Of a stretch of DNA of 64,000 bases, positions 1-64,000 are shown one piece after another. The notes under the pieces were generated by a model. The model saw only the letters and a list, made by a program, of their open reading frames with translations. It was not told where the DNA came from and made no database searches. Positions within the stretch are counted from its first letter, which is position 1. Each line of letters begins with the position of its first letter. Source of the DNA: Fulvimarina sp. (GTDB lineage: Bacteria > Pseudomonadota > Alphaproteobacteria > Rhizobiales > Rhizobiaceae). The DNA lies in NCBI GenBank assembly GCA_002700095.1, contig PACL01000059.1, forward strand, positions 1 through 64,000. Reading direction: 5' to 3'. The position numbers and the translations under genes were made by a program.

Positions 1-126
1 GGACGGGCGCCCTCCGGAAGAGCACGCCGCCGCGGACACCGCCCGCCGGCCCCCGAACGATCCCGGTGATCATTCGTGCCCGTTCCGTGGGCCGGCGGTG
101 AGGGGATGATGGGCGAGGGGCGGGAG

Positions 127-225
127 GGGGAAGATATCATTGTTGGGTAGAGGACGGGATTCGCCGCTCGATTCAGTCGGATGAGACGCTATCGGGCCGG
201 GCGCCGATCTTCAGATATCTTCCCC
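127..225. repeat. 12-bp perfect inverted repeat flanking about 75 bp
   Basis: GGGGAAGATATC at 127-138 is mirrored exactly by GATATCTTCCCC at 214-225. The arms enclose 75 bases with no open reading frame, and the right arm ends about 45 bases before the GTG start of the toxin-like gene. It could be a regulator site, a large cruciform or the ends of a tiny element; the sequence alone does not decide. I see nothing else in bases 1-270. Confidence 0.6.
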
Positions 226-270
226 TTGGTGCCGTGAGCTCATGATCGACCTTCGACAAAGGGGGGCGGC

Positions 271-1073
271 GTGGCGAACGAAATCAATAATTTCGAGCTG
301 AGGGATACGCTTCGTGCCATCGCAGCAACGCGGCTGGCCGTTGCGGATTTGCAAGCCGAACTCGCGGCTCGTCGCTTCGTCCTGGCGCTCCGGGCGAATT
401 TCGACCCCACCCAGCCGCGTCATCCCAGAGGCTCCGGCCACGTTTCCGGACGCTGGCGCGATGGTGGACCTTCGGGAGCTGGGTCGGGAGTCAGAACCTC
501 ATCCGGAAAGACGCGCCGGTTCAGCCTTCCCGCCCGGGCCGGGATCGGACACAATGGCGGTCCTCCCCTGGAAGATCCGCCGGATCTGCCGAAGCAAGAA
601 CCAAGCTCGTACGCGCAAGGAACAATCTGGCCAAGCGCTCGGCAATATGGCTGAGACGTGCTCTCGGTCGCGGCTCCAACAAGCGGTTGCTCGCCTTCGT
701 GGCCGCGCTGGAAGCCGTCGGTTATCTGGATGATTTCTTCAGCCCGATCGAAACCTATCTCGACGAGCCGAAAAGCTTGAGCGAGTTGAGACGCGACGTC
801 AGCCGGTGGCGTCGTCGTCCCGGGACGGAGGTTCACCACATCGTGGAGAAAACCGCAGCCTATGCCGAGGGGTTTTCCTCTTCGATGGTCGAGAGTCCGG
901 AGAACCTCGTTCGTTTGCCGACCTATCGTCACAACGAAATCACGGCGTGGTACCAACAAGCAAACCCAAGATTCGGCGGGCAATCGCCACGACAGTATCT
1001 GCGTGGTAGAAGTTGGGAAGAACGCGTCGAGGTTGGTCATGATGCGTTGCGCGAATATGGGGTGCTGAAATGA
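271..1073 (+). pseudogene. HNH-like polymorphic toxin gene, frameshifted
   Basis: Two reading frames together look like one rhizobial toxin-type protein. The first starts at GTG 271 after a G-rich Shine-Dalgarno stretch and carries the linker motif GIGHNGGPPLEDPP. The second continues from about base 591, reading EARTKLVRARNNLAKR and then a C-terminal domain with VHHIVE, PENLVRLP and SWEERVEVGHDALR, which resembles a small HNH/ENDO VII-fold nuclease. Joining them needs a -1 shift near 589-600, so the gene is broken, needs recoding, or holds a sequencing error. The C-terminal frame alone could start at 687. Its stop overlaps the next gene as ATGA, the usual layout of toxin and immunity genes. 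The toxin assignment is inference from the motif and context. Confidence 0.55.
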
Positions 1074-1444
1074 GGGCGCATTCGACATTGGCAAGTTCTT
1101 CAGTGGACCAACTGATCGCGGCTTACGCTGCGATAGGCGTCGAGCAGTACGAATCCACGCAAACCCATGAAGTTTCGCGTTATAATCGTCTCTTCAAAAA
1201 GCGGAGAGAGATTACCGCGGAACTGCGTCGGCGCGGGCCGACCGCAGTGCGCGCCCTGCTACCGCTGCTCAGTCACCCGAATCTGCAGGTCATTCTCATG
1301 GCGGCTGAGGATTTGATGGATCTCGAGCCGGCGAGGTGCCGCGTGGCGTTCGAATATGTGAAAGCATCGCAGATCATGACGCAAGCGGCGGATGCTTCGC
1401 TCAGCCTCAAGATCATGGATGGGGAGATCAGGCCGTTCGTGTAA
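1070..1444 (+). CDS. DUF2019-type protein, probable immunity protein
   Basis: This 124-residue protein starts within the stop codon of the toxin-like gene (ATGA overlap), so the two are translationally coupled. It is mostly alpha-helical, with a HEAT-like stretch reading RGPTAVRALLPLLSHPNLQV and an LMAAEDLMDLEP segment typical of DUF2019 proteins. No signal peptide or membrane segment is visible, which fits a cytoplasmic partner. DUF2019 proteins often follow toxin-like genes and are thought to be immunity proteins. That role here is inferred from overlap and family resemblance; no activity can be read from the sequence. Confidence 0.65.
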   Translation: MRAHSTLASSSVDQLIAAYAAIGVEQYESTQTHEVSRYNRLFKKRREITAELRRRGPTAVRALLPLLSHPNLQVILMAAEDLMDLEPARCRVAFEYVKASQIMTQAADASLSLKIMDGEIRPFV

Positions 1445-1580
1445 GGGCTTGCCGGGACTGCCGGGACGCGCCTGTAGCAGCTGTTGGTGGCTGCCGACGC
1501 ATCCGCCACCTGTCGATACCCAGTCATTTCGCAAGCGGCGTCCTTGTAGAAGCTTCGTCGAGCAGCGGGACGAGGTTGTG

Positions 1581-1620
1581 CCGATCCCCTCGTGGTTCGA
1601 CAGGCTCACCATGAGGGGAT
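1581..1620. repeat. Palindromic intergenic repeat, copy A
   Basis: Outer arms ATCCCCTC (1584-1591) and GAGGGGAT (1613-1620) pair, and inner GTGG pairs with CACC. The core TTCGACAGGCTCA is the hallmark of a palindromic repeat common in alphaproteobacteria, which gives peptide strings such as HPELVEG when translated. It lies in the 353-base gap between the DUF2019 gene and the GIY-YIG gene, where I see no gene. Confidence 0.8.
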
Positions 1621-1668
1621 GAAAGGGTTCGACCATGTCTGCTCGAACGAGGAAGCGCGCGACGCCAA

Positions 1669-1708
1669 ATCCCCTCATCCTGAGCTTGTCGAAGGGCGAG
1701 GGGATCGG
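1669..1708. repeat. Palindromic intergenic repeat, copy B
   Basis: This copy is inverted relative to copy A: its reverse complement has the same CCGATCCCCTCG left end, a TTCGACAAGCTCAGG core and a GATGAGGGGAT right end. Copies A and B therefore form a convergent pair about 50 bases apart, and each can fold into its own hairpin. Confidence 0.8.
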
Positions 1709-1797
1709 CACTCATCGCATGCCACTCGTCCATTTCAGGGCGTGGACGCGCTCCTGCATCCGGTCATGGTGAGAGCTCTTCGCCAGCAGCCACGGTC

Positions 1798-2121
1798 TCA
1801 ATCACCGCGACCCAGCCATCGCCTCGTGTCAGGCTCGTTTTCGTTGTGCGAGAGGGCGGGCAGGCAATGGTACCGGTGTGCGATCAGAGCCTCTTTCTTC
1901 GCTCGGGACCACCCCTTGATCTGCTTTTCCCGTGCGATCGCGTCGAGCATGCGGTCGTGGGATTCCGAAAAGACGAGTTCAACGGGGCGGCGCTTCTTCG
2001 TGTACCCGTCGCAAATGCCGGCGTTATGTTCCCATAGCCGAGATTCGATCGGCTGTTTTGTCAGGCCGGTATAGTAGGAGCCATCGGCGCAGCGCAGGAT
2101 ATAGACGGTGGCGTCGAGCAT
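1798..2121 (-). CDS. GIY-YIG nuclease family protein
   Basis: The 107-residue protein has the UPF0213/YhbQ form of the GIY-YIG domain. It opens with a VYILRCADGSYYTGLT stretch holding the Tyr residues of the first strand. A conserved Arg follows in ESRLWEHNAG, a YTKKRRPVELVF strand and EREKQIKGW-type helix come next (here AREKQIKGWSRAKKEALI), and the tail is short and polar. Small proteins of this group are predicted DNA nucleases of unknown target. The gene is flanked on both sides by palindromic repeats, one of which overlaps the region just before its start. Whether it acts on those repeats is unknown. Confidence 0.85.
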   Translation of the reverse strand: MLDATVYILRCADGSYYTGLTKQPIESRLWEHNAGICDGYTKKRRPVELVFSESHDRMLDAIAREKQIKGWSRAKKEALIAHRYHCLPALSHNENEPDTRRWLGRGD

Positions 2122-2123
2122 CG

Positions 2124-2166
2124 CCTCTTCCCTCGTCCTTCGACAGGCTCAGGATGAGGGAAGAGG
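2124..2166. repeat. Palindromic intergenic repeat, copy C
   Basis: The arms CCTCTTCCCTC and GAGGGAAGAGG form a perfect 11-bp inverted repeat around the family core CTTCGACAGGCTCAGGA. It lies two bases upstream of the GIY-YIG start codon on the minus strand, so it occupies that gene's leader and could fold in the mRNA or cover the ribosome-binding site. Confidence 0.8.
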
Positions 2167-2271
2167 CAGGTCGCGGCAAGCCGTGATCGCCGTTCTGCTT
2201 CGTCGAATTGGGTCGTCGGTCCGTCAAGAATAGAGGTTTTCGCTGCAGGGCTTTCAATCAGCGTCCCAGTA

Positions 2272-2306
2272 GCCCCTCATCCTGAGCCTGTCGAAGGGCG
2301 AGGGGC
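2272..2306. repeat. Palindromic intergenic repeat, copy D
   Basis: GCCCCTC and GAGGGGC arms surround the core CATCCTGAGCCTGTCGAAGG. It has the orientation of copy B and is followed 18 bases later by copy E. Confidence 0.8.
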
Positions 2307-2324
2307 GCTCGGCGCCCGCTGAAG

Positions 2325-2381
2325 CTCCACCCTCGTGGTTCGCCCTTCGACAAGCTCAGGACACTCACCATGAGGGTGGAG
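2325..2381. repeat. Palindromic intergenic repeat, copy E (extended)
   Basis: The arms CTCCACCCTC (2325-2334) and GAGGGTGGAG (2372-2381) enclose a longer centre than in the other copies, including both a GTGGTTCG and a CCCTTCGACAAGCTCAGG segment, as if two repeat halves had merged. It ends 15 bases downstream of the lepA stop and may act as its transcript end. Confidence 0.75.
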
Positions 2382-2396
2382 GGGCAACGTGTCGCC

Positions 2397-4217
<1,821 letters not shown>

Positions 4218-4331
4218 GGTCCGCGATATAAAGACAGTTAACGCGTCTTGGAAGCGTTCGATTGCGCGCCGGGGGAGAGATTTCCGGCGCGGGGGCCGGT
4301 TCGGCGCAAGGTCGCTCTCGGTCGGGCCGCC

Positions 4332-4844
4332 TCAGCGAGCCGCGAAGGCGGCGCGCGCCTGCGCCGACTGGCGGTGATGGGTGTGGCAGATGGCGATGGC
4401 GAGGGCATCGGCGGCGTCGTCGGTGTCGAAGGTCGCCTTCGGCATCAGCACCTTCACCATCATGTGGATCTGCTTCTTCTCGCCATGGCCGACGCCGATG
4501 ACGGCCTTCTTCACGGCGTTGGGCGCATATTCGGCGACGGGGAGACCCGCCAGCGCCGGCACCAGCAGCGCGATGCCGCGGGCCTGGCCGAGCTTCAGCG
4601 TGGCGACGGCGTCCTTGTTGACGAAGGTCTGCTCGACGGCGGCCTCGTCGGGCTTGTGGCCATGGACGATGCCGGTCAGCCCCTCGTGGAGCTGGCAGAG
4701 CCGCGAGGCGAGGTCGTATTTTGCATCGGAGGTGATGGTGCCCGAGGCGACGAAGCGCAGCGAATTGCCGATCGTCTCGACGATGCCCCAGCCGGTGCGG
4801 CGCAGCCCGGGATCGATGCCGATGATGCGGATGGGGGTCTCCAT
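4332..4844 (-). CDS. ruvC: Holliday junction resolvase RuvC
   Basis: The chosen start gives 170 residues, the usual RuvC length. The first catalytic Asp lies in [15 protein letters not shown], the catalytic Glu in VEQTFVN, and the C-terminal acidic pair in [15 protein letters not shown]. RuvC cuts four-way junctions as a dimer, working with RuvAB. ruvA and ruvB are not here: lepA lies downstream instead. The start at 4844 matches the family N-terminus; an ATG two codons upstream (4850) has slightly better spacing to an AGAGAAAG stretch and is equally possible. Confidence 0.95.
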
Positions 4845-4850
4845 TAACAT

Positions 4851-5148
4851 TTTGTTCAAACTTTCTCTTATCCGAATCGCTGGCGATTGGACAGACGAAA
4901 CATGAACAAAGATGAAACGCGCAGCAGCGCGTGAGAACATTGCGGCTACGGGATGGCTGCCATCGCGCTGTGATTGGGCCGAACGGAGGCGATGGCGATG
5001 GGTGAGGCCCTGACAGTCAAGCGGATGACGCCCGACGAGTCGTTCGTCTGGCAGGCCGAGCAGCGTCTACGGTTTCCAAGCTGGGCCGCATCGAGCGGGA
5101 ATTGCCGCGCGTTGCCGGCAGCATTTCCGCTGCCCGGCGGTCCGCCCC
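4851..5148. other. Gap without a supported gene
   Basis: About 300 bases between the ruvC start and the end of the LysR gene. The short frames here overlap each other on both strands and match no family I know. The ruvC promoter should lie at the left edge, where the sequence is AT-rich (about 4845-4905). Confidence 0.5.
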
Positions 5149-6051
5149 CTACCACCGCACCGTCCTCACAAAATCCACGAATGCCCTGAGCGGCGCCGGC
5201 AGGTGGTTGCGGCCGGGGTAGTACAGATACGGTCCCGAAAAGCTCTGCCACCAGTCTTCCAGCACCGGTTCGAGGCGGCCGTCGTCGAGGGCGGGGCGCA
5301 GCCAGTCTTCGAACAAACCGACGATGCCGGCGCCTTCGATGGCGGCCTCGACGGCGAGGTCCATGGCGCCGGCGGTGGAGACGATCAGCGTCGGTTCCGG
5401 GGCGATGCGGACGATCTCGCCGTCCTTCTCGAATTCCCAGGGGCTGGTGAGCGCGCCGCCGGAGAAGCGGCCGAGGAGGCAGCGATGGGCGAGGAGGTCG
5501 CGCGGGTGTTCCGGCCGGCCCATGCGGCTGAGATAGGCGGGCGCGGCGGCGGTGGCGAAGCGCTGGGTGCGCGGGCCGATGGGGATGGCAATCATGTCCT
5601 GCTCGAGGCGTTCGTCGTAGCGGATACCGGCGTCGCAGCCGGCGGCGAGCATGTCGACGAAGCTGTCCTCGGCGACGATCTCGAGCCGGATGTCGGGAAA
5701 GGCGGCGAGGAAGGGCGGCACGACGGCCGGCAGGACGAGCCGCGCCGCCGCCACCGGAACGTTCAGCCGCAGGGTGCCGGCGGGACTGTCGCGGAAGCCG
5801 TTGACGACGTCGAGGGCCTGTTCGACCTCGTGGAGGGCGGGGCCCAGCCGGTCGATCAGCCGGCGGCCGGCCTCGGTGGGCGCGACGCTGCGGGTGGTGC
5901 GGTTGAGGAGCCGGACGCCGAGACGGGTTTCCAGCCGGCGCACCGCCTCCGACAGGCCCGACGCGCTCCTGCCGGTGACGCGGGCGGCATCGCGGAAGCC
6001 GCCGGCGCGCACCACTGCGACGAATTCGGGGAGATCGGCGAGGTCGACCAT
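5149..6051 (-). CDS. LysR family transcriptional regulator
   Basis: The 300-residue protein has the LysR layout. The N-terminal winged helix reads FRDAARVTGRSASGLSEAVR followed by RLETRLGVRLLNRTTRSVAPT, with a substrate-binding domain from about residue 90. The ATG at 6051 is chosen over upstream codons because AAAGGG lies 6 bases before it. It is divergent from the aldo/keto reductase gene with 96 bases between the starts, the classic arrangement of a LysR regulator and its target. Control of that reductase is therefore likely but unproven, and the inducer is unknown. Confidence 0.92.
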   Translation of the reverse strand: MVDLADLPEFVAVVRAGGFRDAARVTGRSASGLSEAVRRLETRLGVRLLNRTTRSVAPTEAGRRLIDRLGPALHEVEQALDVVNGFRDSPAGTLRLNVPVAAARLVLPAVVPPFLAAFPDIRLEIVAEDSFVDMLAAGCDAGIRYDERLEQDMIAIPIGPRTQRFATAAAPAYLSRMGRPEHPRDLLAHRCLLGRFSGGALTSPWEFEKDGEIVRIAPEPTLIVSTAGAMDLAVEAAIEGAGIVGLFEDWLRPALDDGRLEPVLEDWWQSFSGPYLYYPGRNHLPAPLRAFVDFVRTVRW

Positions 6052-6147
6052 CGTTCGCCCTTTCGAACGGCCTGTGCGGTTGAGCCGCAATTATCGAACG
6101 GTCCCTGGGTATCCAGTTAAGGGGTCGATCAGCAAGGGAGATCGATC

Positions 6148-7017
6148 ATGACAGACATCGGCACTGCCGGGACGTTCCGGCTCGGCGACAAGACGGTGAA
6201 GCGCATGGGCTACGGCGCCATGCAGCTGGCGGGCAAGGGGGTGTTCGGCCCGCCGAAGGACCGCGATGCCGCCGTCGCGGTCCTTCGCGCGGCCGTCGAG
6301 GCGGGCGTCGACCACATCGACACCAGCGACTTCTACGGCCCGCACGTCACCAACGAGATCATCCGCGAAGCCCTCCACCCCTATCCGGAGGATCTGACGA
6401 TCGTCACCAAGGTGGGCGCCATGCGCGGCGCGAACGGCTCGTGGAAGCCGGCGTTTTCGGCGGGCGATCTCCGGAAAGCCGTCGAGGACAATCTGCGCAA
6501 TCTCGGGCTCGACGTCATGGAGGTGGTGAACCTGCGGCTGATGTTCGACGTCCACGGGCCGGCGGAAGGGCCGATCGAGGAACCGCTGGCGGCGCTCGCC
6601 GAGCTGCAGGGCGAGGGGCTGGTGCGCCATATTGGCCTCAGCAACGCGACGCCGGGACAGGTGGCGGAGGCGCGGCGGATCGCCGGAATCGTCTGCGTCC
6701 AGAACCAGTACAACCTCGCTCATCGCCTCGATGACGCGCTGATCGACGATCTGGCGGCTTCCGGCATCGCCTATGTGCCGTTCTTCCCGCTGGGCGGCTT
6801 CTCGCCGCTGCAGTCGGCGACGCTCACCGACGTTGCGGCGAGGATGGGCGCGACGCCGATGCAGGTGGCGCTGGCCTGGCTGCTGCAGCGCGCGCCGAAC
6901 ATCCTGTTGATCCCCGGAACGTCGTCGCTCGCCCATCTGAGGGAGAACCTTGCGGCGAGCGAGCTGGAGCTTGGCGCCGACGTCGTCGCCGAGCTGGATA
7001 CGATCGGCTCGGCCTGA
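6148..7017 (+). CDS. Aldo/keto reductase family oxidoreductase
   Basis: The 289-residue protein has the (beta/alpha)8 AKR fold, probably NADPH-dependent. Conserved parts are GYGAMQLAG near the start, HIDTSDFYGP with the catalytic Asp and Tyr, VTKVG with the catalytic Lys, IGLSN, and NILLIPGTSSLAHLRENL near the end for cofactor binding. Where most AKRs have the catalytic His this protein reads VVNLRLMF, so it belongs to the subgroup without that His. The start follows a GGGAGAT stretch. The LysR gene is divergent. The substrate is unknown. Confidence 0.92.
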   Translation: MTDIGTAGTFRLGDKTVKRMGYGAMQLAGKGVFGPPKDRDAAVAVLRAAVEAGVDHIDTSDFYGPHVTNEIIREALHPYPEDLTIVTKVGAMRGANGSWKPAFSAGDLRKAVEDNLRNLGLDVMEVVNLRLMFDVHGPAEGPIEEPLAALAELQGEGLVRHIGLSNATPGQVAEARRIAGIVCVQNQYNLAHRLDDALIDDLAASGIAYVPFFPLGGFSPLQSATLTDVAARMGATPMQVALAWLLQRAPNILLIPGTSSLAHLRENLAASELELGADVVAELDTIGSA

Positions 7018-7045
7018 CCGGCTCGGGCTGATTGGGGGAGACAGG

Positions 7046-7076
7046 CCTCGCGCCCGGCAGGTTCGCGGGCGCGAGG
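7046..7076. terminator. Inverted repeat between convergent genes, likely bidirectional terminator
   Basis: CCTCGCGCCC (7046-7055) pairs perfectly with GGGCGCGAGG (7067-7076) over 10 bp with an 11-base loop. It lies between the convergent reductase genes. No T run follows, so termination efficiency is uncertain. Confidence 0.55.
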
Positions 7077-7128
7077 ATTCACAGGAATCAGCGGCGATCG
7101 CCTCCCGAATACCGGGAGCGGCGCCGCC

Positions 7129-8196
7129 TCACGCCGCCGGGATGATGCGGTCGGCGACCAGCCGCTCGAACAGGTCGAAGAACGCCTCGTCCGTCGGCTG
7201 GTAGGCGGCAAAGCCGAGCTTGCGGCTCTTCGACATGTCGGTGACGACCTCGATCGGCCGGCCGAGATCGGCGTCGGTGTGCCAGGGCGAGGCGAGGCGG
7301 GCAAGCTCCGGCTCGGCGAGGCCCTCGCGCGCGGCGATCGTCCGCCAGACGGCGGCGTCGTCCTGCATCTGGTCTTCCAGCGGATGGCCGGTGCCGTCGA
7401 AATCTGCCGCCTCGATACCGAACCAGCCGGCGAGGCGCGGCCACATCCAGCTCCAGCGGAAGACGTCGCCATTGACGATGTTGAAGGCCTCGTTGCGCGC
7501 CGCCGGCGTCTCGGCGGCCCACAGGAGTTGGGCGGCGAGCTGGCGTGCATCGGTCATGTCGGTGAGGCCGTTCCACTGGGCGGCCGAGCCCGGGAAGCGG
7601 AAGGGGCGGCCGGTCTCCCGGCAGATCGTCGCGTAGACGGCGAGCGTCGTGCCCATGTTCATGGCGTTGCCGACGGCCTTGCCGATGACCGTGTGCGGCC
7701 GGTGGATGCTCCAGCTGAAGCCGTCCTTCGCGGCGGCGGCGAAGAGCTCGTCCTCCTGGGCGTAATAGAAGTTGGCGACGTCGAGGCGGCCCTGCTCCTC
7801 GCGGAACGGCGTCTGGGGCAGGGTGCCTTTTCCGTAGGCCTCGAAGGGGCCGAGATAGTGCTTGAGGCCGGTGACCAGGGCGACATGGGCGAGGGAACCG
7901 CCCGGCCGCAGCGCGTCGAAGAGATTGCGCACCATCGCCGAATTGACCCGGATGTTCTCCGCCTCGGTGTCCTGGCGCAGCCAGGTGGTGAGGAACAGGG
8001 CGTCCGGCCGGATGTCCTTGACGGCGCTGGCGACCGAGGCGGGATCGAGAAGGTCGGCGGCGATGGGCGTGACGCCTTCCTGGCGGCCGGGATTGCGGGC
8101 GAGGCCGTAGACCGTCCAGCCTTCGTCGACGAGGCGTTCGGCGGTGGCGCTTCCCTGGATGCCGGTGACGCCGGCGACGAGTGCGGTTCGGGACAT
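7129..8196 (-). CDS. PRISE-type SDR family reductase (iridoid synthase-like)
   Basis: The 355-residue protein has an N-terminal Rossmann motif GVTGIQG at residues 9-15 and NADP-type ARNPGR after the second strand. The strings VTGLKHYLGPFEAYGKG and NFYYAQEDELF are typical of progesterone 5-beta-reductase/iridoid synthase-like enzymes, which reduce enone C=C bonds and lack the usual YxxxK pair. The substrate in bacteria is unknown. The ATG at 8196 is chosen because it leads directly into the Rossmann strand; an in-frame extension to 8256 has no family support. It is divergent from the HxlR gene, which probably regulated it. Confidence 0.88.
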   Translation of the reverse strand: MSRTALVAGVTGIQGSATAERLVDEGWTVYGLARNPGRQEGVTPIAADLLDPASVASAVKDIRPDALFLTTWLRQDTEAENIRVNSAMVRNLFDALRPGGSLAHVALVTGLKHYLGPFEAYGKGTLPQTPFREEQGRLDVANFYYAQEDELFAAAAKDGFSWSIHRPHTVIGKAVGNAMNMGTTLAVYATICRETGRPFRFPGSAAQWNGLTDMTDARQLAAQLLWAAETPAARNEAFNIVNGDVFRWSWMWPRLAGWFGIEAADFDGTGHPLEDQMQDDAAVWRTIAAREGLAEPELARLASPWHTDADLGRPIEVVTDMSKSRKLGFAAYQPTDEAFFDLFERLVADRIIPAA

Positions 8197-8325
8197 GGTG
8201 CTGCTCCGTTGTCTCGGGGGCTTCGCGGGTATCGCCGCGTCAATGTTCCCCCTCACCTAGGCAGGCGTCGCCGGGCCCGCTAGACGGAACCGAAACGGGA
8301 CATAGACACCGGAAGGTACCTACCC

Positions 8326-8710
8326 ATGGACGCAGGCAGCGACGAGTCGGAATGGCGCGAGGACTGCGCGCCGCGCCGCGTGATCGAGATCTTTTCCACC
8401 AAATGGACCAGCATGGTGCTGCATACGCTGGAGGCCCGCCATGGCGGCCGGGCGCGCACGGGCGTGCTGCTGCGCAGCCTGCCGGGCATTTTCCAAGAAG
8501 ATCCTGACGCAGACGCTGCGCGAGATGGAGGCGAGCGGGCTGATCACGCGGCACGTGGAGGGCACGGTGCCGCCGGCGGTGGAATACCGGCTGACGGCGC
8601 TCGGCCGGCGCTTCGTCGAGCCGGTCGAGATGCTCTACGCCTGGGGGCGCGACAATGCCGACGCCCTCGACCAGCTGAAGACGCGCCCGACCTCGCGGCG
8701 GGCCGACTGA
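8326..8710 (+). pseudogene. HxlR family transcriptional regulator, frameshifted
   Basis: The first frame (from ATG 8326) reads RVIEIFSTKWTSMVLHTLE and ends its HxlR homology at RSLPGI. The family sequence continues in another frame as SKKILTQTLREMEASGLI and runs through VPPAVEYRLTALG to the stop at 8710. HxlR proteins normally read LPGISKKxLTQTLRELE, so one extra T in TTTT (8489-8492) explains the break. Uncorrected, the product ends near 8730 with an unrelated tail. It is a recent pseudogene, a slippery-tract variant or a sequencing error. It is divergent from the PRISE-type reductase gene with 129 bases between the starts. Confidence 0.85.
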
Positions 8711-8836
8711 GCGGCGCGGACGGAGGGTGAGGCGCGGGGGAAGGATCGGGCGGAGAGGACCCGGCGGATGACGGGCCCGTGTCGAACCTGGGCTCCGGGC
8801 CGGGACAGGCTCCGGGCGCCGGCGCGGATCAAGGTG

Positions 8837-9586
8837 TCAGGCGGCCGACAGCTTCGCCATCACCGCGTCGTCGACCTCGAAATTGGCATAGACGTTCTGG
8901 ACGTCGTCGTCGTCGTCGAGATTGCCGATCAGCCTGAGGACGCTCTGGGCCTTCTCCTCGTCGACCGGCGTGCCGGTCTGCGGGCGCCAGATGGCGCGCA
9001 CGCTCTCGGCCTCGCCGAGCAGGGCTTCCAGGGCGGTCGAGACCTCGCCCAGATCCTCGAAGGCGGTGATGATGGTGTGGCCGTTTTCATCTGAGATGAC
9101 GTCGTCGGCGCCGGCCTCGATCGCCGCCTCCATCACCTTGTCGGCATCGCCGACCTTGGCCGGATAAACGATTTCGCCGCCCCGGTCGAACATGAAGGCG
9201 ACCGAGCCGGTCTCCCCCAGCGCGCCGCCGGACTTGGTGAAGTAGGAGCGCACGTTGGAGGCGGTGCGGTTGCGGTTGTCGGTCAAAGCCTCGACGATGA
9301 CGGCGACGCCGCCGGGGCCGTAGCCCTCGTAGCGGACCTCGTCGTAATTTTCGCCTTCGCCGCCGGCGGCCTTCTTGATGGCGCGGTCGATGTTGTCCTT
9401 GGGCATCGACTGGGCCTTGGCGTTGTTGATCGCCAGGCGCAGCCGCGGGTTCATGTCGGGATCGGGCAGGCCGGCCTTGGCCGCCACGGTGATCTCGCGG
9501 GCGAGCTTGGAGAACAGCTTGGAACGCACGGCATCCTGGCGGCCCTTGCGATGCATGATGTTCTTGAACTGTGAATGACCGGCCAT
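8837..9586 (-). CDS. yebC: YebC/PmpR family regulatory protein
   Basis: The 249-residue length is standard for the family. The start [18 protein letters not shown] is the family N-terminus (usually AGHSKW), followed by [18 protein letters not shown] and [20 protein letters not shown]. Proteins of this family act as transcription regulators, and some members affect translation of proline-rich stretches. In many proteobacteria it precedes ruvCAB; here ruvC lies about 4 kb away on the same strand with four oxidoreductase and regulator genes between. Confidence 0.95.
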
Positions 9587-9745
9587 GGGGACCTGCTCTC
9601 GAAATGTCGGTGGTGAAACGTGGGTGTCATATAAAAAATGTTCGCCGGTCCGTCCAGAATCATCCGCGCGGCGGCGCAGCGGACGATCGGCGGGCACCCG
9701 CGCCGGAACGCCGGAACGCTCGTGTTCCAGAGCTGGCTCGGGGCA

Positions 9746-10852
9746 TCAGAGAAAGTCGCCGTCGACGAGAAAATCCTCGCGGACGGGCCAGCGCTCGTCG
9801 CCGAGCGCCACCTGGCGGCTGAAGGGGAAGGCCTCGAAGAGGGGGGCCTCGTCGAAATCGTAGATCGAGGCCTGCCGGTCGCACCATTCCAGCACCTGGT
9901 GCCAGTCGAGCGGACGCCCGCGCGGCCAGATGAAGGCCGGCACGGTGTCGCGGTCGAGGATCGAATAGAGGTCGCACATGCGGTGATCCATCAGCCGGGT
10001 GTCGGCGATCCGCATCTCCTGGGGGCCTAACGGCGTCGTCGCGCCGAAGTAGAAGGCGGGAATGCCGAGTGCCTCGGCGACGACGAGGCCGTGCAGCGAC
10101 GTCGACAGGATGCGGCGGCAGCGGCCGATGGCGCCGACGACCTCGCCGACGCCGTCGACCGAGCGCCGGGTGATCGGGTTGATGAAGGCGATTCGGCCGG
10201 CAAGATCCTCCGGCACCTCGTAGCGGCGCAGCTGCGGCTTCAGCGCCGCGCCCGGCCGGCGCTCGGCCCATTCGGTCAGATGCAGGACGACGCCGATGTC
10301 ATGGATCTTTTCCTGCCGCGCATGCTCGGGCCAGATCCGGTTGGCGAACCAGCCGGGATCGCCGAAGACCTCGGGGCTCTCCACACCGTTTTCCGCGAGG
10401 ATCCGCCGGGTGTGCCGGCCCCGGCAGGCGGCAACGACGAAGCGCGTCGACGCCGGCAGGTGGTAGCCACCCTCGTCGACATTGAGGCCCGGGCTGATCG
10501 CGTCGAGCCCCGATCCCCAGAGGCGGACCGTGCCGCCCGAAAAATTCTGGGCGATCGTCCCGATGCTCGAGAGCCGGGTCTCGCCGCTGACGAAGGGCTG
10601 CTTGCGCAGTCGCCGGCCGGAGATCGCGCTGACGACGATCGGGCCGAGCGCGTCGCCGAAATTCACGAAGGGCTGGTCCTCGGCCATGCTGGCCCAGGTG
10701 AGGTTCAGCTCCCGGGTGAGGGCTCTGCGGGACAATTCGATGCGGCGCCGGGCCCGGGGGAGGAGCGTCGTTTTCAGGAAAGAGATGTCGGAACCTCGGC
10801 GCAAGCGATCACCATCCGGTGTCATTTCCACATCGCCCCGCCGCCTGTCCAT
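9746..10852 (-). CDS. Polysaccharide pyruvyl transferase family protein
   Basis: The protein resembles the PF04230 family, which transfers pyruvate ketals to surface polysaccharides. It has FVNFGDALGPIVVSAI near the N-terminus, LWGSGLD, the VFGDPGW strand, and a C-terminal ILSTSLHGLVVAEALGIPA that matches the family's SLHG signature. The start is uncertain: ATG 10852 (368 residues) follows AAGGG with 8-base spacing, while 10825 and 10879 are alternatives. The gene is divergent from a sulfotransferase-like gene, which suggests a small surface-glycan modification locus. Confidence 0.8.
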   Translation of the reverse strand: MDRRRGDVEMTPDGDRLRRGSDISFLKTTLLPRARRRIELSRRALTRELNLTWASMAEDQPFVNFGDALGPIVVSAISGRRLRKQPFVSGETRLSSIGTIAQNFSGGTVRLWGSGLDAISPGLNVDEGGYHLPASTRFVVAACRGRHTRRILAENGVESPEVFGDPGWFANRIWPEHARQEKIHDIGVVLHLTEWAERRPGAALKPQLRRYEVPEDLAGRIAFINPITRRSVDGVGEVVGAIGRCRRILSTSLHGLVVAEALGIPAFYFGATTPLGPQEMRIADTRLMDHRMCDLYSILDRDTVPAFIWPRGRPLDWHQVLEWCDRQASIYDFDEAPLFEAFPFSRQVALGDERWPVREDFLVDGDFL

Positions 10853-10995
10853 CTCCCACGCCCTTGCAACGGCCATCATTTGCCGGGACAAGGTCCGAAG
10901 AATCCGGCAGGGGTGAGGCCGCCGCTTACGGCGTCGCGGCAGGGGCTCGGGCAGATCCGGCGTGCCGGCCGCAGAGACCGAGGGGAGTTCAGAAG

Positions 10996-12024
10996 ATGGC
11001 GCTCGATCCCTATTGGACGCAGGCCTGCGAGGCGGTGGGCAAGCTCCTTGCGGACAAGGGGCCGCTGGCGGTGGCGCTGCCGGGGGAGCTGCGATCGCGC
11101 TTTGCCGGCAGCGTCGCTTATGGAGCGGCCGCCGATGCGGTGCTGCTCCACAAGGGGATGATGAGCGTCGTGCCGCTGGACAGCCTGGCGCAGACCGCGG
11201 CGATGACGCCGGTCTTCGAGAACGCGGTGTTCGTGCTGCATGTGCGCGGGGCCGATGCCGGCCCGGTCGCCCCGGCGGGCGGGGGGATGCTGCGGCGGCT
11301 GTTCGGCAAGGCGCGCCCGTCGGCGCTCGAGGCCTATCTCGGCGACGTCGCAGCGGCGCGCTTCTCGGGCCGGCAGACGGTGTTCCTGCACATCCCGAAG
11401 ACCGGCGGGACGTCGATCTTCGCGGCGGCCGCCGGCAAGTTCAGCCGGCCGCTGCAGCTGCGCTCCAATGCCGAGCTGATGGAGACGCGCGACCATCTGC
11501 CAGCCCACGACTTCATCTCCGGCCACATCGCCTTCGACGCGGTCGAGACGGTGCTGACGGGCGCGACCTACGCCGCGCTGGTGCGCGATCCGTTCGACCG
11601 ACTGGTCTCGGCGACCGGCCATGCGCGCCGGCCGGGGGAAAACGTCCGGCGGCTGCCGCCCGACATGCGCGTGCTGCGCACGGGCCGGCTGAGAACGTAT
11701 CTCGACACCTCGAACGGCCGGGCCGAACTCTTCATCCAGCAGGGGATCATCGCCGGCCTGCGCGGGCCGGTCCCGGCCGCGCGGCTGGAAGAGCGGCTGG
11801 AGCGCATCGCCGTCGGCACGACGGAGAATATGGCGGCGTTCCTCGCCCGCAACCGCCGGCTCCTGAAGATCGAGCCCGGCGAGGTCGGACGCCGCAACGC
11901 CACCGCCGAGCGCGACCTCCTGGTGCCGCAGGAAGAGATCGACGAGGCTCTGGCGCATCATGGCGACATGATCGAGGAGGCGCGGGAATTCCACCGGGCC
12001 GTCGCCGCGAGGGAAAGCGCCTGA
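10996..12024 (+). CDS. Sulfotransferase family 2 protein
   Basis: The 342-residue protein carries the PAPS 5'-phosphosulfate loop HIPKTGGTS near residues 132-140. LVRDPFDRLVSA follows near residue 195 and supplies the 3'-phosphate-binding Arg and Ser. These place it in the Golgi-type Sulfotransfer_2 group that sulfates glycans. About 130 N-terminal residues precede the fold and look unfamiliar. ATG 10996 has AGGGGAG at 8-base spacing. The acceptor is unknown, but the divergent pyruvyl transferase gene suggests a surface polysaccharide. Confidence 0.82.
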   Translation: MALDPYWTQACEAVGKLLADKGPLAVALPGELRSRFAGSVAYGAAADAVLLHKGMMSVVPLDSLAQTAAMTPVFENAVFVLHVRGADAGPVAPAGGGMLRRLFGKARPSALEAYLGDVAAARFSGRQTVFLHIPKTGGTSIFAAAAGKFSRPLQLRSNAELMETRDHLPAHDFISGHIAFDAVETVLTGATYAALVRDPFDRLVSATGHARRPGENVRRLPPDMRVLRTGRLRTYLDTSNGRAELFIQQGIIAGLRGPVPAARLEERLERIAVGTTENMAAFLARNRRLLKIEPGEVGRRNATAERDLLVPQEEIDEALAHHGDMIEEAREFHRAVAARESA

Positions 12025-12108
12025 CGGGACAGGCTTGCGGATCGGACTCCGTAAGCGGTCGTTGACGCCGCACTGAGGCCGGTGATCGGGGGAGAGGGGA
12101 GGATGCCG

Positions 12109-12591
12109 ATGCGCAGGACGAGGATGCCGCCACTGCCGCTGACCGGGGGCTGCCAGTGCAGGGCGGTCCGCTACGAGATCCGCGCGGTGCCGCGGGTGTT
12201 CTATCTCTGCCATTGCTCGGAGTGCCAGACCCAGACGTCCAGCGCCTTTGGGGAAAGCCTGCGCTGCGATCCGGCGTCGGTGGTGGTGACCGGGTCGATG
12301 AAGACGACGCGTCGGGTGGCCGAGAGCGGCGCGGTGCGGCTCGGGGACTTCTGCCCCGCATGCGGCGTGCGCATCCAGCACCGGTCGGAGGGCGATCCCG
12401 GCCGGCTGAACGTCAAGGCGGGAACGCTGGACGATCCGCGCTGGCTGGTGCCGGCCGGCCATATCTGGACGCGGTCGAAACAGGCCTTCGTGACGATCGG
12501 GGCGGACGAATTGAGCTATCCGGAGGGGCCTGACGACGGCGGCGCGGCGATGGCGGCGCGCTGGCGAGAGATGCTGGGCGACGAGGACTGA
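12109..12591 (+). CDS. GFA family protein (glutathione-dependent formaldehyde-activating type)
   Basis: This protein of about 160 residues has the Mss4-like zinc fold. The zinc-binding cysteines are visible in GGCQCRAVRYEI, YLCHCSECQ and FCPACGVRI. GFA-domain proteins were named after a formaldehyde-glutathione adduct enzyme, but most members have no known reaction. ATG 12109 follows AGGGGAGG by 6 bases; ATG 12103 directly abuts that stretch and is less likely. It follows the sulfotransferase gene in the same direction, after an 84-base gap, with no obvious functional link. Confidence 0.9.
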   Translation: MRRTRMPPLPLTGGCQCRAVRYEIRAVPRVFYLCHCSECQTQTSSAFGESLRCDPASVVVTGSMKTTRRVAESGAVRLGDFCPACGVRIQHRSEGDPGRLNVKAGTLDDPRWLVPAGHIWTRSKQAFVTIGADELSYPEGPDDGGAAMAARWREMLGDED

Positions 12592-12703
12592 CGGGCGGCG
12601 GGCGGAGGTCGTGCGGGGCCTGATCGGTCCGGGGATCGAGGCGCGTGCGACGCGCCAGCGCAGACGATGGTCGACATGCCGGCGATGTCTTCCGAATGGC
12701 GTG

Positions 12704-13117
12704 TTAGCTAGGCCCCGGCGACAGGCCGCTGTGCCGCTCGGCGTCGAGTTCGGCGAGGCTCTCGAGGGCGGCCCGCACGATCTCCTCGCGCACCTGGAGT
12801 TCGCCCGCGCTCATCGCCGTGCGGTCGTAGTCCGACCAGAGGATCCAGCGCGACAGGCTGCGCGCCTCGGCGCTCTGCTGCAGGAAGATCCGGATGCCGG
12901 AATGGCGCTCGTCGGCGATGATCGAGACCATCAGCGCCTCGATGGCATCGAGCGGCCCTTCGAGAAGCTGGGTGAAGCGGTGGAACTCGTGGATCAGGAT
13001 GCCGGTGATCTCCAGCTCGGCATTGCGCCGCGCCGCGGTCTCGGCGATTTGCCGGAGGTCGTCGGCGGAAATCTCGGGCGAGGGGCGGGAGACATAGGCG
13101 AGCCGGTAGATCGTCAT
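12704..13117 (-). CDS. BLUF domain blue-light sensor protein
   Basis: The 137-residue protein is a BLUF domain with a short helical tail. The flavin-site residues are all present with the family spacing: Tyr8 in RLAYVSR, Asn32 before EITGIL, and Gln50 in FTQLLEG. A Trp lies in SRWILWSD near the C-terminal strand. BLUF proteins bind FAD and change hydrogen bonding on blue light. There is no fused EAL, GGDEF or cyclase domain, so it must signal through a partner or through its own C-terminal helices. ATG 13117 is followed directly by the first strand. No neighbour is an obvious partner. Confidence 0.92.
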   Translation of the reverse strand: MTIYRLAYVSRPSPEISADDLRQIAETAARRNAELEITGILIHEFHRFTQLLEGPLDAIEALMVSIIADERHSGIRIFLQQSAEARSLSRWILWSDYDRTAMSAGELQVREEIVRAALESLAELDAERHSGLSPGPS

Positions 13118-13274
13118 GGTTGCTGACCTTCCTGCCGGCGCCTCATGCGCCACCGGTCGAGCATCGGCCGGGACAATAACGACAATATGACTTTGCGCAC
13201 GAACCGCCAACTGCTCCCTTTTGCGGCCTGGATCCTGCCGCTGCGTTCGGCGGCGGGAAGGACGGGAGGCGTCG

Positions 13275-13952
13275 ATGGCTTCGGGAGCTGACGAGCGGCA
13301 CGGGTGGGGGCCTGCAGGCGGCTGCCGTCTGGCGGCCTTCATGATCGCGCTCATCTTCGGCCTCGCCCTGGCCGTGCTCGCGCCGTTGTCTCCCGGCGAG
13401 GCCGGAGCGGCCGGCACGGACCCGTCTGAGGGCGCGGCGGCGCAGGCCGAGGCCGATGCGGGAGCGGGCGCGGGCGAAGACGACCGTCTGTTCGAGGCCC
13501 TGAAGGCGGCGCCGGACGAGGCGACCGCGCGCGCCATCGAGAACCGGATCTGGCGCGTCTGGATGCAGGCGCCGGATGCCCGCACCGGGGAACTCGTGCG
13601 CGAGGCGATGGCGCGGCGCGAGGTCTACGACCTGGCCGGGGCCAAGAGCCTCCTCGACGAGGCGGCCGACCGGGCGCCGGCCTATGCCGAGATCTACAAC
13701 CAGCGCGGCTTCGTGCGGTTTCTCCAGGACGATTTCGACGGGGCGCTCGAGGACGTCGACCGGGCGATCGAGCTGGAACCCCGGCACTTCGCGGCAATGG
13801 CGGGGCGGGCGCTGATCCTGATGCGGCAGGGGCGGCACCCGCTCGCCCAGAAGCAGCTGCGCGAGGCCGTCGCGATCGATCCGTTCCTGAAGGAGCGCGG
13901 CCTCATCGCCGGCGAGCCGGAACCGCCGGTGAAGCCTGGCGTCGATCTTTGA
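13275..13952 (+). CDS. Tetratricopeptide repeat protein with N-terminal membrane anchor or signal
   Basis: The 225-residue protein starts at ATG 13275 after GGGAGG. A hydrophobic stretch (CRLAAFMIALIFGLALAVLA) near residues 18-42 is a signal anchor or export signal. It is followed by an Ala/Glu-rich linker and two to three TPR units (YAEIYNQRGFVRFLQDDFDG, then FAAMAGRALILMRQGRHPLA). TPRs bind other proteins, and the partner here is unknown. It probably acts in the periplasm or at the inner membrane. Confidence 0.82.
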   Translation: MASGADERHGWGPAGGCRLAAFMIALIFGLALAVLAPLSPGEAGAAGTDPSEGAAAQAEADAGAGAGEDDRLFEALKAAPDEATARAIENRIWRVWMQAPDARTGELVREAMARREVYDLAGAKSLLDEAADRAPAYAEIYNQRGFVRFLQDDFDGALEDVDRAIELEPRHFAAMAGRALILMRQGRHPLAQKQLREAVAIDPFLKERGLIAGEPEPPVKPGVDL

Positions 13953-14206
13953 GCCGATCGGACGGATAGGACAGCCGTGAAGAGTGGCTCCGGTCAGCAG
14001 GCCGGACCGGGCCTTGCGGGGACGCGTGCGCCTGCGCCGAACGCTCAGCTGCGATGACGGCTTGTTGATTTGGCTCGGCGGCGGTTGCTTGTAGCCTTTG
14101 CCTGGGAACGGCCGGCCGGGGCGGCGCGCCGCGACCACCCGGCCGGATCGCGTCCGCCGGATGGATCCCGTGCGTCTTCTCACGCCGCCGGCAGGGGAGT
14201 TCAGCG

Positions 14207-15082
14207 TTGCGACTTCGTCTTCTCGTCGTGCTCTCGACCGGCTGGCTCGTCGGTCTCGCCACGATTTTCGCCCTTGGTGCGGGCATGGGTGGGAGTACGG
14301 GCGCGAATGCGCAGACGGCGTCCGATCCGCGTGACCGGCCGAGCCAGTGCCGGGCGATCGCCAGCCTCATGCCGAAGGCGACCTTCGCGCAGTTCTCGCC
14401 CTCCGAGCGCGGCCTCTTCGACGGGCGGACGGGCGACCGGACGGTGACGATCACCTATGTCACCCATGCGACCTTCCTGATCGAGAGCCCCGGCGGCGTC
14501 AGAGCGGCGACGGACTTCGCCGGCTATGCCGGGCCGGTGCTCCCCGACATCGTGACGATGAACAAGGCGCATTCCTCGCACAACACGCCGTTTCCCGATC
14601 CGGCGATCCGGAATGTGCTGAGGGGCTGGAACCCCGAGGGCGACGGGCCGGCGAACCACGCGCTGACCGTCGGCGACATGTATGTGCGCAACGTCACCAC
14701 CGACATCCGCTCCTGGGGCGGGCAGATGGAGGCCGACGGCAACTCGATCTTCATCTTCGAGGTGGCGGGGCTGTGCATCGGCCATCTCGGCCACCTGCAT
14801 CACGGCCTCAACGACGACGACTATTCCGCCATCGGCCGGCTCGACATCCTGATGGTGCCGGTGGACGGCGGCATGACCATGAGCCAGGAGGGCATGGGCG
14901 AGATCGCCGAGCGGCTGCAGTCGCGGATCATCCTGCCGATGCACCGCTTTGCCGGCCCGATCGAGCGGTTCCTCGCCAAGCTGCCGGGCTTCGACGTCGA
15001 ATGGCGGGGCGAGGACAGGATCACGGTGTCGGTGAAGACCCTGCCGGACCGGCCGACGGTGATCGTGCTGCCGGGCGTGTGA
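14207..15082 (+). CDS. Exported MBL-fold metallo-hydrolase
   Basis: The 291-residue protein begins with a signal peptide (LRLLVVLSTGWLVGLATIFA) and then a UlaG-like metallo-beta-lactamase fold. Recognisable parts are VTHATFLIESPGG, ATDFAGYAG, NKAHSSHNTPFPD, CIGHLGHLHH and ILPMHRFAG. The canonical HxHxDH motif is not obvious; its place is taken by AHSSHNT, so metal binding may differ. The start is TTG 14207, supported by AGGGGAG at 7-base spacing; no ATG fits the signal peptide. The substrate is unknown. Confidence 0.82.
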   Translation: MRLRLLVVLSTGWLVGLATIFALGAGMGGSTGANAQTASDPRDRPSQCRAIASLMPKATFAQFSPSERGLFDGRTGDRTVTITYVTHATFLIESPGGVRAATDFAGYAGPVLPDIVTMNKAHSSHNTPFPDPAIRNVLRGWNPEGDGPANHALTVGDMYVRNVTTDIRSWGGQMEADGNSIFIFEVAGLCIGHLGHLHHGLNDDDYSAIGRLDILMVPVDGGMTMSQEGMGEIAERLQSRIILPMHRFAGPIERFLAKLPGFDVEWRGEDRITVSVKTLPDRPTVIVLPGV

Positions 15083-15308
15083 CGGCAGGTCCTACTGCGG
15101 CGCGGCGCGGCGCATGTCGGAGGGGCAGCGCCGCGCGGCACCAGGCGCGCCGCTTGCCAGCCTGCAGCGACAGGTCTATGGCAGCATTGCAAGATTACCT
15201 GACATCATCGCCCCATCCCGGCCCCTGATCGCCGCGCTTGCGCCGCCCCGATCGGTCCGGGGCAGCCGCCGCGAGCGCCTTTCCGCCGCGGCCATTCCGG
15301 TTGACCAG

Positions 15309-16820
15309 ATGCCCGAACAGCCGACGCTTCGCCGTCCCTTCATCGTCGCCGCCATCATGGCGGCCATGGCGATGATCGCCATCGAGGCGACCATCGTTTC
15401 GACGGCGATGCCGCAGATCGCCGGCCAGCTGGGCGACCTGCACCTCTATTCCTGGGTCTTCTCCGCCTTCCTCCTCGCCCAGACGGCGATGACGGTCGCC
15501 TTCGGCAAGCTCGCCGACCTCTACGGCCGCCGGCCTATCCTTTTGATCGGCATCGCGATCTTCCTCATGGGCTCGCTGCTCTGCGGCCTCGCCTGGTCGA
15601 TGCCCTCGCTGATCGCCTTCCGGCTGATCCAGGGCGTCGGTGCCGGCGCCATCCAGCCGGTGGCGCTCACGGTCGTCGGCGACATGTACACGGTCGAGGA
15701 GCGGGCCAAGGTGCAGGGCTATCTCGCCAGCGTCTGGGGGATTTCCTCGGTGGTCGGCCCGCTGGCCGGCGGGCTGATCATCCAGCATCTCTCCTGGGCG
15801 TGGATCTTCTGGATCAACATCCCGATCGGCATCCTGGCGGCGGCGGGCTTCATCGCCTTCCTCAACGAGGACATCGCCCGGGAGAAGCGCAGCATCGACG
15901 TGCTGGGCGCCTGTCTCTTCGCCGTGTCGGTGGCGGCGCTGATGGTGGCGCTGACCGAGGTCGGCTCCTCGGCGAGCGTCGTCGTTGCGGCGCTGGCGGT
16001 GTCGATCGCCACCGGCGTCCTGTTCGTCGTCCAGGAGCGGCGCGTGCGCGATCCGATGATGGACATCGCGCTCTGGCTGCGGCGAGCGATCGCCACGGCC
16101 AACCTGGTGACGCTGCTGAGCGGCATGACGGTGATCGGCCTGACCACCTTCCTGCCGATGTATGTGCAGGGCGTGCTCGGCCAGTCGCCGCTGGTCGCCG
16201 GCTTCGCGCTGACTGCCATGGTGCTCGGCTGGCCGATCGGGGCGACCATCGCGGCGAAGAACTTCAAGCGCTTCGGGCTTCGCCCGATCCTGCTCTTCGG
16301 CGCGGCGCTGCTGCCGATCGGCGCCAGCGCGTTCCTGTTCCTCGGGCCGGGAATGTCGCCGCTGATCGCCGGCTTCGGCTCGCTGGTGATGGGCTTCGGC
16401 ATGGGCTTCCTGACCAATGCCGCGATCGTCATCGTCCAGAGTTCGGTCGGCTGGAGCGAGCGGGGGGCGGCGACCTCGTCGAACATCTTCGCCCGCAATC
16501 TCGGCTCGACCCTCGGCGCGACGGCGCTGGGCGCGGTGTTCAATCTCAGCCTCGCCCATGGCGGCGGCGGCGCCTTGCCGGCGAGCCTCGACAAGATCCA
16601 GGCGCTGCTCGAGCAGCCGGGCGCGATCGCCGCCGATCCGCAGACCCAGACGGCGCTCGACCATTCGCTGAACCTCACCTTCTGGGCGATGTTCGCCGTC
16701 GCGGCGCTGACCTTCGTGCTGGCGCTCCTGGTGCCGAAGGCGCAGGTGGCGGCGGCGACCGCGCGGGTGCCGGAGACGGCGGCGGCCGTGCCGGAAGCCG
16801 TTCCGACGCCGGAGGCCTAG
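15309..16820 (+). CDS. MFS transporter, DHA2 (EmrB/QacA-like) family
   Basis: The 503-residue protein has the length and 14-helix pattern of DHA2 exporters. Motif A reads GKLADLYGRRP after helix 2, motif C is recognisable in VWGISSVVGPLAGG, and helix 1 carries the family's EATIVSTAMPQIA. Such proteins expel drugs, dyes or metabolites using the proton gradient. ATG 15309 leads directly into helix 1; the open frame extends upstream without family support. The C-terminus has an Ala/Pro/Val-rich tail. No TetR- or MarR-type regulator is adjacent. Confidence 0.92.
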   Translation: MPEQPTLRRPFIVAAIMAAMAMIAIEATIVSTAMPQIAGQLGDLHLYSWVFSAFLLAQTAMTVAFGKLADLYGRRPILLIGIAIFLMGSLLCGLAWSMPSLIAFRLIQGVGAGAIQPVALTVVGDMYTVEERAKVQGYLASVWGISSVVGPLAGGLIIQHLSWAWIFWINIPIGILAAAGFIAFLNEDIAREKRSIDVLGACLFAVSVAALMVALTEVGSSASVVVAALAVSIATGVLFVVQERRVRDPMMDIALWLRRAIATANLVTLLSGMTVIGLTTFLPMYVQGVLGQSPLVAGFALTAMVLGWPIGATIAAKNFKRFGLRPILLFGAALLPIGASAFLFLGPGMSPLIAGFGSLVMGFGMGFLTNAAIVIVQSSVGWSERGAATSSNIFARNLGSTLGATALGAVFNLSLAHGGGGALPASLDKIQALLEQPGAIAADPQTQTALDHSLNLTFWAMFAVAALTFVLALLVPKAQVAAATARVPETAAAVPEAVPTPEA

Positions 16821-16835
16821 GCGGGATCGGGCGGG

Positions 16836-16856
16836 GCGGCCAGGGAACGTGGCCGC
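16836..16856. terminator. Short hairpin between convergent genes
   Basis: GCGGCCA (16836-16842) pairs with TGGCCGC (16850-16856) around a 7-base loop, 16 bases after the exporter stop and 35 bases from the end of the convergent nuclease gene. It has no T run, so the role is tentative. Confidence 0.4.
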
Positions 16857-16891
16857 TGACTCATGCTATCGCAGGCCGAGGCCGTGGCGGG

Positions 16892-17596
16892 TCAGCCCGC
16901 GCACCAGGGATTGCCGTGGTTCGGCCAGGGCTGGGCGAGGCCCTCGGCGATCAGGACGTCGCCTGCGTCGCGGCCGTCGGACAGGGTGATGGTGACGAGT
17001 TTGCGGCCGTATCGGTCTTGTCCGTCGCCATCCAGCGTATAGCCGCTCGAAAGGAGCGACTGCAGGCGGCGGGTGGCCTGGCGGGCGACGGCCTTTTCGC
17101 GCGGGCATTCGGGGCGCGAGACTTCCGGCGCGTCGATGTCGAGGAGGCGCCACTTGGTGCCGCCCGCCCAGCCGGTGTCGCCGTCGACGAGGCAGGTGAC
17201 GCGCTTGCCCCCGCCGCAGAGGGGGAGGGCGCCCCAGCGCTCCGGCAGGCCGGCCTGGCGGACAGAAGGCGGCGCTTGGTAGTTGCGCGCGCCGACGAGA
17301 ACCGGCTCCGTCTCGTTCGGCCACATATCCGCCGTCCATGTCTCGCCCGACCACGTTGTGCCGGGCCATGTCTCGCCGGGAAGCGTCAACTGCCGCTCGA
17401 TCGCGGCATAGGCGCGATCGAGCAAGCCGTTCTCGTAAATCTTGCCGGCGAAGATCGCGCCTGCGAAGACCGCCGCGACGACGAGGCCATCGCCGCTCCA
17501 GCGCAGGAAGGGCGACGGCCTGCCGCGGGACCGGTGGGGCTTGCGGCGGGAGCCCTGCGGCCGGGGGCGGACGAATGAGGACGGGGCGTTTCGCAT
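16892..17596 (-). CDS. Membrane-anchored thermonuclease-family (SNase-like) protein
   Basis: The 234-residue protein has a basic N-terminus, one membrane segment (GLVVAAVFAGAIFAG, about residues 37-51) and a Trp/Thr-rich spacer. A staphylococcal nuclease domain lies in the last 105 residues. Catalytic-type residues are in CLVDGDTGWAGGTKWRLLDI (Asp and Arg) and DIDAPEVSRPECP, and DRYGRKLV is typical of the family. Such proteins cut DNA or RNA with calcium in the cell envelope or outside. ATG 17596 is used; the frame extends ten codons further upstream without a better start. Confidence 0.85.
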   Translation of the reverse strand: MRNAPSSFVRPRPQGSRRKPHRSRGRPSPFLRWSGDGLVVAAVFAGAIFAGKIYENGLLDRAYAAIERQLTLPGETWPGTTWSGETWTADMWPNETEPVLVGARNYQAPPSVRQAGLPERWGALPLCGGGKRVTCLVDGDTGWAGGTKWRLLDIDAPEVSRPECPREKAVARQATRRLQSLLSSGYTLDGDGQDRYGRKLVTITLSDGRDAGDVLIAEGLAQPWPNHGNPWCAG

Positions 17597-17844
17597 GACT
17601 GCAGGTTGCAGCGGGCCGGTCGCCAAACCGTCAAAGCGATCGATTCAATTTTAAGAGATGCCGGATTTTCCGGCTCCAGTGCCCCGGGGCGGGCGTTTGC
17701 GCCCGTGGGTGCGCCGTGCCGGAGGGTGGGCGGGAATCGCTTGCCTCCGGTTGCCCGGGCAAGCATTGTGGACCTCGTCATTGGCCGCGCTCTTCCGGCT
17801 GGCCCGTTCGTTCCCAGACGCCGACCCGGAGGGATCTCGAAACA

Positions 17845-18522
17845 ATGCCGACGGACCTCTTCGCCGCACCGCTCCTGCCCTTCTCCATCGCCCTTTGCGG
17901 CGTCGTCGCGATCGCGGTCCTGGAAGCGCTGTCGGCCATCGTCGGCCACTCGCTGTCCGGGCTCGTCGACGACGCCATGCCGGATCTCTCGGCCGGCCCC
18001 CACGCGGAACTCGGGGTGGATGGCGGCGCCGGGGTCGAGGGAGGCTTCGACGGCTCCTTTCTCGACGCCGCGCTGGACTGGCTCTCCTTCGGCCGGGTGC
18101 CGTTCCTCGTCCTGGTCATCCTCTTCCTCATCGGCTTCGGTGGCAGCGGCATCGCCCTGCAGGCGGCGGCGGACGGGCTCCTCGGCGCGCCGCTGGCGCC
18201 GCTTCTCGCGGCGGTCCCGGCGCTGTTCGGCGGCGGGCTGGTCATGCGCCATCTCGGCCGCGTGGTCGGGCGGATCATTCCCAAGGAGGAGACGGCGGCG
18301 ATCAGCCGCGAGAGCTTCGTCGGCCGGATGGGCGTCGTCAGTGGCGGCACGGCGCGGACCGGCCTGCCGGCGCAGATCCGCATCACCGACGAGCACGGCA
18401 CCACCCACTACCTCCTCGCCGAACCGGACGATGAGGGCGAGGAATACGGGCCGGGAACGCCCGTCATCGTCGTCTCCCTGGCGGGTGCGAGGGCCCGCGT
18501 GATGCTTGACCCTACCGCCTGA
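17845..18522 (+). CDS. yqiJ: YqiJ-like membrane protein with OB-fold tail
   Basis: The 225-residue protein has N-terminal and central membrane segments (FSIALCGVVAIAVLEALSAI, then FLVLVILFLIGFGGSG and a third near APLLAAVPALFGGG). A soluble C-terminal domain from about residue 145 (FVGRMGVVSGGTARTGLPA onward) resembles the NfeD-like OB fold. This matches YqiJ, which is encoded with flotillin-like YqiK and is thought to work with it in membrane microdomains. The flotillin gene follows after 58 bases. The assignment rests on topology and context. Confidence 0.82.
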   Translation: MPTDLFAAPLLPFSIALCGVVAIAVLEALSAIVGHSLSGLVDDAMPDLSAGPHAELGVDGGAGVEGGFDGSFLDAALDWLSFGRVPFLVLVILFLIGFGGSGIALQAAADGLLGAPLAPLLAAVPALFGGGLVMRHLGRVVGRIIPKEETAAISRESFVGRMGVVSGGTARTGLPAQIRITDEHGTTHYLLAEPDDEGEEYGPGTPVIVVSLAGARARVMLDPTA

Positions 18523-18580
18523 GGCATTCTCGAAGACGCCGCCGCTTCCGCCACCCGCCAGCCATGAGGACATCGCCACC

Positions 18581-20305
18581 GTGACCGAAACCCTGATTCT
18601 CGTCGGAGCCGTCGTCGCGGCGATCGTCGCTGTCCTCCTGATCTTTGCCCGGCTCTATCGGCGCTCGTCGAAGGAGGTCTCCTATGTGCGCACCGGCCTC
18701 GGCGGCCAGAAGGTGATCATGAACGGCGGCGCTCTGGTCATGCCGGTGGTGCACGAGGTGATCCTGGTCAACATGAACACGCTGAGGCTGGAGGTGCGGC
18801 GCGCCGACGAGGCGGCGCTGATCACCCGGGACCGGATGCGCGTCGACGTCGTCGCGGAGTTCTACGTCCGGGCCCAGCCGACGGCCGAATCCATCGCCAA
18901 CGCCGCCCAGACCCTCGGCCGCCGGACGATGGAGCCGGAGAGCCTGAAGGATCTGATCGAGGGCAAGTTCGTCGACGCGCTGCGCTCGGTGGCCGCCGAG
19001 ATGGCGATGGAGGAGCTGCACGAGCGCCGGATCGACTTCGTCCAGCGGGTGCAGAACGCCGTCTCGGAAGACCTTTTGAAGAACGGCCTCGAACTTGAGA
19101 CCGTGTCGCTCACCGGCCTCGACCAGACCAAGCCCGACTATTTCAACCCCGACAACGCCTTCGACGCCGAGGGCCTGACCAAGCTCACCCAGGAGATCGA
19201 GGAGCGGCGCAAGAAGCGCAACGACATCGAGCAGGACACCCAGGTCGCCATCGCCCGCAAGAATCTCGAGGCCGAGCAGATGCAGCTCGAGATCACCCGC
19301 GACCAGGAATATTTCCGGCTGGAGCAGCAGCGCGAGATCGCCGTGCGCCGCGCCGGGCAGGAGGCGCTGATCTCGACGGAGAAGGCCCAGCGCGAGCGCG
19401 AGGCGCGGGAAGCGCAGATCCACTCCGAGCAGGAGGTGCGGCGCCGGGAGATCGCCCAGAAGCAGGCGCTGGAAGCGGCCGAGATCGAGCGCCGCAAGAC
19501 CATCGAGCTGACCGAGCAGGACCGCGAGATCGCCATCGCCGACCGCTCGCGCGCGAGGTCCGAAGCCCAGGCGGAAGCCGATGCGGCCCGGGCGATCGCG
19601 GTGCGCGCCGCCGAGCAGGTCGAGACGGTGCGCGAGGTCGAGGCCGCCGAGCGGCGCAAGCAGGTCGATCTCGTCGAGGCTCGCCAGGCGGCCGAGCGCC
19701 AGGCGATCTCGGTCCGCGTCGGGGCCGAGGCCGAGCGCGAGGCGGCCGAGGACCAGGCCGAGGCGCAGCGCCAGATCGCCCGCGGCGAGGCGGACCGGGC
19801 CCGCATCCTCGCCGAGGCCGAGGCCGACGCGGTGCGCCAGAAGGCCGAGGCCGACGAGGTGCGCTTCCGGGTCGAAGCGGACGGCGCGCGGGCGATCAAC
19901 GAGGCAGCGAACATGCTGTCGGCCGAGCAGATCGCCATGCAGGTGCGTCTGCGGCTGATCGAGGAGCTGCCGAAGATCATCGCCGAGAGCGTGCGGCCGA
20001 TGGAACGCATCGAGCAGATCAAGATCCTGCAGGTCGACGGCCTGATGGGCGCCGCTGGCGGCGCTCAGAACGGCCAGCACGGCGGCAGCGGCGGCGGCGG
20101 CAATGGCGGCGGCGGCGAGGCGTCGATGTCGGACCGGCTGGTCAATTCGGCGCTGCGCTATCGCGGCCAGGCGCCGCTGGTGGACGCGCTCCTGAAGGAG
20201 CTCGACCTCGAGGGCGGCCTCGGCAACGTCGCGCGCAGCGTCGGAGAAATGGGCGAGCGAAAGGCCAACGGTGCCGACGCGCCCCAGCCCGGGACGAAGG
20301 ACTGA
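18581..20305 (+). CDS. yqiK: Flotillin family (SPFH) protein, YqiK-like
   Basis: The 574-residue protein starts with one membrane segment (LILVGAVVAAIVAVLLIFA), then an SPFH domain to about residue 200 with the family strings GGQKVIMNGGALVMPVVHEV and NMNTLRLEVRR. A long Glu/Ala/Arg-rich coiled coil follows to about residue 450, and a Gly-rich stretch sits before a C-terminal helix region. Flotillins scaffold membrane microdomains. GTG 18581 has GAGGA at 10-base spacing; a TTG at 18506 would overlap yqiJ and is less likely. Confidence 0.93.
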   Translation: MTETLILVGAVVAAIVAVLLIFARLYRRSSKEVSYVRTGLGGQKVIMNGGALVMPVVHEVILVNMNTLRLEVRRADEAALITRDRMRVDVVAEFYVRAQPTAESIANAAQTLGRRTMEPESLKDLIEGKFVDALRSVAAEMAMEELHERRIDFVQRVQNAVSEDLLKNGLELETVSLTGLDQTKPDYFNPDNAFDAEGLTKLTQEIEERRKKRNDIEQDTQVAIARKNLEAEQMQLEITRDQEYFRLEQQREIAVRRAGQEALISTEKAQREREAREAQIHSEQEVRRREIAQKQALEAAEIERRKTIELTEQDREIAIADRSRARSEAQAEADAARAIAVRAAEQVETVREVEAAERRKQVDLVEARQAAERQAISVRVGAEAEREAAEDQAEAQRQIARGEADRARILAEAEADAVRQKAEADEVRFRVEADGARAINEAANMLSAEQIAMQVRLRLIEELPKIIAESVRPMERIEQIKILQVDGLMGAAGGAQNGQHGGSGGGGNGGGGEASMSDRLVNSALRYRGQAPLVDALLKELDLEGGLGNVARSVGEMGERKANGADAPQPGTKD

Positions 20306-20456
20306 GGCAAGGCTCGGCCAGCGAGCGCGGTTGGGCTCGTGCGTGCTGGCGTTCGTGCCGTCGCCCCGGTCTTCGACCGGCGCCAGGGGGACCAACCCAA
20401 GCGCCGGGTGGGATCGAGACCCGCGAGGCGGTGAGCAATCTCCCGGGCCGCAGGTC

Positions 20457-21176
20457 TCAGCCGTCGAGGAAGGTGATCCGGCCGGATGCGAGATCGTGCA
20501 TCGCGCCGACGACCATCAGATCCCTGGCGTCGGCCATCTCCCTGATCGCCGGGCTGTTGTCGAGGATGAACCGCGCAGCGTTGCGGACATTCGCCTCGGC
20601 GACCTTCTGGACGAAGGCGGCGTCCTTGGAGGTCGGCGTGTCCGTGCCGGTGGAGGCGTCCTCGACGACCGGCCGGATGTTCGCCAGCGTCGCGGTGAGA
20701 TTGCCGAACTTCACGTCGTCGATGGCACCCTTGATGGCGCCGCAGTCGTTGTGGCCGAGAATGCAGATCAATCGCGCGCCGGCGACCGCGGTGGCGAATT
20801 CGAGGCTGCCGAGGATGTTCGTGTCGACGAAGTTCCCGGCGATGCGGGCGTCGAAGACGTCGCCGATCTTCTGATCGAAGACCAGCTCCGGCGGCACCCG
20901 GGAATCCATGCAGCCGACGATCGCGGCGAAGGGCGCCTGGCCGGTGGCGCTTGCCGCGGCCTGCTTCACCAGATCGCAATTGACCGTCTGGCCCGAGACG
21001 AAGCGCTCGTTGCCGGCTTTCAGCAGCGCCAGCGCATCGGCCGGCGTCACCGACGCCTGCCTCTCGCGGGTGAAGACCGCGCACTGGTTTTCCTCGGCGA
21101 AGGCCGGCCACGTCAATGCAGCCAGCGGAGCGGCCGCAAGACAGCCGCAGATCATCCGTCGATTCAGCATGTTCAA
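20457..21176 (-). CDS. Beta-class carbonic anhydrase, exported
   Basis: The 239-residue protein interconverts CO2 and bicarbonate. The zinc ligands are visible in VGCMDSRVPPE (Cys plus the Asp/Arg dyad) and ILGHNDCGAIKG (His and Cys). The first 27 residues form a signal peptide with a twin-Arg-like start, NRRMICG, ending at PAFA, so the enzyme is predicted to be periplasmic, possibly through Tat. A second ATG lies two codons in. The gene is convergent with yqiK and has no operon partner. Confidence 0.93.
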   Translation of the reverse strand: MNMLNRRMICGCLAAAPLAALTWPAFAEENQCAVFTRERQASVTPADALALLKAGNERFVSGQTVNCDLVKQAAASATGQAPFAAIVGCMDSRVPPELVFDQKIGDVFDARIAGNFVDTNILGSLEFATAVAGARLICILGHNDCGAIKGAIDDVKFGNLTATLANIRPVVEDASTGTDTPTSKDAAFVQKVAEANVRNAARFILDNSPAIREMADARDLMVVGAMHDLASGRITFLDG

Positions 21177-21360
21177 CCTCCGATCCTGAAAGGATGCCGC
21201 AAATGCGCGGTGAGGTTAACAAGCCGGAGGACCGAAGGCGACGAGTTTGAGCGGCCGGATGCGAGGGGTTCGGCACAATCGCGCGGCGTCGTGAACCGAC
21301 TGGAAATCCGGCCGCGCGATTTTGCCTCAACTCTTCCGTTGCAGGCGGGGTGTGGCCCGC

Positions 21361-22200
21361 TCACGTCACCGTCGGCGGGGCGCCGTGGACCTGGGCCGGG
21401 ACCTTGTGGGGCGCAGCGGATGCGCCCCCGGCCGGGGCCTGAGCGGGGGCCGGGGCGGCGCGCTCGCGGTCCAGCCGGCGCTTGCGCTTGGCGAGGATGT
21501 TGAGCACCTCGACCAGGCCGGAGAAGGCCATCGCCGCGTAGATGTAGCCCTTGGGCACGTGGAAGCCCATGCCGTCGGCGATCAGCGTCATGCCGATCAT
21601 CAACAGGAAGCCGAGGGCGAGCATCACCACCGTCGGATTCGCCTCGATGAAGCGCGACAGCGGGTCGGCGGCCAGCAGCATCACCAGGACGGCGACGACG
21701 ACGGCGATGACCATGATGCCGATCTCGTCGGTCATGCCAACGGCGGTGATGATCGAATCCACCGAGAAGACGAGGTCGAGCAGCAGGATCTGCATGATGA
21801 CCGCACCCATGGTCACGGTCGCGGCCTTGGAGACCATGGTGTCCTTGTGATCCTCGGGATCGACCGAATGGTGGATCTCCTTGGTCGCCTTCCAGACCAG
21901 GAACAGGCCACCGGCGATCAGGATCAGGTCGCGCCAGGAAAAGCCGTGGCCGAACAGCTCGAAGAGCGGCTCGGTCAGCTGGACGATGAAGGCGACGGTG
22001 GACAGGAGGGCAAGGCGAAGGACGAGGGCAAGGCCGATGCCGACCCGCCGCGCCGTCGCCCGGCGGTTCTCCGGCAGCTTGTTGGACAGGATCGAGATGA
22101 AGACGAGATTGTCGATGCCGAGGACGATCTCCATCACCACGAGGGTGAGCAGCGCTACATAGGCGGAGGGGTCGGCGAGGAAGTCGAACATGTCGGCCAT
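21361..22200 (-). CDS. TerC family integral membrane protein
   Basis: The 279-residue protein has seven to eight membrane segments. The family hallmarks are [18 protein letters not shown] in helix 1 with acidic residues for metal binding, and [18 protein letters not shown] as the second repeat of that motif. TerC proteins export manganese or load it into secreted proteins. The C-terminus carries an Ala/Pro-rich cytoplasmic tail. I checked the roughly 200-base leader for a yybP-ykoY manganese riboswitch and saw no convincing one. Confidence 0.93.
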
Positions 22201-22400
22201 CGGGGCTCCTGCGGCGCAAGGTGGGCACTGACATCGGCCGAGGAAGTCGGAAGCGATCTTCGATCGGCACGATGCTTAGAATTCAACGGGTCGGAGCGTT
22301 CGCCATACGTCCTTGCGGACGCACGGTGCTCGCCAGTCCGCCGCCGGCCGGCGCGGACAGGCGTCAGATGTGGCGTTGCGTCACGAAGGCCAGATCGGCC

Positions 22401-23222
22401 CTACCAGAAATCCGGGCGCTGCTCCTGCAGCCGCGGGCCGATGCGGACCGGCGACACCTTCTCGGCAAGGCCGGTGCGATCGGAGATCTCCACCGCCAGC
22501 CCGCAGATCGTCGCCGGGCCCTGGGCCGCCTCGAAGCGACCGCGCGGGATCTTGGTGACGAAGCGGTTGAGCGGCTCCTCCTTCTCCATGCCGAGGGAGG
22601 AATCGTAGTCGCCGCACATGCCGGCGTCGGACTGGAAGGCCGTGCCGCCGGTGAGGATCTGGTGGTCGGCGGTGGGGACGTGGGTGTGGGTGCCGACGAC
22701 GACGCTGGCGCGGCCGTCGAGAAAATGCGCCATCGCCTGCTTCTCCGATGTCGCCTCGGCATGGAAGTCGACGATGACGGCGTCGGCCTGTTCGCCGAGC
22801 GGGCAGGAGCCGACGAAATGGTCGGCGCAGGCGAAGGGATCGTCGAGGTCGGGCGACATGAACACCCGGCCCATGATGTTGGCGACGAGGACGCGCGCGC
22901 CGTTCTTCGCCTCGAAGAGGCCGGAGCCGTTGCCGGGGGCGCCCTTCGGATAGTTCAGCGGCCGCAGGAAGCGCTCCTCGCGGGTGCAGAACTCCAGGGC
23001 TTCCCGCTGGTCCCAGACATGGTTGCCGGTGGTCACCACGTCGGCACCGGCGCGAAGCGTCTCGTTGAAGATGTCCTCGGTAATGCCGAAGCCGCCGGCG
23101 GCGTTCTCGCCGTTCACCACCACGAAATCGAGCCGGTAGTCGGCGACGAGGCCGGGGAGGGCGGAAAACACCGCATTGCGGCCGGCTCTGCCGACCATGT
23201 CACCGAGAAACAGAAATCGCAT
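22401..23222 (-). CDS. TIGR00282 family metallophosphoesterase (YmdB-like)
   Basis: The 273-residue protein is a calcineurin-like phosphoesterase. Metal-binding motifs are FLGDMVGRAGR at the N-terminus, VNGENAAGGFG, VVTTGNHVWDQ, VDFHAEATSEK and GTHTHVPTAD. Relatives hydrolyse cyclic nucleotides or other phosphodiesters and affect biofilm and RNA metabolism in Bacillus. Its ATG shares one base with the stop of the upstream GST gene (TGATG), so the two are translationally coupled. Confidence 0.93.
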   Translation of the reverse strand: MRFLFLGDMVGRAGRNAVFSALPGLVADYRLDFVVVNGENAAGGFGITEDIFNETLRAGADVVTTGNHVWDQREALEFCTREERFLRPLNYPKGAPGNGSGLFEAKNGARVLVANIMGRVFMSPDLDDPFACADHFVGSCPLGEQADAVIVDFHAEATSEKQAMAHFLDGRASVVVGTHTHVPTADHQILTGGTAFQSDAGMCGDYDSSLGMEKEEPLNRFVTKIPRGRFEAAQGPATICGLAVEISDRTGLAEKVSPVRIGPRLQEQRPDFW

Positions 23223-23863
23223 CAGCCCGTCTTGGCACGCTTGGCTTGGTCAAGCCTGTCGATAGCCCGTTTCACCGCCGGACGCGAGCCCACCCGCTCG
23301 GTCCAGGCCATCAGCGCGGCAAGCTGCGAGGCGCCGTCGTCCCTCAGTCCCGACAATCCGGAGCGGACCCAGCCGAAATTGATTATGTCGGCGATCGAAT
23401 AGTCGCCTGCGAGCCACTCGCGGTCCTTCAGATGCGCGTCGAGCACGCCGAGGAGGCGCAGCGACTCGTTTTTATAGCGATCCACCGCATAGGGGATCTT
23501 CTCCGGGGCGGCATTCCGGAAGTGATGCCACTGGCCGAGCATCGGGCCGGTGCCGCCGACCTGGAAGAAGGTCCATTGCAGCGCCTCGTAACGCGCCGGG
23601 CCGGAGGCGGGCAGGAACTTTCCGGTCTTTTCCGCCAGATAGATCAGGATCGCGCCGGATTCGAAGACCGCGTGGCGCTCGCCGCCGTCAATGTCGACGA
23701 TCGCCGGGATCTTGCCGTTGGGGTTGATCGCCAGGAAGTCCGGCGTCTTCTGCTCGCCGGCGGAGATGTCGATCATGTGGAGGTCGTAGTCGAGGCCGCA
23801 TTCCTCCAGCATTAGGACGGGCTTTTCTCCATTCGGCGTTTGCCAAGTGTAAAGGTCGATCAT
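23222..23863 (-). CDS. Glutathione S-transferase family protein, YfcG/Ure2-like
   Basis: The 213-residue protein starts MIDLYTWQTPNGEKP, as in YfcG and YghU, whose disulfide reductase activity uses a Thr or Asn in this loop instead of Ser or Cys. The glutathione site continues with NPNGKIPAIVD (cis-Pro) and FESGAILIYLAEKTG, and the C-terminal helical domain has SIADIINFGW. ATG 23863 has AAGGA at good spacing. It overlaps the phosphoesterase gene by one base. Confidence 0.92.
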   Translation of the reverse strand: MIDLYTWQTPNGEKPVLMLEECGLDYDLHMIDISAGEQKTPDFLAINPNGKIPAIVDIDGGERHAVFESGAILIYLAEKTGKFLPASGPARYEALQWTFFQVGGTGPMLGQWHHFRNAAPEKIPYAVDRYKNESLRLLGVLDAHLKDREWLAGDYSIADIINFGWVRSGLSGLRDDGASQLAALMAWTERVGSRPAVKRAIDRLDQAKRAKTG

Positions 23864-24009
23864 GAAAAATCCTTGGTCGAAGGCCATGAGAACCGGCGCT
23901 TGGGATTTTGCGCCCGGGATCGTGCCGATCCGGGATGCGGCCCGGCCGCTCTGCGGACCTAACAGGACGAGCGCCGCGCGGGTTCCGGCGGACAGATGGG
24001 GGAACGGGC

Positions 24010-24522
24010 ATGACTGAACGGCTGAAACCATCTGCGACCCCGATCCGCCGGCTGGCGGCAGGCCTCGGGCTGGCGCTGCTCGTCGGTCTCGGTGGTTGCG
24101 CCGGGGGGCTCGGCTCAGTGGACGTGGCGTCGACGCGCACCGTCTCCGTCGACCGCCAGCTGGCGCTGTCCTCGATCAACGCCTTCCGGGCCGAGAACGG
24201 CCTGCCGGCGCTGCGCTTCAACGCGGTGCTCGACCAGGTGGCGGAGCGCCAGGCGAAGGCGATGGCCGCTCGTGGCGATCTCTCCCACAGCGTCGACGGC
24301 ACGCTGCCCGACCGGGTGCGCGCCTATGGCTACGACGTCCAGGCGGCGGCGGAGAACATCGGCTGGAACTATCGCTCGACGCCAGCGGTGCTGGACGGGT
24401 GGAAGAACTCCTCCGGCCACCGCAAGAACCTCCTCAACCCGCGGGTGCGCGAGATCGGCTTTGCGGCGGCGGCGGGCCCGAACGGCCAGCCCTACTGGGC
24501 GCTGGTGCTGGGCGCCCAATAG
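24010..24522 (+). CDS. CAP (SCP/PR1) domain lipoprotein
   Basis: The 170-residue protein has a lipoprotein signal peptide with lipobox LVGLGGC near residue 30. A bacterial CAP domain follows: INAFRAENGLPALRFN, SHSVDGTLPDRVRAYGYD, AAENIGWNY and the conserved WKNSSGHRKNLLNP. The His and Glu of the CAP cavity are visible (SHS and AEN). Function is unknown, but such domains can bind ligands or act in the envelope. It reads away from the GST gene and is convergent with the folate cyclo-ligase gene. Confidence 0.9.
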   Translation: MTERLKPSATPIRRLAAGLGLALLVGLGGCAGGLGSVDVASTRTVSVDRQLALSSINAFRAENGLPALRFNAVLDQVAERQAKAMAARGDLSHSVDGTLPDRVRAYGYDVQAAAENIGWNYRSTPAVLDGWKNSSGHRKNLLNPRVREIGFAAAAGPNGQPYWALVLGAQ

Positions 24523-24583
24523 GGCGAAACAGGGCGGGGAGGGCCGCTGGTCTTCGTCGCGGCGGGCAGACCCAGCGTCGGCT

Positions 24584-25156
24584 TCAGGGCCGGATGAGGC
24601 CGGCATCCGTGGCGATGATATCCAGCGGCACGTCGTGGGCGTCCATCGGCACGGCCGCGACTTCCTGGCAGGCGAAGGCGACGCCGATCAGCATCGGCCG
24701 GGTCCCGCGCGCGCGGATCGCCGCGATCGCCCGGTCGTAATAGCCCCGGCCATAGCCGACGCGGCCGCCCGTCCGGTCGAAGGCGGCGAGGGGAACCAGC
24801 ATCAGATCGGGATCGAGCACCGCGGCGTCCGGGCCGGGCGCATAGGTGCCGAAGCCCTGCGGTTCGAGGGGCGCGCCCCGGACGAGCTCGCGGAACTGCA
24901 GCTCGCCATCGACGATGGCCGGCACGCAGAGACGGGCGCGGCGATCGGCAAAGCTCATCATCAGGGGTCGGATGTCGATCTCGGAGCGGATCGGCAGGAA
25001 GCCGGAGACGACGTCGGGCCTCAAAGAGACAGAGGTGGTGACGAGATCGCAGACGGCGAGGGAGGCCTCGATGCGAGCCGTTTCCGTCATCGCGTCGCGG
25101 CGCGCCAGGGCCTCGCGGCGGATGTCGGCTTTGCGCTCGGTGAGGTCCGTCGGCAT
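24584..25156 (-). CDS. ygfA: 5-formyltetrahydrofolate cyclo-ligase
   Basis: The 190-residue enzyme makes 5,10-methenyltetrahydrofolate from 5-formyl-THF using ATP. The signatures are KADIRREALARRDAM at the N-terminus, GFLPIRSEIDIRPLM, LVPLAAFDRTGGRVGYGRG (folate and ATP site) and YYDRAIA. ATG 25156 gives the family N-terminus; the longer frame begins inside the 6S RNA region. In many proteobacteria this gene directly follows the 6S RNA gene, which is also the case here. Confidence 0.95.
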   Translation of the reverse strand: MPTDLTERKADIRREALARRDAMTETARIEASLAVCDLVTTSVSLRPDVVSGFLPIRSEIDIRPLMMSFADRRARLCVPAIVDGELQFRELVRGAPLEPQGFGTYAPGPDAAVLDPDLMLVPLAAFDRTGGRVGYGRGYYDRAIAAIRARGTRPMLIGVAFACQEVAAVPMDAHDVPLDIIATDAGLIRP

Positions 25157-25248
25157 GCTCAGGCAGTCGCTTCGCGGGGTGTGGCGATCGTCGCCCTCGA
25201 CTCCTCCGCTGCCCGATAGAAAGGCGCGGAGGCGGAGGGCGGGAATGA

Positions 25249-25412
25249 GTAGGCGAGCCACCCGGCCGATGGAGAAGTCGAACCCGGGAACCTACAGAGT
25301 AGGTGGGCGCCGTGTGCCCCAGCCCACGGGCCGAGGCAGGGACAGCTCCCTAGGGAATGACTAAGGCCCCGAGGAAATGTTACCCCTGTCGCACCGCGCA
25401 GCCCGCCTGGAC
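25249..25412 (-). ncRNA. ssrS: 6S RNA (SsrS)
   Basis: A minus-strand segment of about 160 bases lies just upstream of the 5-formyl-THF cyclo-ligase gene, the usual place of ssrS. Its ends pair: AGGCGGGC at 25408-25401 with GCTCGCCT at 25258-25251, one G-U pair. Internally it has a GTGGGC/GCCCAC stem and an ACCTAC-TCT-GTAGGT hairpin followed by TCCCGGGTTC, which I recognise from alphaproteobacterial 6S RNAs. 6S RNA imitates an open promoter and holds sigma-70 RNA polymerase. The exact ends are estimated from the stem and from the -10 box upstream. Confidence 0.72.
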
Positions 25413-25414
25413 CA

Positions 25415-25420
25415 GATATA
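25415..25420 (-). promoter_or_regulatory. Putative -10 element of the 6S RNA promoter
   Basis: TATATC on the minus strand ends five bases before the predicted 5' end of the 6S RNA. No clear -35 box is seen; the region about 17 bases further up reads TTTCGC. Confidence 0.45.
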
Positions 25421-25743
25421 GGCTTGTCCGAGCTGATGCGAAAGGGCGTGCGGCGGACAAAGTTGCGTCCCGGGTCGTGGCAGCGATGCCGGTCGAGGCG
25501 GCGGCCGGATCGGGGATGCGGCAGTTAGGGCCGTCCTCTGGTGGCGTCCTCCGGCGCCGGGCGCCAGACGGCTCCGTTTGCCCTTTGGAGGGGGCGGGAG
25601 ACGGGGGCGGGCGGGGTGGTTTTCTTGCGCCGAGGCCGGCCCCATATGAGCCGCATCGCGCCGGTGCGGCGCGTCGCGACGGCGTCTTGTGCAAGGCGTC
25701 GGCACGACCCGCAGCCGCCATGGCCAGGACGAAGGACGAGATG
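25421..25743. other. Gap without a supported gene upstream of msrB
   Basis: The reading frames across this stretch of about 320 bases are extensions or shadows of msrB and match no family. It should contain the divergent promoters for 6S RNA (left edge) and msrB (right part), but I cannot place the msrB promoter. Confidence 0.5.
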
Positions 25744-26145
25744 ATGGACCAGAAGAGCTTTCCCGTTTCCCGCACCGATGCCGAGTGGCGGGCGCTGCTG
25801 ACGCCGGAGCAGTACGAGGTCATGCGCGGGCACGGCACCGAGCGCCCCGGCAGCTGCGCGCTCCTCAACGAGAAGCGGCCCGGCGCCTTCGCCTGCGTCG
25901 GTTGCGGCCAGACGCTGTTCGTCGCGACGACGAAGTTCGAGAGCGGCACCGGCTGGCCGAGCTTCGACACGCCTCTCGAGGGCGCGGTCGAGGAGACCGT
26001 CGACCGCAGCTACGGGATGGTCCGCACCGAGGTGCATTGCAGCCAGTGCGGCAGCCATCTCGGCCATGTCTTCCCCGACGGCCCGCCGCCGAGCGGCCTG
26101 CGCTACTGCATCAACGGCGTGGCGCTGGAATTCGAACCGGATTGA
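25744..26145 (+). CDS. msrB: Peptide-methionine (R)-S-oxide reductase MsrB
   Basis: The 133-residue enzyme repairs oxidised methionine. The zinc-binding CxxC pairs are CVGC (residues 51-54) and CSQC, the substrate pocket reads ESGTGWPSF, and the catalytic Cys is in RYCING near the C-terminus. No signal peptide is present, so it acts in the cytoplasm. AAGGA lies 7 bases before ATG 25744; an ATG immediately upstream (25741) is possible. It stands alone, without msrA nearby. Confidence 0.96.
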
Positions 26146-26323
26146 TCCCTTGCCCGCAGGCCGGCTGCCCCCGGCGGGGCTTCCGGCGTCGCTGGGGATT
26201 ACGGGCCACTTGGGATTGCGAGCGACTTGGAATTAAAGGACGGGTGACTATCATCCCCACCGGACGATCGGGGACACTGCAGGGCGACGGAGCCATCGAG
26301 CGCTTCACGGGAGAAGATGGTCG

Positions 26324-27193
26324 ATGAAATTCTACGCGGTCATGCAGCGGATCGGCTGGCCCCGCTCCTATGTCGGTAAGATTCTGGTCATCTGCTTCCT
26401 CGGAACGCATGTCCCGCTGATCGCCCTGGTGAGCTGGCTGCTGGTGCAGGACCGGCTCGTCGGCGACCTTGGGATCGTCGCCGTGGTTCTGATCGCGACG
26501 CTGGCGGGAACCGCCGGGGCGCTGCTCGGCCTCTATGCCATGCTGTCGCCGATCCTCTCCGCCACCGGTGCCCTCGACCGCTATGCCCGCGATCGCACCC
26601 GGCCGGAACTTCCCACCATCTACGGCGATGCGGCCGGCCGGCTGATGACCAGCGTCCAGACGACGCTGCAGCAGCTCGACCGGACGATCGACAAGCTGGA
26701 GGCGCTGTCGATCACCGACCCCCTGACCGGCCTCTTTAATCGCCGCTGGATCGACGATGTCGGCGAGCGGGCCGTCGCCAATGCGCGGCGGGAAAGGCGC
26801 CGCCTGTCGATGCTGGTGATCGACGTCGACCACTTCAAGCACTTCAACGACAGCCACGGCCACTCCCTCGGCGACCAGGTGCTGATCCTCGTCGCCGACG
26901 CCATTCGCGAGGCCGTCGGGAGCCATGGCCATGGGGTTCGGCTCGGCGGCGACGAGTTCTGTGTGCTCCTGCCGGATGCCGGCCGCGACGAGGGCGAAGA
27001 AGCGGCCCGGCGGATCCGGCTCGCCATGGAACTCGGCGTCCAGAACTTCCTCGGTTCCGAGACGGTGACGCTGAGCATCGGCGTGTCGGCGCTGCGGGGC
27101 GACGACATGAGCCTCCACAATCTGCAGCGCCGCGCCGATCAGCAGCTGTTCAACGCCAAGCGGTCGGGGCGCAACCGGATGTCGACGGAATGA
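26324..27193 (+). CDS. Membrane-bound GGDEF diguanylate cyclase
   Basis: The 289-residue protein has two membrane segments (about residues 18-42 and 48-72), then a short HAMP-like or coiled linker. The GGDEF domain begins at ITDPLTGLFNRRW. The active-site loop is intact, LGGDEF, with the metal-binding Asp in VIDVDHFKHFND. It should make cyclic di-GMP from two GTP. No RxxD inhibitory site is evident before the loop. No partner EAL gene is nearby; the flagellar cluster lies about 20 kb away, so a link to motility is only a possibility. Confidence 0.93.
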   Translation: MKFYAVMQRIGWPRSYVGKILVICFLGTHVPLIALVSWLLVQDRLVGDLGIVAVVLIATLAGTAGALLGLYAMLSPILSATGALDRYARDRTRPELPTIYGDAAGRLMTSVQTTLQQLDRTIDKLEALSITDPLTGLFNRRWIDDVGERAVANARRERRRLSMLVIDVDHFKHFNDSHGHSLGDQVLILVADAIREAVGSHGHGVRLGGDEFCVLLPDAGRDEGEEAARRIRLAMELGVQNFLGSETVTLSIGVSALRGDDMSLHNLQRRADQQLFNAKRSGRNRMSTE

Positions 27194-27275
27194 GCATGGC
27201 CATGGGCTGGCCCGGATGGGGCCGCCGCCTGCGCCGCAGACACTGGTGCCGGATCGAGACAGGACAGAGCCTCAG

Positions 27276-27695
27276 ATGACCGACTACTTCGCCTTCTACG
27301 GCACCCTGATGGACGATGCCGGCGATGCGGAAACGCCGGCGACCGAGGGGCTGGTCCGCCGGGTGGGAAGCTGCCGCCTCGCCGGGATCCTGCGCGATCA
27401 TGGCGACTATCCGGGGTTCTTTCCGGACGGGGACGCGGACGACGCGGGTAAGGCGGCTGCCGGCCGGCTCGTCGTCGCCGAACTGCATGAACTCCTGTCC
27501 CCGGGCGCCTTCGCGGTCTTCGACGCCTGGGAGAGCTACGATCCCGCCGACGAGGCGGGATCGATGTATGTGAGGCGCCGCGTTGCACTCGCCGAACCGG
27601 CCGGCACCACCGCCTGGGTCTATGTCTCGCAGCTGTCGCCCGGGGACCCGGAGGTGCCGGGCGGCGACTGGCGGGCGCACCGGGCAAGGTCCTGA
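27276..27695 (+). CDS. Gamma-glutamylcyclotransferase (AIG2-like) family protein
   Basis: The 139-residue protein has the family opening FAFYGTLMDD, which builds the substrate-binding YGSL-like loop. It also shows PGFFPDGD, VVAELHEL and the catalytic-type Glu region AFDAWESYDP, followed by RRRVALAEPAGTTAWVYVS. Members cleave gamma-glutamyl amines or peptides to pyroglutamate; the exact substrate is not predictable. ATG 27276 gives the canonical N-terminus. Confidence 0.88.
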   Translation: MTDYFAFYGTLMDDAGDAETPATEGLVRRVGSCRLAGILRDHGDYPGFFPDGDADDAGKAAAGRLVVAELHELLSPGAFAVFDAWESYDPADEAGSMYVRRRVALAEPAGTTAWVYVSQLSPGDPEVPGGDWRAHRARS

Positions 27696-28005
27696 CGTGC
27701 AAGGACGACCGCCGACCGACTGCGTTCGGCGTCAGCCTGGCTCCGCCGCTGGTGGCTGCCCGTTGCTGCGCCTCTGACCAATCCAGCCTGCAGCTGAAGC
27801 GAATTGGCTGCGTGGCCGGGACGTTCTATGCTGGCTTGGACGGATCAGAAGGCCAAAGACGGCGACAGGTGCGGAAGGCGACGGATGGAACCGGCCCCAT
27901 TCCCAAACGACAAAAATCGTGCTGACGTAGGAATGCCACTCTTGGTGGTGGATGGCGCGAGAGACATCGGCGCAGGCTACGTGAGGGCGATGGAGATCGC
28001 GGCGG

Positions 28006-28332
28006 ATGGTGAATGCCAGGCATGGACCGTTCCACCGACTGTCTTCTCCGACGCAATCCGCCATCGATGCCCAGCAGCAAGTCGGCAGCGCCGAGATCTG
28101 GGGCAAGCCCGCGCGAGGCAGCAACATCCCTTCCGTCAAGGCTTATCGCGGGCCGCTGCCGTCTGGCGAGAAGGGCGTGGAATTCTATACCGACATCGCG
28201 CCTCTCGCCGGGCAAAACACGCCGACATGGGCTCGCTGGAATCTCGGCCACACGCCCGGCGTCGTCCATCGAACCAGAGGCGGCGTCGACTATGCTGCGA
28301 TACCGGTTGAGATCACACTGGTCCGCAGTTGA
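28006..28332 (+). CDS. Conserved-looking hypothetical protein, possible toxin remnant
   Basis: A 108-residue frame with strings GPFHRLSSPTQSA, IWGKPARGSNIPSVKAYRGP and GVEFYTDIAPLAG that look like a real protein core. I cannot name the family. A stop codon lies 22 bases before the ATG in frame. The 310 bases upstream (27696-28005) have lower GC than the neighbouring genes and only overlapping short frames, as in a decayed gene. It is followed after 20 bases by another unknown small gene, an arrangement like a toxin C-terminus with its immunity gene. That reading is inference. Confidence 0.45.
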   Translation: MVNARHGPFHRLSSPTQSAIDAQQQVGSAEIWGKPARGSNIPSVKAYRGPLPSGEKGVEFYTDIAPLAGQNTPTWARWNLGHTPGVVHRTRGGVDYAAIPVEITLVRS

Positions 28333-28352
28333 GGCAGAAAGGAAAGGGCGCC

Positions 28353-28718
28353 ATGCTCGTCAAGGTTTCTAGTGACAGCCTCTTGTTCGCGGATCTGGTC
28401 CCGCAGGTCCAGTTCCAGTCGACGGACGCTGCCGTTCGCGAGGTTCTCACCCTGACGGAGGACGCCGACGACCTCGACGACTTCGTCGGCGGCGCGTTCG
28501 CGGTGGAGGGACATCCGAGCTTCGTCATGAAACACTATCGAGGCGAACCTTCCGGCCTCTATACGCTGTTCTTCGATCAGGACGTTCCGCCGGAACGTGC
28601 CCTGTCCTTCGCATGGCACCTCCTCGACGAACTCGGGCTCGAAGGCCGTTCGATCGTCTGGGCTCGCGCGACCCATGACGAGGATTCCTACGCGCCCCGC
28701 AACCGGAAGGCAGTCTGA
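28353..28718 (+). CDS. Hypothetical protein, possible immunity-type protein
   Basis: The 121-residue acidic protein is probably cytoplasmic, with no signal peptide. It shows alternating strands and helices (FVGGAFAVEGHPSFVMKHY, GLYTLFFDQDVPPERAL, FAWHLLDELGLEGRSIVWAR). ATG 28353 follows AAGGAAAGGG closely; an upstream TTG is less likely. I do not recognise the family. Small size, acidity and position after a toxin-like fragment suggest an immunity protein, with no direct evidence. Confidence 0.6.
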   Translation: MLVKVSSDSLLFADLVPQVQFQSTDAAVREVLTLTEDADDLDDFVGGAFAVEGHPSFVMKHYRGEPSGLYTLFFDQDVPPERALSFAWHLLDELGLEGRSIVWARATHDEDSYAPRNRKAV

Positions 28719-28838
28719 GCTGCACCCACCCGGTCGAAGGCGGCGCAGCCTCGATGGAGACTGACGCAAGGAGCAGGCATGCTGCGGCCCGCGATCACAG
28801 TGGATCCGGGCCGACGGTGTTTCCGGCGCCTGCCGCCT

Positions 28839-30755
28839 CTACGCCTGCATCTGGCGCTTGGCTTCCTCGCCGAGGGCGCGGAACACCGTGTCGACGATGG
28901 CCCGCGTGTCGAGGCCGGCCTGGACGATCATCGCCTCGGGCGCGGCGTGATTGACGAAGTCGTCCACCATCGCCATCGGACGGACCTTCAGGCCGCGGTC
29001 GAGGAGACCGTTCATCGCCAGGAACTGCATGACATGGGAGCCGAAGCCGCCGACGGCGCCTTCCTCGATGGTCACCAGCACCTCGTGCTCGCGGGCGAGC
29101 CGGGTGATCAGGGCGGTGTCGAGGGGCTTGGCGAAGCGGGCGTCGGCGACCGTCGTCGACAGGCCGAAGCCGTCGAGTTCCTTGGCGGCGGCCATGGCGT
29201 CGGCGAGGCGGGTGCCGAGGGCGAGAATGGCGACCTTGGAGCCCTCCTTCACCACCCGGCCGCGGCCGATGGAGAGGATCTCCCCGCGCTCCGGCATCTC
29301 GACGCCGACGCCGTTGCCGCGGGGGTAGCGGAAGGCGATGGGCCCGTCGTCATAGGCAGCCGCCGTGCGCACCATGTGCCGCAGCTCCGCCTCGTCGCTC
29401 GCCGCCATCACCACCATGCCCGGCAGGGCTGCGAGGAAGCCGACGTCGAAGGAGCCGGCATGGGTCGGCCCGTCGGCGCCGACGAAGCCGGCCCGGTCGA
29501 TGGCGAAGCGCACCGGCAGATGCTGGATGGCGACGTCGTGGACGACCTGGTCGTAGCCGCGCTGCAGGAAGGTCGAGTAGATCGCCGCGAAGGGCCGGTA
29601 GCCTTCCGAGGCGAGGCCGGCGCAGAAGGTCACGGCATGCTGCTCGGCGATGCCGACGTCGAAGGTGCGCTCGGGAAAGCGGGCGCCGAACTTGTCGAGG
29701 CCGGTGCCGGCGGGCATCGCGGCATTGACGGCGACGATCCGGTCGTCCTCCTCGGCCTCGCGGATCAGGCTGTCGGCGAAGACGCCGGTATAGCTCGGCG
29801 CATTGGCCTTGGACTTCGACTGGGCGCCGGTGATGACATCGAACTTCGACACGCCGTGATACTTGTCGGCCGAACTCTCCGCCGGCTCGTAGCCCTTGCC
29901 CTTCTTGGTGACGACATGGACGAGGATCGGCCCGGTCTTGGCGTCGCGGACATTCTTCAGGATCGGCAGGAGGTGGGTGAGGTCATGGCCGTCGATCGGC
30001 CCGACATAGTAGAAGCCGAGTTCCTCGAACAGCGTGCCGCCGGTGAAGAAGGCGCGGGTGTATTCCTCGGTCCGGCGGGCGCCCTCGCGCATGAAGTCCG
30101 GCAGGAGCTTGGTGAAGTTCTTCGCCCGGTCGCGCAGGGACCGGTAGGTCTTGCCGGAGACGAGGCGGGCGAGATAGGCGCTCATCGCCCCGGTCGGCGG
30201 GGCGATCGACATGTCGTTGTCGTTGAGAATGACGATCAGCCGGGCGTCGAGGGCGCCGGCATTGTTCATCGCCTCATAGGCCATGCCGGCGCTCATCGCG
30301 CCGTCGCCGATCACCGCGACGACGTTGTTGGAGCCGCGGGCGAGGTCCCGCGCCACCGCCATGCCGAGGCCGGCCGAGATCGAGGTGGAGGAATGGCCGG
30401 CACCGAAGGGGTCGTATTCGCTCTCGCCGCGCTTGGCGAAGCCGGACAGGCCGCCCTCCTGGCGGATCGTCTTCATCCGGTCGCGCCGCCCGGTGAGGAT
30501 CTTGTGGGGATAGGCCTGATGGCTGACGTCCCAGATCAGCCGGTCGCGGGGCGTATCGAAGACGTAGTGGAGGGCAACGGTCAGCTCGACGACGCCGAGT
30601 CCGGCGCCGAGATGGCCGCCGGTCCGCGAGATCTGGTCGATCAGGTCTGCCCGCAGCTCGTCGGCAAGCTGCGGGAGCTGCTCTTCCTCGAGACCGCGCA
30701 GGTCGTCCGGATTCTGGATCCGATCGAGGAGCGGCGTGATCGATGTTTCTGCCAC
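28839..30755 (-). CDS. dxs: 1-deoxy-D-xylulose-5-phosphate synthase
   Basis: The 638-residue enzyme joins pyruvate and glyceraldehyde 3-phosphate, the first step of the MEP isoprenoid pathway. The thiamine-diphosphate motif is [18 protein letters not shown], the N-terminal active-site loop is [15 protein letters not shown], and the central domain has [10 protein letters not shown] and the Glu-containing [18 protein letters not shown] 30755 has GAAAGG at 7-base spacing; a TTG five codons upstream is an alternative. It follows xseB and an HDAC-like gene on the same strand, a common rhizobial order. Confidence 0.97.
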
Positions 30756-31002
30756 TACAAAACCTTTCAACGAGACTGACGCGGCCGCAACGCTTGCCGA
30801 TCAAACGGCGCGACCCATGCCACAATGCCCAAAGCGGCGTCATTGGCACGGTTATAAATCGTTCAGAGAGTGCGCCGATCAAGCGGGGGACTGCAAGTGT
30901 GTCGACGCATCTGCTTGAGATCCCATGCCGCCGGCCACGCGATCCGGTCCGATTGCCGGCCGGACGCGTGCGGGAAAACCCGGCGACGGCCGGTCCGGGG
31001 GC

Positions 31003-31275
31003 TCAGCCGGGATCCAGCGGCTCGGTTCCGACCGGCTTGCCGGCGCGGTTGAGCTTGATCTTTTCGACCTTGTCCTCGGCGGCGGACAGGAGCCGCTCGC
31101 AGTGGTTCTTCAGCTTCTCGCCGCGCTCGTAGATGCGGATGGAGATGTCGAGGGGAACGTCGCCGCGTTCGAGATCGCCGACGATCCGCTCGAGGGCGGC
31201 GATCGCATCCTCGAAGCTCATGCGCTTGATGTCGCTGTCGTCGGCGGGCAGGGGCGTCTCACCGGTCTCGGCCAT
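31003..31275 (-). CDS. xseB: Exodeoxyribonuclease VII small subunit
   Basis: The 90-residue protein is the standard size. The family pattern [20 protein letters not shown], followed by [19 protein letters not shown], is complete. Several copies bind the large subunit XseA, which is not in this window, and together they degrade single-stranded DNA. ATG 31275 has AAGGG at 7-base spacing. dxs lies 247 bases downstream and the HDAC-like gene 111 bases upstream. Confidence 0.95.
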
Positions 31276-31386
31276 GGGGAACCCTTTCGTCATTCGTCGG
31301 TCTGTTCGCCGGAAGTGCGCTCGCCAGCCGGATGCGGGCCGGTTGGCCGCATCGTGGAACGGGCGAGGCGGAACGGGCGGAGCGGA

Positions 31387-32313
31387 TCAGCCGGTCATCA
31401 GCCGCTTGACATGGGCGGCGCTCGACACGGCGAGGCCCCTGAGGTCGTAGCCGCCTTCCAGCAGGCTGACGAGGCGTCCCCCGGCATGGCGATCGGCGAC
31501 GTCGAGGAGCCGGCCGGTGGCCCAGTCGAAATCGGCCTCGGTCAGGTTGATGTTGGCGAGCGGGTCCCGGTAGTGGGCGTCGAAGCCGGCGGAGATGATC
31601 ACCAGATCCGGACGGAAGGCCTCGAGGGCGAGCAGAACCCGCTCCAGCATCGCCGCGCGGAAGGCCTCGCTGCCATCGCCGGAGGCGAGCGGCGCGTTGA
31701 CGATGTTGCCGGCGCCGGTCTCGGTCTTGGCGCCGGTGCCCGGATAGAGCGGCATCTGGTGGGTCGAGGCGTAGAAGACCGTCTGATCCGCCCAGAAGAT
31801 GTCCTGGGTGCCGTTGCCGTGATGGACGTCCCAGTCGACGATTGCGACCCGTTCGAGGCCGTGCACCGCCTGGGCGTGCCGCGCCGCGATGGCGGCGTTG
31901 TTGAACAGGCAGAAGCCCATCGCCGTCGCTTTCTCGGCATGGTGGCCGGGCGGACGGGAGGCGACGAAGACGTTCTTCGCCGCGCCCGAGACCACGTCGT
32001 CGACGGCGGCGGTCGCGGCGCCGACGCCGTGCAGCGCGGCCGTGAAGCTCTTCGGGCTGACGATGGTGTCGGAATCGATCCGGGTCAGCCCTTCTTCGGG
32101 GATGGCCTTGGCGACCTTGCGGACATAGTCCTCCGGGTGGCAGCGGTAGATGGATTCGAGCGAGCCCTCGGGCGCCTCGGTCCGGTCGAGATGCTGGAAC
32201 GCCTCGGCCTCGAGCGCGGTGGCGACGGCCATCATCCGGTCCGGACGCTCCGGGTGGCCGGGGCCGGTCAGATGCTCGGCGAAGATCTCGTGGAAATAAA
32301 GCCGCGTGTTCAT
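31387..32313 (-). CDS. Histone deacetylase family protein (acetoin utilisation/APAH-like)
   Basis: The 308-residue protein has the class II HDAC-like fold. Catalytic and zinc-binding residues are in SRPPGHHAEKATAMGFCLFN (tandem His), DWDVHHGNGTQ (Asp and His ligands) and SAGFDAHYRDP (Asp ligand), with LEGGYDLRGLA near the end. Bacterial members deacetylate polyamines, small amides or proteins. The substrate here is unknown. It heads the HDAC-xseB-dxs string. Confidence 0.94.
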   Translation of the reverse strand: MNTRLYFHEIFAEHLTGPGHPERPDRMMAVATALEAEAFQHLDRTEAPEGSLESIYRCHPEDYVRKVAKAIPEEGLTRIDSDTIVSPKSFTAALHGVGAATAAVDDVVSGAAKNVFVASRPPGHHAEKATAMGFCLFNNAAIAARHAQAVHGLERVAIVDWDVHHGNGTQDIFWADQTVFYASTHQMPLYPGTGAKTETGAGNIVNAPLASGDGSEAFRAAMLERVLLALEAFRPDLVIISAGFDAHYRDPLANINLTEADFDWATGRLLDVADRHAGGRLVSLLEGGYDLRGLAVSSAAHVKRLMTG

Positions 32314-32343
32314 CTGAGCGAGCTAGCGCCTCCCCGGGCGAGT

Positions 32344-33501
32344 TCAATCATGGCGGGTCGGCCCGCCGTCGTTCGCCCCTTGCGGCGACGAGCCATGCGA
32401 GGTGTGCCGCGCCACGCCGACCTGGCCGCGGTCGCGCAGATAGTGGTCGGCGATGGCGCAGGCGACCATCGCCTCGCCGACCGGCACGGCGCGGATCCCG
32501 ACGCAGGGATCGTGCCGGCCCTTGGTCATCACGTCCACCGCATTGCCGTCGGCATCGACCGACTGGCGCGGGGTGAGGATCGAGGAGGTCGGCTTGACGG
32601 CGAAGCGGGCGATCACCTGCTGGCCGGTGGAGATGCCGCCGAGGATGCCGCCGGCATGGTTGGACAGATAGTCCGGCCGGCCGTCCTCGCCTGGTCGCAT
32701 CTCGTCGGCATTGTCCTCGCCGCAGAGCGCGGCCGCGGCGAAGCCGTCGCCGATCTCGACGCCCTTGACGGCATTGATCGACATCAGGCCCGCCGCGATG
32801 TCGGCGTCGAGCTTGCCGTAGATCGGTGCGCCGAGGCCGGCCGGCACGCCGTCGGCGACGATCTCGACCACCGCGCCGATCGACGAGCCGCGCTTGCGCA
32901 CGCCGTCGAGGAGTTCGGCCCAGCGGGTGGCCGTTGCGGCATCGGGGCAGAAGAACGGGTTGTTCGATACCTCGGCCCAGTCCCAGCGGGCGCGGTCGAT
33001 CCAGACGTCGCCGATCGCGACCAGCGCGCCGCGCACCGTCAGCCCCGGCACGACCTTGCGGGCGATCGCCCCGGCGGCGACGCGCATCGCCGTCTCCCTG
33101 GCCGAGGACCGGCCGCCGCCGCGATAGTCCCTGATGCCGTATTTGACGTCGTAGGTGACGTCGGCATGGCCGGGCCGGTAGCGCTTCGCGATGTCGGAAT
33201 AGTCCTTCGAGCGCTGGTCGGTGTTGTCGATGTGCAGCGCGATCGGCGTGCCGGTGGAGACGTATTCGCCCTCGGCCTCCCCGGGCATGACGCCGGACAG
33301 GATGCGCACCGCGTCGGCTTCCTGGCGCTGGGTGGTGTAGCGCGACTGGCCGGGGCGGCGACGGTCGAGCTCGGCCTGGATGTCGGCGAGGGTGAAGCGG
33401 ATGTTCGGAGGCGTTCCGTCGATCACGCAGCCGATCGCGGGCCCGTGGCTTTCGCCCCAGGTGGTGACACGGAAGAGATGGCCGAAGCTGTTGTGCGACA
33501 T
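32344..33501 (-). CDS. aroC: Chorismate synthase
   Basis: The 385-residue enzyme makes chorismate from EPSP with reduced FMN, the last shared step of aromatic synthesis. The signatures are [20 protein letters not shown] at the start, [20 protein letters not shown] and the [19 protein letters not shown] flavin site. The C-terminal half has a slightly extended tail. ATG 33501 gives the exact family N-terminus; the open frame extends far upstream without support. It lies upstream of the HDAC-like gene with a 30-base gap. Confidence 0.96.
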
Positions 33502-33907
33502 GAGCGGATGAAAGCCGTGATGGGGCCGGGTGGTGAGGCGGGTGGCGGAATGGCTGGTGATCTCTCTATCCGCAAAGGACGAGACGCGCAAAGGCGGGAC
33601 GCTCGAAGGGCGGGATCGGGCAGATCCGGCGCGTCCACACGCGGCACGGCCGGAGGGGATCCGGCAGCCGGCGCGCCACGCGGGAAAGACGCGGGTCCGC
33701 AAGATGTGCAGCCTTAACGAAGCCCTTACCATGCCTGAGAACTTTTCGATACAATTCGCCATGCGGCGGTACGACTTTGGACACAATCAGAGGCGACCTT
33801 CCCATGTCACCGACGATGAGGGTCGGACCCACGGACTGGCGGGACTTCCGACTGGAAGGACGCGGGGCCGGTTGCCCGAGGGCAGGGGTTGCAGCGAGGA
33901 GAAAGTC
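33502..33907. other. Gap without a supported gene
   Basis: About 400 bases separate the divergent aroC and DUF1344 genes. Short frames occur in several registers but match nothing known. The stretch around 33730-33770 is relatively AT-rich and is the likeliest promoter zone. Confidence 0.45.
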
Positions 33908-34156
33908 ATGACGAGGCAGATACTGGCGCTATTCGCGAGTTCGTTCCTGACGGTGGCCATGTCTATTCCCTCCGTGGCGCGCGAGGCGGACGGCGTGATC
34001 GAAGCCATCGACCAGGAGCGGTCGGAACTGCGGCTCAGCGACGGCCAGGTCTATCACCTGCCGCCGGACTTCGATTACGACGCCATCGCCCAGGGCATGA
34101 CCGTGGTGGTGATCTACGACGCCGCCGACGAGCGGCCGGTGCTTCACGCGATCTGA
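33908..34156 (+). CDS. DUF1344 small exported protein
   Basis: The 82-residue protein has a signal peptide (ILALFASSFLTVAMSIPSVA) and a small domain reading GVIEAIDQERSELRLSDGQVY and then GMTVVVIYDA. That matches DUF1344, short periplasmic proteins common in rhizobia and of unknown function. ATG 33908 follows GAGGAGAAAG. No operon partner is visible. Confidence 0.85.
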   Translation: MTRQILALFASSFLTVAMSIPSVAREADGVIEAIDQERSELRLSDGQVYHLPPDFDYDAIAQGMTVVVIYDAADERPVLHAI

Positions 34157-34392
34157 GGCCGATCGCCCCGATCGTCGACTGGCGCCGGCGGGTTGCCGCT
34201 GAAGCGCCGCATGGGCTCGACTGCGTGAGGCGCAGAGCGCTTTCCACGCAGAGACTGCTCCACCGAGAGTGGCTCGAGGCCCCTTGGTGGGCTCGCAAAA
34301 GGGTCTAGGCAATCACGCGGCGACTGGCGGTGGACGGGCCGCCGGCAGGCCGACAGGCTCGGCTCTGCGACCGCCGAAGCGCCCGAAACCTC

Positions 34393-35151
34393 CTACAGGA
34401 CACCGGAATAACGCTTGGCGAGGGCCGGCAGCGTCGCCTCCCGCCAGCGGGCGTCCCGATCGGCGCGGGGCGTGGTGATGTCGTAGACGCCGCGCATGCG
34501 CGCCGGCCGCTCGGTCAGGAAGATGATCCTGTCGGAGAGCTGCACCGCCTCGCGCAGATTGTGGGTGACCATCAGCGCCGTCGTCGGCCGCGCCGACCAG
34601 ACATCCGTCAGGAGCGTGCGCAGCCGCGACGCCGTCTGTTCGTCGAGGGAGACGAAGGGCTCGTCGAGGACCAGCAGCGACGGGCGGATGGCGAAGGCGC
34701 GCGCCAGCGCCGCTCGGCGGGCGAGGCCGAGGGAGAGTTCGCCCGGATAGCGCGAGCGCATCTCGGCGAGGCCGAGGACGGCGAAGAGATCATCGAGGTC
34801 GCGACCGGTATCCTCGTCGCTCAGCGCCAGGCGGACATTCTCCTCGACCGTGCGCCAGGGCAGCAGCCGGGGCTCCTGGAACACCGCCGCGATGCGGCCG
34901 CCGCCGGCCGGCAGCTTCAGCCTGCCGTCGAACTCCCGGTCGAGCCCGAGAATGATCCGCAGCGTCGTCGTCTTGCCGCAGCCGGAGGGGCCGATCAGCG
35001 TCGCGAAGCTGCCCGGCGCCACGGAGAAGGCGATCTCGTCGATCGCCCGCACGGCGTCGCCGTCGGCGCCGCGGAACGTCTTGCCGCGGATCTCAACTTC
35101 CAGCGCGTCTTGGTCGCCAGCGGGTGGAATGGGCTTCGAAAGGTTGGACAA
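34393..35151 (-). CDS. ABC transporter ATP-binding protein, NitT/TauT (SsuB-like) type
   Basis: The 252-residue ATPase has Walker A GPSGCGKTT, a Q-loop in VFQEPRLLPW and Walker B LLVLDEPFVSLDEQ with the H-loop in MVTHNLREAV. The signature reads LSLGLARRAALARA rather than LSGGQ, a variant that still keeps the leading LS and Gly. It is the third gene of an operon and overlaps the permease gene by 59 bases. The substrate is unknown; the group imports sulfonates, nitrate, pyrimidine precursors or similar small molecules. Confidence 0.92.
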   Translation of the reverse strand: MSNLSKPIPPAGDQDALEVEIRGKTFRGADGDAVRAIDEIAFSVAPGSFATLIGPSGCGKTTTLRIILGLDREFDGRLKLPAGGGRIAAVFQEPRLLPWRTVEENVRLALSDEDTGRDLDDLFAVLGLAEMRSRYPGELSLGLARRAALARAFAIRPSLLVLDEPFVSLDEQTASRLRTLLTDVWSARPTTALMVTHNLREAVQLSDRIIFLTERPARMRGVYDITTPRADRDARWREATLPALAKRYSGVL

Positions 35152-35923
35152 GGAGGAACTCGATGGTCAGCATGACGGCGACGAAGGCCAGGGTATAGGC
35201 GAGGATCGCCGCGACGTCGAAGAGCTGGAAATAAAGGTTGATCTGGAAGCCGACACCGTTCGAACGGCCGAGCAGCTCGACGACGAGGGCGATCTTCCAG
35301 ATCAGGCTGATGCCGGTGCGCGAGGCGGCGGCGAAATAGGGCTGGAGCTGCGGCAGGACGACGTGGCGCAGCGTCCGGCCAGCGGAGAAGCGATAGACCG
35401 AGGCCATCTCCTCCAGATCCCGGTCGAGGGTGCGGGCGCCCTCGCGCATGGTGACGACGACATTGGGGATCTTGTTGACGGCGATGGCGCCGATCGCCGC
35501 CGCCTCGTTCAGGCCGAACCAGATGTAGGCCAGAACGATGACGACCAGCGCCGGGATGTTGAGGAAGAGGATCAGCCAGGGATCGAAGAAGCGGTTCGCC
35601 TCGCGGTTCATGCCGAGGACGATGCCGATCACCGAGCCGATCGCCATGGCGAGGACGAAGGCGGCGATCACCCGCATCAGGGTCATGGCGAGGTGGAAGA
35701 ACAGTTCCCCCGTGGCCGCATCCCGCCAGAACGCCTCGGCCACCGCCGGCGGCGCCGGCAGGACGCGGCTGTCGGCGACGATCGCGGCGATCCACCACAG
35801 GGCGAGCAGCCCCGCCAAGGAGAGGGCCGTGACGAGGCGCGGGCCGAAGACGGGACGGCCGAGCGCGGCCGGACGCTGAAGCAGCGCTGTGTCCGTAGCG
35901 TCGGCCCGGTGGTCAGGAGCCAT
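35093..35923 (-). CDS. ABC transporter permease, NitT/TauT type
   Basis: The 276-residue protein has about six membrane helices starting at LVTALSLAGLLALWWIAAIV. The EAA-type coupling loop reads EEMASVYRFSAGRTLRHVVLP. It forms the channel of the importer. ATG 35923 is chosen: it overlaps the end of the binding-protein gene by 11 bases, consistent with translational coupling, while the longer frame has a non-membrane Arg/Ser-rich start. Confidence 0.91.
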   Translation of the reverse strand: MAPDHRADATDTALLQRPAALGRPVFGPRLVTALSLAGLLALWWIAAIVADSRVLPAPPAVAEAFWRDAATGELFFHLAMTLMRVIAAFVLAMAIGSVIGIVLGMNREANRFFDPWLILFLNIPALVVIVLAYIWFGLNEAAAIGAIAVNKIPNVVVTMREGARTLDRDLEEMASVYRFSAGRTLRHVVLPQLQPYFAAASRTGISLIWKIALVVELLGRSNGVGFQINLYFQLFDVAAILAYTLAFVAVMLTIEFLLVQPFEAHSTRWRPRRAGS

Positions 35924-36908
35924 TCTTGCCGTCGTCGAAGTAGGTGCCGGGCGACAGCGTCGTCGCCGGGCCGACCAGCCTCTCGCCGCCGATCTTGGCC
36001 AGGAGCTCGTAGAGCGTCTCGGTGTCCTTCGCCTCATCGGCGGGCGAGCGCGACGGAATGCCCTCGCGGTAGCGCTGGCGCAGGGTCGTGAAGGTCGCCT
36101 CGTCCTCGGCCTTCATCAGCGGCCGCAGCTCTTCCCAGGCGGCGTCGGAGGTGGCGAGCAATTCCTTGGTCGCCTTGTCGGCGGCGAGAAACCCTTCGAT
36201 CGCCTTCGGATTGCGCTCGGCGAAATCGTCGCCGAACACCCAGCCGATGGCGGCGACGGGGCCGGAGGTGCCGAGCTGCATCGCCGCGTCCGTCCCCGAG
36301 ACGAGGGTGCGGAAGCCGGCGGCTTCGAGGCGAGCCGCGTAGTGCCAGAAGTTCAAAACGGCATCGAGCTCGCCCTGACGGGCCTTTTCCGCGAGCAGCG
36401 GCGGCGCGCCGTAGACGATATCATTCTCCGCCGCAAGGTCGATGCCGGCGTCCTTCCGGGCGAGAGCCTGGATGAGCAGCCAGTTCTTGTCGAGCGGCCC
36501 GCCGGCGACGCCGATGCTGCGGTCCTTCAGGTCGCCGAGCCCGCGAACGTCGCTGTCGCCGGGCACCATCAGCGAGCCGACGGAGGTCGAATAGGGCACG
36601 AAGGTGTAATCGGCGCCGGTGGCCCGCAGCCGCGACACCCACAGCCAGTCCGAGACGATCATGTCGACGCTGCCGGCCTGGAGCGCGACGGCGGTGGCGT
36701 CCTCCCCCGCGAAGGGCACGAGCTCGACATCGACGCCGGCGGCCGTGTCGAGGCCGGCGCGCTTCATCGCGTCGAGCTCCCAGTTCACCGTGCCGAACTT
36801 CAGGATCCCGACACGGATGGTCGCACGGTCCTCGGCTTTGGCGATGGAAACGGATTGGACGGCGAGCAACAGCGCGAACAAAGCCGCGACGGCGCGCGTG
36901 AGCCGCAT
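35913..36908 (-). CDS. ABC transporter substrate-binding protein, NitT/TauT type
   Basis: The 331-residue periplasmic protein has a signal peptide (MRLTRAVAALFALLLAVQSV, ending near AKA). A two-lobed SsuA/TauA-like domain follows: IRVGILKFGTVNWEL, QAGSVDMIVSDWLW, VPYSTSVGSLMV and DRSIGVAGGPLDKNW. ATG 36908 has GGAGG at 6-base spacing. It is first of three genes (binding protein, permease, ATPase). The ligand is unknown; the bioYMN operon upstream is a separate transcription unit. Confidence 0.9.
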   Translation of the reverse strand: MRLTRAVAALFALLLAVQSVSIAKAEDRATIRVGILKFGTVNWELDAMKRAGLDTAAGVDVELVPFAGEDATAVALQAGSVDMIVSDWLWVSRLRATGADYTFVPYSTSVGSLMVPGDSDVRGLGDLKDRSIGVAGGPLDKNWLLIQALARKDAGIDLAAENDIVYGAPPLLAEKARQGELDAVLNFWHYAARLEAAGFRTLVSGTDAAMQLGTSGPVAAIGWVFGDDFAERNPKAIEGFLAADKATKELLATSDAAWEELRPLMKAEDEATFTTLRQRYREGIPSRSPADEAKDTETLYELLAKIGGERLVGPATTLSPGTYFDDGKNGS

Positions 36909-37030
36909 GACGATCCTCCCAAAATCGACGATGCCCGCCCTCATGATAGGGACTCAGGCGCCGCAATGCGATGGGTGCGCGTCCCGAAAACGATGCGTTG
37001 CCCTCAAGGGCTTTCGGCCGGGCGCTGCAA

Positions 37031-37621
37031 TCAGGAACGCGCGTCGATCGCCTCGGCGATCTCGTCGGCCATCTTCAGGAGGCGGATGATCACCGGCACC
37101 ACCAGCGTCAGCGGCGAGGGGCTGCGGCCCCGGGCGACCTGCGCCTCGCGCACCTCGCCGGCGATCTGGCCGATGGTGGGGATGAAGCGGATGGTGAGCG
37201 AGATGGCGAGGGAGACTTTGGCCACGTCGAGACCGAGGCGCGACAGTGGCGACAGGCCGCGCTCGATCACCGCCACGAGATCGGCGGTGCGGGTGGTCAG
37301 CGTGACGAGGCCGGCGGCGAGGATGAGGGCGGCGAAGCGCAGGACGACGAGGACGGCCTCGCCGGGCGTCGCGAGCCAGAGCTGGGCGGTGAACAGCACC
37401 GCGAGGACGACGGCCACCGGCCGCAGCTGGCGAAGGACGAGGCGCGGGCCGAAGCCCGCGACGCCATAGAGAGCAAGCACCAGCGCGAGGACGGCGGCGG
37501 CCGGCCAAGGCGACGGAATCGCAAAGACCAGAGTTCCGGCCGCGAGCAGCGCCAGGAGCTTGCGGCCGGCGCCCATGCGGTGCAGCGGGCTGTCGCCGGC
37601 GCGGTAGAGCCCGGCGATCAT
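37031..37621 (-). CDS. bioN: ECF transporter T component BioN
   Basis: The 196-residue membrane protein couples BioM to BioY. It has several membrane helices and the coupling-helix motif EAQVARGRSP near residue 160, matching the Ala-Arg-Gly signature of T components, followed by PLTLVVPVIIRLLKMADEIA. Its ATG overlaps the bioM stop by 4 bases (ATGA). It is last in the bioY-bioM-bioN operon. Confidence 0.93.
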   Translation of the reverse strand: MIAGLYRAGDSPLHRMGAGRKLLALLAAGTLVFAIPSPWPAAAVLALVLALYGVAGFGPRLVLRQLRPVAVVLAVLFTAQLWLATPGEAVLVVLRFAALILAAGLVTLTTRTADLVAVIERGLSPLSRLGLDVAKVSLAISLTIRFIPTIGQIAGEVREAQVARGRSPSPLTLVVPVIIRLLKMADEIAEAIDARS

Positions 37622-38292
37622 CCCGTCAGCCTCAGATACTCGTCGATCGCCTCGCGCGGCGCGGCATCCGCGACGATGCGGCCCGCCTCGAAGACCAGGA
37701 CGCGGTCGAAGGCTTCGAGCAGGCTGAGGTCGTGGGTGACGAGGACGACATGCTGGTCGAGCGCCTCGATCGCCGCCATGATGGTGCGGGTGTTCTTCCG
37801 GTCGAGGAGGGTCGTCGGCTCGTCGAGGACGAGCCAGCGCGGCTCGAGGATCATCACGCCGGCGAGCGCCATCATCTGCCGCTCGCCGCCGGAGAGTTCG
37901 TGCACCAGCCGGTCGTCGAAGCCGGCGAGGCCGAAGCGTTCGAGGGTGACGCCGACCCTTGCGGCGATCTCGGCCTTCGGCAGCTTGCGCCCCTTCAGGC
38001 CGAAGGCGACGTCCTCGCCGACGGTCGGATAGACGACCTGGTTGTCCGGGTTCTGGAACAGGAAGCCGACCGTGCGGCGGACGGCCTTCGCCTCCCGCCT
38101 CGTGTCGAGGCCTTCGACGGTGACGCTGCCCCGGCTCGGCAGGAGCAGGCCGTTGAGGAGACGGGCGAAGCTGCTTTTGCCGGAGCCGTTGGCCCCGACG
38201 ATGCCGATCCGGCGCTCGGACATCGTGAGGTCGATGCCGGACAGGACGGTGCGCTCGCCGCGATCGAGCCCGGCGTCGTCAAGGGCGATCAT
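37618..38292 (-). CDS. bioM: ECF transporter ATP-binding component BioM
   Basis: The 224-residue ATPase has Walker A GANGSGKSS, signature LSGGERQMMALAG, Walker B WLVLDEPTTLLD and an H-loop in VLVTHDLSLL. It drives biotin uptake with BioN and BioY. ATG 38292 starts the conserved domain; the open frame extends into the bioY end without support. It lies 34 bases downstream of bioY. Confidence 0.94.
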   Translation of the reverse strand: MIALDDAGLDRGERTVLSGIDLTMSERRIGIVGANGSGKSSFARLLNGLLLPSRGSVTVEGLDTRREAKAVRRTVGFLFQNPDNQVVYPTVGEDVAFGLKGRKLPKAEIAARVGVTLERFGLAGFDDRLVHELSGGERQMMALAGVMILEPRWLVLDEPTTLLDRKNTRTIMAAIEALDQHVVLVTHDLSLLEAFDRVLVFEAGRIVADAAPREAIDEYLRLTG

Positions 38293-38326
38293 GCTCGGCC
38301 CGCCAAGACGCTCATGATGGAGCCCG

Positions 38327-38884
38327 TCAGGGCCGGCCATGCGCCGGGCGGATCATCGGATAGGCGCGCTTGACCATCAGGATCGCGGCAGCGGCGAGGC
38401 CGGCCTTGATGAGGTCGCCGGGGATGAAGGCCGCCGAGCCTGTGGCGGCGGTCGCGAGCGGCACGCCGCCGACCAGCGAGATCCAAGGAATGCCGATGCC
38501 GTAGAGGACGACGATGCCGCCGACCGTCGCGGCGAGGAAGGCGGTGACGAAGTTGAGGCCGCGCCAGAACCGCTCGACCAGGGCGCCGGTGACGGCGGCG
38601 GCGGCGATCCAGCCGAAGATGAAGCCGGCCGTCGGACCCGCAAAGACCGCGAGGCCGCCGCGGCCGCCGGACAGCAGCGGCAGGCCGACGGCGACGAGGG
38701 CGACGAAGAGCAGCATCGACAGGGCGCCGCGCTTCGCCCCGAGAATGCCGCCGGCGAGCATCGGCCCCATGGACTGGGCGGTGATCGGCACCGCGATGGC
38801 AGGGATCATCAGGGGCGGGAACGCCCCGAGGGCGGCCATCAGGGCGGCGAAAAGGGCGATGAGGACGATATCTCGGGTCGACAC
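38327..38884 (-). CDS. bioY: Biotin transporter BioY (substrate-binding S component)
   Basis: The 185-residue membrane protein binds biotin. It has six helices and the family strings AFPPLMIPAIAVPITAQSMGP, LGAKRGALSMLLFVALVAVG and AGPTAGFIFGWIAAA. GTG 38884 has GAAAGGTG upstream and gives the family length; no ATG fits. I looked for the alphaproteobacterial BioR box (TTAT..ATAA) in the leader and did not find one. Confidence 0.94.
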   Translation of the reverse strand: MSTRDIVLIALFAALMAALGAFPPLMIPAIAVPITAQSMGPMLAGGILGAKRGALSMLLFVALVAVGLPLLSGGRGGLAVFAGPTAGFIFGWIAAAAVTGALVERFWRGLNFVTAFLAATVGGIVVLYGIGIPWISLVGGVPLATAATGSAAFIPGDLIKAGLAAAAILMVKRAYPMIRPAHGRP

Positions 38885-38993
38885 GAGGGGCACCTTTCGA
38901 AACGCGAAACCAGTTGTCGGCCCCAGACATCGCAGCGCGGCGAAAAAATCAATGGCATCGCGAGCGCGGCGGGACATCCATGGGCGGATGGCG

Positions 38994-39461
38994 TCAGGCC
39001 GCATCCTGACGCTGCGGGGCGGGGGCGGGGTCCCTCCTGGCGCCGATGCGCCGGCGCCACCGGCCGGCCCCGTGGCCGGCGAGGATCCAATAGACGAGGG
39101 CGAAGGTCAGGGAGGCGACGAGGATCGCCGTCTGGACGCTCATATGCGGCACGTTCGGCCCATAAGCGGCAAACAGGATGACGATGCCGCCGGCAAGGCC
39201 CGCCAGCATGTGGAGAAGCAGCGAAGAGAGGCCGGCGGCCTCGCTCACCACCATCAGGACAAGCCAGGGCAGGAAGGCGACGGTGCCGATCTGCACCGCC
39301 TGGGCGCCGAAAAAGAACGCCGTTTCGGCGACCATGAACGGATCGAGGGTCGAGGCCTCTCCGAAATCGACGAAGGGCCAGAGCATGGCGAAGGCCGCCG
39401 TCAGGCACGCCGCGACATAGGCGAGCGGGACGACGAACAGGAATCTCAGGACCGTGGCCAT
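38994..39461 (-). CDS. Hypothetical four-helix membrane protein
   Basis: The 155-residue protein has four hydrophobic segments (about residues 6-28, 45-75, 85-101 and 110-127) and a basic Arg/Ala/Pro-rich cytoplasmic tail. I do not recognise the family. It is on the same strand as bioYMN, 109 bases upstream of bioY, but nothing links it to biotin uptake. Confidence 0.7.
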   Translation of the reverse strand: MATVLRFLFVVPLAYVAACLTAAFAMLWPFVDFGEASTLDPFMVAETAFFFGAQAVQIGTVAFLPWLVLMVVSEAAGLSSLLLHMLAGLAGGIVILFAAYGPNVPHMSVQTAILVASLTFALVYWILAGHGAGRWRRRIGARRDPAPAPQRQDAA

Positions 39462-39579
39462 GGCGGCGAACTCTCTTCATGCTGCACGGGATCGTGACCC
39501 ATCCCGCCGTCCGGCGACAGTAACGCGTCCAGCCGCCGGTTCGAACCCGTCAGAGGATCGAACGTGATGGAGAGACGCG

Positions 39580-40317
39580 ATGTCGAGACGGTTGGTGGCA
39601 TTTTCGCCCGCGCATGTGTTGAAAGCGTTGCTGGCCCCGTCGATGACCGCGTTGCTGGCCCTGGCGCTTGCCATGGCGGCGGTGCAGCCGGCAAGCGCCG
39701 GACCCCGTCACGTGGTCGAACTGTTCACCAGCCAGGGCTGCTCCTCCTGCCCGCCCGCCGACGTCGTGCTGCGCCAGCTGGCCGGCGACGGCGACGTCCT
39801 CGCGCTCGGCTTCCATGTCGACTACTGGGACCGGCTCGGCTGGAAGGACACGCTCGGCTCGCCGGCCTTTTCGGCCCGCCAGCGCGCCTATGCGATCCGC
39901 CGCGGCGACGGCGGGGTCTATACGCCCCAGGCCGTCGTCGACGGCGGCGGCCATGCGGTCGGCTCGAGCTCACGGGCGGTCGCCGGGTTGATGAAGGCGC
40001 CGCTGCCGGTCGCCGTCACCCTCGATCGCGGCGCCGGCCAGGTCGGCGTCGGGGGCGGGGAGGGCGAGGCGACGCTCTGGCGGGTCGACTACACCCGCTC
40101 CGCCACGGTGCCGATCGCAAGGGGCGAGAATGGCGGCCACACGATCACCTATGTCAACGCGGTGCGCGGCCTGACGGCGCTCGGCCGCTGGGACGGACGA
40201 CCGGCGCGCTTCGCCCTCGGCGATTGCGGCGCCGCGCCCGGCGCCGACGCCTGTGCGGTGATCTTGCAGGCGGGCAGTGAAGGCCAGCCGGGGGTGATCC
40301 TCGGGGCGGCAGATTGA
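39580..40317 (+). CDS. DUF1223 exported thioredoxin-like protein
   Basis: The 245-residue protein has a signal peptide (ALLALALAMAAVQPASA) and then the DUF1223 core. VELFTSQGCSSCPPADVVL contains a CxxC in a thioredoxin-like fold, followed by FHVDYWDRLGWKD, RQRAYA and YTPQAVVDG. The CxxC suggests redox or thiol chemistry in the periplasm, but no reaction is known. ATG 39580 is used; internal starts near residue 16 or 22 would also keep the signal peptide. Confidence 0.88.
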   Translation: MSRRLVAFSPAHVLKALLAPSMTALLALALAMAAVQPASAGPRHVVELFTSQGCSSCPPADVVLRQLAGDGDVLALGFHVDYWDRLGWKDTLGSPAFSARQRAYAIRRGDGGVYTPQAVVDGGGHAVGSSSRAVAGLMKAPLPVAVTLDRGAGQVGVGGGEGEATLWRVDYTRSATVPIARGENGGHTITYVNAVRGLTALGRWDGRPARFALGDCGAAPGADACAVILQAGSEGQPGVILGAAD

Positions 40318-40375
40318 GCGGGGGTGGGGCGAGGGGGCCGCAGCGCCCTCTTGCGCTCGGCAGTGCCGGCGAGTG

Positions 40376-40468
40376 TCAGCGGGGTCGGGCGGCCGCGCTC
40401 GATCGTTTCAGGGTTCGAATAGACCGAAGGTCGGCCCAGGCCTCCGGGGAATAGCCGAGCCGTTTCAC
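40376..40468 (-). pseudogene. Truncated ParE toxin remnant
   Basis: A GTG at 40468 overlaps the parD stop by 4 bases (GTGA), as in intact parDE operons. The product starts VKRLGYSPEAWADLRSI, which matches the ParE N-terminus, then runs into unrelated sequence and stops after 30 residues instead of about 95. I found no continuation of ParE in the other frames downstream. The toxin is therefore lost and only its start survives. Confidence 0.75.
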
Positions 40469-40776
40469 CGCGAGCCCGCGCGCCGGGCCACGATGGCGGC
40501 GCGCATCTCGGCATAGACCTCTTCGGCCGGAATGCTCGCGCCGCTCGTGTCGCCGGCCCGGATCGCCTCGCGCAGCGCCATCAGTTCACGCCGCTCGCTA
40601 TCGCGAGATCTGGTCCATTCGCGCAAGGCTTCCCGCACCACCTCGCTGGTCGAGGCATATTCGCCCTCGGACACGGCCGCCTTGACGGCCGCGGCCATCT
40701 CGGCGGCCGCGGCCATCTCGGCGGGCACGGCCATCTCGGCGGGCACGGTGATGGTCATGCGTTCGATCGACGACAT
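40465..40776 (-). CDS. parD: ParD-type antitoxin with expanded N-terminus
   Basis: The 103-residue protein has a ribbon-helix-helix N-terminus (ERMTITVPAEMA) and the ParD/CopG string EYASTSEVVREALREWTR. Between the beta strand and helix 1 it has two extra copies of a six-residue unit (VPAEMA, VPAEMA, AAAEMA), from an 18-bp tandem repeat. Other ParD proteins go directly from the strand to AAAVKAAV. Its toxin partner is truncated, so this is an orphan or decaying antitoxin. ATG 40776 is the family start. Confidence 0.85.
   Translation of the reverse strand: MSSIERMTITVPAEMAVPAEMAAAAEMAAAVKAAVSEGEYASTSEVVREALREWTRSRDSERRELMALREAIRAGDTSGASIPAEEVYAEMRAAIVARRAGSR
40693..40746. repeat. Three tandem 18-bp units inside parD
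   Basis: Units lie at 40693-40710, 40711-40728 and 40729-40746. The last two are identical (GGCCATCTCGGCGGGCAC on the plus strand) and the first differs only at its end. They keep the reading frame and each adds six residues. Confidence 0.92.
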
Positions 40777-41157
40777 TGCGGGCTCCGGCGCGGGCTCATG
40801 AATAGTGCTCGCATACTTTATCATACTGGCTGCGGGAGGTCACTGGGACGGTTTGGCCGCTCGGGGCACGGATGTCGGAAGTGAGGGGCGGGAAAATCCA
40901 CAGCCTTGTTTGGCGGTGACGCTGCTCGAATTTCGGGAGCGAAGTCGCTGTCAGCGCCGGTCGACGCGCCAGAAAGTGGGCGAACGGATAAAAGGTGCGG
41001 GGCTGAAACGAAATACTGTGAAAGTGTTTCAAAAACGAGGGTTCGAAGGGCCGCTTCAGGTGGTTTGCTGACTGACAGGTTGCTAGTGAGATTCTAAGAA
41101 TGCTGCCATCGGCAGAATTCGCCATTGCAGCCTAATGGGACAGGAAGGAGTGCCTCC
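40777..41157. other. Gap without a supported gene
   Basis: About 380 bases between the divergent parD and VOC genes. It is less GC-rich than the surroundings toward its right end. The frames in it are short and match nothing. Promoters for parD and the VOC gene should lie here. Confidence 0.5.
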
Positions 41158-41541
41158 ATGAAAGCCGTTCCGTTTCTCATGTTTCAAGGCGATGCCAAAC
41201 CAGCGCTGGCGCTCTGGCGTGATGCATTTCCCGCGCTCGAAGTTCTGGAGTTGGAAGAGCATCTTGAAGGAGCCCAAGCAGGTCAAATCGCGGCAGCGCG
41301 CATTCGTTTAGGAGGCAGCGAGTGGCGGCTCTTCGATAGCCCGCCCGTCCACGCCTTTACGTTTACCCCTGCCACGTCGTTCTTTGTTGATTGTGACAGC
41401 GAAGATCATCTGCGGTCATTGGTCGATAAGCTTGGTGAAAGCGGCGAAGTGATGATGCCGGTCGGTAATTACGGCTTTAGCACCCTTTTTGCATGGATTT
41501 CGGATCGCTTCGGAGTGTCTTGGCAGCTCAACTTGCCTTGA
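41158..41541 (+). CDS. VOC family protein (PhnB/3-demethylubiquinone methyltransferase-like fold)
   Basis: The 127-residue protein starts PFLMFQGDAKPALALWRDAF, the opening of PhnB-like glyoxalase-fold proteins. It continues with FTFTPATSFFVDCDSEDHLR and ends YGFSTLFAWISDRFGVSWQL, as in the family. The fold can bind a metal and small ligands, but the reaction is unknown. ATG 41158 has a strong AGGAAGGAG upstream. Codon use and GC content are lower than in neighbouring genes, which hints at later acquisition. Confidence 0.9.
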   Translation: MKAVPFLMFQGDAKPALALWRDAFPALEVLELEEHLEGAQAGQIAAARIRLGGSEWRLFDSPPVHAFTFTPATSFFVDCDSEDHLRSLVDKLGESGEVMMPVGNYGFSTLFAWISDRFGVSWQLNLP

Positions 41542-41628
41542 CTCAGCGAGGTCTAGTTTGGGGCATTGTTGCGAAGTTCTCTACGGCCGAGAAGGGTCGA
41601 AACCTGAAACAGAATTGGCAAAACCGTT

Positions 41629-42576
41629 TCATACGGCGTTCTGGATGGCAATGTAGGCAGCATAGACGGCGACGAGCCCTACCCCGACGCCGCGCCCGAT
41701 CGATCTGAACGAGAACAGATAAGCAGCGGCAGCAACAGCCACGACAATCATGATCGGCCCATCGACACTGGCGAAACGCCCGGCGACTGCGATCGGGCTG
41801 ATCATCGCGGTGACACCGAGAATGCAGAGAATGTTGAAGATGTTCGAGCCGACGACATTTGCGAGCACGACCTCTGCCTCATTCTTCCGAGAGGCGACGA
41901 TCGCTGTTGCGAGTTCGGGCAGCGACGTGCCGATGGCGACGATCGTCAACCCTATGACGGCCTCGGAGATGCCGAGATCCCGGGCGATCCCGGTCGCACC
42001 ATCCACCATGAAACGTGCGCCCAGAACCAACATGGCGATGCCGGCTATCACGAAAAGTGCAGCGGGCCCTGTTGCCATGGGCGTATCCGCGCCGGGAAGC
42101 TCGGCAGGTGCCGAATTCTTGCGTTTGGCTTCGACCAGGTAGCTGATGCCCAGATAGACGCAAAGCGCTGCGAAGAGTCCGAAGCCCGCGAACCTCTCGA
42201 TCGCGCCCAGGAGAAACAGGCCCCAGATCAGAAAGGAAGACGCGACCATGACAACGAGGTCGCGCCTGATCGAGGGGTCGGTATTGGCCAGCGGCGCGAT
42301 GATGGCGGCCGCTCCGACGATGAGCAGCACATTGGCGATGTTGGAGCCCACCACATTGCCAATGGCGATATCGGGTGCGCCAGCCAGGGCTGCCTGGATC
42401 GAGACGAGAAGCTCCGGTGCGCTGGTGCCGAAACCGACAATCACCAGACCGACGATCAGCTTGGAAAGCCCGAACTGCGTCGCGATCGAAGTCGCGCCGC
42501 GCACAAGACCCTCACCACCGAGAAAAAGAAGAAGAAGACCGCAGAGAAGGAAGCTGACATCCCAAACCAAACCCAT
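41629..42576 (-). CDS. Calcium/sodium antiporter (CaxA/YrbG family)
   Basis: The 315-residue membrane protein has the two inverted alpha repeats of Na/Ca exchangers: GFGTSAPELLVS with GNVVGSNIANVLLI, and AIGTSLPELATA with NVVGSNIFNILCI. The Glu in each TSxPE motif binds calcium. It has about ten helices. It stands alone and convergent with the VOC gene, and its GC content is lower than that of the flagellar and dxs blocks. Confidence 0.95.
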   Translation of the reverse strand: MGLVWDVSFLLCGLLLLFLGGEGLVRGATSIATQFGLSKLIVGLVIVGFGTSAPELLVSIQAALAGAPDIAIGNVVGSNIANVLLIVGAAAIIAPLANTDPSIRRDLVVMVASSFLIWGLFLLGAIERFAGFGLFAALCVYLGISYLVEAKRKNSAPAELPGADTPMATGPAALFVIAGIAMLVLGARFMVDGATGIARDLGISEAVIGLTIVAIGTSLPELATAIVASRKNEAEVVLANVVGSNIFNILCILGVTAMISPIAVAGRFASVDGPIMIVVAVAAAAYLFSFRSIGRGVGVGLVAVYAAYIAIQNAV

Positions 42577-42778
42577 GCCGCCCCATCTCCACTGCTGAGC
42601 GCTTCAAGTGCCTCAAATTGTCGGAAACGTAGATGGTGACTCGTGTTTGGTATGGCCATCAATACGAATTCAAGAATCGCATTTCGCAATCAGCACCAGC
42701 CCGCATCGAATTCGAGCCTCCCCCCACGGCCTCGCAAGCGCGCGGCCGGCGGGCCTGCCGACCGCGACTTGCCACCCC

Positions 42779-43228
42779 TCAGCCGCCGTTCCGGGCGAGC
42801 CAGGCCTTCATCTGAGCGATTTCGGACTCCTGCGCCTTGATGATCGTCTCGGCCAGCGCCCGGGCCTCCGGGTCCTTGCCGTATTGCAGCTCGACCTCGG
42901 CCATGGCGACGGCGCCTTCGTGATGGGCGAGCATGCCGCGCATGAAGTCGATGTCGGGCTTGCCGGTCATCGGGGTCGCCATGCCGGTTTCCATGTCGCC
43001 CATGGCCTTCATGAAGGCTCGGGTCGAGGGCGTGTCGGCCGCGCCACCCGCCGCCATGCCATGCATGCCGTGCGCGCCGTCCATCCCGGGCATTTCGGGC
43101 ATGGCGTCCATGCCGGGCATGGCGTGGTCCATCATGCCCGGCTCGGCGGGCGCCGGCGGGGTCTGGGCCATGGCGAGGCCCGTCGCTCCGAGAATGAGGG
43201 CAGCGGCCAGCGTTGCGATCCTGGTCAT
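42779..43228 (-). CDS. DUF305 exported Met/His-rich protein
   Basis: The 149-residue protein has a signal peptide ([18 protein letters not shown]) and a Met/His-rich stretch ([20 protein letters not shown] and more). The DUF305 core has [19 protein letters not shown]. Met- and His-rich periplasmic proteins often bind copper, and DUF305 proteins appear in copper or metal contexts, but no copper pump or oxidase is adjacent. The function is inferred only. Confidence 0.88.
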
Positions 43229-43351
43229 CCGGTTCGTCTCCCAGCAAAGGCTGTCGGTCCCGCAAGGGCCCGAAAGCGTTGCGGAGGAGAGATGGAGCTT
43301 CCAGCTAATGGAGGGTCAAGGCCGTCCCCGCAATGACCGGGAACGATCGCG

Positions 43352-44614
43352 TTATCCGGCGGCGAGTTCGGTGACGCGGGCGGCCTCGAGGCTGTCGCGG
43401 TCCTTCTTGCGCATGCGTTCCGATTCCGACTTCAGCTGGCCGCAGGCGGCGAAGATGTCGCGGCCGCGGGGGGTGCGGATGGGGGAGGCGTAGCCGGCCT
43501 GGTTCACGTGATCGGCAAAGCGCTCGATCTGGTCCCAGTCCGAGCACTCGTAGGCCGAGCCGGGCCAGGGGTTGAACGGGATCAGGTTGATCTTCGCCGG
43601 GATGCCGCGCAGCACCTGAACGAGCTGACGGGCATCCTCCAGGCTGTCGTTGACGCCCTTCAGCATGACGTATTCGAAGGTGATCCGCCGGGCGTTCGAC
43701 AGGCCCGGATAGGACCGGCAGGCATCGAGCAGCGCCTTCAGCGGGTATTTCTTGTTGATCGGGACGAGCTCGTCGCGCAGCGTGTCGTTGACCGCATGCA
43801 GCGAGATCGCCAGCATGACGCCCATCTCCTCGCCGGCCTTGGCGATCATCGGCACGACGCCGGAGGTCGACAGCGTGATCCGCCGCTTCGACAAAGCGAG
43901 GCCCTCGCCATCGGAGACGACGGCGAGCGCCGCCTTGACGGCGTCGAAATTATACAGCGGCTCGCCCATGCCCATCATCACCACATTGGTGACGAGGCGG
44001 CCCTCGGAGGGAACGATCGCGCCGGCCGGCGTCGCGGCGTCGGGAAAGTCGCCGAGCCGGTCGCGGGCCAGCAGCACCTGGCCGACGATCTCGTCGGCGG
44101 TCAGGTTGCGCACGAGGCGCTGGGTGCCGGTGTGGCAGAAGGTGCAGGTGAGGGTGCAGCCGACCTGGGAGGAGACGCAGAGCGTGCCGCGGCCTTCTTC
44201 CGGAATGTAGACGGTCTCGATCTCGACCGGGCGCCCGGCGCCCTTGGGCGAAAAGCGCAGCACCCATTTGCGGGTGCCGTCGACCGACACCTGCTCGGTG
44301 ACGATCTCCGGCCGGGCGATGGTGAAGGCGCTCGAAAGCTTCTCGCGCAGGTCCTTGGAGACGTTCGCCATCTGGGCGAAATCGGCGACGCCGCGCACAT
44401 AGAGCCAGTGCCAGAGCTGGGCGACGCGCATCTTGATCTGGCGCTTCTCGACGCCGACCGAGGCCAGCGCCTCGCCGAGTTCCTCGCGCGACAGGCCGAT
44501 CAGCGAGGGTTTTTCGTCCAGCGGCTGGGCCGGGAAAGCGGGCGCCGACATGACGGCGCGCTCGGCCAGCGCGGCGCGGTTTTCCTGCGGCTTCAGGTCG
44601 ATCGAAACGGCCAT
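43352..44614 (-). CDS. rlmN: 23S rRNA (A2503-C2)/tRNA methyltransferase RlmN
   Basis: The 420-residue radical SAM enzyme methylates A2503 of 23S rRNA and A37 of some tRNAs. The CxxxCxxC cluster motif is CTLTCTFC within [18 protein letters not shown], preceded by [15 protein letters not shown]. Further family parts are [17 protein letters not shown] and [11 protein letters not shown], with a late cysteine region near [12 protein letters not shown] 44614 is used because the longer frame upstream has no family support; the first 40 residues are variable. Confidence 0.96.
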
Positions 44615-44869
44615 GACGGTCCTTCGCGAAATCGTCTCGCCACCGGTGCTTGCCGCGCCGATGGAGGGGAGCGCTGCCACACGGGCGCGCAAAGTGTCGG
44701 ATTGGGGAGACACATGCCCGTTTCTGGCCGATCCTTCAAGGTCAGGCGGCTTTGCTTGACGCGGTGCGAGATCACATTTGGACGCGATCGGGCGTTTTTC
44801 CGGGTTTCGCATGATCGGCGAGGCAGGTGGGCTGCGAAGCTTGAGGATCATGCGCCGGCGATCCTTGCC

Positions 44870-45688
44870 TCAACTGTCGTCGTTCGGGATGTTGAGCATG
44901 TGGCCGCAGGCCTTGCAGTGGACGGCGTCCGGATCATGGCGCTGCAGGCCGCATTGCGGGCAGGGGAAGTGAACCTTGGTCGGCTTGAAGATCGCCTGGG
45001 CGAGCTGCACGAACAGGCTGATGCCGATGATCATGACGACGATCGAGGTGAGCTTGCCCCAGGGTCCTTCGAGGGTGACGTCGCCATAGCCGGTGGTCGT
45101 CACCGAGGCGACGGTGAAGTAGAGCGCGTCGAGATAGCCGGTGAAGCCCGAACTTTCTCGGAAGAAGGTCGTGTAGATGAAGCCCGTCGCCAGGAACAGG
45201 AAGGTGACGAGGTTGAGCACCGCCCGCGCCGGCAGCTCCCATTCGGTGAGACCCCGGCGCCTGAGCGGCTGCCACAGCCGGCCGGACTTCGAGATCGCCC
45301 AGAGTCGGATGATCCTGAGGAAGCCGAAATTGATCAGGGTGTAGGGCATCAGCAGGGTGAGGAGGATGAGGAGGTCGAGCAGCACCAGCGGCTGCCGCAA
45401 CCGCCCGAGGGGCTGGCGCGAGGCGAGGGTCCGGGCCGTGATGTCGAGGACGAGGATCGCGGCGACGCTGTAGTCGATCGCCAGGAACGCCTCGGTGTTC
45501 TTCAGGACCGGCTGGGCGATGAACAGGACGATGATGGCGAGATCGACGGTCAGCGCGGCCGCCTGGAAGCGCAGGGCCGCCCTGCTGTTGCCGTAGAAGA
45601 GACGGCGCAGGCCGATGCGCAGGCGCGCGAACGACGTCTGGTGGCGCGGCGCGAAGGGCGGGGGGCGTTGGGGCTGGTCGGCCGGCAT
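44870..45688 (-). CDS. Potassium-channel-like ion transporter with C-terminal zinc ribbon
   Basis: The 272-residue protein has a voltage-sensor-like set of helices (LTVDLAIIVLFIAQPVL, then a segment with LRIIRLWAISKSGRL). A pore loop follows with selectivity filter TTTGYGDV between two helices. After the last helix comes FPCPQCGLQRHD and HCKACGHML, two CxxC pairs that should bind zinc. The filter indicates potassium selectivity. ATG 45688 is used; ATGs further upstream are possible. The gene is divergent from the SelW-like gene. Confidence 0.88.
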   Translation of the reverse strand: MPADQPQRPPPFAPRHQTSFARLRIGLRRLFYGNSRAALRFQAAALTVDLAIIVLFIAQPVLKNTEAFLAIDYSVAAILVLDITARTLASRQPLGRLRQPLVLLDLLILLTLLMPYTLINFGFLRIIRLWAISKSGRLWQPLRRRGLTEWELPARAVLNLVTFLFLATGFIYTTFFRESSGFTGYLDALYFTVASVTTTGYGDVTLEGPWGKLTSIVVMIIGISLFVQLAQAIFKPTKVHFPCPQCGLQRHDPDAVHCKACGHMLNIPNDDS

Positions 45689-45782
45689 CGGCGTCCTTGA
45701 GAGCGGGCATGGGGGAGGGCCATATAGCAATGGGCGCGCCCGCTGCCCGCATTTTTCAAGGAATCGTCCCAGGAGATCGTCC

Positions 45783-46085
45783 ATGTCCGAGGCCGCAACC
45801 GCCGCGCCCGGTGGTCCGAAGATCGCGATCACCTACTGTACCCAGTGCCAGTGGCTGCTCAGGGCGGCCTGGATGGCGCAGGAACTCCTGTCCACCTTCG
45901 CCACCGATCTAGGCGAGGTGGCGCTGGTTCCGGGCACCGGGGGCGTCTTCGAGATCCGCTACGAGGGCGATCTGATCTGGGAGCGCAAGGCCGACGGCGG
46001 CTTTCCGGAGGCGAAGGTGCTGAAGCAGCGGGTGCGCGACCGGCTGGACCCCGGCCGCGACCTCGGCCACAGCGATCGCAAGTGA
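45783..46085 (+). CDS. SelT/SelW/SelH (Rdx) family protein
   Basis: The 100-residue thioredoxin-like protein has ITYCTQCQWLLRAAWMAQEL near the start. Its CxxC takes the place of the CxxU of selenoproteins, and GVFEIRYEGDLIWERK is typical of the family. It is expected to be a small cytoplasmic redox protein of unknown partner. ATG 45783 follows GGAGA. Its 3' end is about 20 bases from a convergent frameshifted gene. Confidence 0.9.
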   Translation: MSEAATAAPGGPKIAITYCTQCQWLLRAAWMAQELLSTFATDLGEVALVPGTGGVFEIRYEGDLIWERKADGGFPEAKVLKQRVRDRLDPGRDLGHSDRK

Positions 46086-46104
46086 GACGCGCGGCCAGGC
46101 GGCG

Positions 46105-46936
46105 TCAGCGTCGCCGGGCGAGGGCGTAGAGCGAGCCGATGACGACGAGTGCCGGGGCGGCGCCAGACAGGCACAGGAGCGTCGAGAAACCGCGGTCGGC
46201 CATCAGGTTGAAGGCGATGAAGGCGCAGATGCAGGCGGCGGCGACATAGATCCCAAACAGGACATCCCTGAAGAGAATGCCGAGGAACCTCGCTCTCGAA
46301 TTTCGCGAAGGCGCGCCGGCAGCGCGGATCGCTGCTGTCGATGATGCCGGCGAGGGCGACGAAGGGGGCGAGCTCGTCCTCGACGAAGCCGTGGAGCATG
46401 TCGAGGTTCTGGTCGGCGAGCGTCTTCCAGAGTCTCGGATTGGCCCGCCTGAGGCGCTGCGACGCGTTCGACGCCTGCCCGATCGTTCCCTGGATCGCGA
46501 GGGGCGTCAGAGCGCCGCCGGCGATCTTGCCGGCGACCTGCCTCACCATGACGTTCGTCACGATCTTCGGCCCGATCCTGGTGACGACGATGTTGGCGAC
46601 GGTCTTCCTGATGAATTTCCGGGCGTCGGACTTCGCCACCATCTTGAAGCCGCGAAGGACGAGATGTTCCGCCAGCTTGTCCGCAGTGGACTGCGGCAGT
46701 CGCGCGATACAGTCGAAGACGACGATCGTGATCACCGACATGATGATGCCGCGGTTCTCGAAGGCGGCCTTCATCAGCCCCCAGATCCGCTTGCTCTCGG
46801 CGAAATTCTCGCGCTGCAGGTCCTTGCCGAGGAGGCCGACATCCTCGATCGTCCGGCGGTTGCCGTAGAAGAGGCCGATGGGGATCGAGGCGACGCCGAC
46901 GACCACGGCGCCGCCGATATCCAGGATCTGGTTCAT
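46105..46936 (-). pseudogene. Hypothetical membrane protein gene, frameshifted near its end
   Basis: The first frame runs from ATG 46936 through GGAVVVGVASIPIGLFYGNR, MSVITIVVFDCIARL and KIAGGALTPLAIQGTIGQAS to RRAFAKFE. It then reads Arg-rich nonsense. In the +1 frame the sequence continues as RARFLGILFRDVLFGIYVAA and two clear membrane helices ending ALARRR at 46105. One base gained near 46283-46300 explains the break. I do not recognise the family. It is a recent pseudogene or a sequencing error; without the shift the product would run to 45959 over the SelW-like gene. Confidence 0.7.
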
Positions 46937-47639
46937 CCGAGCCTCCGATCGCAACACCTACTGGTTGTGCATGTCTCGCCACTCGGCAATCTGAAAGCGA
47001 ATATGCCGTCGGTTCCGCGTGTGTCGGTTGCACGGGCCGGGATGGCGGAGGCGGTATTGCCGGCCATGCGCGGCAAGTAACGGGCGGCTGGAGCCGGCCG
47101 GGCGCAGGCGTATCCGGGGCGTGGCGCCGCGGCCGCCGGCGCGGGCACCGGCGCAGGGATTTCGCGTGGCCCGCAAAGACGATGCCGCGCGATATGACAG
47201 GCAGAAGCGGAAGGGCCGGTCGCAGGAGGCAAGGATCCTCGCGGCGGACCTTCGATGCCGCGACGCCTCGCCGCAGGGACGGGATGGGCCCAGGATCAGC
47301 AGCTCCAGACCATATACTACAAGAAATAGCTTATTATATCTAACTATGACTTGTTCAGGTGGAGCCGGGAACTTGCAATCGGCGACCGCCCCGAAATGAC
47401 GGGACGGGTTGTGCCGCGAAGTTCTGCGGCGTGTTCCGGTAACGGCGCCAGCAAAACCACGGCCTGTGGTCCGGGGTCGAAGGAGCTGAGACGGCAGCCA
47501 TCGGCCGTTTCTCGCGGTGAAATGAAATGTTCATGTAAATCGGGACGTTAACGGTTTGTTAACCGGGGCCTCGCGCAAGCTTGGACCGGCATTGTCCTCG
47601 CGACTCATCAAGCAGTTCGTGCGTATGCGAGGAATGACT
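46937..47639. other. Long upstream region of the flagellar block
   Basis: About 700 bases without a supported gene. It contains an AT-rich island at 47309-47353, striking in this GC-rich sequence, and a perfect CtrA-type box at 47548-47563. It probably holds the fliF promoter. The reading frames here are short and unlike known proteins. Confidence 0.6.
47548..47563 (+). promoter_or_regulatory. CtrA-type binding site upstream of fliF
   Basis: TTAA-CGGTTTG-TTAAC is an exact match to the CtrA consensus TTAA-N7-TTAAC. It ends 76 bases before the fliF start. CtrA controls flagellar genes in many alphaproteobacteria, so the site has a plausible role here. Confidence 0.75.
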
Positions 47640-49334
47640 ATGGCTTTGGCCATCGGCGGGCAGGCCCAGCAGATCATGTCGAACCTTTCCGGGCTGGGAG
47701 CGCGCAAGCTCTCCGCACTCGGTCTCGTCGGCTTGTTGGTAGTGGCACTGGTCGGTCTCGGGAGCTACTACCTCTCCCGGCCGGACATGGAGGTCCTCTA
47801 TTCCGGCCTCGACCGGACGGATGTGACGCGGATCGGCGCGGCGCTGACCGAGGCCGGCATGGCCTTCGACGTCAATGCCAAGGGCGACGCGATCATGACG
47901 CCGTTCTCGCAGACGGCGCCGGCACGCATGCTGCTCGCCGAGAAGGGGCTGCCGCGCTCGGAGAACGCCGGCTACGAGCTGTTCGACAATCTCGGATCGA
48001 TCGGCCTCACCTCCTTCATGCAGGAGATCACCCGGGTGAGGGCGCTGGAGGGCGAGATCGCCCGGACGATCCAGTCCCTCGCCCATGTGCGTGCGGCAAG
48101 AGTCCATATCGTGCTTCCCGACGAGGGAAGCTTTCGGCGCGACCAGAGGAAGCCCTCGGCCAGCGTCGTCATCCGCACCGACCAGCCGGAAGACTTCACC
48201 TCGGCCCAGGCGATCCGCCACCTGGTCGCCTCGGCGATCCCCGGCATGACGCCGGACGAGGTGACCATTCTGTCCGCCGACGGCACGCTGCTGGCGTCCG
48301 GCGACGATTCGACCTCCAGCGCACCGACCAAGCTGTTCGGCATCGAGCGCATCGTCGGCAAGAGCGTCGAGGATTCGATCCGCCGCACCCTGTCGCCCTA
48401 TCTCGGCATCGGCAACTTCCAGACCTCGGTGACGGCGCGGCTCAACACCGACCGCCGGCAGATCTCGGAGCGCACCTTCGATCCCGACGGCCGTGTCGAG
48501 CGCTCGGTTCGGGCGATCCGCGAGAATGGCGAGAGCGAGAACTCCACCAAGCAGAACGCCGTCGGCGTCCAGCAGGACATCCAGCCGGCCGGTGGCGCGG
48601 CTCAGACCAACAGCGGCCAGACCTCCAAGGACAACAACGAGCGGCGCGAAGAGCTCACCAACTACGAGATCAACGAGAAGACCGTCCAGACCACCAGCGA
48701 CGGCTACAGCGTCGAGAAGCTGTCGGTCGCCGTCGTGGTCAACCGGGCCCGCCTCAAGGAGGCGATCGGCGAGAACGCCACCGACGCCCAGATCGACGAG
48801 CGCCTCGCCGAGATCCAGTCCCTGGTCGCCTCCGCCTCCGGCCTGTCGGAAGCCCGCGGCGACCAGCTGAAGGTGACGGCGGTCGACTTCATCGACAGCG
48901 ACACCTCGCTGGAGCCCATCCCGGCGCCGGGCATCGGAGAGATGTTCATGCGCCAGTCCGGCACGCTGATCAACGCCTTCACCATCCTGGCCGTCGCCGT
49001 CATGGTGATCTGGTTCGGCCTGAAGCCGGCGATCCGCGCCATCATCCAGACCCCCGGCCAGGACACCGCCGGCCTCGAGATGGACGGCGGCCTGGCGGCC
49101 CTCGGCGCGGCCGACGACGGCCCGGGCGGGCTGGAGCTGCCCGGCGGTTTCGACTTCGCGCAAGGTACGCCGGATATATCCCAGTTCGGCGGCGGCGTGC
49201 CCGCCTTCCTCGGACAGTTCGACGACGCCGAGAGCGAAAGCCCGAAGGCGCGGATCGAGCGACTGATTGATCAGGACGAGATGAAGGCTGCGAACGTCAT
49301 CAAGCAGTGGATCAACCATAAAGAGGCGGCGTAA
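47640..49334 (+). CDS. fliF: Flagellar MS-ring protein FliF
   Basis: The 564-residue protein builds the MS ring in the inner membrane. It has a first membrane helix (LSALGLVGLLVVALVGLGSY), then ring-building motifs SGLDRTDVTRIGAALTEAG, GYELFDNLGSIGLTSFMQEI and ARVHIVLPDEGSF. A flexible Gln/Asn/Ser-rich middle follows, then a second helix (AFTILAVAVMVIWFGLKPAI) and a C-terminal tail for FliG binding ending ANVIKQWINHKEAA. ATG 47640 has GAGGA at 6-base spacing. It is first in a six-gene run ending with ftcR. Confidence 0.96.
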   Translation: MALAIGGQAQQIMSNLSGLGARKLSALGLVGLLVVALVGLGSYYLSRPDMEVLYSGLDRTDVTRIGAALTEAGMAFDVNAKGDAIMTPFSQTAPARMLLAEKGLPRSENAGYELFDNLGSIGLTSFMQEITRVRALEGEIARTIQSLAHVRAARVHIVLPDEGSFRRDQRKPSASVVIRTDQPEDFTSAQAIRHLVASAIPGMTPDEVTILSADGTLLASGDDSTSSAPTKLFGIERIVGKSVEDSIRRTLSPYLGIGNFQTSVTARLNTDRRQISERTFDPDGRVERSVRAIRENGESENSTKQNAVGVQQDIQPAGGAAQTNSGQTSKDNNERREELTNYEINEKTVQTTSDGYSVEKLSVAVVVNRARLKEAIGENATDAQIDERLAEIQSLVASASGLSEARGDQLKVTAVDFIDSDTSLEPIPAPGIGEMFMRQSGTLINAFTILAVAVMVIWFGLKPAIRAIIQTPGQDTAGLEMDGGLAALGAADDGPGGLELPGGFDFAQGTPDISQFGGGVPAFLGQFDDAESESPKARIERLIDQDEMKAANVIKQWINHKEAA

Positions 49335-49337
49335 GGG

Positions 49338-50180
49338 ATGATCTCTCTCGCAGACTATCTGACGGAATTCCCCGAGGAGAGCGACAGGCCGTTTCAGAGC
49401 CTGAAGGCGGCCCGGCCGAAGCCGGAGAAGAAGCCGAGCTTCGAGCACCTGACGCTGGTTTCCGACGGCCTCGCCGTGAAGAAGACGGCAAAGCGGCCGG
49501 TCCCGAAGACCCTCGAGGCGATCCCCGAGATGGGCGAGGCCGAAAAGGCGCTCGATGAGGTGGATTTCGACGCCGCCGACTTCGGCTTCGACACCGAGCC
49601 GGCCTTCGAGATGAAGGCGCCCGAGCTGCCGCAGCTGACCGAGGACGACCTCGAGGCGGCCCGTTCCGAGGGCCATGAGGCGGGACGCGAGGAAGCGCTC
49701 GCCGAGGCGGAGGCGCGCATCGAGGCAGCCGTCGCCGAGGCGCTCGCCGCCGAGCGTGAACGCGCCGCCGAGGAGAAGGCCGAAGCCGTCGAGGCGGCAC
49801 GCCTTGCCGCGCTCGCCGAAGAGGGCGGGCGGCTCGGCGAAGGCGTCGCCGACAAGCTGGAGCGGATCGAGGCGGCGCTGCGCACCTCCTTCGCCAGCGT
49901 CCTCAAGCCGATCGCCGTCGATCTGCGCACCCGCCAGACCCTGGAGGATCTCGCAGCCGCCGTGGCGACGCTATCGCTGGACGGGCGGGCGCTGGCGCTC
50001 CAGGCCGTCGGCCCGGCGGCGCTGCTCGACGCCTTTGCCGAAGCGCTCGGTCCGCGGCGCGGCTTCGTCGCCTTCGAGGCCGACGAGACCCTCGCCGACA
50101 TCCGCATCACCTGCGACCAGACGACCCTCGAGACCCGTCTCGCGGACTGGAAGCACGCGCTTGAAGAGGCGCTTCAGTGA
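49338..50180 (+). CDS. FliH-like flagellar assembly protein (putative)
   Basis: The 280-residue protein starts 3 bases after fliF and overlaps motB by 4 bases. It has a disordered Pro/Lys-rich N-terminus and an Ala/Glu-rich coiled coil (about residues 110-160). The C-terminal domain ends DIRITCDQTTLETRLADWKH, recalling the end of FliH (IE..G.VDASLE.RL). FliH regulates the export ATPase FliI. Rhizobial FliH counterparts are very divergent, so this is inferred from architecture, ending and position; it could be another structural protein. Confidence 0.6.
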   Translation: MISLADYLTEFPEESDRPFQSLKAARPKPEKKPSFEHLTLVSDGLAVKKTAKRPVPKTLEAIPEMGEAEKALDEVDFDAADFGFDTEPAFEMKAPELPQLTEDDLEAARSEGHEAGREEALAEAEARIEAAVAEALAAERERAAEEKAEAVEAARLAALAEEGGRLGEGVADKLERIEAALRTSFASVLKPIAVDLRTRQTLEDLAAAVATLSLDGRALALQAVGPAALLDAFAEALGPRRGFVAFEADETLADIRITCDQTTLETRLADWKHALEEALQ

Positions 50181-51457
50181 GCGAGCAGTCCGAAGCCGGC
50201 CACATGGAGAAGCAGGAGATCATCATCGTCCGCCGCCGCGGAAATGGTGATGACGGCCATCATGGCGGTGCCTGGAAGATCGCCTTCGCCGACTTCATGA
50301 CGGCGATGATGGCGTTCTTCCTGGTGATGTGGCTGACCAATTCGTCGGACAACGCGACCCGCAAGCAGGTCGCCCAGTACTTCAACCCGATCAAGCTGAA
50401 CGATCCGTCGCCGGCGACCCGCGGCATCAAGCAGAAGGACGACGGCGCCGACCGCAAGGCCGACACCAACGGCGAGAGCGACGCCGAGACCAACGGCGAC
50501 CCGCGCGACCGGCCGGTCGCCGGCGCCGAGAGCGGCGGCGAGGAGAAGTCGATCTTCCGCGATCCCTATTCGGTGCTCGCCGAGATCGTCTCCGAAAGCA
50601 CCAAGAACGGCGAAGGCGAGCTGACCGGCAAGCCGGACGGCTCCGGCCTGCCGGGGCTGAACGGCGGCGAGGCGTATCGCGATCCGTTCGATCCCGATTC
50701 CTGGCAGCTGTCGCCGAACATGATGGAGAGCGGCGGTCGCCTCGACGAGGTCCCGCCGATCGACTTCCGCACGGCCGTCCTGCCGCCTGAAGATCCGATG
50801 AGCGACCCCGAGAAGGGCCGCAAGGGCGAAGGCGTCGACGAGCCGGGCAAGTCGACGGCCGAGGGTGACCAGGCCGACAAGACCGGCTTCAGGCAGGCCG
50901 GCGACGACAAGGGCGCGGCCTCGGGGCCGGGCGCCGATCCCAAGGCCAATGACGCCGGGGGCAAGGACGCCGGCAAGGGCGACAAGACCGAGCCGGGCGA
51001 AGCCGAGACGCTGAAGGCCGAGATCGGCACCGAGCTTGCCAAGCTGGGCGACCGCGTGCCGGCGCAGGTCGAGGTGGTCGAGGGCGAGGGCGGGGTGACC
51101 ATCTCGCTCGCCGACGACGCCTCGGGCGGCATGTTCCCCGTCGGCTCGGCCAAGCCGACCGCCGACGCCATCCGCATGATGGAGACGATCGCCGCGGTGC
51201 TGTCGAAGCGGGCGGGCACGATCACCATCCGCGGCCACACCGATTCGCGCCCCTACAGCAACGGCGAATACGACAACTGGCGCCTGTCCACCTCGCGGGC
51301 CCACATGGCCTATTACATGCTGGCGCGTGGCGGCCTCGACGAAAGCCGCGTCAAGGCGATCGAGGGCTTCGCCGACCGCGAGCCGAAGGATTCGGCGAAC
51401 CCGGAGGCGGCGATCAACCGCCGTATCGAAATCTTCCTCACCGAGCCGCAGGCGTGA
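50177..51457 (+). CDS. motB: Flagellar stator protein MotB
   Basis: The 426-residue protein anchors the stator. The single membrane helix carries the proton-binding Asp in KIAFADFMTAMMAFFLVMWL. A long acidic, low-complexity periplasmic linker follows (about residues 75-285), then an OmpA-like peptidoglycan-binding domain with IRGHTDSRPYSNGEYDNWRL, AEGFADREP-like EGFADREPKDS and NRRIEIFL. GTG 50177 overlaps the upstream stop; ATG 50204 is an alternative start. The partner motA is outside the window. The linker is unusually long, as in other rhizobia. Confidence 0.95.
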   Translation: MSEQSEAGHMEKQEIIIVRRRGNGDDGHHGGAWKIAFADFMTAMMAFFLVMWLTNSSDNATRKQVAQYFNPIKLNDPSPATRGIKQKDDGADRKADTNGESDAETNGDPRDRPVAGAESGGEEKSIFRDPYSVLAEIVSESTKNGEGELTGKPDGSGLPGLNGGEAYRDPFDPDSWQLSPNMMESGGRLDEVPPIDFRTAVLPPEDPMSDPEKGRKGEGVDEPGKSTAEGDQADKTGFRQAGDDKGAASGPGADPKANDAGGKDAGKGDKTEPGEAETLKAEIGTELAKLGDRVPAQVEVVEGEGGVTISLADDASGGMFPVGSAKPTADAIRMMETIAAVLSKRAGTITIRGHTDSRPYSNGEYDNWRLSTSRAHMAYYMLARGGLDESRVKAIEGFADREPKDSANPEAAINRRIEIFLTEPQA

Positions 51458-52989
51458 TGCGCGGACGAGCTGATCATCTGGCCGCCGCGGTGGCGCTCGC
51501 CGCGCTGCTTCTGGCCGGCTCCGCCCGTGCCGAGGACGCGCCTGACACCGCCGCGGCGAGCGCTGCCGAACAGGTGCGCGAGGCCGGCGAGGCGGCGCGC
51601 CGCGGCGACGCGTTGCCTGCGGGAGAGGCGGCCGGCCATGGCGGCGAAGATCATGTGGAAGCCCATGCCGACGGCGATGCCCATGGCACCGAGGCGGCGG
51701 CCGGAGAAGGCCATGGCGCAGAGGGCGAGGCCGGCCATGGCGAGGCCGGCAAGGGCGAGGAGGGCGCGCCCCATGCCAATACCGAGGCGAAGCATGGCGA
51801 GACGGCCGCCGGCGAAGCCGATGGCCATGGCGAGGACGCCGATGCCGCGCATGGCGAGGCGGCCGCACATCCCGAGCCGGCGCCCCAGCGCGGCCCCCAG
51901 CCATACGAGGTGATCCGCTCGCTGCAGTTCCTGCAGGACCAGGCGGCGCGCGGCAACGAATCGGCGAACCGCGTGCAGGCCCGCCTGCTGCAATGGTACG
52001 GGCCGGCCTTCCAGCGGGCGAGCCAGGAGACCTGGAAGGACCCGCGCAACCAGCGGGCGGCGGCGCTGTTCGTCTTGAGCGGCGGGCCGCCCTCGGTGCT
52101 GCGGATGATCCTCGCCAAGAACGATTTTCCGCCGGACGTCAGGCCGCTGCTGGACGGTGCGCTCGCCTATGTCGAAAACCGCCAGAAGGAGGACGAGACG
52201 ATGCTCTCGGCGCTGGACACGGCGACGATGGAGCCGGGGCTCGCCGCGCAGGTCAATCTCGCCCTTGCCCAGATGCAGGAGAAGGCGGCACCGGACAAGG
52301 CGCTGGAACGGCTGCGCCGGGTGATGCTCGACGCCTCCGGCACGCTTTTGGAGGAAGCGGCGCTCCGCCTCGGCATGGCGCTGGCCGAGCAGCTCGGCGA
52401 GCATGCCCGCGCCGACGACTATGCGCGGCTGTATTTCGCCCGATACGCATCATCGATCTACGCCGGCAACTTTCGCGCGAGGTTCACGGCGCTTTATGTG
52501 GCGCGGCCGTTCGACCAGGCGGAAGAGACCGTTGGGCTCGTCGAGGATGCGGTGGCCCGGATCCCGCTGGTCGACCAGGTCAACATCTACCTGTCGATCG
52601 GGCGCCGGGCGCTCGTCGCCGGCAACATGAAGCTCGCAGGACTGGCAGGAGCAAGGGTGCTCGACGTTCGCAATCTCAGCCAGGCCGCGCGGCAGCGGGC
52701 GCTGCTCTACGTCGCCGCCTCGACCCTGACCGAGCGCGACACGGCGGAGACGCTGGCCTCGCTCGAAGCGATCGACAGGGAGATCCTCCATCCGGCCGAC
52801 CGCAAGCTCTTCGACGCCGCGATGGGGGTTCTGGGCGAGATCCGCAAGCCGCTGATGGCGGCGGCCGAGGCGGACCCCAACGACCCCGCCGACACCACGT
52901 CGGCGGCAGCCCTCGATTCCTCCGTGGTCGATCGGGCGACGAAACTTCTCGATGCCGTGCGCAGCGACCTGGAAGGCATGGACAAATGA
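51457..52989 (+). CDS. motC: Periplasmic motility protein MotC with His-rich segment
   Basis: The 510-residue protein has a signal peptide (AAAVALAALLLAGSARA). A Gly/Glu/Ala/His-rich stretch (residues about 56-138) has 11 histidines in HGE- and GHG-type repeats. The conserved MotC body starts at PQPYEVIRSLQFLQDQAARG. In rhizobia MotC binds MotB in the periplasm and is needed for motor function. Its ATG shares one base with the motB stop (TGATG), and its stop overlaps fliK. The His-rich stretch looks like an expansion and may bind metal. Confidence 0.93.
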   Translation: MRGRADHLAAAVALAALLLAGSARAEDAPDTAAASAAEQVREAGEAARRGDALPAGEAAGHGGEDHVEAHADGDAHGTEAAAGEGHGAEGEAGHGEAGKGEEGAPHANTEAKHGETAAGEADGHGEDADAAHGEAAAHPEPAPQRGPQPYEVIRSLQFLQDQAARGNESANRVQARLLQWYGPAFQRASQETWKDPRNQRAAALFVLSGGPPSVLRMILAKNDFPPDVRPLLDGALAYVENRQKEDETMLSALDTATMEPGLAAQVNLALAQMQEKAAPDKALERLRRVMLDASGTLLEEAALRLGMALAEQLGEHARADDYARLYFARYASSIYAGNFRARFTALYVARPFDQAEETVGLVEDAVARIPLVDQVNIYLSIGRRALVAGNMKLAGLAGARVLDVRNLSQAARQRALLYVAASTLTERDTAETLASLEAIDREILHPADRKLFDAAMGVLGEIRKPLMAAAEADPNDPADTTSAAALDSSVVDRATKLLDAVRSDLEGMDK

Positions 52990-55900
52990 CGATCGCGGGG
53001 CGGGTTCAGGCAGAGGTGACGGCGGTGGCCGGCAATCGCGCGACGACGCGCGGCGCGGGCAGCGGCACTGGCACCGGCGACGGCGAGGAATTCTTCGCTG
53101 CCATGCGCGAGGCCGGAGCCTCGCGCGACAGCGGCAACGCTGCCTCGCCCAAGCGGTCGACGGAACGCGCCGAGCGGAATGCCGGCGGCTCCAGGGACGC
53201 TGCCAAAGAGCAGGCGCCGGGAGCAAAGGACGCCGGCGACCTGACCGACATCGTCGCCAGCGTCGCCGAAGCGGACGACGACGGCGCCGCGAAGGCGACC
53301 TCGGCCGACGACGCGGCCGCGACGAAGCGCCGGTCGCAGAACCGCAATGCCACCCAAGCGCAGACGCCGGGCAAGGTACGGACCGTCGGCGATGCCGTCG
53401 ACACATCGGACGAAGGCGATGCGGCGGTGTCCGCCACGGGCCCGGATGGCGCCGAGGGCGCGGTAAAGGATGCCGGGGGCGCGGTGACGAGCGAAGACGG
53501 CGCGCCGACGCGTGCCGAGGGCCGCAAGGGCCGGGCGTCGGCGCCGGCGGCTCAGCCGGCGACGACCGGCGGCCAGACTCCAGATGCCGCCGAGGCCGGA
53601 AAGGCCGCCGGCGACGAAACCGTTGCGGCCGATGCCGCCAGCGAGCCGGCCGGCCGCACCGCGCGTCCGGACACCGCACGCTTGGGCGCCGGCGACGCGG
53701 TCCCGGCGGTCGATGCCACCGGCCGGAGGCGAGCCGCGCTGCACGCGCCCGTCGCTGCCGCCGCCACGGCCGATCCCGAATTGACCCGGCTGCGCCTCCT
53801 GCAGGCGGGCCTCGGCGTCGAGAACCCGACGGTCGGGCTGCAACTTTCGGCCGAACAGACCGCCATGCGGCTGGGGCTGCTGCTTCCCGGGGACGCGAAC
53901 GCTGCGGCGCCGAAGGACGTCGCGCCGACGCCGCCGCGCAGCGGCCGCACCATCGTGACCGTCGGCCGCGGCGAACTCGTCGCCGAGCGTTCGCAGGAAG
54001 AGGAGCGGGTCGTCGAATCGAAGATCGCCGCCGCCTCGCTGGCGCCGCTCTCGCCCGAGGCCAAGCTCGCGGCGATCCTCGGCGGCTTCGGGCTCGAGAG
54101 CCGGATCTTCGCCGCGACGGATACCACCCCGAATGCGGCCGCTGACCCGGAGGCGGCGATCCCGGCTACGGCGGCGCAGCCGGCGCGTGATCCCGCCTCG
54201 CGCGATCCCGGCATCATGACCTCCGTCGCACCGGCGGCGCTGCGTTCCGGCGGTGCGACCGGCGAAGCTGCGGCCGGATCGTCCCGCGCTGCGGGCGCCG
54301 CGTCCGGCGCCGCCCCCCCGGCTGCCGGCCCGGCCGCCAGCCCGGCGCTGCCGGCTGCCGCCGCGAGGGCCGATTCGGGAGCCGCTCCGGCGGCCGAGAC
54401 CCGGGCCGCTTTCGTGGTTCCGTCCCGCAATGCCGGCGACGCCGCCGACAAGCTGGCCTCACGGATCGCCGCCGCCGGGGTCACCGGCATGCCTGCCGGC
54501 AAGGCGGCGGCATCCGCACGCGCCGACACCGTCGATGCGGCGGCGCTGCGCCGTGTGCCCCGGCAGACGGCTTCGGCCTCGACATCGACGCTTGGAGCTC
54601 GCGTCGACCTCGTCTCCATGCGCACCGACTTCGAGCCGGCGACCCGCCGCGCCGAACGCCAGACCACCGGCGAGGCGCCGGCGCCGGTCTCCGGCACCGC
54701 AGGCCCGGCGCAATCCGGCACCCCCAGCCGCGTGATGGCGGCGGCCGCTGCCATCGTCGACGCCCCAGCGACGAGCCGGCGCCCGGCCGTGGACGCAGCC
54801 GCTGCCGCGCCGGTCGCCGCCTCGGCGCCGAGCGTCGCTTCGGCGGCGCGCGAGCCGGCCGCCGCTGTGCCCGTCGTCGCAGCTCCGGCCGTCGCCGCTG
54901 CGCCCATGGCTGCTGCGCCCGCCGCGGCTGCACCAGCCGTTATCGCGCCGGTCGTTGCCGCGCAGAGCGCCGCAGCCGCCGGGTTGCCGGTGGCCCAGGG
55001 CCTCTCCGGCAGAACTACTTCCGTGCCCCAGCCGGCCAGCACCCGCGAGCCGCGCGCCGTTCCGGCGAGTGCGCGGGAGAGCGCATCCGCCCCGGCCGCG
55101 GCAAAGGCCGCTGCATCTGCCATGCCGAAGGCGGCGGTGCCACCGGCTGTGGGGCAACAGGCCGGCATGGCCGCCCTCGAGCGGCCGGCCCCGACCGGCC
55201 AGCCTGCCCCGGTGACGCTCGAGAGCGCGGCTCAGCCGTCGGTGGCGGTCCCGGTCTTCGAGCGGGCCGCGTCCGGACCGGCCATGGCTTCGCCGGCCGC
55301 TCCCGCTGCTCCGCAGGCCCTGAACGGCGCGGCGGGCCAGGCGGCTTCGACCGGTCCTGCGCCGGCGGCGGCGGCAATGCCCGCTTCGGCGACTGCCGCG
55401 TCGCCGGTCGGCACTGGCGCGCCGTCGATGCCGGCGCCATCCGCGAACGGCAACGGCGCGGGTAACGCGCCAGCCGTGGCTGCGGCGAACGATCTTCCGG
55501 CCCAGGCCCTGGCCGCGGCAGCGGCACCGTCCGCCGCGCCGGCCCCGGCGGCGCGCCAGGAGGCGGCTCCGGCGTCGCATGGCACGGCTGCAAATTCCGG
55601 TTCCGCCGGTGCTGTGCCGGGTTCTCAGGCACCGCAGCAGGCAGAATCCCGTCCTGACCAGCCGAGGGCTCCCCACGAGCAGGCCATGAGCGAGGCCAAG
55701 GGCCTGGCCGGGACCGCTTCGACCTCAAGCGCCAACCTGACGACGGGCACGGCGGCGACGCCCACCGCGCCGAGCCAGCGCGCCGCCGGTCCCGATGCCG
55801 GCGCGGCGCCGGGCCGTGCGCCGGCCCTGGCTGGCGCGAGCGAAGGCCCGGTTCCTGCCGGGCGGCAGGATCCGGCCGCAGCTATCCATGACGCCCCCGC

Positions 55901-57353
55901 AAAATCCGAGCCCGCTACCGGTGCCGTGCCTGCCGTGCCGTCCCGGGAACCCCAGCAAGCCGGCCCGCGCAACGGCGGCGCCGATGTTTTCCGAGGCAAG
56001 GGGCTGACCGACGCGAAGGACGCGGCAGGCGCCGCGCATGCGTCGAACGCGCCGTCAGGAACGGCGCAGGCGGCCGCTGCGCCGCATGACGACGGCGCCG
56101 AGGCAGGACCTGCATCCGGCAGCGCTAAGGCGGGGTCGGCGGCGAACGAGCGGCCGGTCTCCGCCCCGCGCCAGGACGCGGCTCCAGTGTCGCGTGAGAC
56201 ATCCACCAGCCCCGGGCCGAGGGCCGAGGCTCTGCCTTCGAGCGCCACCCGCGCGACGCCGCAGTCCGACGACCACGGCACCAGCGCACGCGCTACCCCG
56301 GGGCAGGGCTCCCAGGGCCAGGCCATGAGCGAGACGAAGGGTTCTGTCCAGAGCCCGGCCCAGAATCCGGCTCAAAGCCCGGCCCACGGTCAGACGATGA
56401 GTTCCGGGCCGGCGAGCGCCAAGGCGCCCGACGCCCAGCCGGCCGCCGCTTCGGCGCCGGCCGAGAAGTCGGCTGCCGCGACGCCGGTCGAGAAGCCGGT
56501 CGCCCCGGCGCCGGTGGAGAAGCAGGCCGCTGCCCCGGCGCCGGCCGAGGCCGGGCAACCGCAGAAGGACGCGCCCGCGTCCGCGAGGCAGGCTCCGGCG
56601 ATGCCGGTAAAGAACGAGGCGACAATGCCGGCTGCCGCGACGTCGGGCGAGACGACCGTCGCAGCGACGACCGACGTGAAGGCTGTGCCGCAGCAGGACG
56701 ACCGGGCCGCGGCCTTTGCCAGGACGGGCCTGCTGACGCCGTCGGCGGCTCCGGTGGCGCGCTTTGCCGACGCCATGCCGGCCAGCGCGCAGGTGCAGCC
56801 CTCCGCGACGAACCAGATCGCCAATGCCCTGGCTTCCGCCCTCACCGACATGTCGCCGGCGGTGGGCGCCAATGGCGCCGATCGCACGCGGCTGCGTGCC
56901 GGCGGAGCGGCGCTGAAGACCATCCAGATCCAGCTGGCGCCGGAGCAGCTCGGCAAGGTCAACGTCACGCTGAAGCTGATCGAGGGCAACCTGTCGGTCC
57001 ACATCGAAGCCATGGAACCGGACACCGCGATGCGGCTGAAGGACGACGCCGAAGGGCTGAAGGCGCTGCTGAAGTCGGTCGGCTTCGACGTCGACGACGC
57101 GGTGATCACCCTCGGCTCGCGCGACGGCCAGCGCATGGCGCAGGCGAGCGGCATGCCGGGTGACGCTTCGGCGTCCGGGCAGGCGCGGGGCGAGGGATCG
57201 GCCGGTGGCCAGTCCTCCCAGCACGGGCAGTCCGGCCAGCGCGACCAGAGCGGCGGCCGGCCGGCGCGTCCCGAACCCGTCCTGCGCCCGAATGAAGGGG
57301 CCGGCGAGAGCGGACTGCGGCACATGGGGCTCGATCCGTCGATCTACCTCTGA
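52986..57353 (+). CDS. fliK: Flagellar hook-length control protein FliK (MotD), very long
   Basis: The 1455-residue protein starts at ATG 52986, overlapping the motC stop (ATGA). The C-terminal Flg_hook domain (about residues 1310-1390) reads IQIQLAPEQLGKVNVTLKLI and LKALLKSVGFDVDDAVI, typical of FliK. The rest is Ala/Pro/Gly/Ser-rich and disordered, with three imperfect repeats starting with RQ(E/D) at about residues 857, 960 and 1062. Rhizobial FliK/MotD is usually far shorter (about 475 residues in Sinorhizobium, from memory). FliK length sets hook length, so this one predicts a long hook. A large antisense frame here is a shadow. Confidence 0.92.
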   Translation: MTIAGRVQAEVTAVAGNRATTRGAGSGTGTGDGEEFFAAMREAGASRDSGNAASPKRSTERAERNAGGSRDAAKEQAPGAKDAGDLTDIVASVAEADDDGAAKATSADDAAATKRRSQNRNATQAQTPGKVRTVGDAVDTSDEGDAAVSATGPDGAEGAVKDAGGAVTSEDGAPTRAEGRKGRASAPAAQPATTGGQTPDAAEAGKAAGDETVAADAASEPAGRTARPDTARLGAGDAVPAVDATGRRRAALHAPVAAAATADPELTRLRLLQAGLGVENPTVGLQLSAEQTAMRLGLLLPGDANAAAPKDVAPTPPRSGRTIVTVGRGELVAERSQEEERVVESKIAAASLAPLSPEAKLAAILGGFGLESRIFAATDTTPNAAADPEAAIPATAAQPARDPASRDPGIMTSVAPAALRSGGATGEAAAGSSRAAGAASGAAPPAAGPAASPALPAAAARADSGAAPAAETRAAFVVPSRNAGDAADKLASRIAAAGVTGMPAGKAAASARADTVDAAALRRVPRQTASASTSTLGARVDLVSMRTDFEPATRRAERQTTGEAPAPVSGTAGPAQSGTPSRVMAAAAAIVDAPATSRRPAVDAAAAAPVAASAPSVASAAREPAAAVPVVAAPAVAAAPMAAAPAAAAPAVIAPVVAAQSAAAAGLPVAQGLSGRTTSVPQPASTREPRAVPASARESASAPAAAKAAASAMPKAAVPPAVGQQAGMAALERPAPTGQPAPVTLESAAQPSVAVPVFERAASGPAMASPAAPAAPQALNGAAGQAASTGPAPAAAAMPASATAASPVGTGAPSMPAPSANGNGAGNAPAVAAANDLPAQALAAAAAPSAAPAPAARQEAAPASHGTAANSGSAGAVPGSQAPQQAESRPDQPRAPHEQAMSEAKGLAGTASTSSANLTTGTAATPTAPSQRAAGPDAGAAPGRAPALAGASEGPVPAGRQDPAAAIHDAPAKSEPATGAVPAVPSREPQQAGPRNGGADVFRGKGLTDAKDAAGAAHASNAPSGTAQAAAAPHDDGAEAGPASGSAKAGSAANERPVSAPRQDAAPVSRETSTSPGPRAEALPSSATRATPQSDDHGTSARATPGQGSQGQAMSETKGSVQSPAQNPAQSPAHGQTMSSGPASAKAPDAQPAAASAPAEKSAAATPVEKPVAPAPVEKQAAAPAPAEAGQPQKDAPASARQAPAMPVKNEATMPAAATSGETTVAATTDVKAVPQQDDRAAAFARTGLLTPSAAPVARFADAMPASAQVQPSATNQIANALASALTDMSPAVGANGADRTRLRAGGAALKTIQIQLAPEQLGKVNVTLKLIEGNLSVHIEAMEPDTAMRLKDDAEGLKALLKSVGFDVDDAVITLGSRDGQRMAQASGMPGDASASGQARGEGSAGGQSSQHGQSGQRDQSGGRPARPEPVLRPNEGAGESGLRHMGLDPSIYL

Positions 57354-57432
57354 TCGCCGGGTCCCGATCCGGCGCCGGGATCCCGCCAGCGGGATCTTCG
57401 TAGAGCAAACGATATCAAGCACTTACCACTTA

Positions 57433-57464
57433 AACGCCTCGCCGGAACCCTCCGGCGGGGCGTT
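57433..57464 (+). terminator. Rho-independent-like terminator after fliK
   Basis: AACGCC...GCCGGA pairs with TCCGGC...GGCGTT across 14 bp with an ACCC loop (one G-U pair), 80 bases after the fliK stop. AGGCTTTCGTT follows, so the U run is weak. Confidence 0.65.
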
Positions 57465-57532
57465 AGGCTTTCGTTAACCAAAAAAATGCGCGTGGGAAAT
57501 CAGCAACTTACGTGCTAACCGGGAAGGGATGG

Positions 57533-57547
57533 TTAATAGATCACTAA
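57533..57547 (+). promoter_or_regulatory. Near-consensus CtrA-type site upstream of ftcR
   Basis: TTAA-TAGATCA-CTAA matches TTAA-N7-TTAA at seven of eight positions. It lies 77 bases before the ftcR start, almost the same distance as the perfect box before fliF. A separate half-site TTAACC is at 57474-57479. Confidence 0.45.
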
Positions 57548-57624
57548 ATTTCAGGATTGGTGCAAGACTCGCGTCAGGTTACGGTTTTTTTACCAACAAC
57601 GCGGCGGCGGACGGAGCGGGGAAA

Positions 57625-58296
57625 ATGATCGTAGTGGTTGATAATCGGGAGCTGGTGACGAGCGGATACCAGTCGCTGTTTGCTCGCGAGGGCGTCTCGA
57701 CGGCGACCTTCGGCTCGGAGGAATTTCGCGACTGGGTCGAGACGGCGCCGGAAGCCGATCTGTCGGCGGTCGAGGCCTTCCTCTTGGGCGACTTCGACGA
57801 GCGGGCGGTCTGCCCGCGGCTGATCCGGTCGCGCTCGACGGCCCCGATGATCGCGCTCTCCGAGAGCCGCAACCTGGACGGGACGCTCGACCTCTTCGCG
57901 GCCGGTGTCGACGACGTCGTCGCCAAGCCGGTCCACGTCAAGGAAATCCTGGCCCGCGTCGGCGCCATCCGCCGGCGGGAGAACGCCGAGGCCACCCGGA
58001 CCGTCGTCGGCGAGATCTGCGTCTATCAGGACGGGCGCGACGCTGAAGTCGCCGGCAAGTCGATGGCCCTGCCGCGCCGCGAGCGCCGCATTCTCGAATA
58101 TCTGGTGTCCAACCGTGGTCGCCGGGTCTCCAAGCAGCAGCTCTTCAACGCCATCTACGGCATCTTCGACGAGAACGTCGAAGAGAACGTCATCGAGAGC
58201 CACATCTCCAAGCTGCGCAAGAAGCTGAAGATGCGTCTGGGTTACGATCCGGTGTCCTCCAAGCGTTACCTCGGATACGGCATCGGAGTAGAATAA
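57625..58296 (+). CDS. ftcR: Flagellar transcriptional regulator FtcR
   Basis: The 223-residue protein is an orphan OmpR-type response regulator found in rhizobia and Brucella, where it activates hook genes. The receiver domain begins MIVVVDNRELVTSGYQSLFA and continues with PMIALSESRNLDGTLDLFAAGVDDVVAKP. The Trans_reg_C winged helix has PRRERRILEYLVSNRGRRVS and VIESHISKLRKKLK. The acidic phosphorylation pocket looks degenerate, so control may not depend on a kinase. ATG 57625 has a purine-rich GGAGCGGGGAAA upstream. It sits directly before flgE, its likely target. Confidence 0.94.
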   Translation: MIVVVDNRELVTSGYQSLFAREGVSTATFGSEEFRDWVETAPEADLSAVEAFLLGDFDERAVCPRLIRSRSTAPMIALSESRNLDGTLDLFAAGVDDVVAKPVHVKEILARVGAIRRRENAEATRTVVGEICVYQDGRDAEVAGKSMALPRRERRILEYLVSNRGRRVSKQQLFNAIYGIFDENVEENVIESHISKLRKKLKMRLGYDPVSSKRYLGYGIGVE

Positions 58297-58327
58297 ACAC
58301 CGATTTCTTTCGAAAGTATTAACCATG

Positions 58328-58367
58328 AATGCCCCGTCGAGCACTTTCGGCGGGGCATTTTTCTTTT
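58328..58367 (+). terminator. Rho-independent terminator after ftcR
   Basis: AATGCCCCG (58328-58336) pairs with CGGGGCATT (58351-58359), followed by TTTTCTTTT. It separates ftcR from flgE, so flgE probably has its own promoter in the next 95 bases. Confidence 0.85.
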
Positions 58368-58462
58368 GTCCGCCAAGCATGAAATCGGGGCTACGGCACA
58401 GCTAGAGACAAGCTTGCAGGCCTATCCGTCAAACGCAGCGGAAGGCTACGGAGACCAGCCCC

Positions 58463-59647
58463 ATGAGCATCAACGGCGTTTTCAGAACCAGTGTCTCGGG
58501 CATGAACGCACAGGCCAATCGCCTGTCCGTCATCTCGGACAACATCTCCAATTCCGGCACTGACGGCTACAAGCGCAGCGAGGCGGAATTCTCCTCGCTG
58601 GTGATCGCCCAGTCCGGCGCTGGCCAGTACAATTCCGGCTCGATCAAGACCGACGTCCGGCAGATGATCTCGGAGCAGGGCTCGATCGCCTCGACCTCCT
58701 CGGCCACCGACGTGGCGATCTCCGGCGACGGCTTCTTCGTCGTCCAGGACCAGACCGGCCGCGAGTTCTATACCCGGGCGGGTTCCTTCGTGCGGCGCAC
58801 CGAGACGACGCCGGCCGGCGAGACCACCTATCTGGTCAATTCCGGCGGCTATCGCCTGACCGGCACGGACCTCAATACCGGCACGACGGGTGCCATCGAG
58901 CTGCCAGTCGGCCAGATCGTCGCGCCGAAAGCGACGACCGCCGCCGAACTCGACCTGCAGTTTCCGCTAACCGCCGGCATCGGCGACAGCAAGACCACCT
59001 CCTTCGTCGCCTATGACAATGTCGGCTCGGCCAACACCCTGACCATGACGATGACCAAGACGGCGGCCAACGAGTGGACGCTCGACCTGTCGGACGGCAC
59101 CACGACCACGTCCACCACCGTGACCTTCGACCCGACGAACGGTGTTCCCTCGACGACGGGTGCCCCGGGCACGATGAGCATCACGCTCGGCACCGGCAAC
59201 ACCGTCGACGTCGATTTCGGTTCGCTGACGGAATACGACACCGACTTCTCGGCCAAGGTCTCGAAGAACGGCAACCCTGCCGGATACTTCCAGGAATTCA
59301 CGATCAACGAGATGGGCGGCGTCGCCGGCGTCATGGGCGTCATGGCCGACGGTTCGCTGGTCTCGCTCTACCAGCTCAATCTCGCCCGCTTCACCGCTCC
59401 CGACAAGCTGCAGGCCGGCACCGGGAACGTCTATTCGGCGACGCTGCAGTCCGGCACCGTGGAATACGGCCTGCCGAGCACCAACGGCTTCGGCGACATC
59501 GTCTCGAATGCGGTCGAGACCTCCAACGTCGACCTCGCCAGCGAGCTGACCAGCATGATCGAGTCCCAGCGCTCCTACAGCGCCAACTCGAAGGTCTTCC
59601 AGACCGGCTCGGAAATTCTCGACGTCCTCATCAACCTGAAGCGCTGA
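58463..59647 (+). CDS. flgE: Flagellar hook protein FlgE
   Basis: The 394-residue protein polymerises into the hook. Its N-terminal coiled-coil segment reads FRTSVSGMNAQANRLSVISD followed by NISNSGTDGYKRSEAEF. The central domains are Thr/Ser-rich, and the C-terminus has NVDLASELTSMIESQRSYSANSK-type sequence ending SEILDVLINLKR. The start follows GGAG at close spacing. In this genome the hook may be longer than usual because FliK is very large. Confidence 0.96.
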   Translation: MSINGVFRTSVSGMNAQANRLSVISDNISNSGTDGYKRSEAEFSSLVIAQSGAGQYNSGSIKTDVRQMISEQGSIASTSSATDVAISGDGFFVVQDQTGREFYTRAGSFVRRTETTPAGETTYLVNSGGYRLTGTDLNTGTTGAIELPVGQIVAPKATTAAELDLQFPLTAGIGDSKTTSFVAYDNVGSANTLTMTMTKTAANEWTLDLSDGTTTTSTTVTFDPTNGVPSTTGAPGTMSITLGTGNTVDVDFGSLTEYDTDFSAKVSKNGNPAGYFQEFTINEMGGVAGVMGVMADGSLVSLYQLNLARFTAPDKLQAGTGNVYSATLQSGTVEYGLPSTNGFGDIVSNAVETSNVDLASELTSMIESQRSYSANSKVFQTGSEILDVLINLKR

Positions 59648-59685
59648 CCGGCGCGCAGCACCCCTTCGGGAGGGAATGAACCGAG

Positions 59686-61134
59686 ATGTCCCTGCTATCC
59701 GCCTTCACGAGTGCCCGGTCGTCGCTGGCTGCCGTGTCGCAGCAATCGAACCTCATTTCGCGCAACGTCGCGAATGCGGAGAACCCGGCTGCGACCCGCA
59801 AATATGCCAGCCAGTCCGCCTCGGTCTTCGGCGGCGTGTCGATCCTTTCGGTCTCCCAGTCGAGCAACCAGGCGCTGTTCCGCTCGATGACGGCGGCGAA
59901 CTCCACCGTCGCCGCCGCCGAGGTGGCCTATGGCGCGCTCGATTCGATCCGAGCGGTCATCGGCGATACCGACTCCATCACCTCGCCGGCGGCGCGCCTC
60001 ACGGCCCTCGACGGCGCTCTTGCCCAATATGCGGTGACGCCGGAGGATCCGCAGACGGCGCGGGCCGCGGTCACCGCCGCCTCCGATCTGGCCGCAAGCC
60101 TGAACGCGACGACCAAGGCGGTGCAGGCGACCCGCACCGACGCCGACCGGCAACTCGCCGACGCCGCCGGCACGATGAACAGCCTCCTGAAGGAATTCGA
60201 GAAGCTGAACGGCAGGATCATGGCCGGTACGGCGACCGGCCAGGACGTCACCGACGAGGTCGACCGGCGCGACCAGATCGTCACGGAGCTGTCCGGCTAT
60301 GTCGGCCTCAACGTCCAGGTCCGCTCCGGCAACGACATGACGCTCTACACGGACTCGGGCATCACTTTGTTCGAGACCACGGCGCGGACCGTCGAATTCG
60401 CACCGCAGTCGAGCTACGACGCGAAGACCGTCGGCAATCCGTTCAGGATCGACGGCGTGTCGGTGTCCGGCTCGTCGGCCGGCATGCCGATCAAGAGCGG
60501 CAGCGTCTACGGCCTCCTGACCATGCGCGACGAGACCGCCGTGGCCTATCAGGGCCAGCTCGACGAGGTCGCTGCGTCACTGGTCAACGCCTTTGCCGAG
60601 ACCGACACGGGCGGCACCAGCTGGTCCGGCCTGTTCACGATCGCCACCGACGGCTCGTCGACGGATCTGTCGACGATCACCTCCAAGGCGGGCTTTGCCG
60701 GGCTCCTCGCGGTGTCGGCGAACGCCATCGTCACCCCGACCCTTCTGCGCGACGGCGACATTTCCGGGAAGGGCGTCGTCTACAACACCAACGGCACCGC
60801 CGGCTTCGCCGACCGCCTCAACGACCTGCTCTCCGGCCTCAACGAGCAGCGCAGCTTCGACGGCAGCTTCGGCGCCGGAACGACGGGGACGATCTCCGAC
60901 TACATCGGCTCCTCGATCAGCTGGCTGGAGGACAAGCGTTCCAATGCCGGCGACGAGGTCGACTACCAGTCCACCGTCCTGTCGCGGGCGCAGGAATCCC
61001 TGTCCAACGTCACCGGCATCAACCTCGACGAGGAGATGTCGCATCTTCTCGAACTCGAGCGCTCGTACCAGGCCTCGAGCAAGCTGATTTCCACGGTCGG
61101 CGACATGCTCGACGCCCTTCTCGCCATCGTCTGA
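59686..61134 (+). CDS. flgK: Flagellar hook-associated protein 1 FlgK
   Basis: The 482-residue protein joins hook and filament. The N-terminus reads AFTSARSSLAAVSQQSNLIS followed by RNVANAENPA. The coiled region has MNSLLKEFEKLNGRIMAGT, and the C-terminus ends LLELERSYQASSKLISTVGDM. The start lies 38 bases after flgE, with GGGAGGGAA about 13 bases upstream. It is co-transcribed with flgE and flgL. Confidence 0.95.
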   Translation: MSLLSAFTSARSSLAAVSQQSNLISRNVANAENPAATRKYASQSASVFGGVSILSVSQSSNQALFRSMTAANSTVAAAEVAYGALDSIRAVIGDTDSITSPAARLTALDGALAQYAVTPEDPQTARAAVTAASDLAASLNATTKAVQATRTDADRQLADAAGTMNSLLKEFEKLNGRIMAGTATGQDVTDEVDRRDQIVTELSGYVGLNVQVRSGNDMTLYTDSGITLFETTARTVEFAPQSSYDAKTVGNPFRIDGVSVSGSSAGMPIKSGSVYGLLTMRDETAVAYQGQLDEVAASLVNAFAETDTGGTSWSGLFTIATDGSSTDLSTITSKAGFAGLLAVSANAIVTPTLLRDGDISGKGVVYNTNGTAGFADRLNDLLSGLNEQRSFDGSFGAGTTGTISDYIGSSISWLEDKRSNAGDEVDYQSTVLSRAQESLSNVTGINLDEEMSHLLELERSYQASSKLISTVGDMLDALLAIV

Positions 61135-61142
61135 GTAGCGCC

Positions 61143-62225
61143 ATGACCAACTTCCTCGTCTCCAACTATTCGCTCCTGTCCTCGCCGCGCAGCGCCGTGT
61201 CGAAGATCCAGCAGGAGCTGACGATCATGCAGAAGCAGGCGACGACCGGCCGGCTCGCCGATGTCGGGCTGACGCTCGGCCTGCGCACAAACCAGTCGAT
61301 CTCGCTGCGCTCCGAGAGCGAGGGCGTCGACCGGCAGCTCGACACCAACGCCATCCTCTCCCAGCGCTTCTCGGTCATGCAGAACGCGCTGCAGTCGATC
61401 GCCGACACCGGCGAGGCGTTCCAGAAGTCGCTGATCGCCAACGGCACCGGCGAAGCCGGCATCGCCGCCGACATGCAGCAGGCGATGGCCAGCCTGCAGG
61501 GGCTCATGGGAGCGCTCAACTCCTCCTCAGGCTCGCGCTTCCTGTTTTCGGGAGCGGCGACGGACCAGGCGGCGATCAGCTTCCCGGCGACGGGCGGCGG
61601 CACGGCCGACACCTATTTCGCCGGCTCCGTCGCACAGGACGCGACGGCCACCGCCTTTGCCGCCACCTTCGGCTACGCACAGGACGACGCCGGCGTCTCC
61701 AGCATGACGCCGGCCGAGCTCGAGGCCTTCCTCGACGGACCGTTCGACGACCTCTTCGCGACGGGCCCCGGCGGCGGCTGGACGGACAACTGGTCGAACG
61801 CCGACGACGGCACGGTGGAGAACCGGATCAGCGGCAGCGAGACGATCAAGACCTCCTATTCGTCCAACGAGGCGGCCTTCCGCAACATCGCCAAGGCTTA
61901 CGTGATGCTGTCCGACCTCGGGGCCGGCAACATGACCGACGAGACGCGCCAGCTTCTCACAAGCCGCGCGGTCGAAACTGTCAGCCTCGGCCTCAGCCAG
62001 CTCACCCAGCTGCAGGCCGAGATCGGCGGCAGTCAGAACCGCGTCGAGCTTGCCAACGAGAGCCTGGAGGCGCGCAAGAGCGTGTTGACCATTTCGATCT
62101 CCGATCTCGAGGGCGTCGACCAGTACGAGGCGAGCACCCGGGTGACCGGCCTCGAGACGCTGCTCGAGACCTCCTATGCGCTCACGGTCCGGATCTCGCG
62201 GCTGAGCCTGTTGAACTACCTCTGA
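61143..62225 (+). CDS. flgL: Flagellar hook-associated protein 3 FlgL
   Basis: The 360-residue flagellin-like junction protein lies 8 bases after flgK. It has the N-terminal segment SKIQQELTIMQKQATTGRLA and GLRTNQSISLRSE, a variable middle, and the C-terminal helix LSQLTQLQAEIGGSQNRVEL ending ALTVRISRLSLLNYL. Together with FlgK it caps the hook for filament growth. Confidence 0.94.
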   Translation: MTNFLVSNYSLLSSPRSAVSKIQQELTIMQKQATTGRLADVGLTLGLRTNQSISLRSESEGVDRQLDTNAILSQRFSVMQNALQSIADTGEAFQKSLIANGTGEAGIAADMQQAMASLQGLMGALNSSSGSRFLFSGAATDQAAISFPATGGGTADTYFAGSVAQDATATAFAATFGYAQDDAGVSSMTPAELEAFLDGPFDDLFATGPGGGWTDNWSNADDGTVENRISGSETIKTSYSSNEAAFRNIAKAYVMLSDLGAGNMTDETRQLLTSRAVETVSLGLSQLTQLQAEIGGSQNRVELANESLEARKSVLTISISDLEGVDQYEASTRVTGLETLLETSYALTVRISRLSLLNYL

Positions 62226-62239
62226 GCCGAGGCGGAGCG

Positions 62240-62488
62240 ATGACGATGCACAGCTCGCAACACCGCACCGACCGCCCGCCCTGTCACCGGCGCTGCCTGG
62301 CGCAGGACGACCCCACCCCCCTTCTGCCGCTGCGCCGCGCGTGGATCGATCGCCTGCACCCGGGCGAGCGTCCGACGGCCTCGATCGGTCGGGCGGGAGA
62401 GGAGGGCGATGCGGCCGGACTGCCGGCGATCCGCCGGTCGGTCCTCGGGCCCGGCCAGGACAAGACCTTCGTCGGAGCGCTCTTCTAG
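62240..62488 (+). CDS. Small uncertain reading frame between flgL and flaF
   Basis: An 82-residue frame starts 14 bases after flgL with GGCGGAGC before the ATG. It is rich in Pro, Arg and Asp and has no recognisable domain or signal peptide. The 372 bases between flgL and flaF (62226-62597) are otherwise empty, and flaF normally follows flgL closely. It may be a chance frame in a region carrying the flaF leader or promoter. Confidence 0.2.
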   Translation: MTMHSSQHRTDRPPCHRRCLAQDDPTPLLPLRRAWIDRLHPGERPTASIGRAGEEGDAAGLPAIRRSVLGPGQDKTFVGALF

Positions 62489-62597
62489 GCGCTCCGCCAA
62501 TCAGCGATCGGACGGCGGCGTCCCGGCGCCGATCAGTAGCTTCATGAAGCCCGACACCGGCCGCAGGCCGAGCAACGGGTTGGATCAAGGGGTAGGA

Positions 62598-62945
62598 ATG
62601 TACCAGTTCTCCTATGCGGAAATCTCCGAGGACGTGGAGATCAACGCACGCGATCGCGAACGTCAGGCGCTCGACCATTCGATCGACCTGCTGGAACGGG
62701 CGGAGAAGAACGGCCCGCGGTCCCGCGATGCGATCGAGGCCATCTACATGACGCGCAGCCTGTGGGCGATCCTCGTGGAGGATCTGTCCAGCTCCGAGAA
62801 CGGTTTGCCTGAGAACCTGCGGGCAGAGCTGATCTCGATCGGCCTCTGGATCATGCGGGAAGCCGAGGCGATCCGGCTGGGACGATCGAACAACTTTGCA
62901 GGCATCATCGAAATCACCACTCTGATCCGCGATGGATTGAACTGA
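62598..62945 (+). CDS. flaF: Flagellin biosynthesis regulator FlaF
   Basis: The 115-residue protein has the family pattern RERQALDHSIDLLERAEKNG, followed by the helical stretch SRDAIEAIYMTRSLWAILVE and LRAELISIGLWIMREAEAI. FlaF promotes flagellin synthesis or secretion and works opposite FlbT. ATG 62598 follows AAGGGGTAGGA. flbT starts 2 bases after its stop. Confidence 0.94.
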   Translation: MYQFSYAEISEDVEINARDRERQALDHSIDLLERAEKNGPRSRDAIEAIYMTRSLWAILVEDLSSSENGLPENLRAELISIGLWIMREAEAIRLGRSNNFAGIIEITTLIRDGLN

Positions 62946-62947
62946 CC

Positions 62948-63403
62948 ATGGCAACTCTCCGCATTTCCCTCCGCGCCGGCGAACGCATCTTCGTCAACGG
63001 CGCCGTCCTCAAGGTCGATCGCAAGACGACCCTCGAGTTCCTCAACGACGTGACCTTCCTCCTGGAGAGCCACGTGATGCAGGCCGAACAGGCGAAGACG
63101 CCGATGCGCCAGCTCTACTTCATCGTCCAGATGATGCTGATGGATCCCAACAGCGTCGAGGCGGCGACGGGGCTGTTCGCCAAGGCCCATCCGGCGATGC
63201 TCAAGACCTACAGCAACCGCGACATCATCGACGGCCTGCTCGAGGTCGAGGATCTGATCGGCCGCGGCCGCAGCTTCGAGGCGCTGAAGCGGGTCCGCTC
63301 GATGATCCCGATCGAGGACAACGTCCTCGGCGAGACACCGGTGGATGCCGGGACCACGGTCGCCAAGTTCGAGCCGCCGATGCGCCTGGCCGCGGGAGCC
63401 TGA
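62948..63403 (+). CDS. flbT: Flagellin translation regulator FlbT
   Basis: The 151-residue protein shows RISLRAGERIFVNGAVLKVD and the typical FLNDVTFLLESHVMQAEQA, followed by YFIVQMMLMDPN. FlbT binds flagellin mRNA leaders and limits translation until the hook is complete in Caulobacter; in rhizobia its effect can be positive. It sits between flaF and flgD, with one base before the flgD start. Confidence 0.95.
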   Translation: MATLRISLRAGERIFVNGAVLKVDRKTTLEFLNDVTFLLESHVMQAEQAKTPMRQLYFIVQMMLMDPNSVEAATGLFAKAHPAMLKTYSNRDIIDGLLEVEDLIGRGRSFEALKRVRSMIPIEDNVLGETPVDAGTTVAKFEPPMRLAAGA

Positions 63404-63404
63404 C

Positions 63405-63812
63405 ATGACCGTCAGCGGCGTCTCGTCGACCACATCGACCACCAACACGTCGAGCTCGCTGTCCAGCGCGACGTCGAAGACCGGGATGGACTACGATTCC
63501 TTCCTGAAGCTTCTCGTCGCCGAGATGTCCAACCAGGATCCGCTCAATCCGACGGATTCCACCGAGTATGTCGCCCAGTTCGCAACCTTCGCCAATGTCG
63601 AACAATCGATCGCGACCAACACCAAGCTCGATTCGATGATGGCGGTCTCGGCGTTGACCCAGGCCAATTCCCTGATCGGCCGGACCATCACCTCGGCGGA
63701 CGGCTCCACCACCGGCGTCGTCGCCGCCGTGCGGGCGGGGTCGTCGGGCATCGAGGCCGTGCTGGAACAGGGCGGCACCGTCGCCCTCGAAACCGGAACG
63801 AAGGTCGAGTAG
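63405..63812 (+). CDS. flgD: Flagellar hook cap protein FlgD
   Basis: The 135-residue protein is the scaffold for hook assembly. It has a Ser/Thr-rich start, then the conserved MDYDSFLKLLVAEMSNQDPL and the PTDSTEYVAQFATFANVEQS motif, and ends soon after ALTQANSLIGRTI. It lacks the C-terminal Ig-like domains of enterobacterial FlgD, which is normal for rhizobia. fliQ starts 2 bases after its stop. Confidence 0.95.
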   Translation: MTVSGVSSTTSTTNTSSSLSSATSKTGMDYDSFLKLLVAEMSNQDPLNPTDSTEYVAQFATFANVEQSIATNTKLDSMMAVSALTQANSLIGRTITSADGSTTGVVAAVRAGSSGIEAVLEQGGTVALETGTKVE

Positions 63813-63814
63813 CC

Positions 63815-64000
63815 ATGAACCAGGCGGAAGCCATCGAGATCGTCCAGAGCGCCGTCTGGACCATCGTCGCAGCCTGCGGCCCGGCCGTCGCGGCGGCCAT
63901 GATCGTCGGCGTCGTCATCGCCCTGTTCCGGGCGCTGACGCAGATCCAGGAGGTGACGCTCACCTTCGTCCCGAAGATCCTGGCGATCTTCGTCGTCATC
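63815..64000 (+). CDS. fliQ: Flagellar export gate protein FliQ, truncated by window end
   Basis: The first 62 codons are present of about 88. The start MNQAEAIEIVQSAVWTIVAA leads into the first helix, followed by MIVGVVIALFRALTQIQEVT, the family signature before the second helix. FliQ, with FliP and FliR, forms the gate of the flagellar export apparatus. In rhizobia flhA and fliR normally follow. Confidence 0.95.
   Translation, partial: MNQAEAIEIVQSAVWTIVAACGPAVAAAMIVGVVIALFRALTQIQEVTLTFVPKILAIFVVI

Follow-up and report, generated by a model that had tools for sequence, protein, structure and literature searches.

A genus-wide giant FliK in Jiella, an extreme natural variant of the flagellar hook ruler

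Introduction

How long can the protein ruler of the flagellar hook become, and would the hook lengthen with it? In Salmonella, hook length stays under control, at 42-135 nm, across FliK variants of 363-785 residues, each residue adding 0.2 nm (PMC6126814). A fliK gene of 1455 codons raises this question; it lies in a 64,000-nucleotide stretch of DNA deposited as Fulvimarina sp. (the window, meaning the whole stretch that was analysed). Literature listings for Jiella and Aurantimonas showed no work on their hooks and no hook measurement, and passages of PMC5097172 contained no hook length tied to FliK length.

Results

Identity of the giant open reading frame

The genes that define the locus are:

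51454..52989, + strand: motC (NCBIfam MotC models, scores under their cut-offs)
52986..57353, + strand: fliK (motD), giant hook-length control protein (ORF of 1455 codons; motC overlap; PF02120)
58463..59647, + strand: flgE, hook protein, 394 aa (Pfam and NCBIfam searches)

The fliK frame opens at 52986 with an ATG in a 4-nt overlap with the end of motC and runs for 1455 codons, the last stop base lying at 57353. The sole Pfam family up to E 1 was Flg_hook (PF02120), which covers residues 1309-1382 with E=1.9e-13 and 50.5 bits (cut-off 29.8), and an NCBIfam search of the protein at E 0.01 returned no families and no match to a curated FliK model. The gene sits in a flagellar cluster, preceded by fliF, a gene with a weak FliH match under the cut-off, motB and motC, and followed by a response-regulator gene (presumably rem, judging from rhizobial gene order), flgE, flgK and a flagellin-like gene that occupies the place of flgL. 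Across the genome PF02120 matched once and the FlhB family was represented by a single gene; four flagellin matches lay outside the window. The Flg_hook domain and the site between motC and flgE identify the frame as fliK, and its start resembles an export signal. The original prediction had described a FliK/MotD whose C-terminal hook-control domain is normal and whose other parts are greatly enlarged; PF02120 and the ORF bear out that description.

FliK size within and outside the genus

The Flg_hook domain was present in all ten genus genomes searched. Six of these bear the names J. flava, J. sonneratiae, J. avicenniae, J. pelagia, Jiella sp. LLJ827 and Aurantimonas sp. 22II-16-19i, and we therefore refer to the group as Jiella. 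Eight unbroken Jiella fliK genes, with starts overlapping motC, encode 1593 (J. sonneratiae), 1455 (the protein described here), 1439, 1380, 1378 (J. avicenniae), 1269, 1130 and 766 (J. flava) residues, so that seven of the eight reach at least 1130. Excluded from these lengths were J. pelagia (G006), with a broken frame, and G008 (Aurantimonas sp. 22II-16-19i), in which contig ends cut fliK into pieces of 1227 and 312 residues. G008 is the nearest relative of the species studied here, their FlgE proteins being 98% identical.

By the same start rule, 80 distinct non-Jiella FliKs found with motC span 402-775 residues (median 457.5), a range whose upper end is, if anything, inflated, since the eleven loci whose open frames were the longest listed in the family search are among them. 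Two contig-cut sequences were dropped from this set and two named loci yielded no FliK; five of the 80 starts differ from the 4-nt overlap, that of L127 by 246 nt. Matches occurred in 160 of 199 genomes sampled from the family, 196 of 385 from the class and 236 of 299 from the phylum, and among the matches listed the longest stop-to-stop frames outside this genome, which are upper bounds on protein length, were 964 (class) and 856 (phylum). Comparing fliK length among relatives, as originally proposed, thus upholds the huge expansion: 766-1593 residues in Jiella against 402-775 elsewhere. The enlargement is up to three-fold and genus-wide, and Jiella FliK is genuinely an extreme variant, shared across the lineage, of a ruler already known.

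Conserved ends and blocks

Along the protein we delimited the following parts:

53091..53105, + strand: FFAAM, an F-x-x-x-hydrophobic sequence and candidate gate-recognition (export) motif, residues 36-40 (motif counts in relatives)
53718..54122, + strand: Block A, residues 245-379 (phmmer, alignment)
54603..54638, + strand: Block B, VDLVSMRTDFEP, residues 540-551 (motif in Jiella, Aurantimonas and six others)
54639..56867, + strand: expanded Ala/Pro/Ser/Gly/Thr-rich spacer from Block B to the C domain, residues 552-1294 (spacer lengths, composition)
56910..57131, + strand: Flg_hook (type III secretion specificity switch) domain, residues 1309-1382 (PF02120, model, PDB matches)
57132..57350, + strand: C-terminal tail, residues 1383-1455 (low pLDDT; dN/dS)

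Gate-recognition motifs have the form FxxxPhi. An F-x-x-x-hydrophobic motif occurs at residues 32-36 in 12 of 12 Jiella and Aurantimonas proteins, and within the first 70 residues in all 88 FliKs whose start is anchored by motC (against a mean of 18.4 and a maximum of 30 after shuffling). For comparison, the position of the FlgD gate-recognition motif was taken from PMC8983047.

Block A was found by phmmer at an iE of 3e-17 or better in the eight other Jiella sequences given, and was not detected by phmmer in four Aurantimonas proteins. Its model is mostly disordered (mean pLDDT 46) and has no predicted fold, which gives no support to a folded domain. A motif resembling VDLVSMRTDFEP was present in 18 of 92 distinct sequences (eight from Jiella, four from Aurantimonas and six from other genera sampled), which does not support Block B as a motif general to Rhizobiaceae. 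That it contacts the hook or hook cap is a guess on our part.

In a model of residues 857-1455, pLDDT lay mostly below 50, the exception being one small domain with the order beta-beta-beta-alpha-alpha-beta. The best Foldseek matches of this C domain in the PDB were 2rrl, the C domain of FliK, and 5cuk, the switch domain of PscP (E near 0.005, with none at E 0.001 or better); at the sequence level the match to 2rrl was weak (E 0.064).

Location and history of the growth

The growth of FliK sits in the spacers flanking Block B, between conserved ends. From the protein start to the Block B match there are 506-542 residues in seven Jiella proteins, 367 in J. flava and 150-242 in ten others; from Block B to the C domain there are 219-874 in the eight Jiella proteins, 85-195 in nine others and 391 in one. 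Residues 575-1295 are 68% A/P/G/S/T, including 14% Pro, and form a proline-rich linker ahead of the switch domain, modelled as disordered with pLDDT mostly below 50. Spacer sequence is poorly conserved between species.

In a tree built from MotB, MotC, Rem and FlgE (20 taxa, 1505 columns), Jiella formed a clade with support 1.00. Its first branches were G009, with a FliK of 1269 residues (1.00), and G007, with 1593 (0.84); J. flava, with 766, grouped with the species studied here, G008 and G002 (0.99). On the simplest reading of this tree, FliK grew on the Jiella stem and was probably shortened later in J. flava.

Neighbouring proteins were compared between eight Jiella and four Aurantimonas genomes, with starts not curated: FlgE has 394-459 residues in Jiella against 384-419 in Aurantimonas, FlgK 482-484 against 492-499, FliF 564-592 against 557-563, MotB 420-438 against 435-521 and MotC 478-543 against 439-466. 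Against G008, the nine fliK segments from the N-terminal and middle parts had dN/dS values of 0.35-0.71, and the three from the C-terminal part values of 0.18-0.27 (0.18 for residues 1392-1455). Since the ratio lies below 1 in all 12 segments, fliK is a coding sequence under constraint, which is looser in the middle.

The 103-residue repeat

Within the long spacer lie four further features:

55554..55862, + strand: repeat copy 1, residues 857-959 (Smith-Waterman, unit profile)
55863..56168, + strand: repeat copy 2, residues 960-1061 (Smith-Waterman, unit profile)
56169..56450, + strand: repeat copy 3, residues 1062-1155, the most degenerate (Smith-Waterman, unit profile)
56437..56549, + strand: 27-bp minisatellite, 4.0 copies, residues about 1151-1189 (TRF)

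The original prediction had described three imperfect copies starting at residues 857, 960 and 1062, at a spacing of 102-103, and these starts and spacings (103, then 102) were recovered. When the copies were compared as chosen segments by Smith-Waterman against 1000 shuffles, copies 1 and 2 scored 124 (shuffled 62 +/- 9; reached by none), copies 1 and 3 scored 98 (reached by four), and copies 2 and 3 scored 71, which was not significant (reached by 101). Open scans gave less. An ungapped self-comparison of residues 841-1180 ranked offsets 171 (score 98) and 102 (score 92) against a shuffled best of 74 +/- 10 (maximum 104, n=60); over the whole of FliK no ungapped offset exceeded shuffles; and a gapped self-scan gave a best score of 123 (851/951), where 20 local shuffles had a mean best of 115.5 (sd 5.7, maximum 131). 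In a whole-protein scan of this species' FliK alone, the repeat signal is thus borderline.

The deciding support came from G008. Its FliK self-scan reached 188 (shuffled best 101.8 +/- 9.0, maximum 122), and its copies, starting at 932, 1037 and 1139, score highest against the copies of the same rank here (302, 376 and 232; the 12 other pairs all score 60-163). Because an orthologous array lies in register in G008, the triplication is real and predates the split of the two species. The self-alignment proposed as a check therefore succeeded for two of the three pairs of chosen segments and in G008, and remained borderline in the open scan here; the concern that the repeat region was misassembled is answered by the G008 array together with seven other unbroken Jiella genes. 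The minisatellite did not figure in the original prediction. The G008 contigs end and begin inside a matching 30-bp array, where that assembly breaks.

It had also been suggested that repeat duplication may tune hook length, and this found no support in that form. A profile built from the 103-residue unit was run against 13 proteins, with G008 entered as two pieces, and matched in this species and G008 only, with no copy in seven other unbroken Jiella FliKs or four Aurantimonas proteins. The two extra copies make up about 205 of the roughly 940 residues gained over Aurantimonas, whose FliK has about 510. Jiella FliKs that lack the unit reach 1380, 1439 and 1593 residues, so the giant size belongs to Jiella and not to the repeat, and the array is rejected as its cause.

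Separate duplications occur in other Jiella proteins, making it possible that different lineages carry different repeats. Internal duplication is clearest in the G005 FliK (182 against a shuffled best of 84.6 +/- 5.4). With 20 shuffles each, self-similarity exceeded all shuffles in at least one window size in the FliKs of G001, G002, G007 and G009, and was not above shuffles in those of G004 and J. flava.

Discussion

Like other FliKs, the Jiella protein would pass out through the growing hook, and its C-terminal domain would then turn the export gate, through FlhB, from hook protein to flagellin. Two disordered spacers flanking Block B would have lengthened greatly in the Jiella ancestor and continued to change length thereafter. 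Provided that the extra residues contribute to the measuring length, as insertions do in Salmonella FliK, and as does its linker, which is part of the ruler (PMC6972891), Jiella hooks would be much longer than those of relatives. We give a probability of about 0.5 to this reading, in which the sole FliK is an exported ruler and switch with stem-grown spacers, and hooks are longer if the added residues measure.

Repeats lengthen the YscP ruler, and the FliK described here resembles the injectisome rulers SctP/YscP/PscP in its switch-domain fold (5cuk); it differs from them in its flagellar gene neighbourhood and in coming from a genome with only one FlhB-family gene. With FliK (formerly MotD) of Sinorhizobium and other alphaproteobacteria it shares the order motB-motC-fliK-rem-flgE, the Flg_hook C domain and the FxxxPhi-like start, though not the size of the 80 non-Jiella sequences. 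The renaming of motD to fliK is cited in PMC8545394. As in Salmonella FliK, an N-terminal ruler and proline-rich linker precede a C-terminal switch domain (PMC6972891), but the Salmonella protein has 405 residues naturally and 785 in its longest engineered form (PMC6126814), against 1455 occurring naturally here.

The Salmonella ruler rule makes a long hook a reasonable inference. Were 0.2 nm per residue to apply unchanged, the hook here would measure ~265 nm, those of seven Jiella species ~200-293 nm (J. sonneratiae 293), that of J. flava ~127 nm and those of Aurantimonas 74-79 nm. Tentatively, and with somewhat less confidence than in the reading as a whole, we suggest that Jiella species may keep their hooks under length control at roughly 130 to 290 nm, with sister species differing according to the length of their FliK. 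Transfer of the slope is uncertain, and it may not carry over because the Jiella spacer is 14% proline and modelled as disordered, unlike the helical inserts of engineered Salmonella FliK. Salmonella hook-length mutants, including those with longer hooks, swim worse (PMC6126814).

The main alternative is that slippage and unequal exchange enlarged disordered, low-complexity spacers in GC-rich genes while hooks stayed near normal, the chain coiling or passing quickly and hook length being set by conserved anchors and export rates. The spacer composition, the minisatellite, the duplications that differ between Jiella proteins, the secondarily shortened J. flava FliK and the higher dN/dS in the middle than in the C-terminal part all fit this account. 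So does the correlation of FliK length with gene GC across Jiella, which neutral growth would produce (Spearman 0.83, p 0.010, n=8, uncorrected for kinship); yet the A. manganoxydans fliK, with a GC of 0.718, encodes only 513 residues. Moreover, among the neighbours compared growth was specific to FliK, with MotC just slightly longer; the distance from start to Block B is steady in seven of eight Jiella proteins; the middle is still constrained; and Salmonella hooks do lengthen with added residues (PMC6126814). Spacer growth of this kind is a serious contender that we rate as somewhat improbable when specified in full. On the narrower matter of a long hook versus spacer growth with little effect on the hook, the odds are about even.

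It is very unlikely that the exported, enlarged spacer took on a second role, for example as a secreted or surface-associated polymer with hook control as a by-product: Salmonella FliK is secreted (PMC6972891) and the expanded part contains two conserved blocks, but Pfam up to E 1 gives nothing other than Flg_hook, Block A has no predicted fold and nothing ties the spacer to another function. Least credible of all is inflation by a wrong start, frame or assembly, for although GC-rich frames stay open by chance (this one spans 1935 codons stop to stop), the G008 assembly breaks within fliK and the J. pelagia frame is broken, seven other Jiella assemblies have an unbroken fliK (766-1593 residues) with the same 4-nt motC overlap, dN/dS is below 1 throughout and the triple array is orthologous in G008. 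Caulobacter fliK was annotated as two genes through a reference sequence error (PMC8545394), and given this precedent a broken long fliK, such as that of J. pelagia (84% completeness), may be a sequencing matter.

The original suggestion that a long hook might serve to carry a thick filament found no support: the four flagellin matches outside the window are ordinary open frames of 284-451 codons, and FlgE and FlgK lengths are near those of Aurantimonas.

The quantitative ruler rule rests on Salmonella FliK engineered to lengths of up to 785 residues. In Jiella there is a natural series, with FliK of 766 to 1593 residues and hook proteins similar in size. If Jiella hooks are indeed graded by FliK length, the rule would reach double the length of the longest engineered FliK and would take in a disordered, Ala/Pro-rich ruler, and one genus would contain a natural series of hook lengths. 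Jiella thereby lets one ask in nature whether the ruler dictates how long the hook becomes or the spacer is free to grow, and either outcome would be informative.

Within the giant hook-length control gene fliK, a minisatellite at window 56437-56549 repeats with a 27-bp period and encodes AEKPAAA-like units. Its counterpart in the nearest relative genome (G008) has a 30-bp period, and both contig breaks that interrupt fliK there fall inside this 30-bp array, at the end of locus L153 (G008:C31) and at the start of L154 (G008:C35). Because the contigs break inside the array, the copy number of the minisatellite may change rapidly.

In the assembly of J. pelagia (G006) only the last 203 codons of fliK are open (locus L041), with the end of motC lying 4154 nt upstream. 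Completeness of the assembly, which consists of 3 contigs, reaches just 84%, a possible sign of indel errors.

Near the N-terminus of MotC (window 51454-52989), Gly, Glu, Ala and His predominate over roughly residues 30-150. Jiella MotC proteins, at 478-543 residues, slightly exceed those of Aurantimonas (439-466) in length. The rem-like response regulator encoded between fliK and flgE (window 57529-58296) matches the OmpR-type C-terminal domain of Pfam well; its receiver domain, perhaps degenerate, scored 27.2 bits, below the Pfam cut-off of 30.2.

Tandem repeats occur elsewhere in the window, within ORFs matching the following families:

40674-40748, 18-bp repeat, ParD-type antitoxin
43049-43126, 27-bp repeat, DUF305

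Finally, the short FliKs of two Aurantimonas (loci L067 and L071) hold a 54-bp tandem repeat of ~3 copies at about residues 110-173, separate from the other fliK repeats, indicating that repeat growth in fliK extends beyond Jiella.
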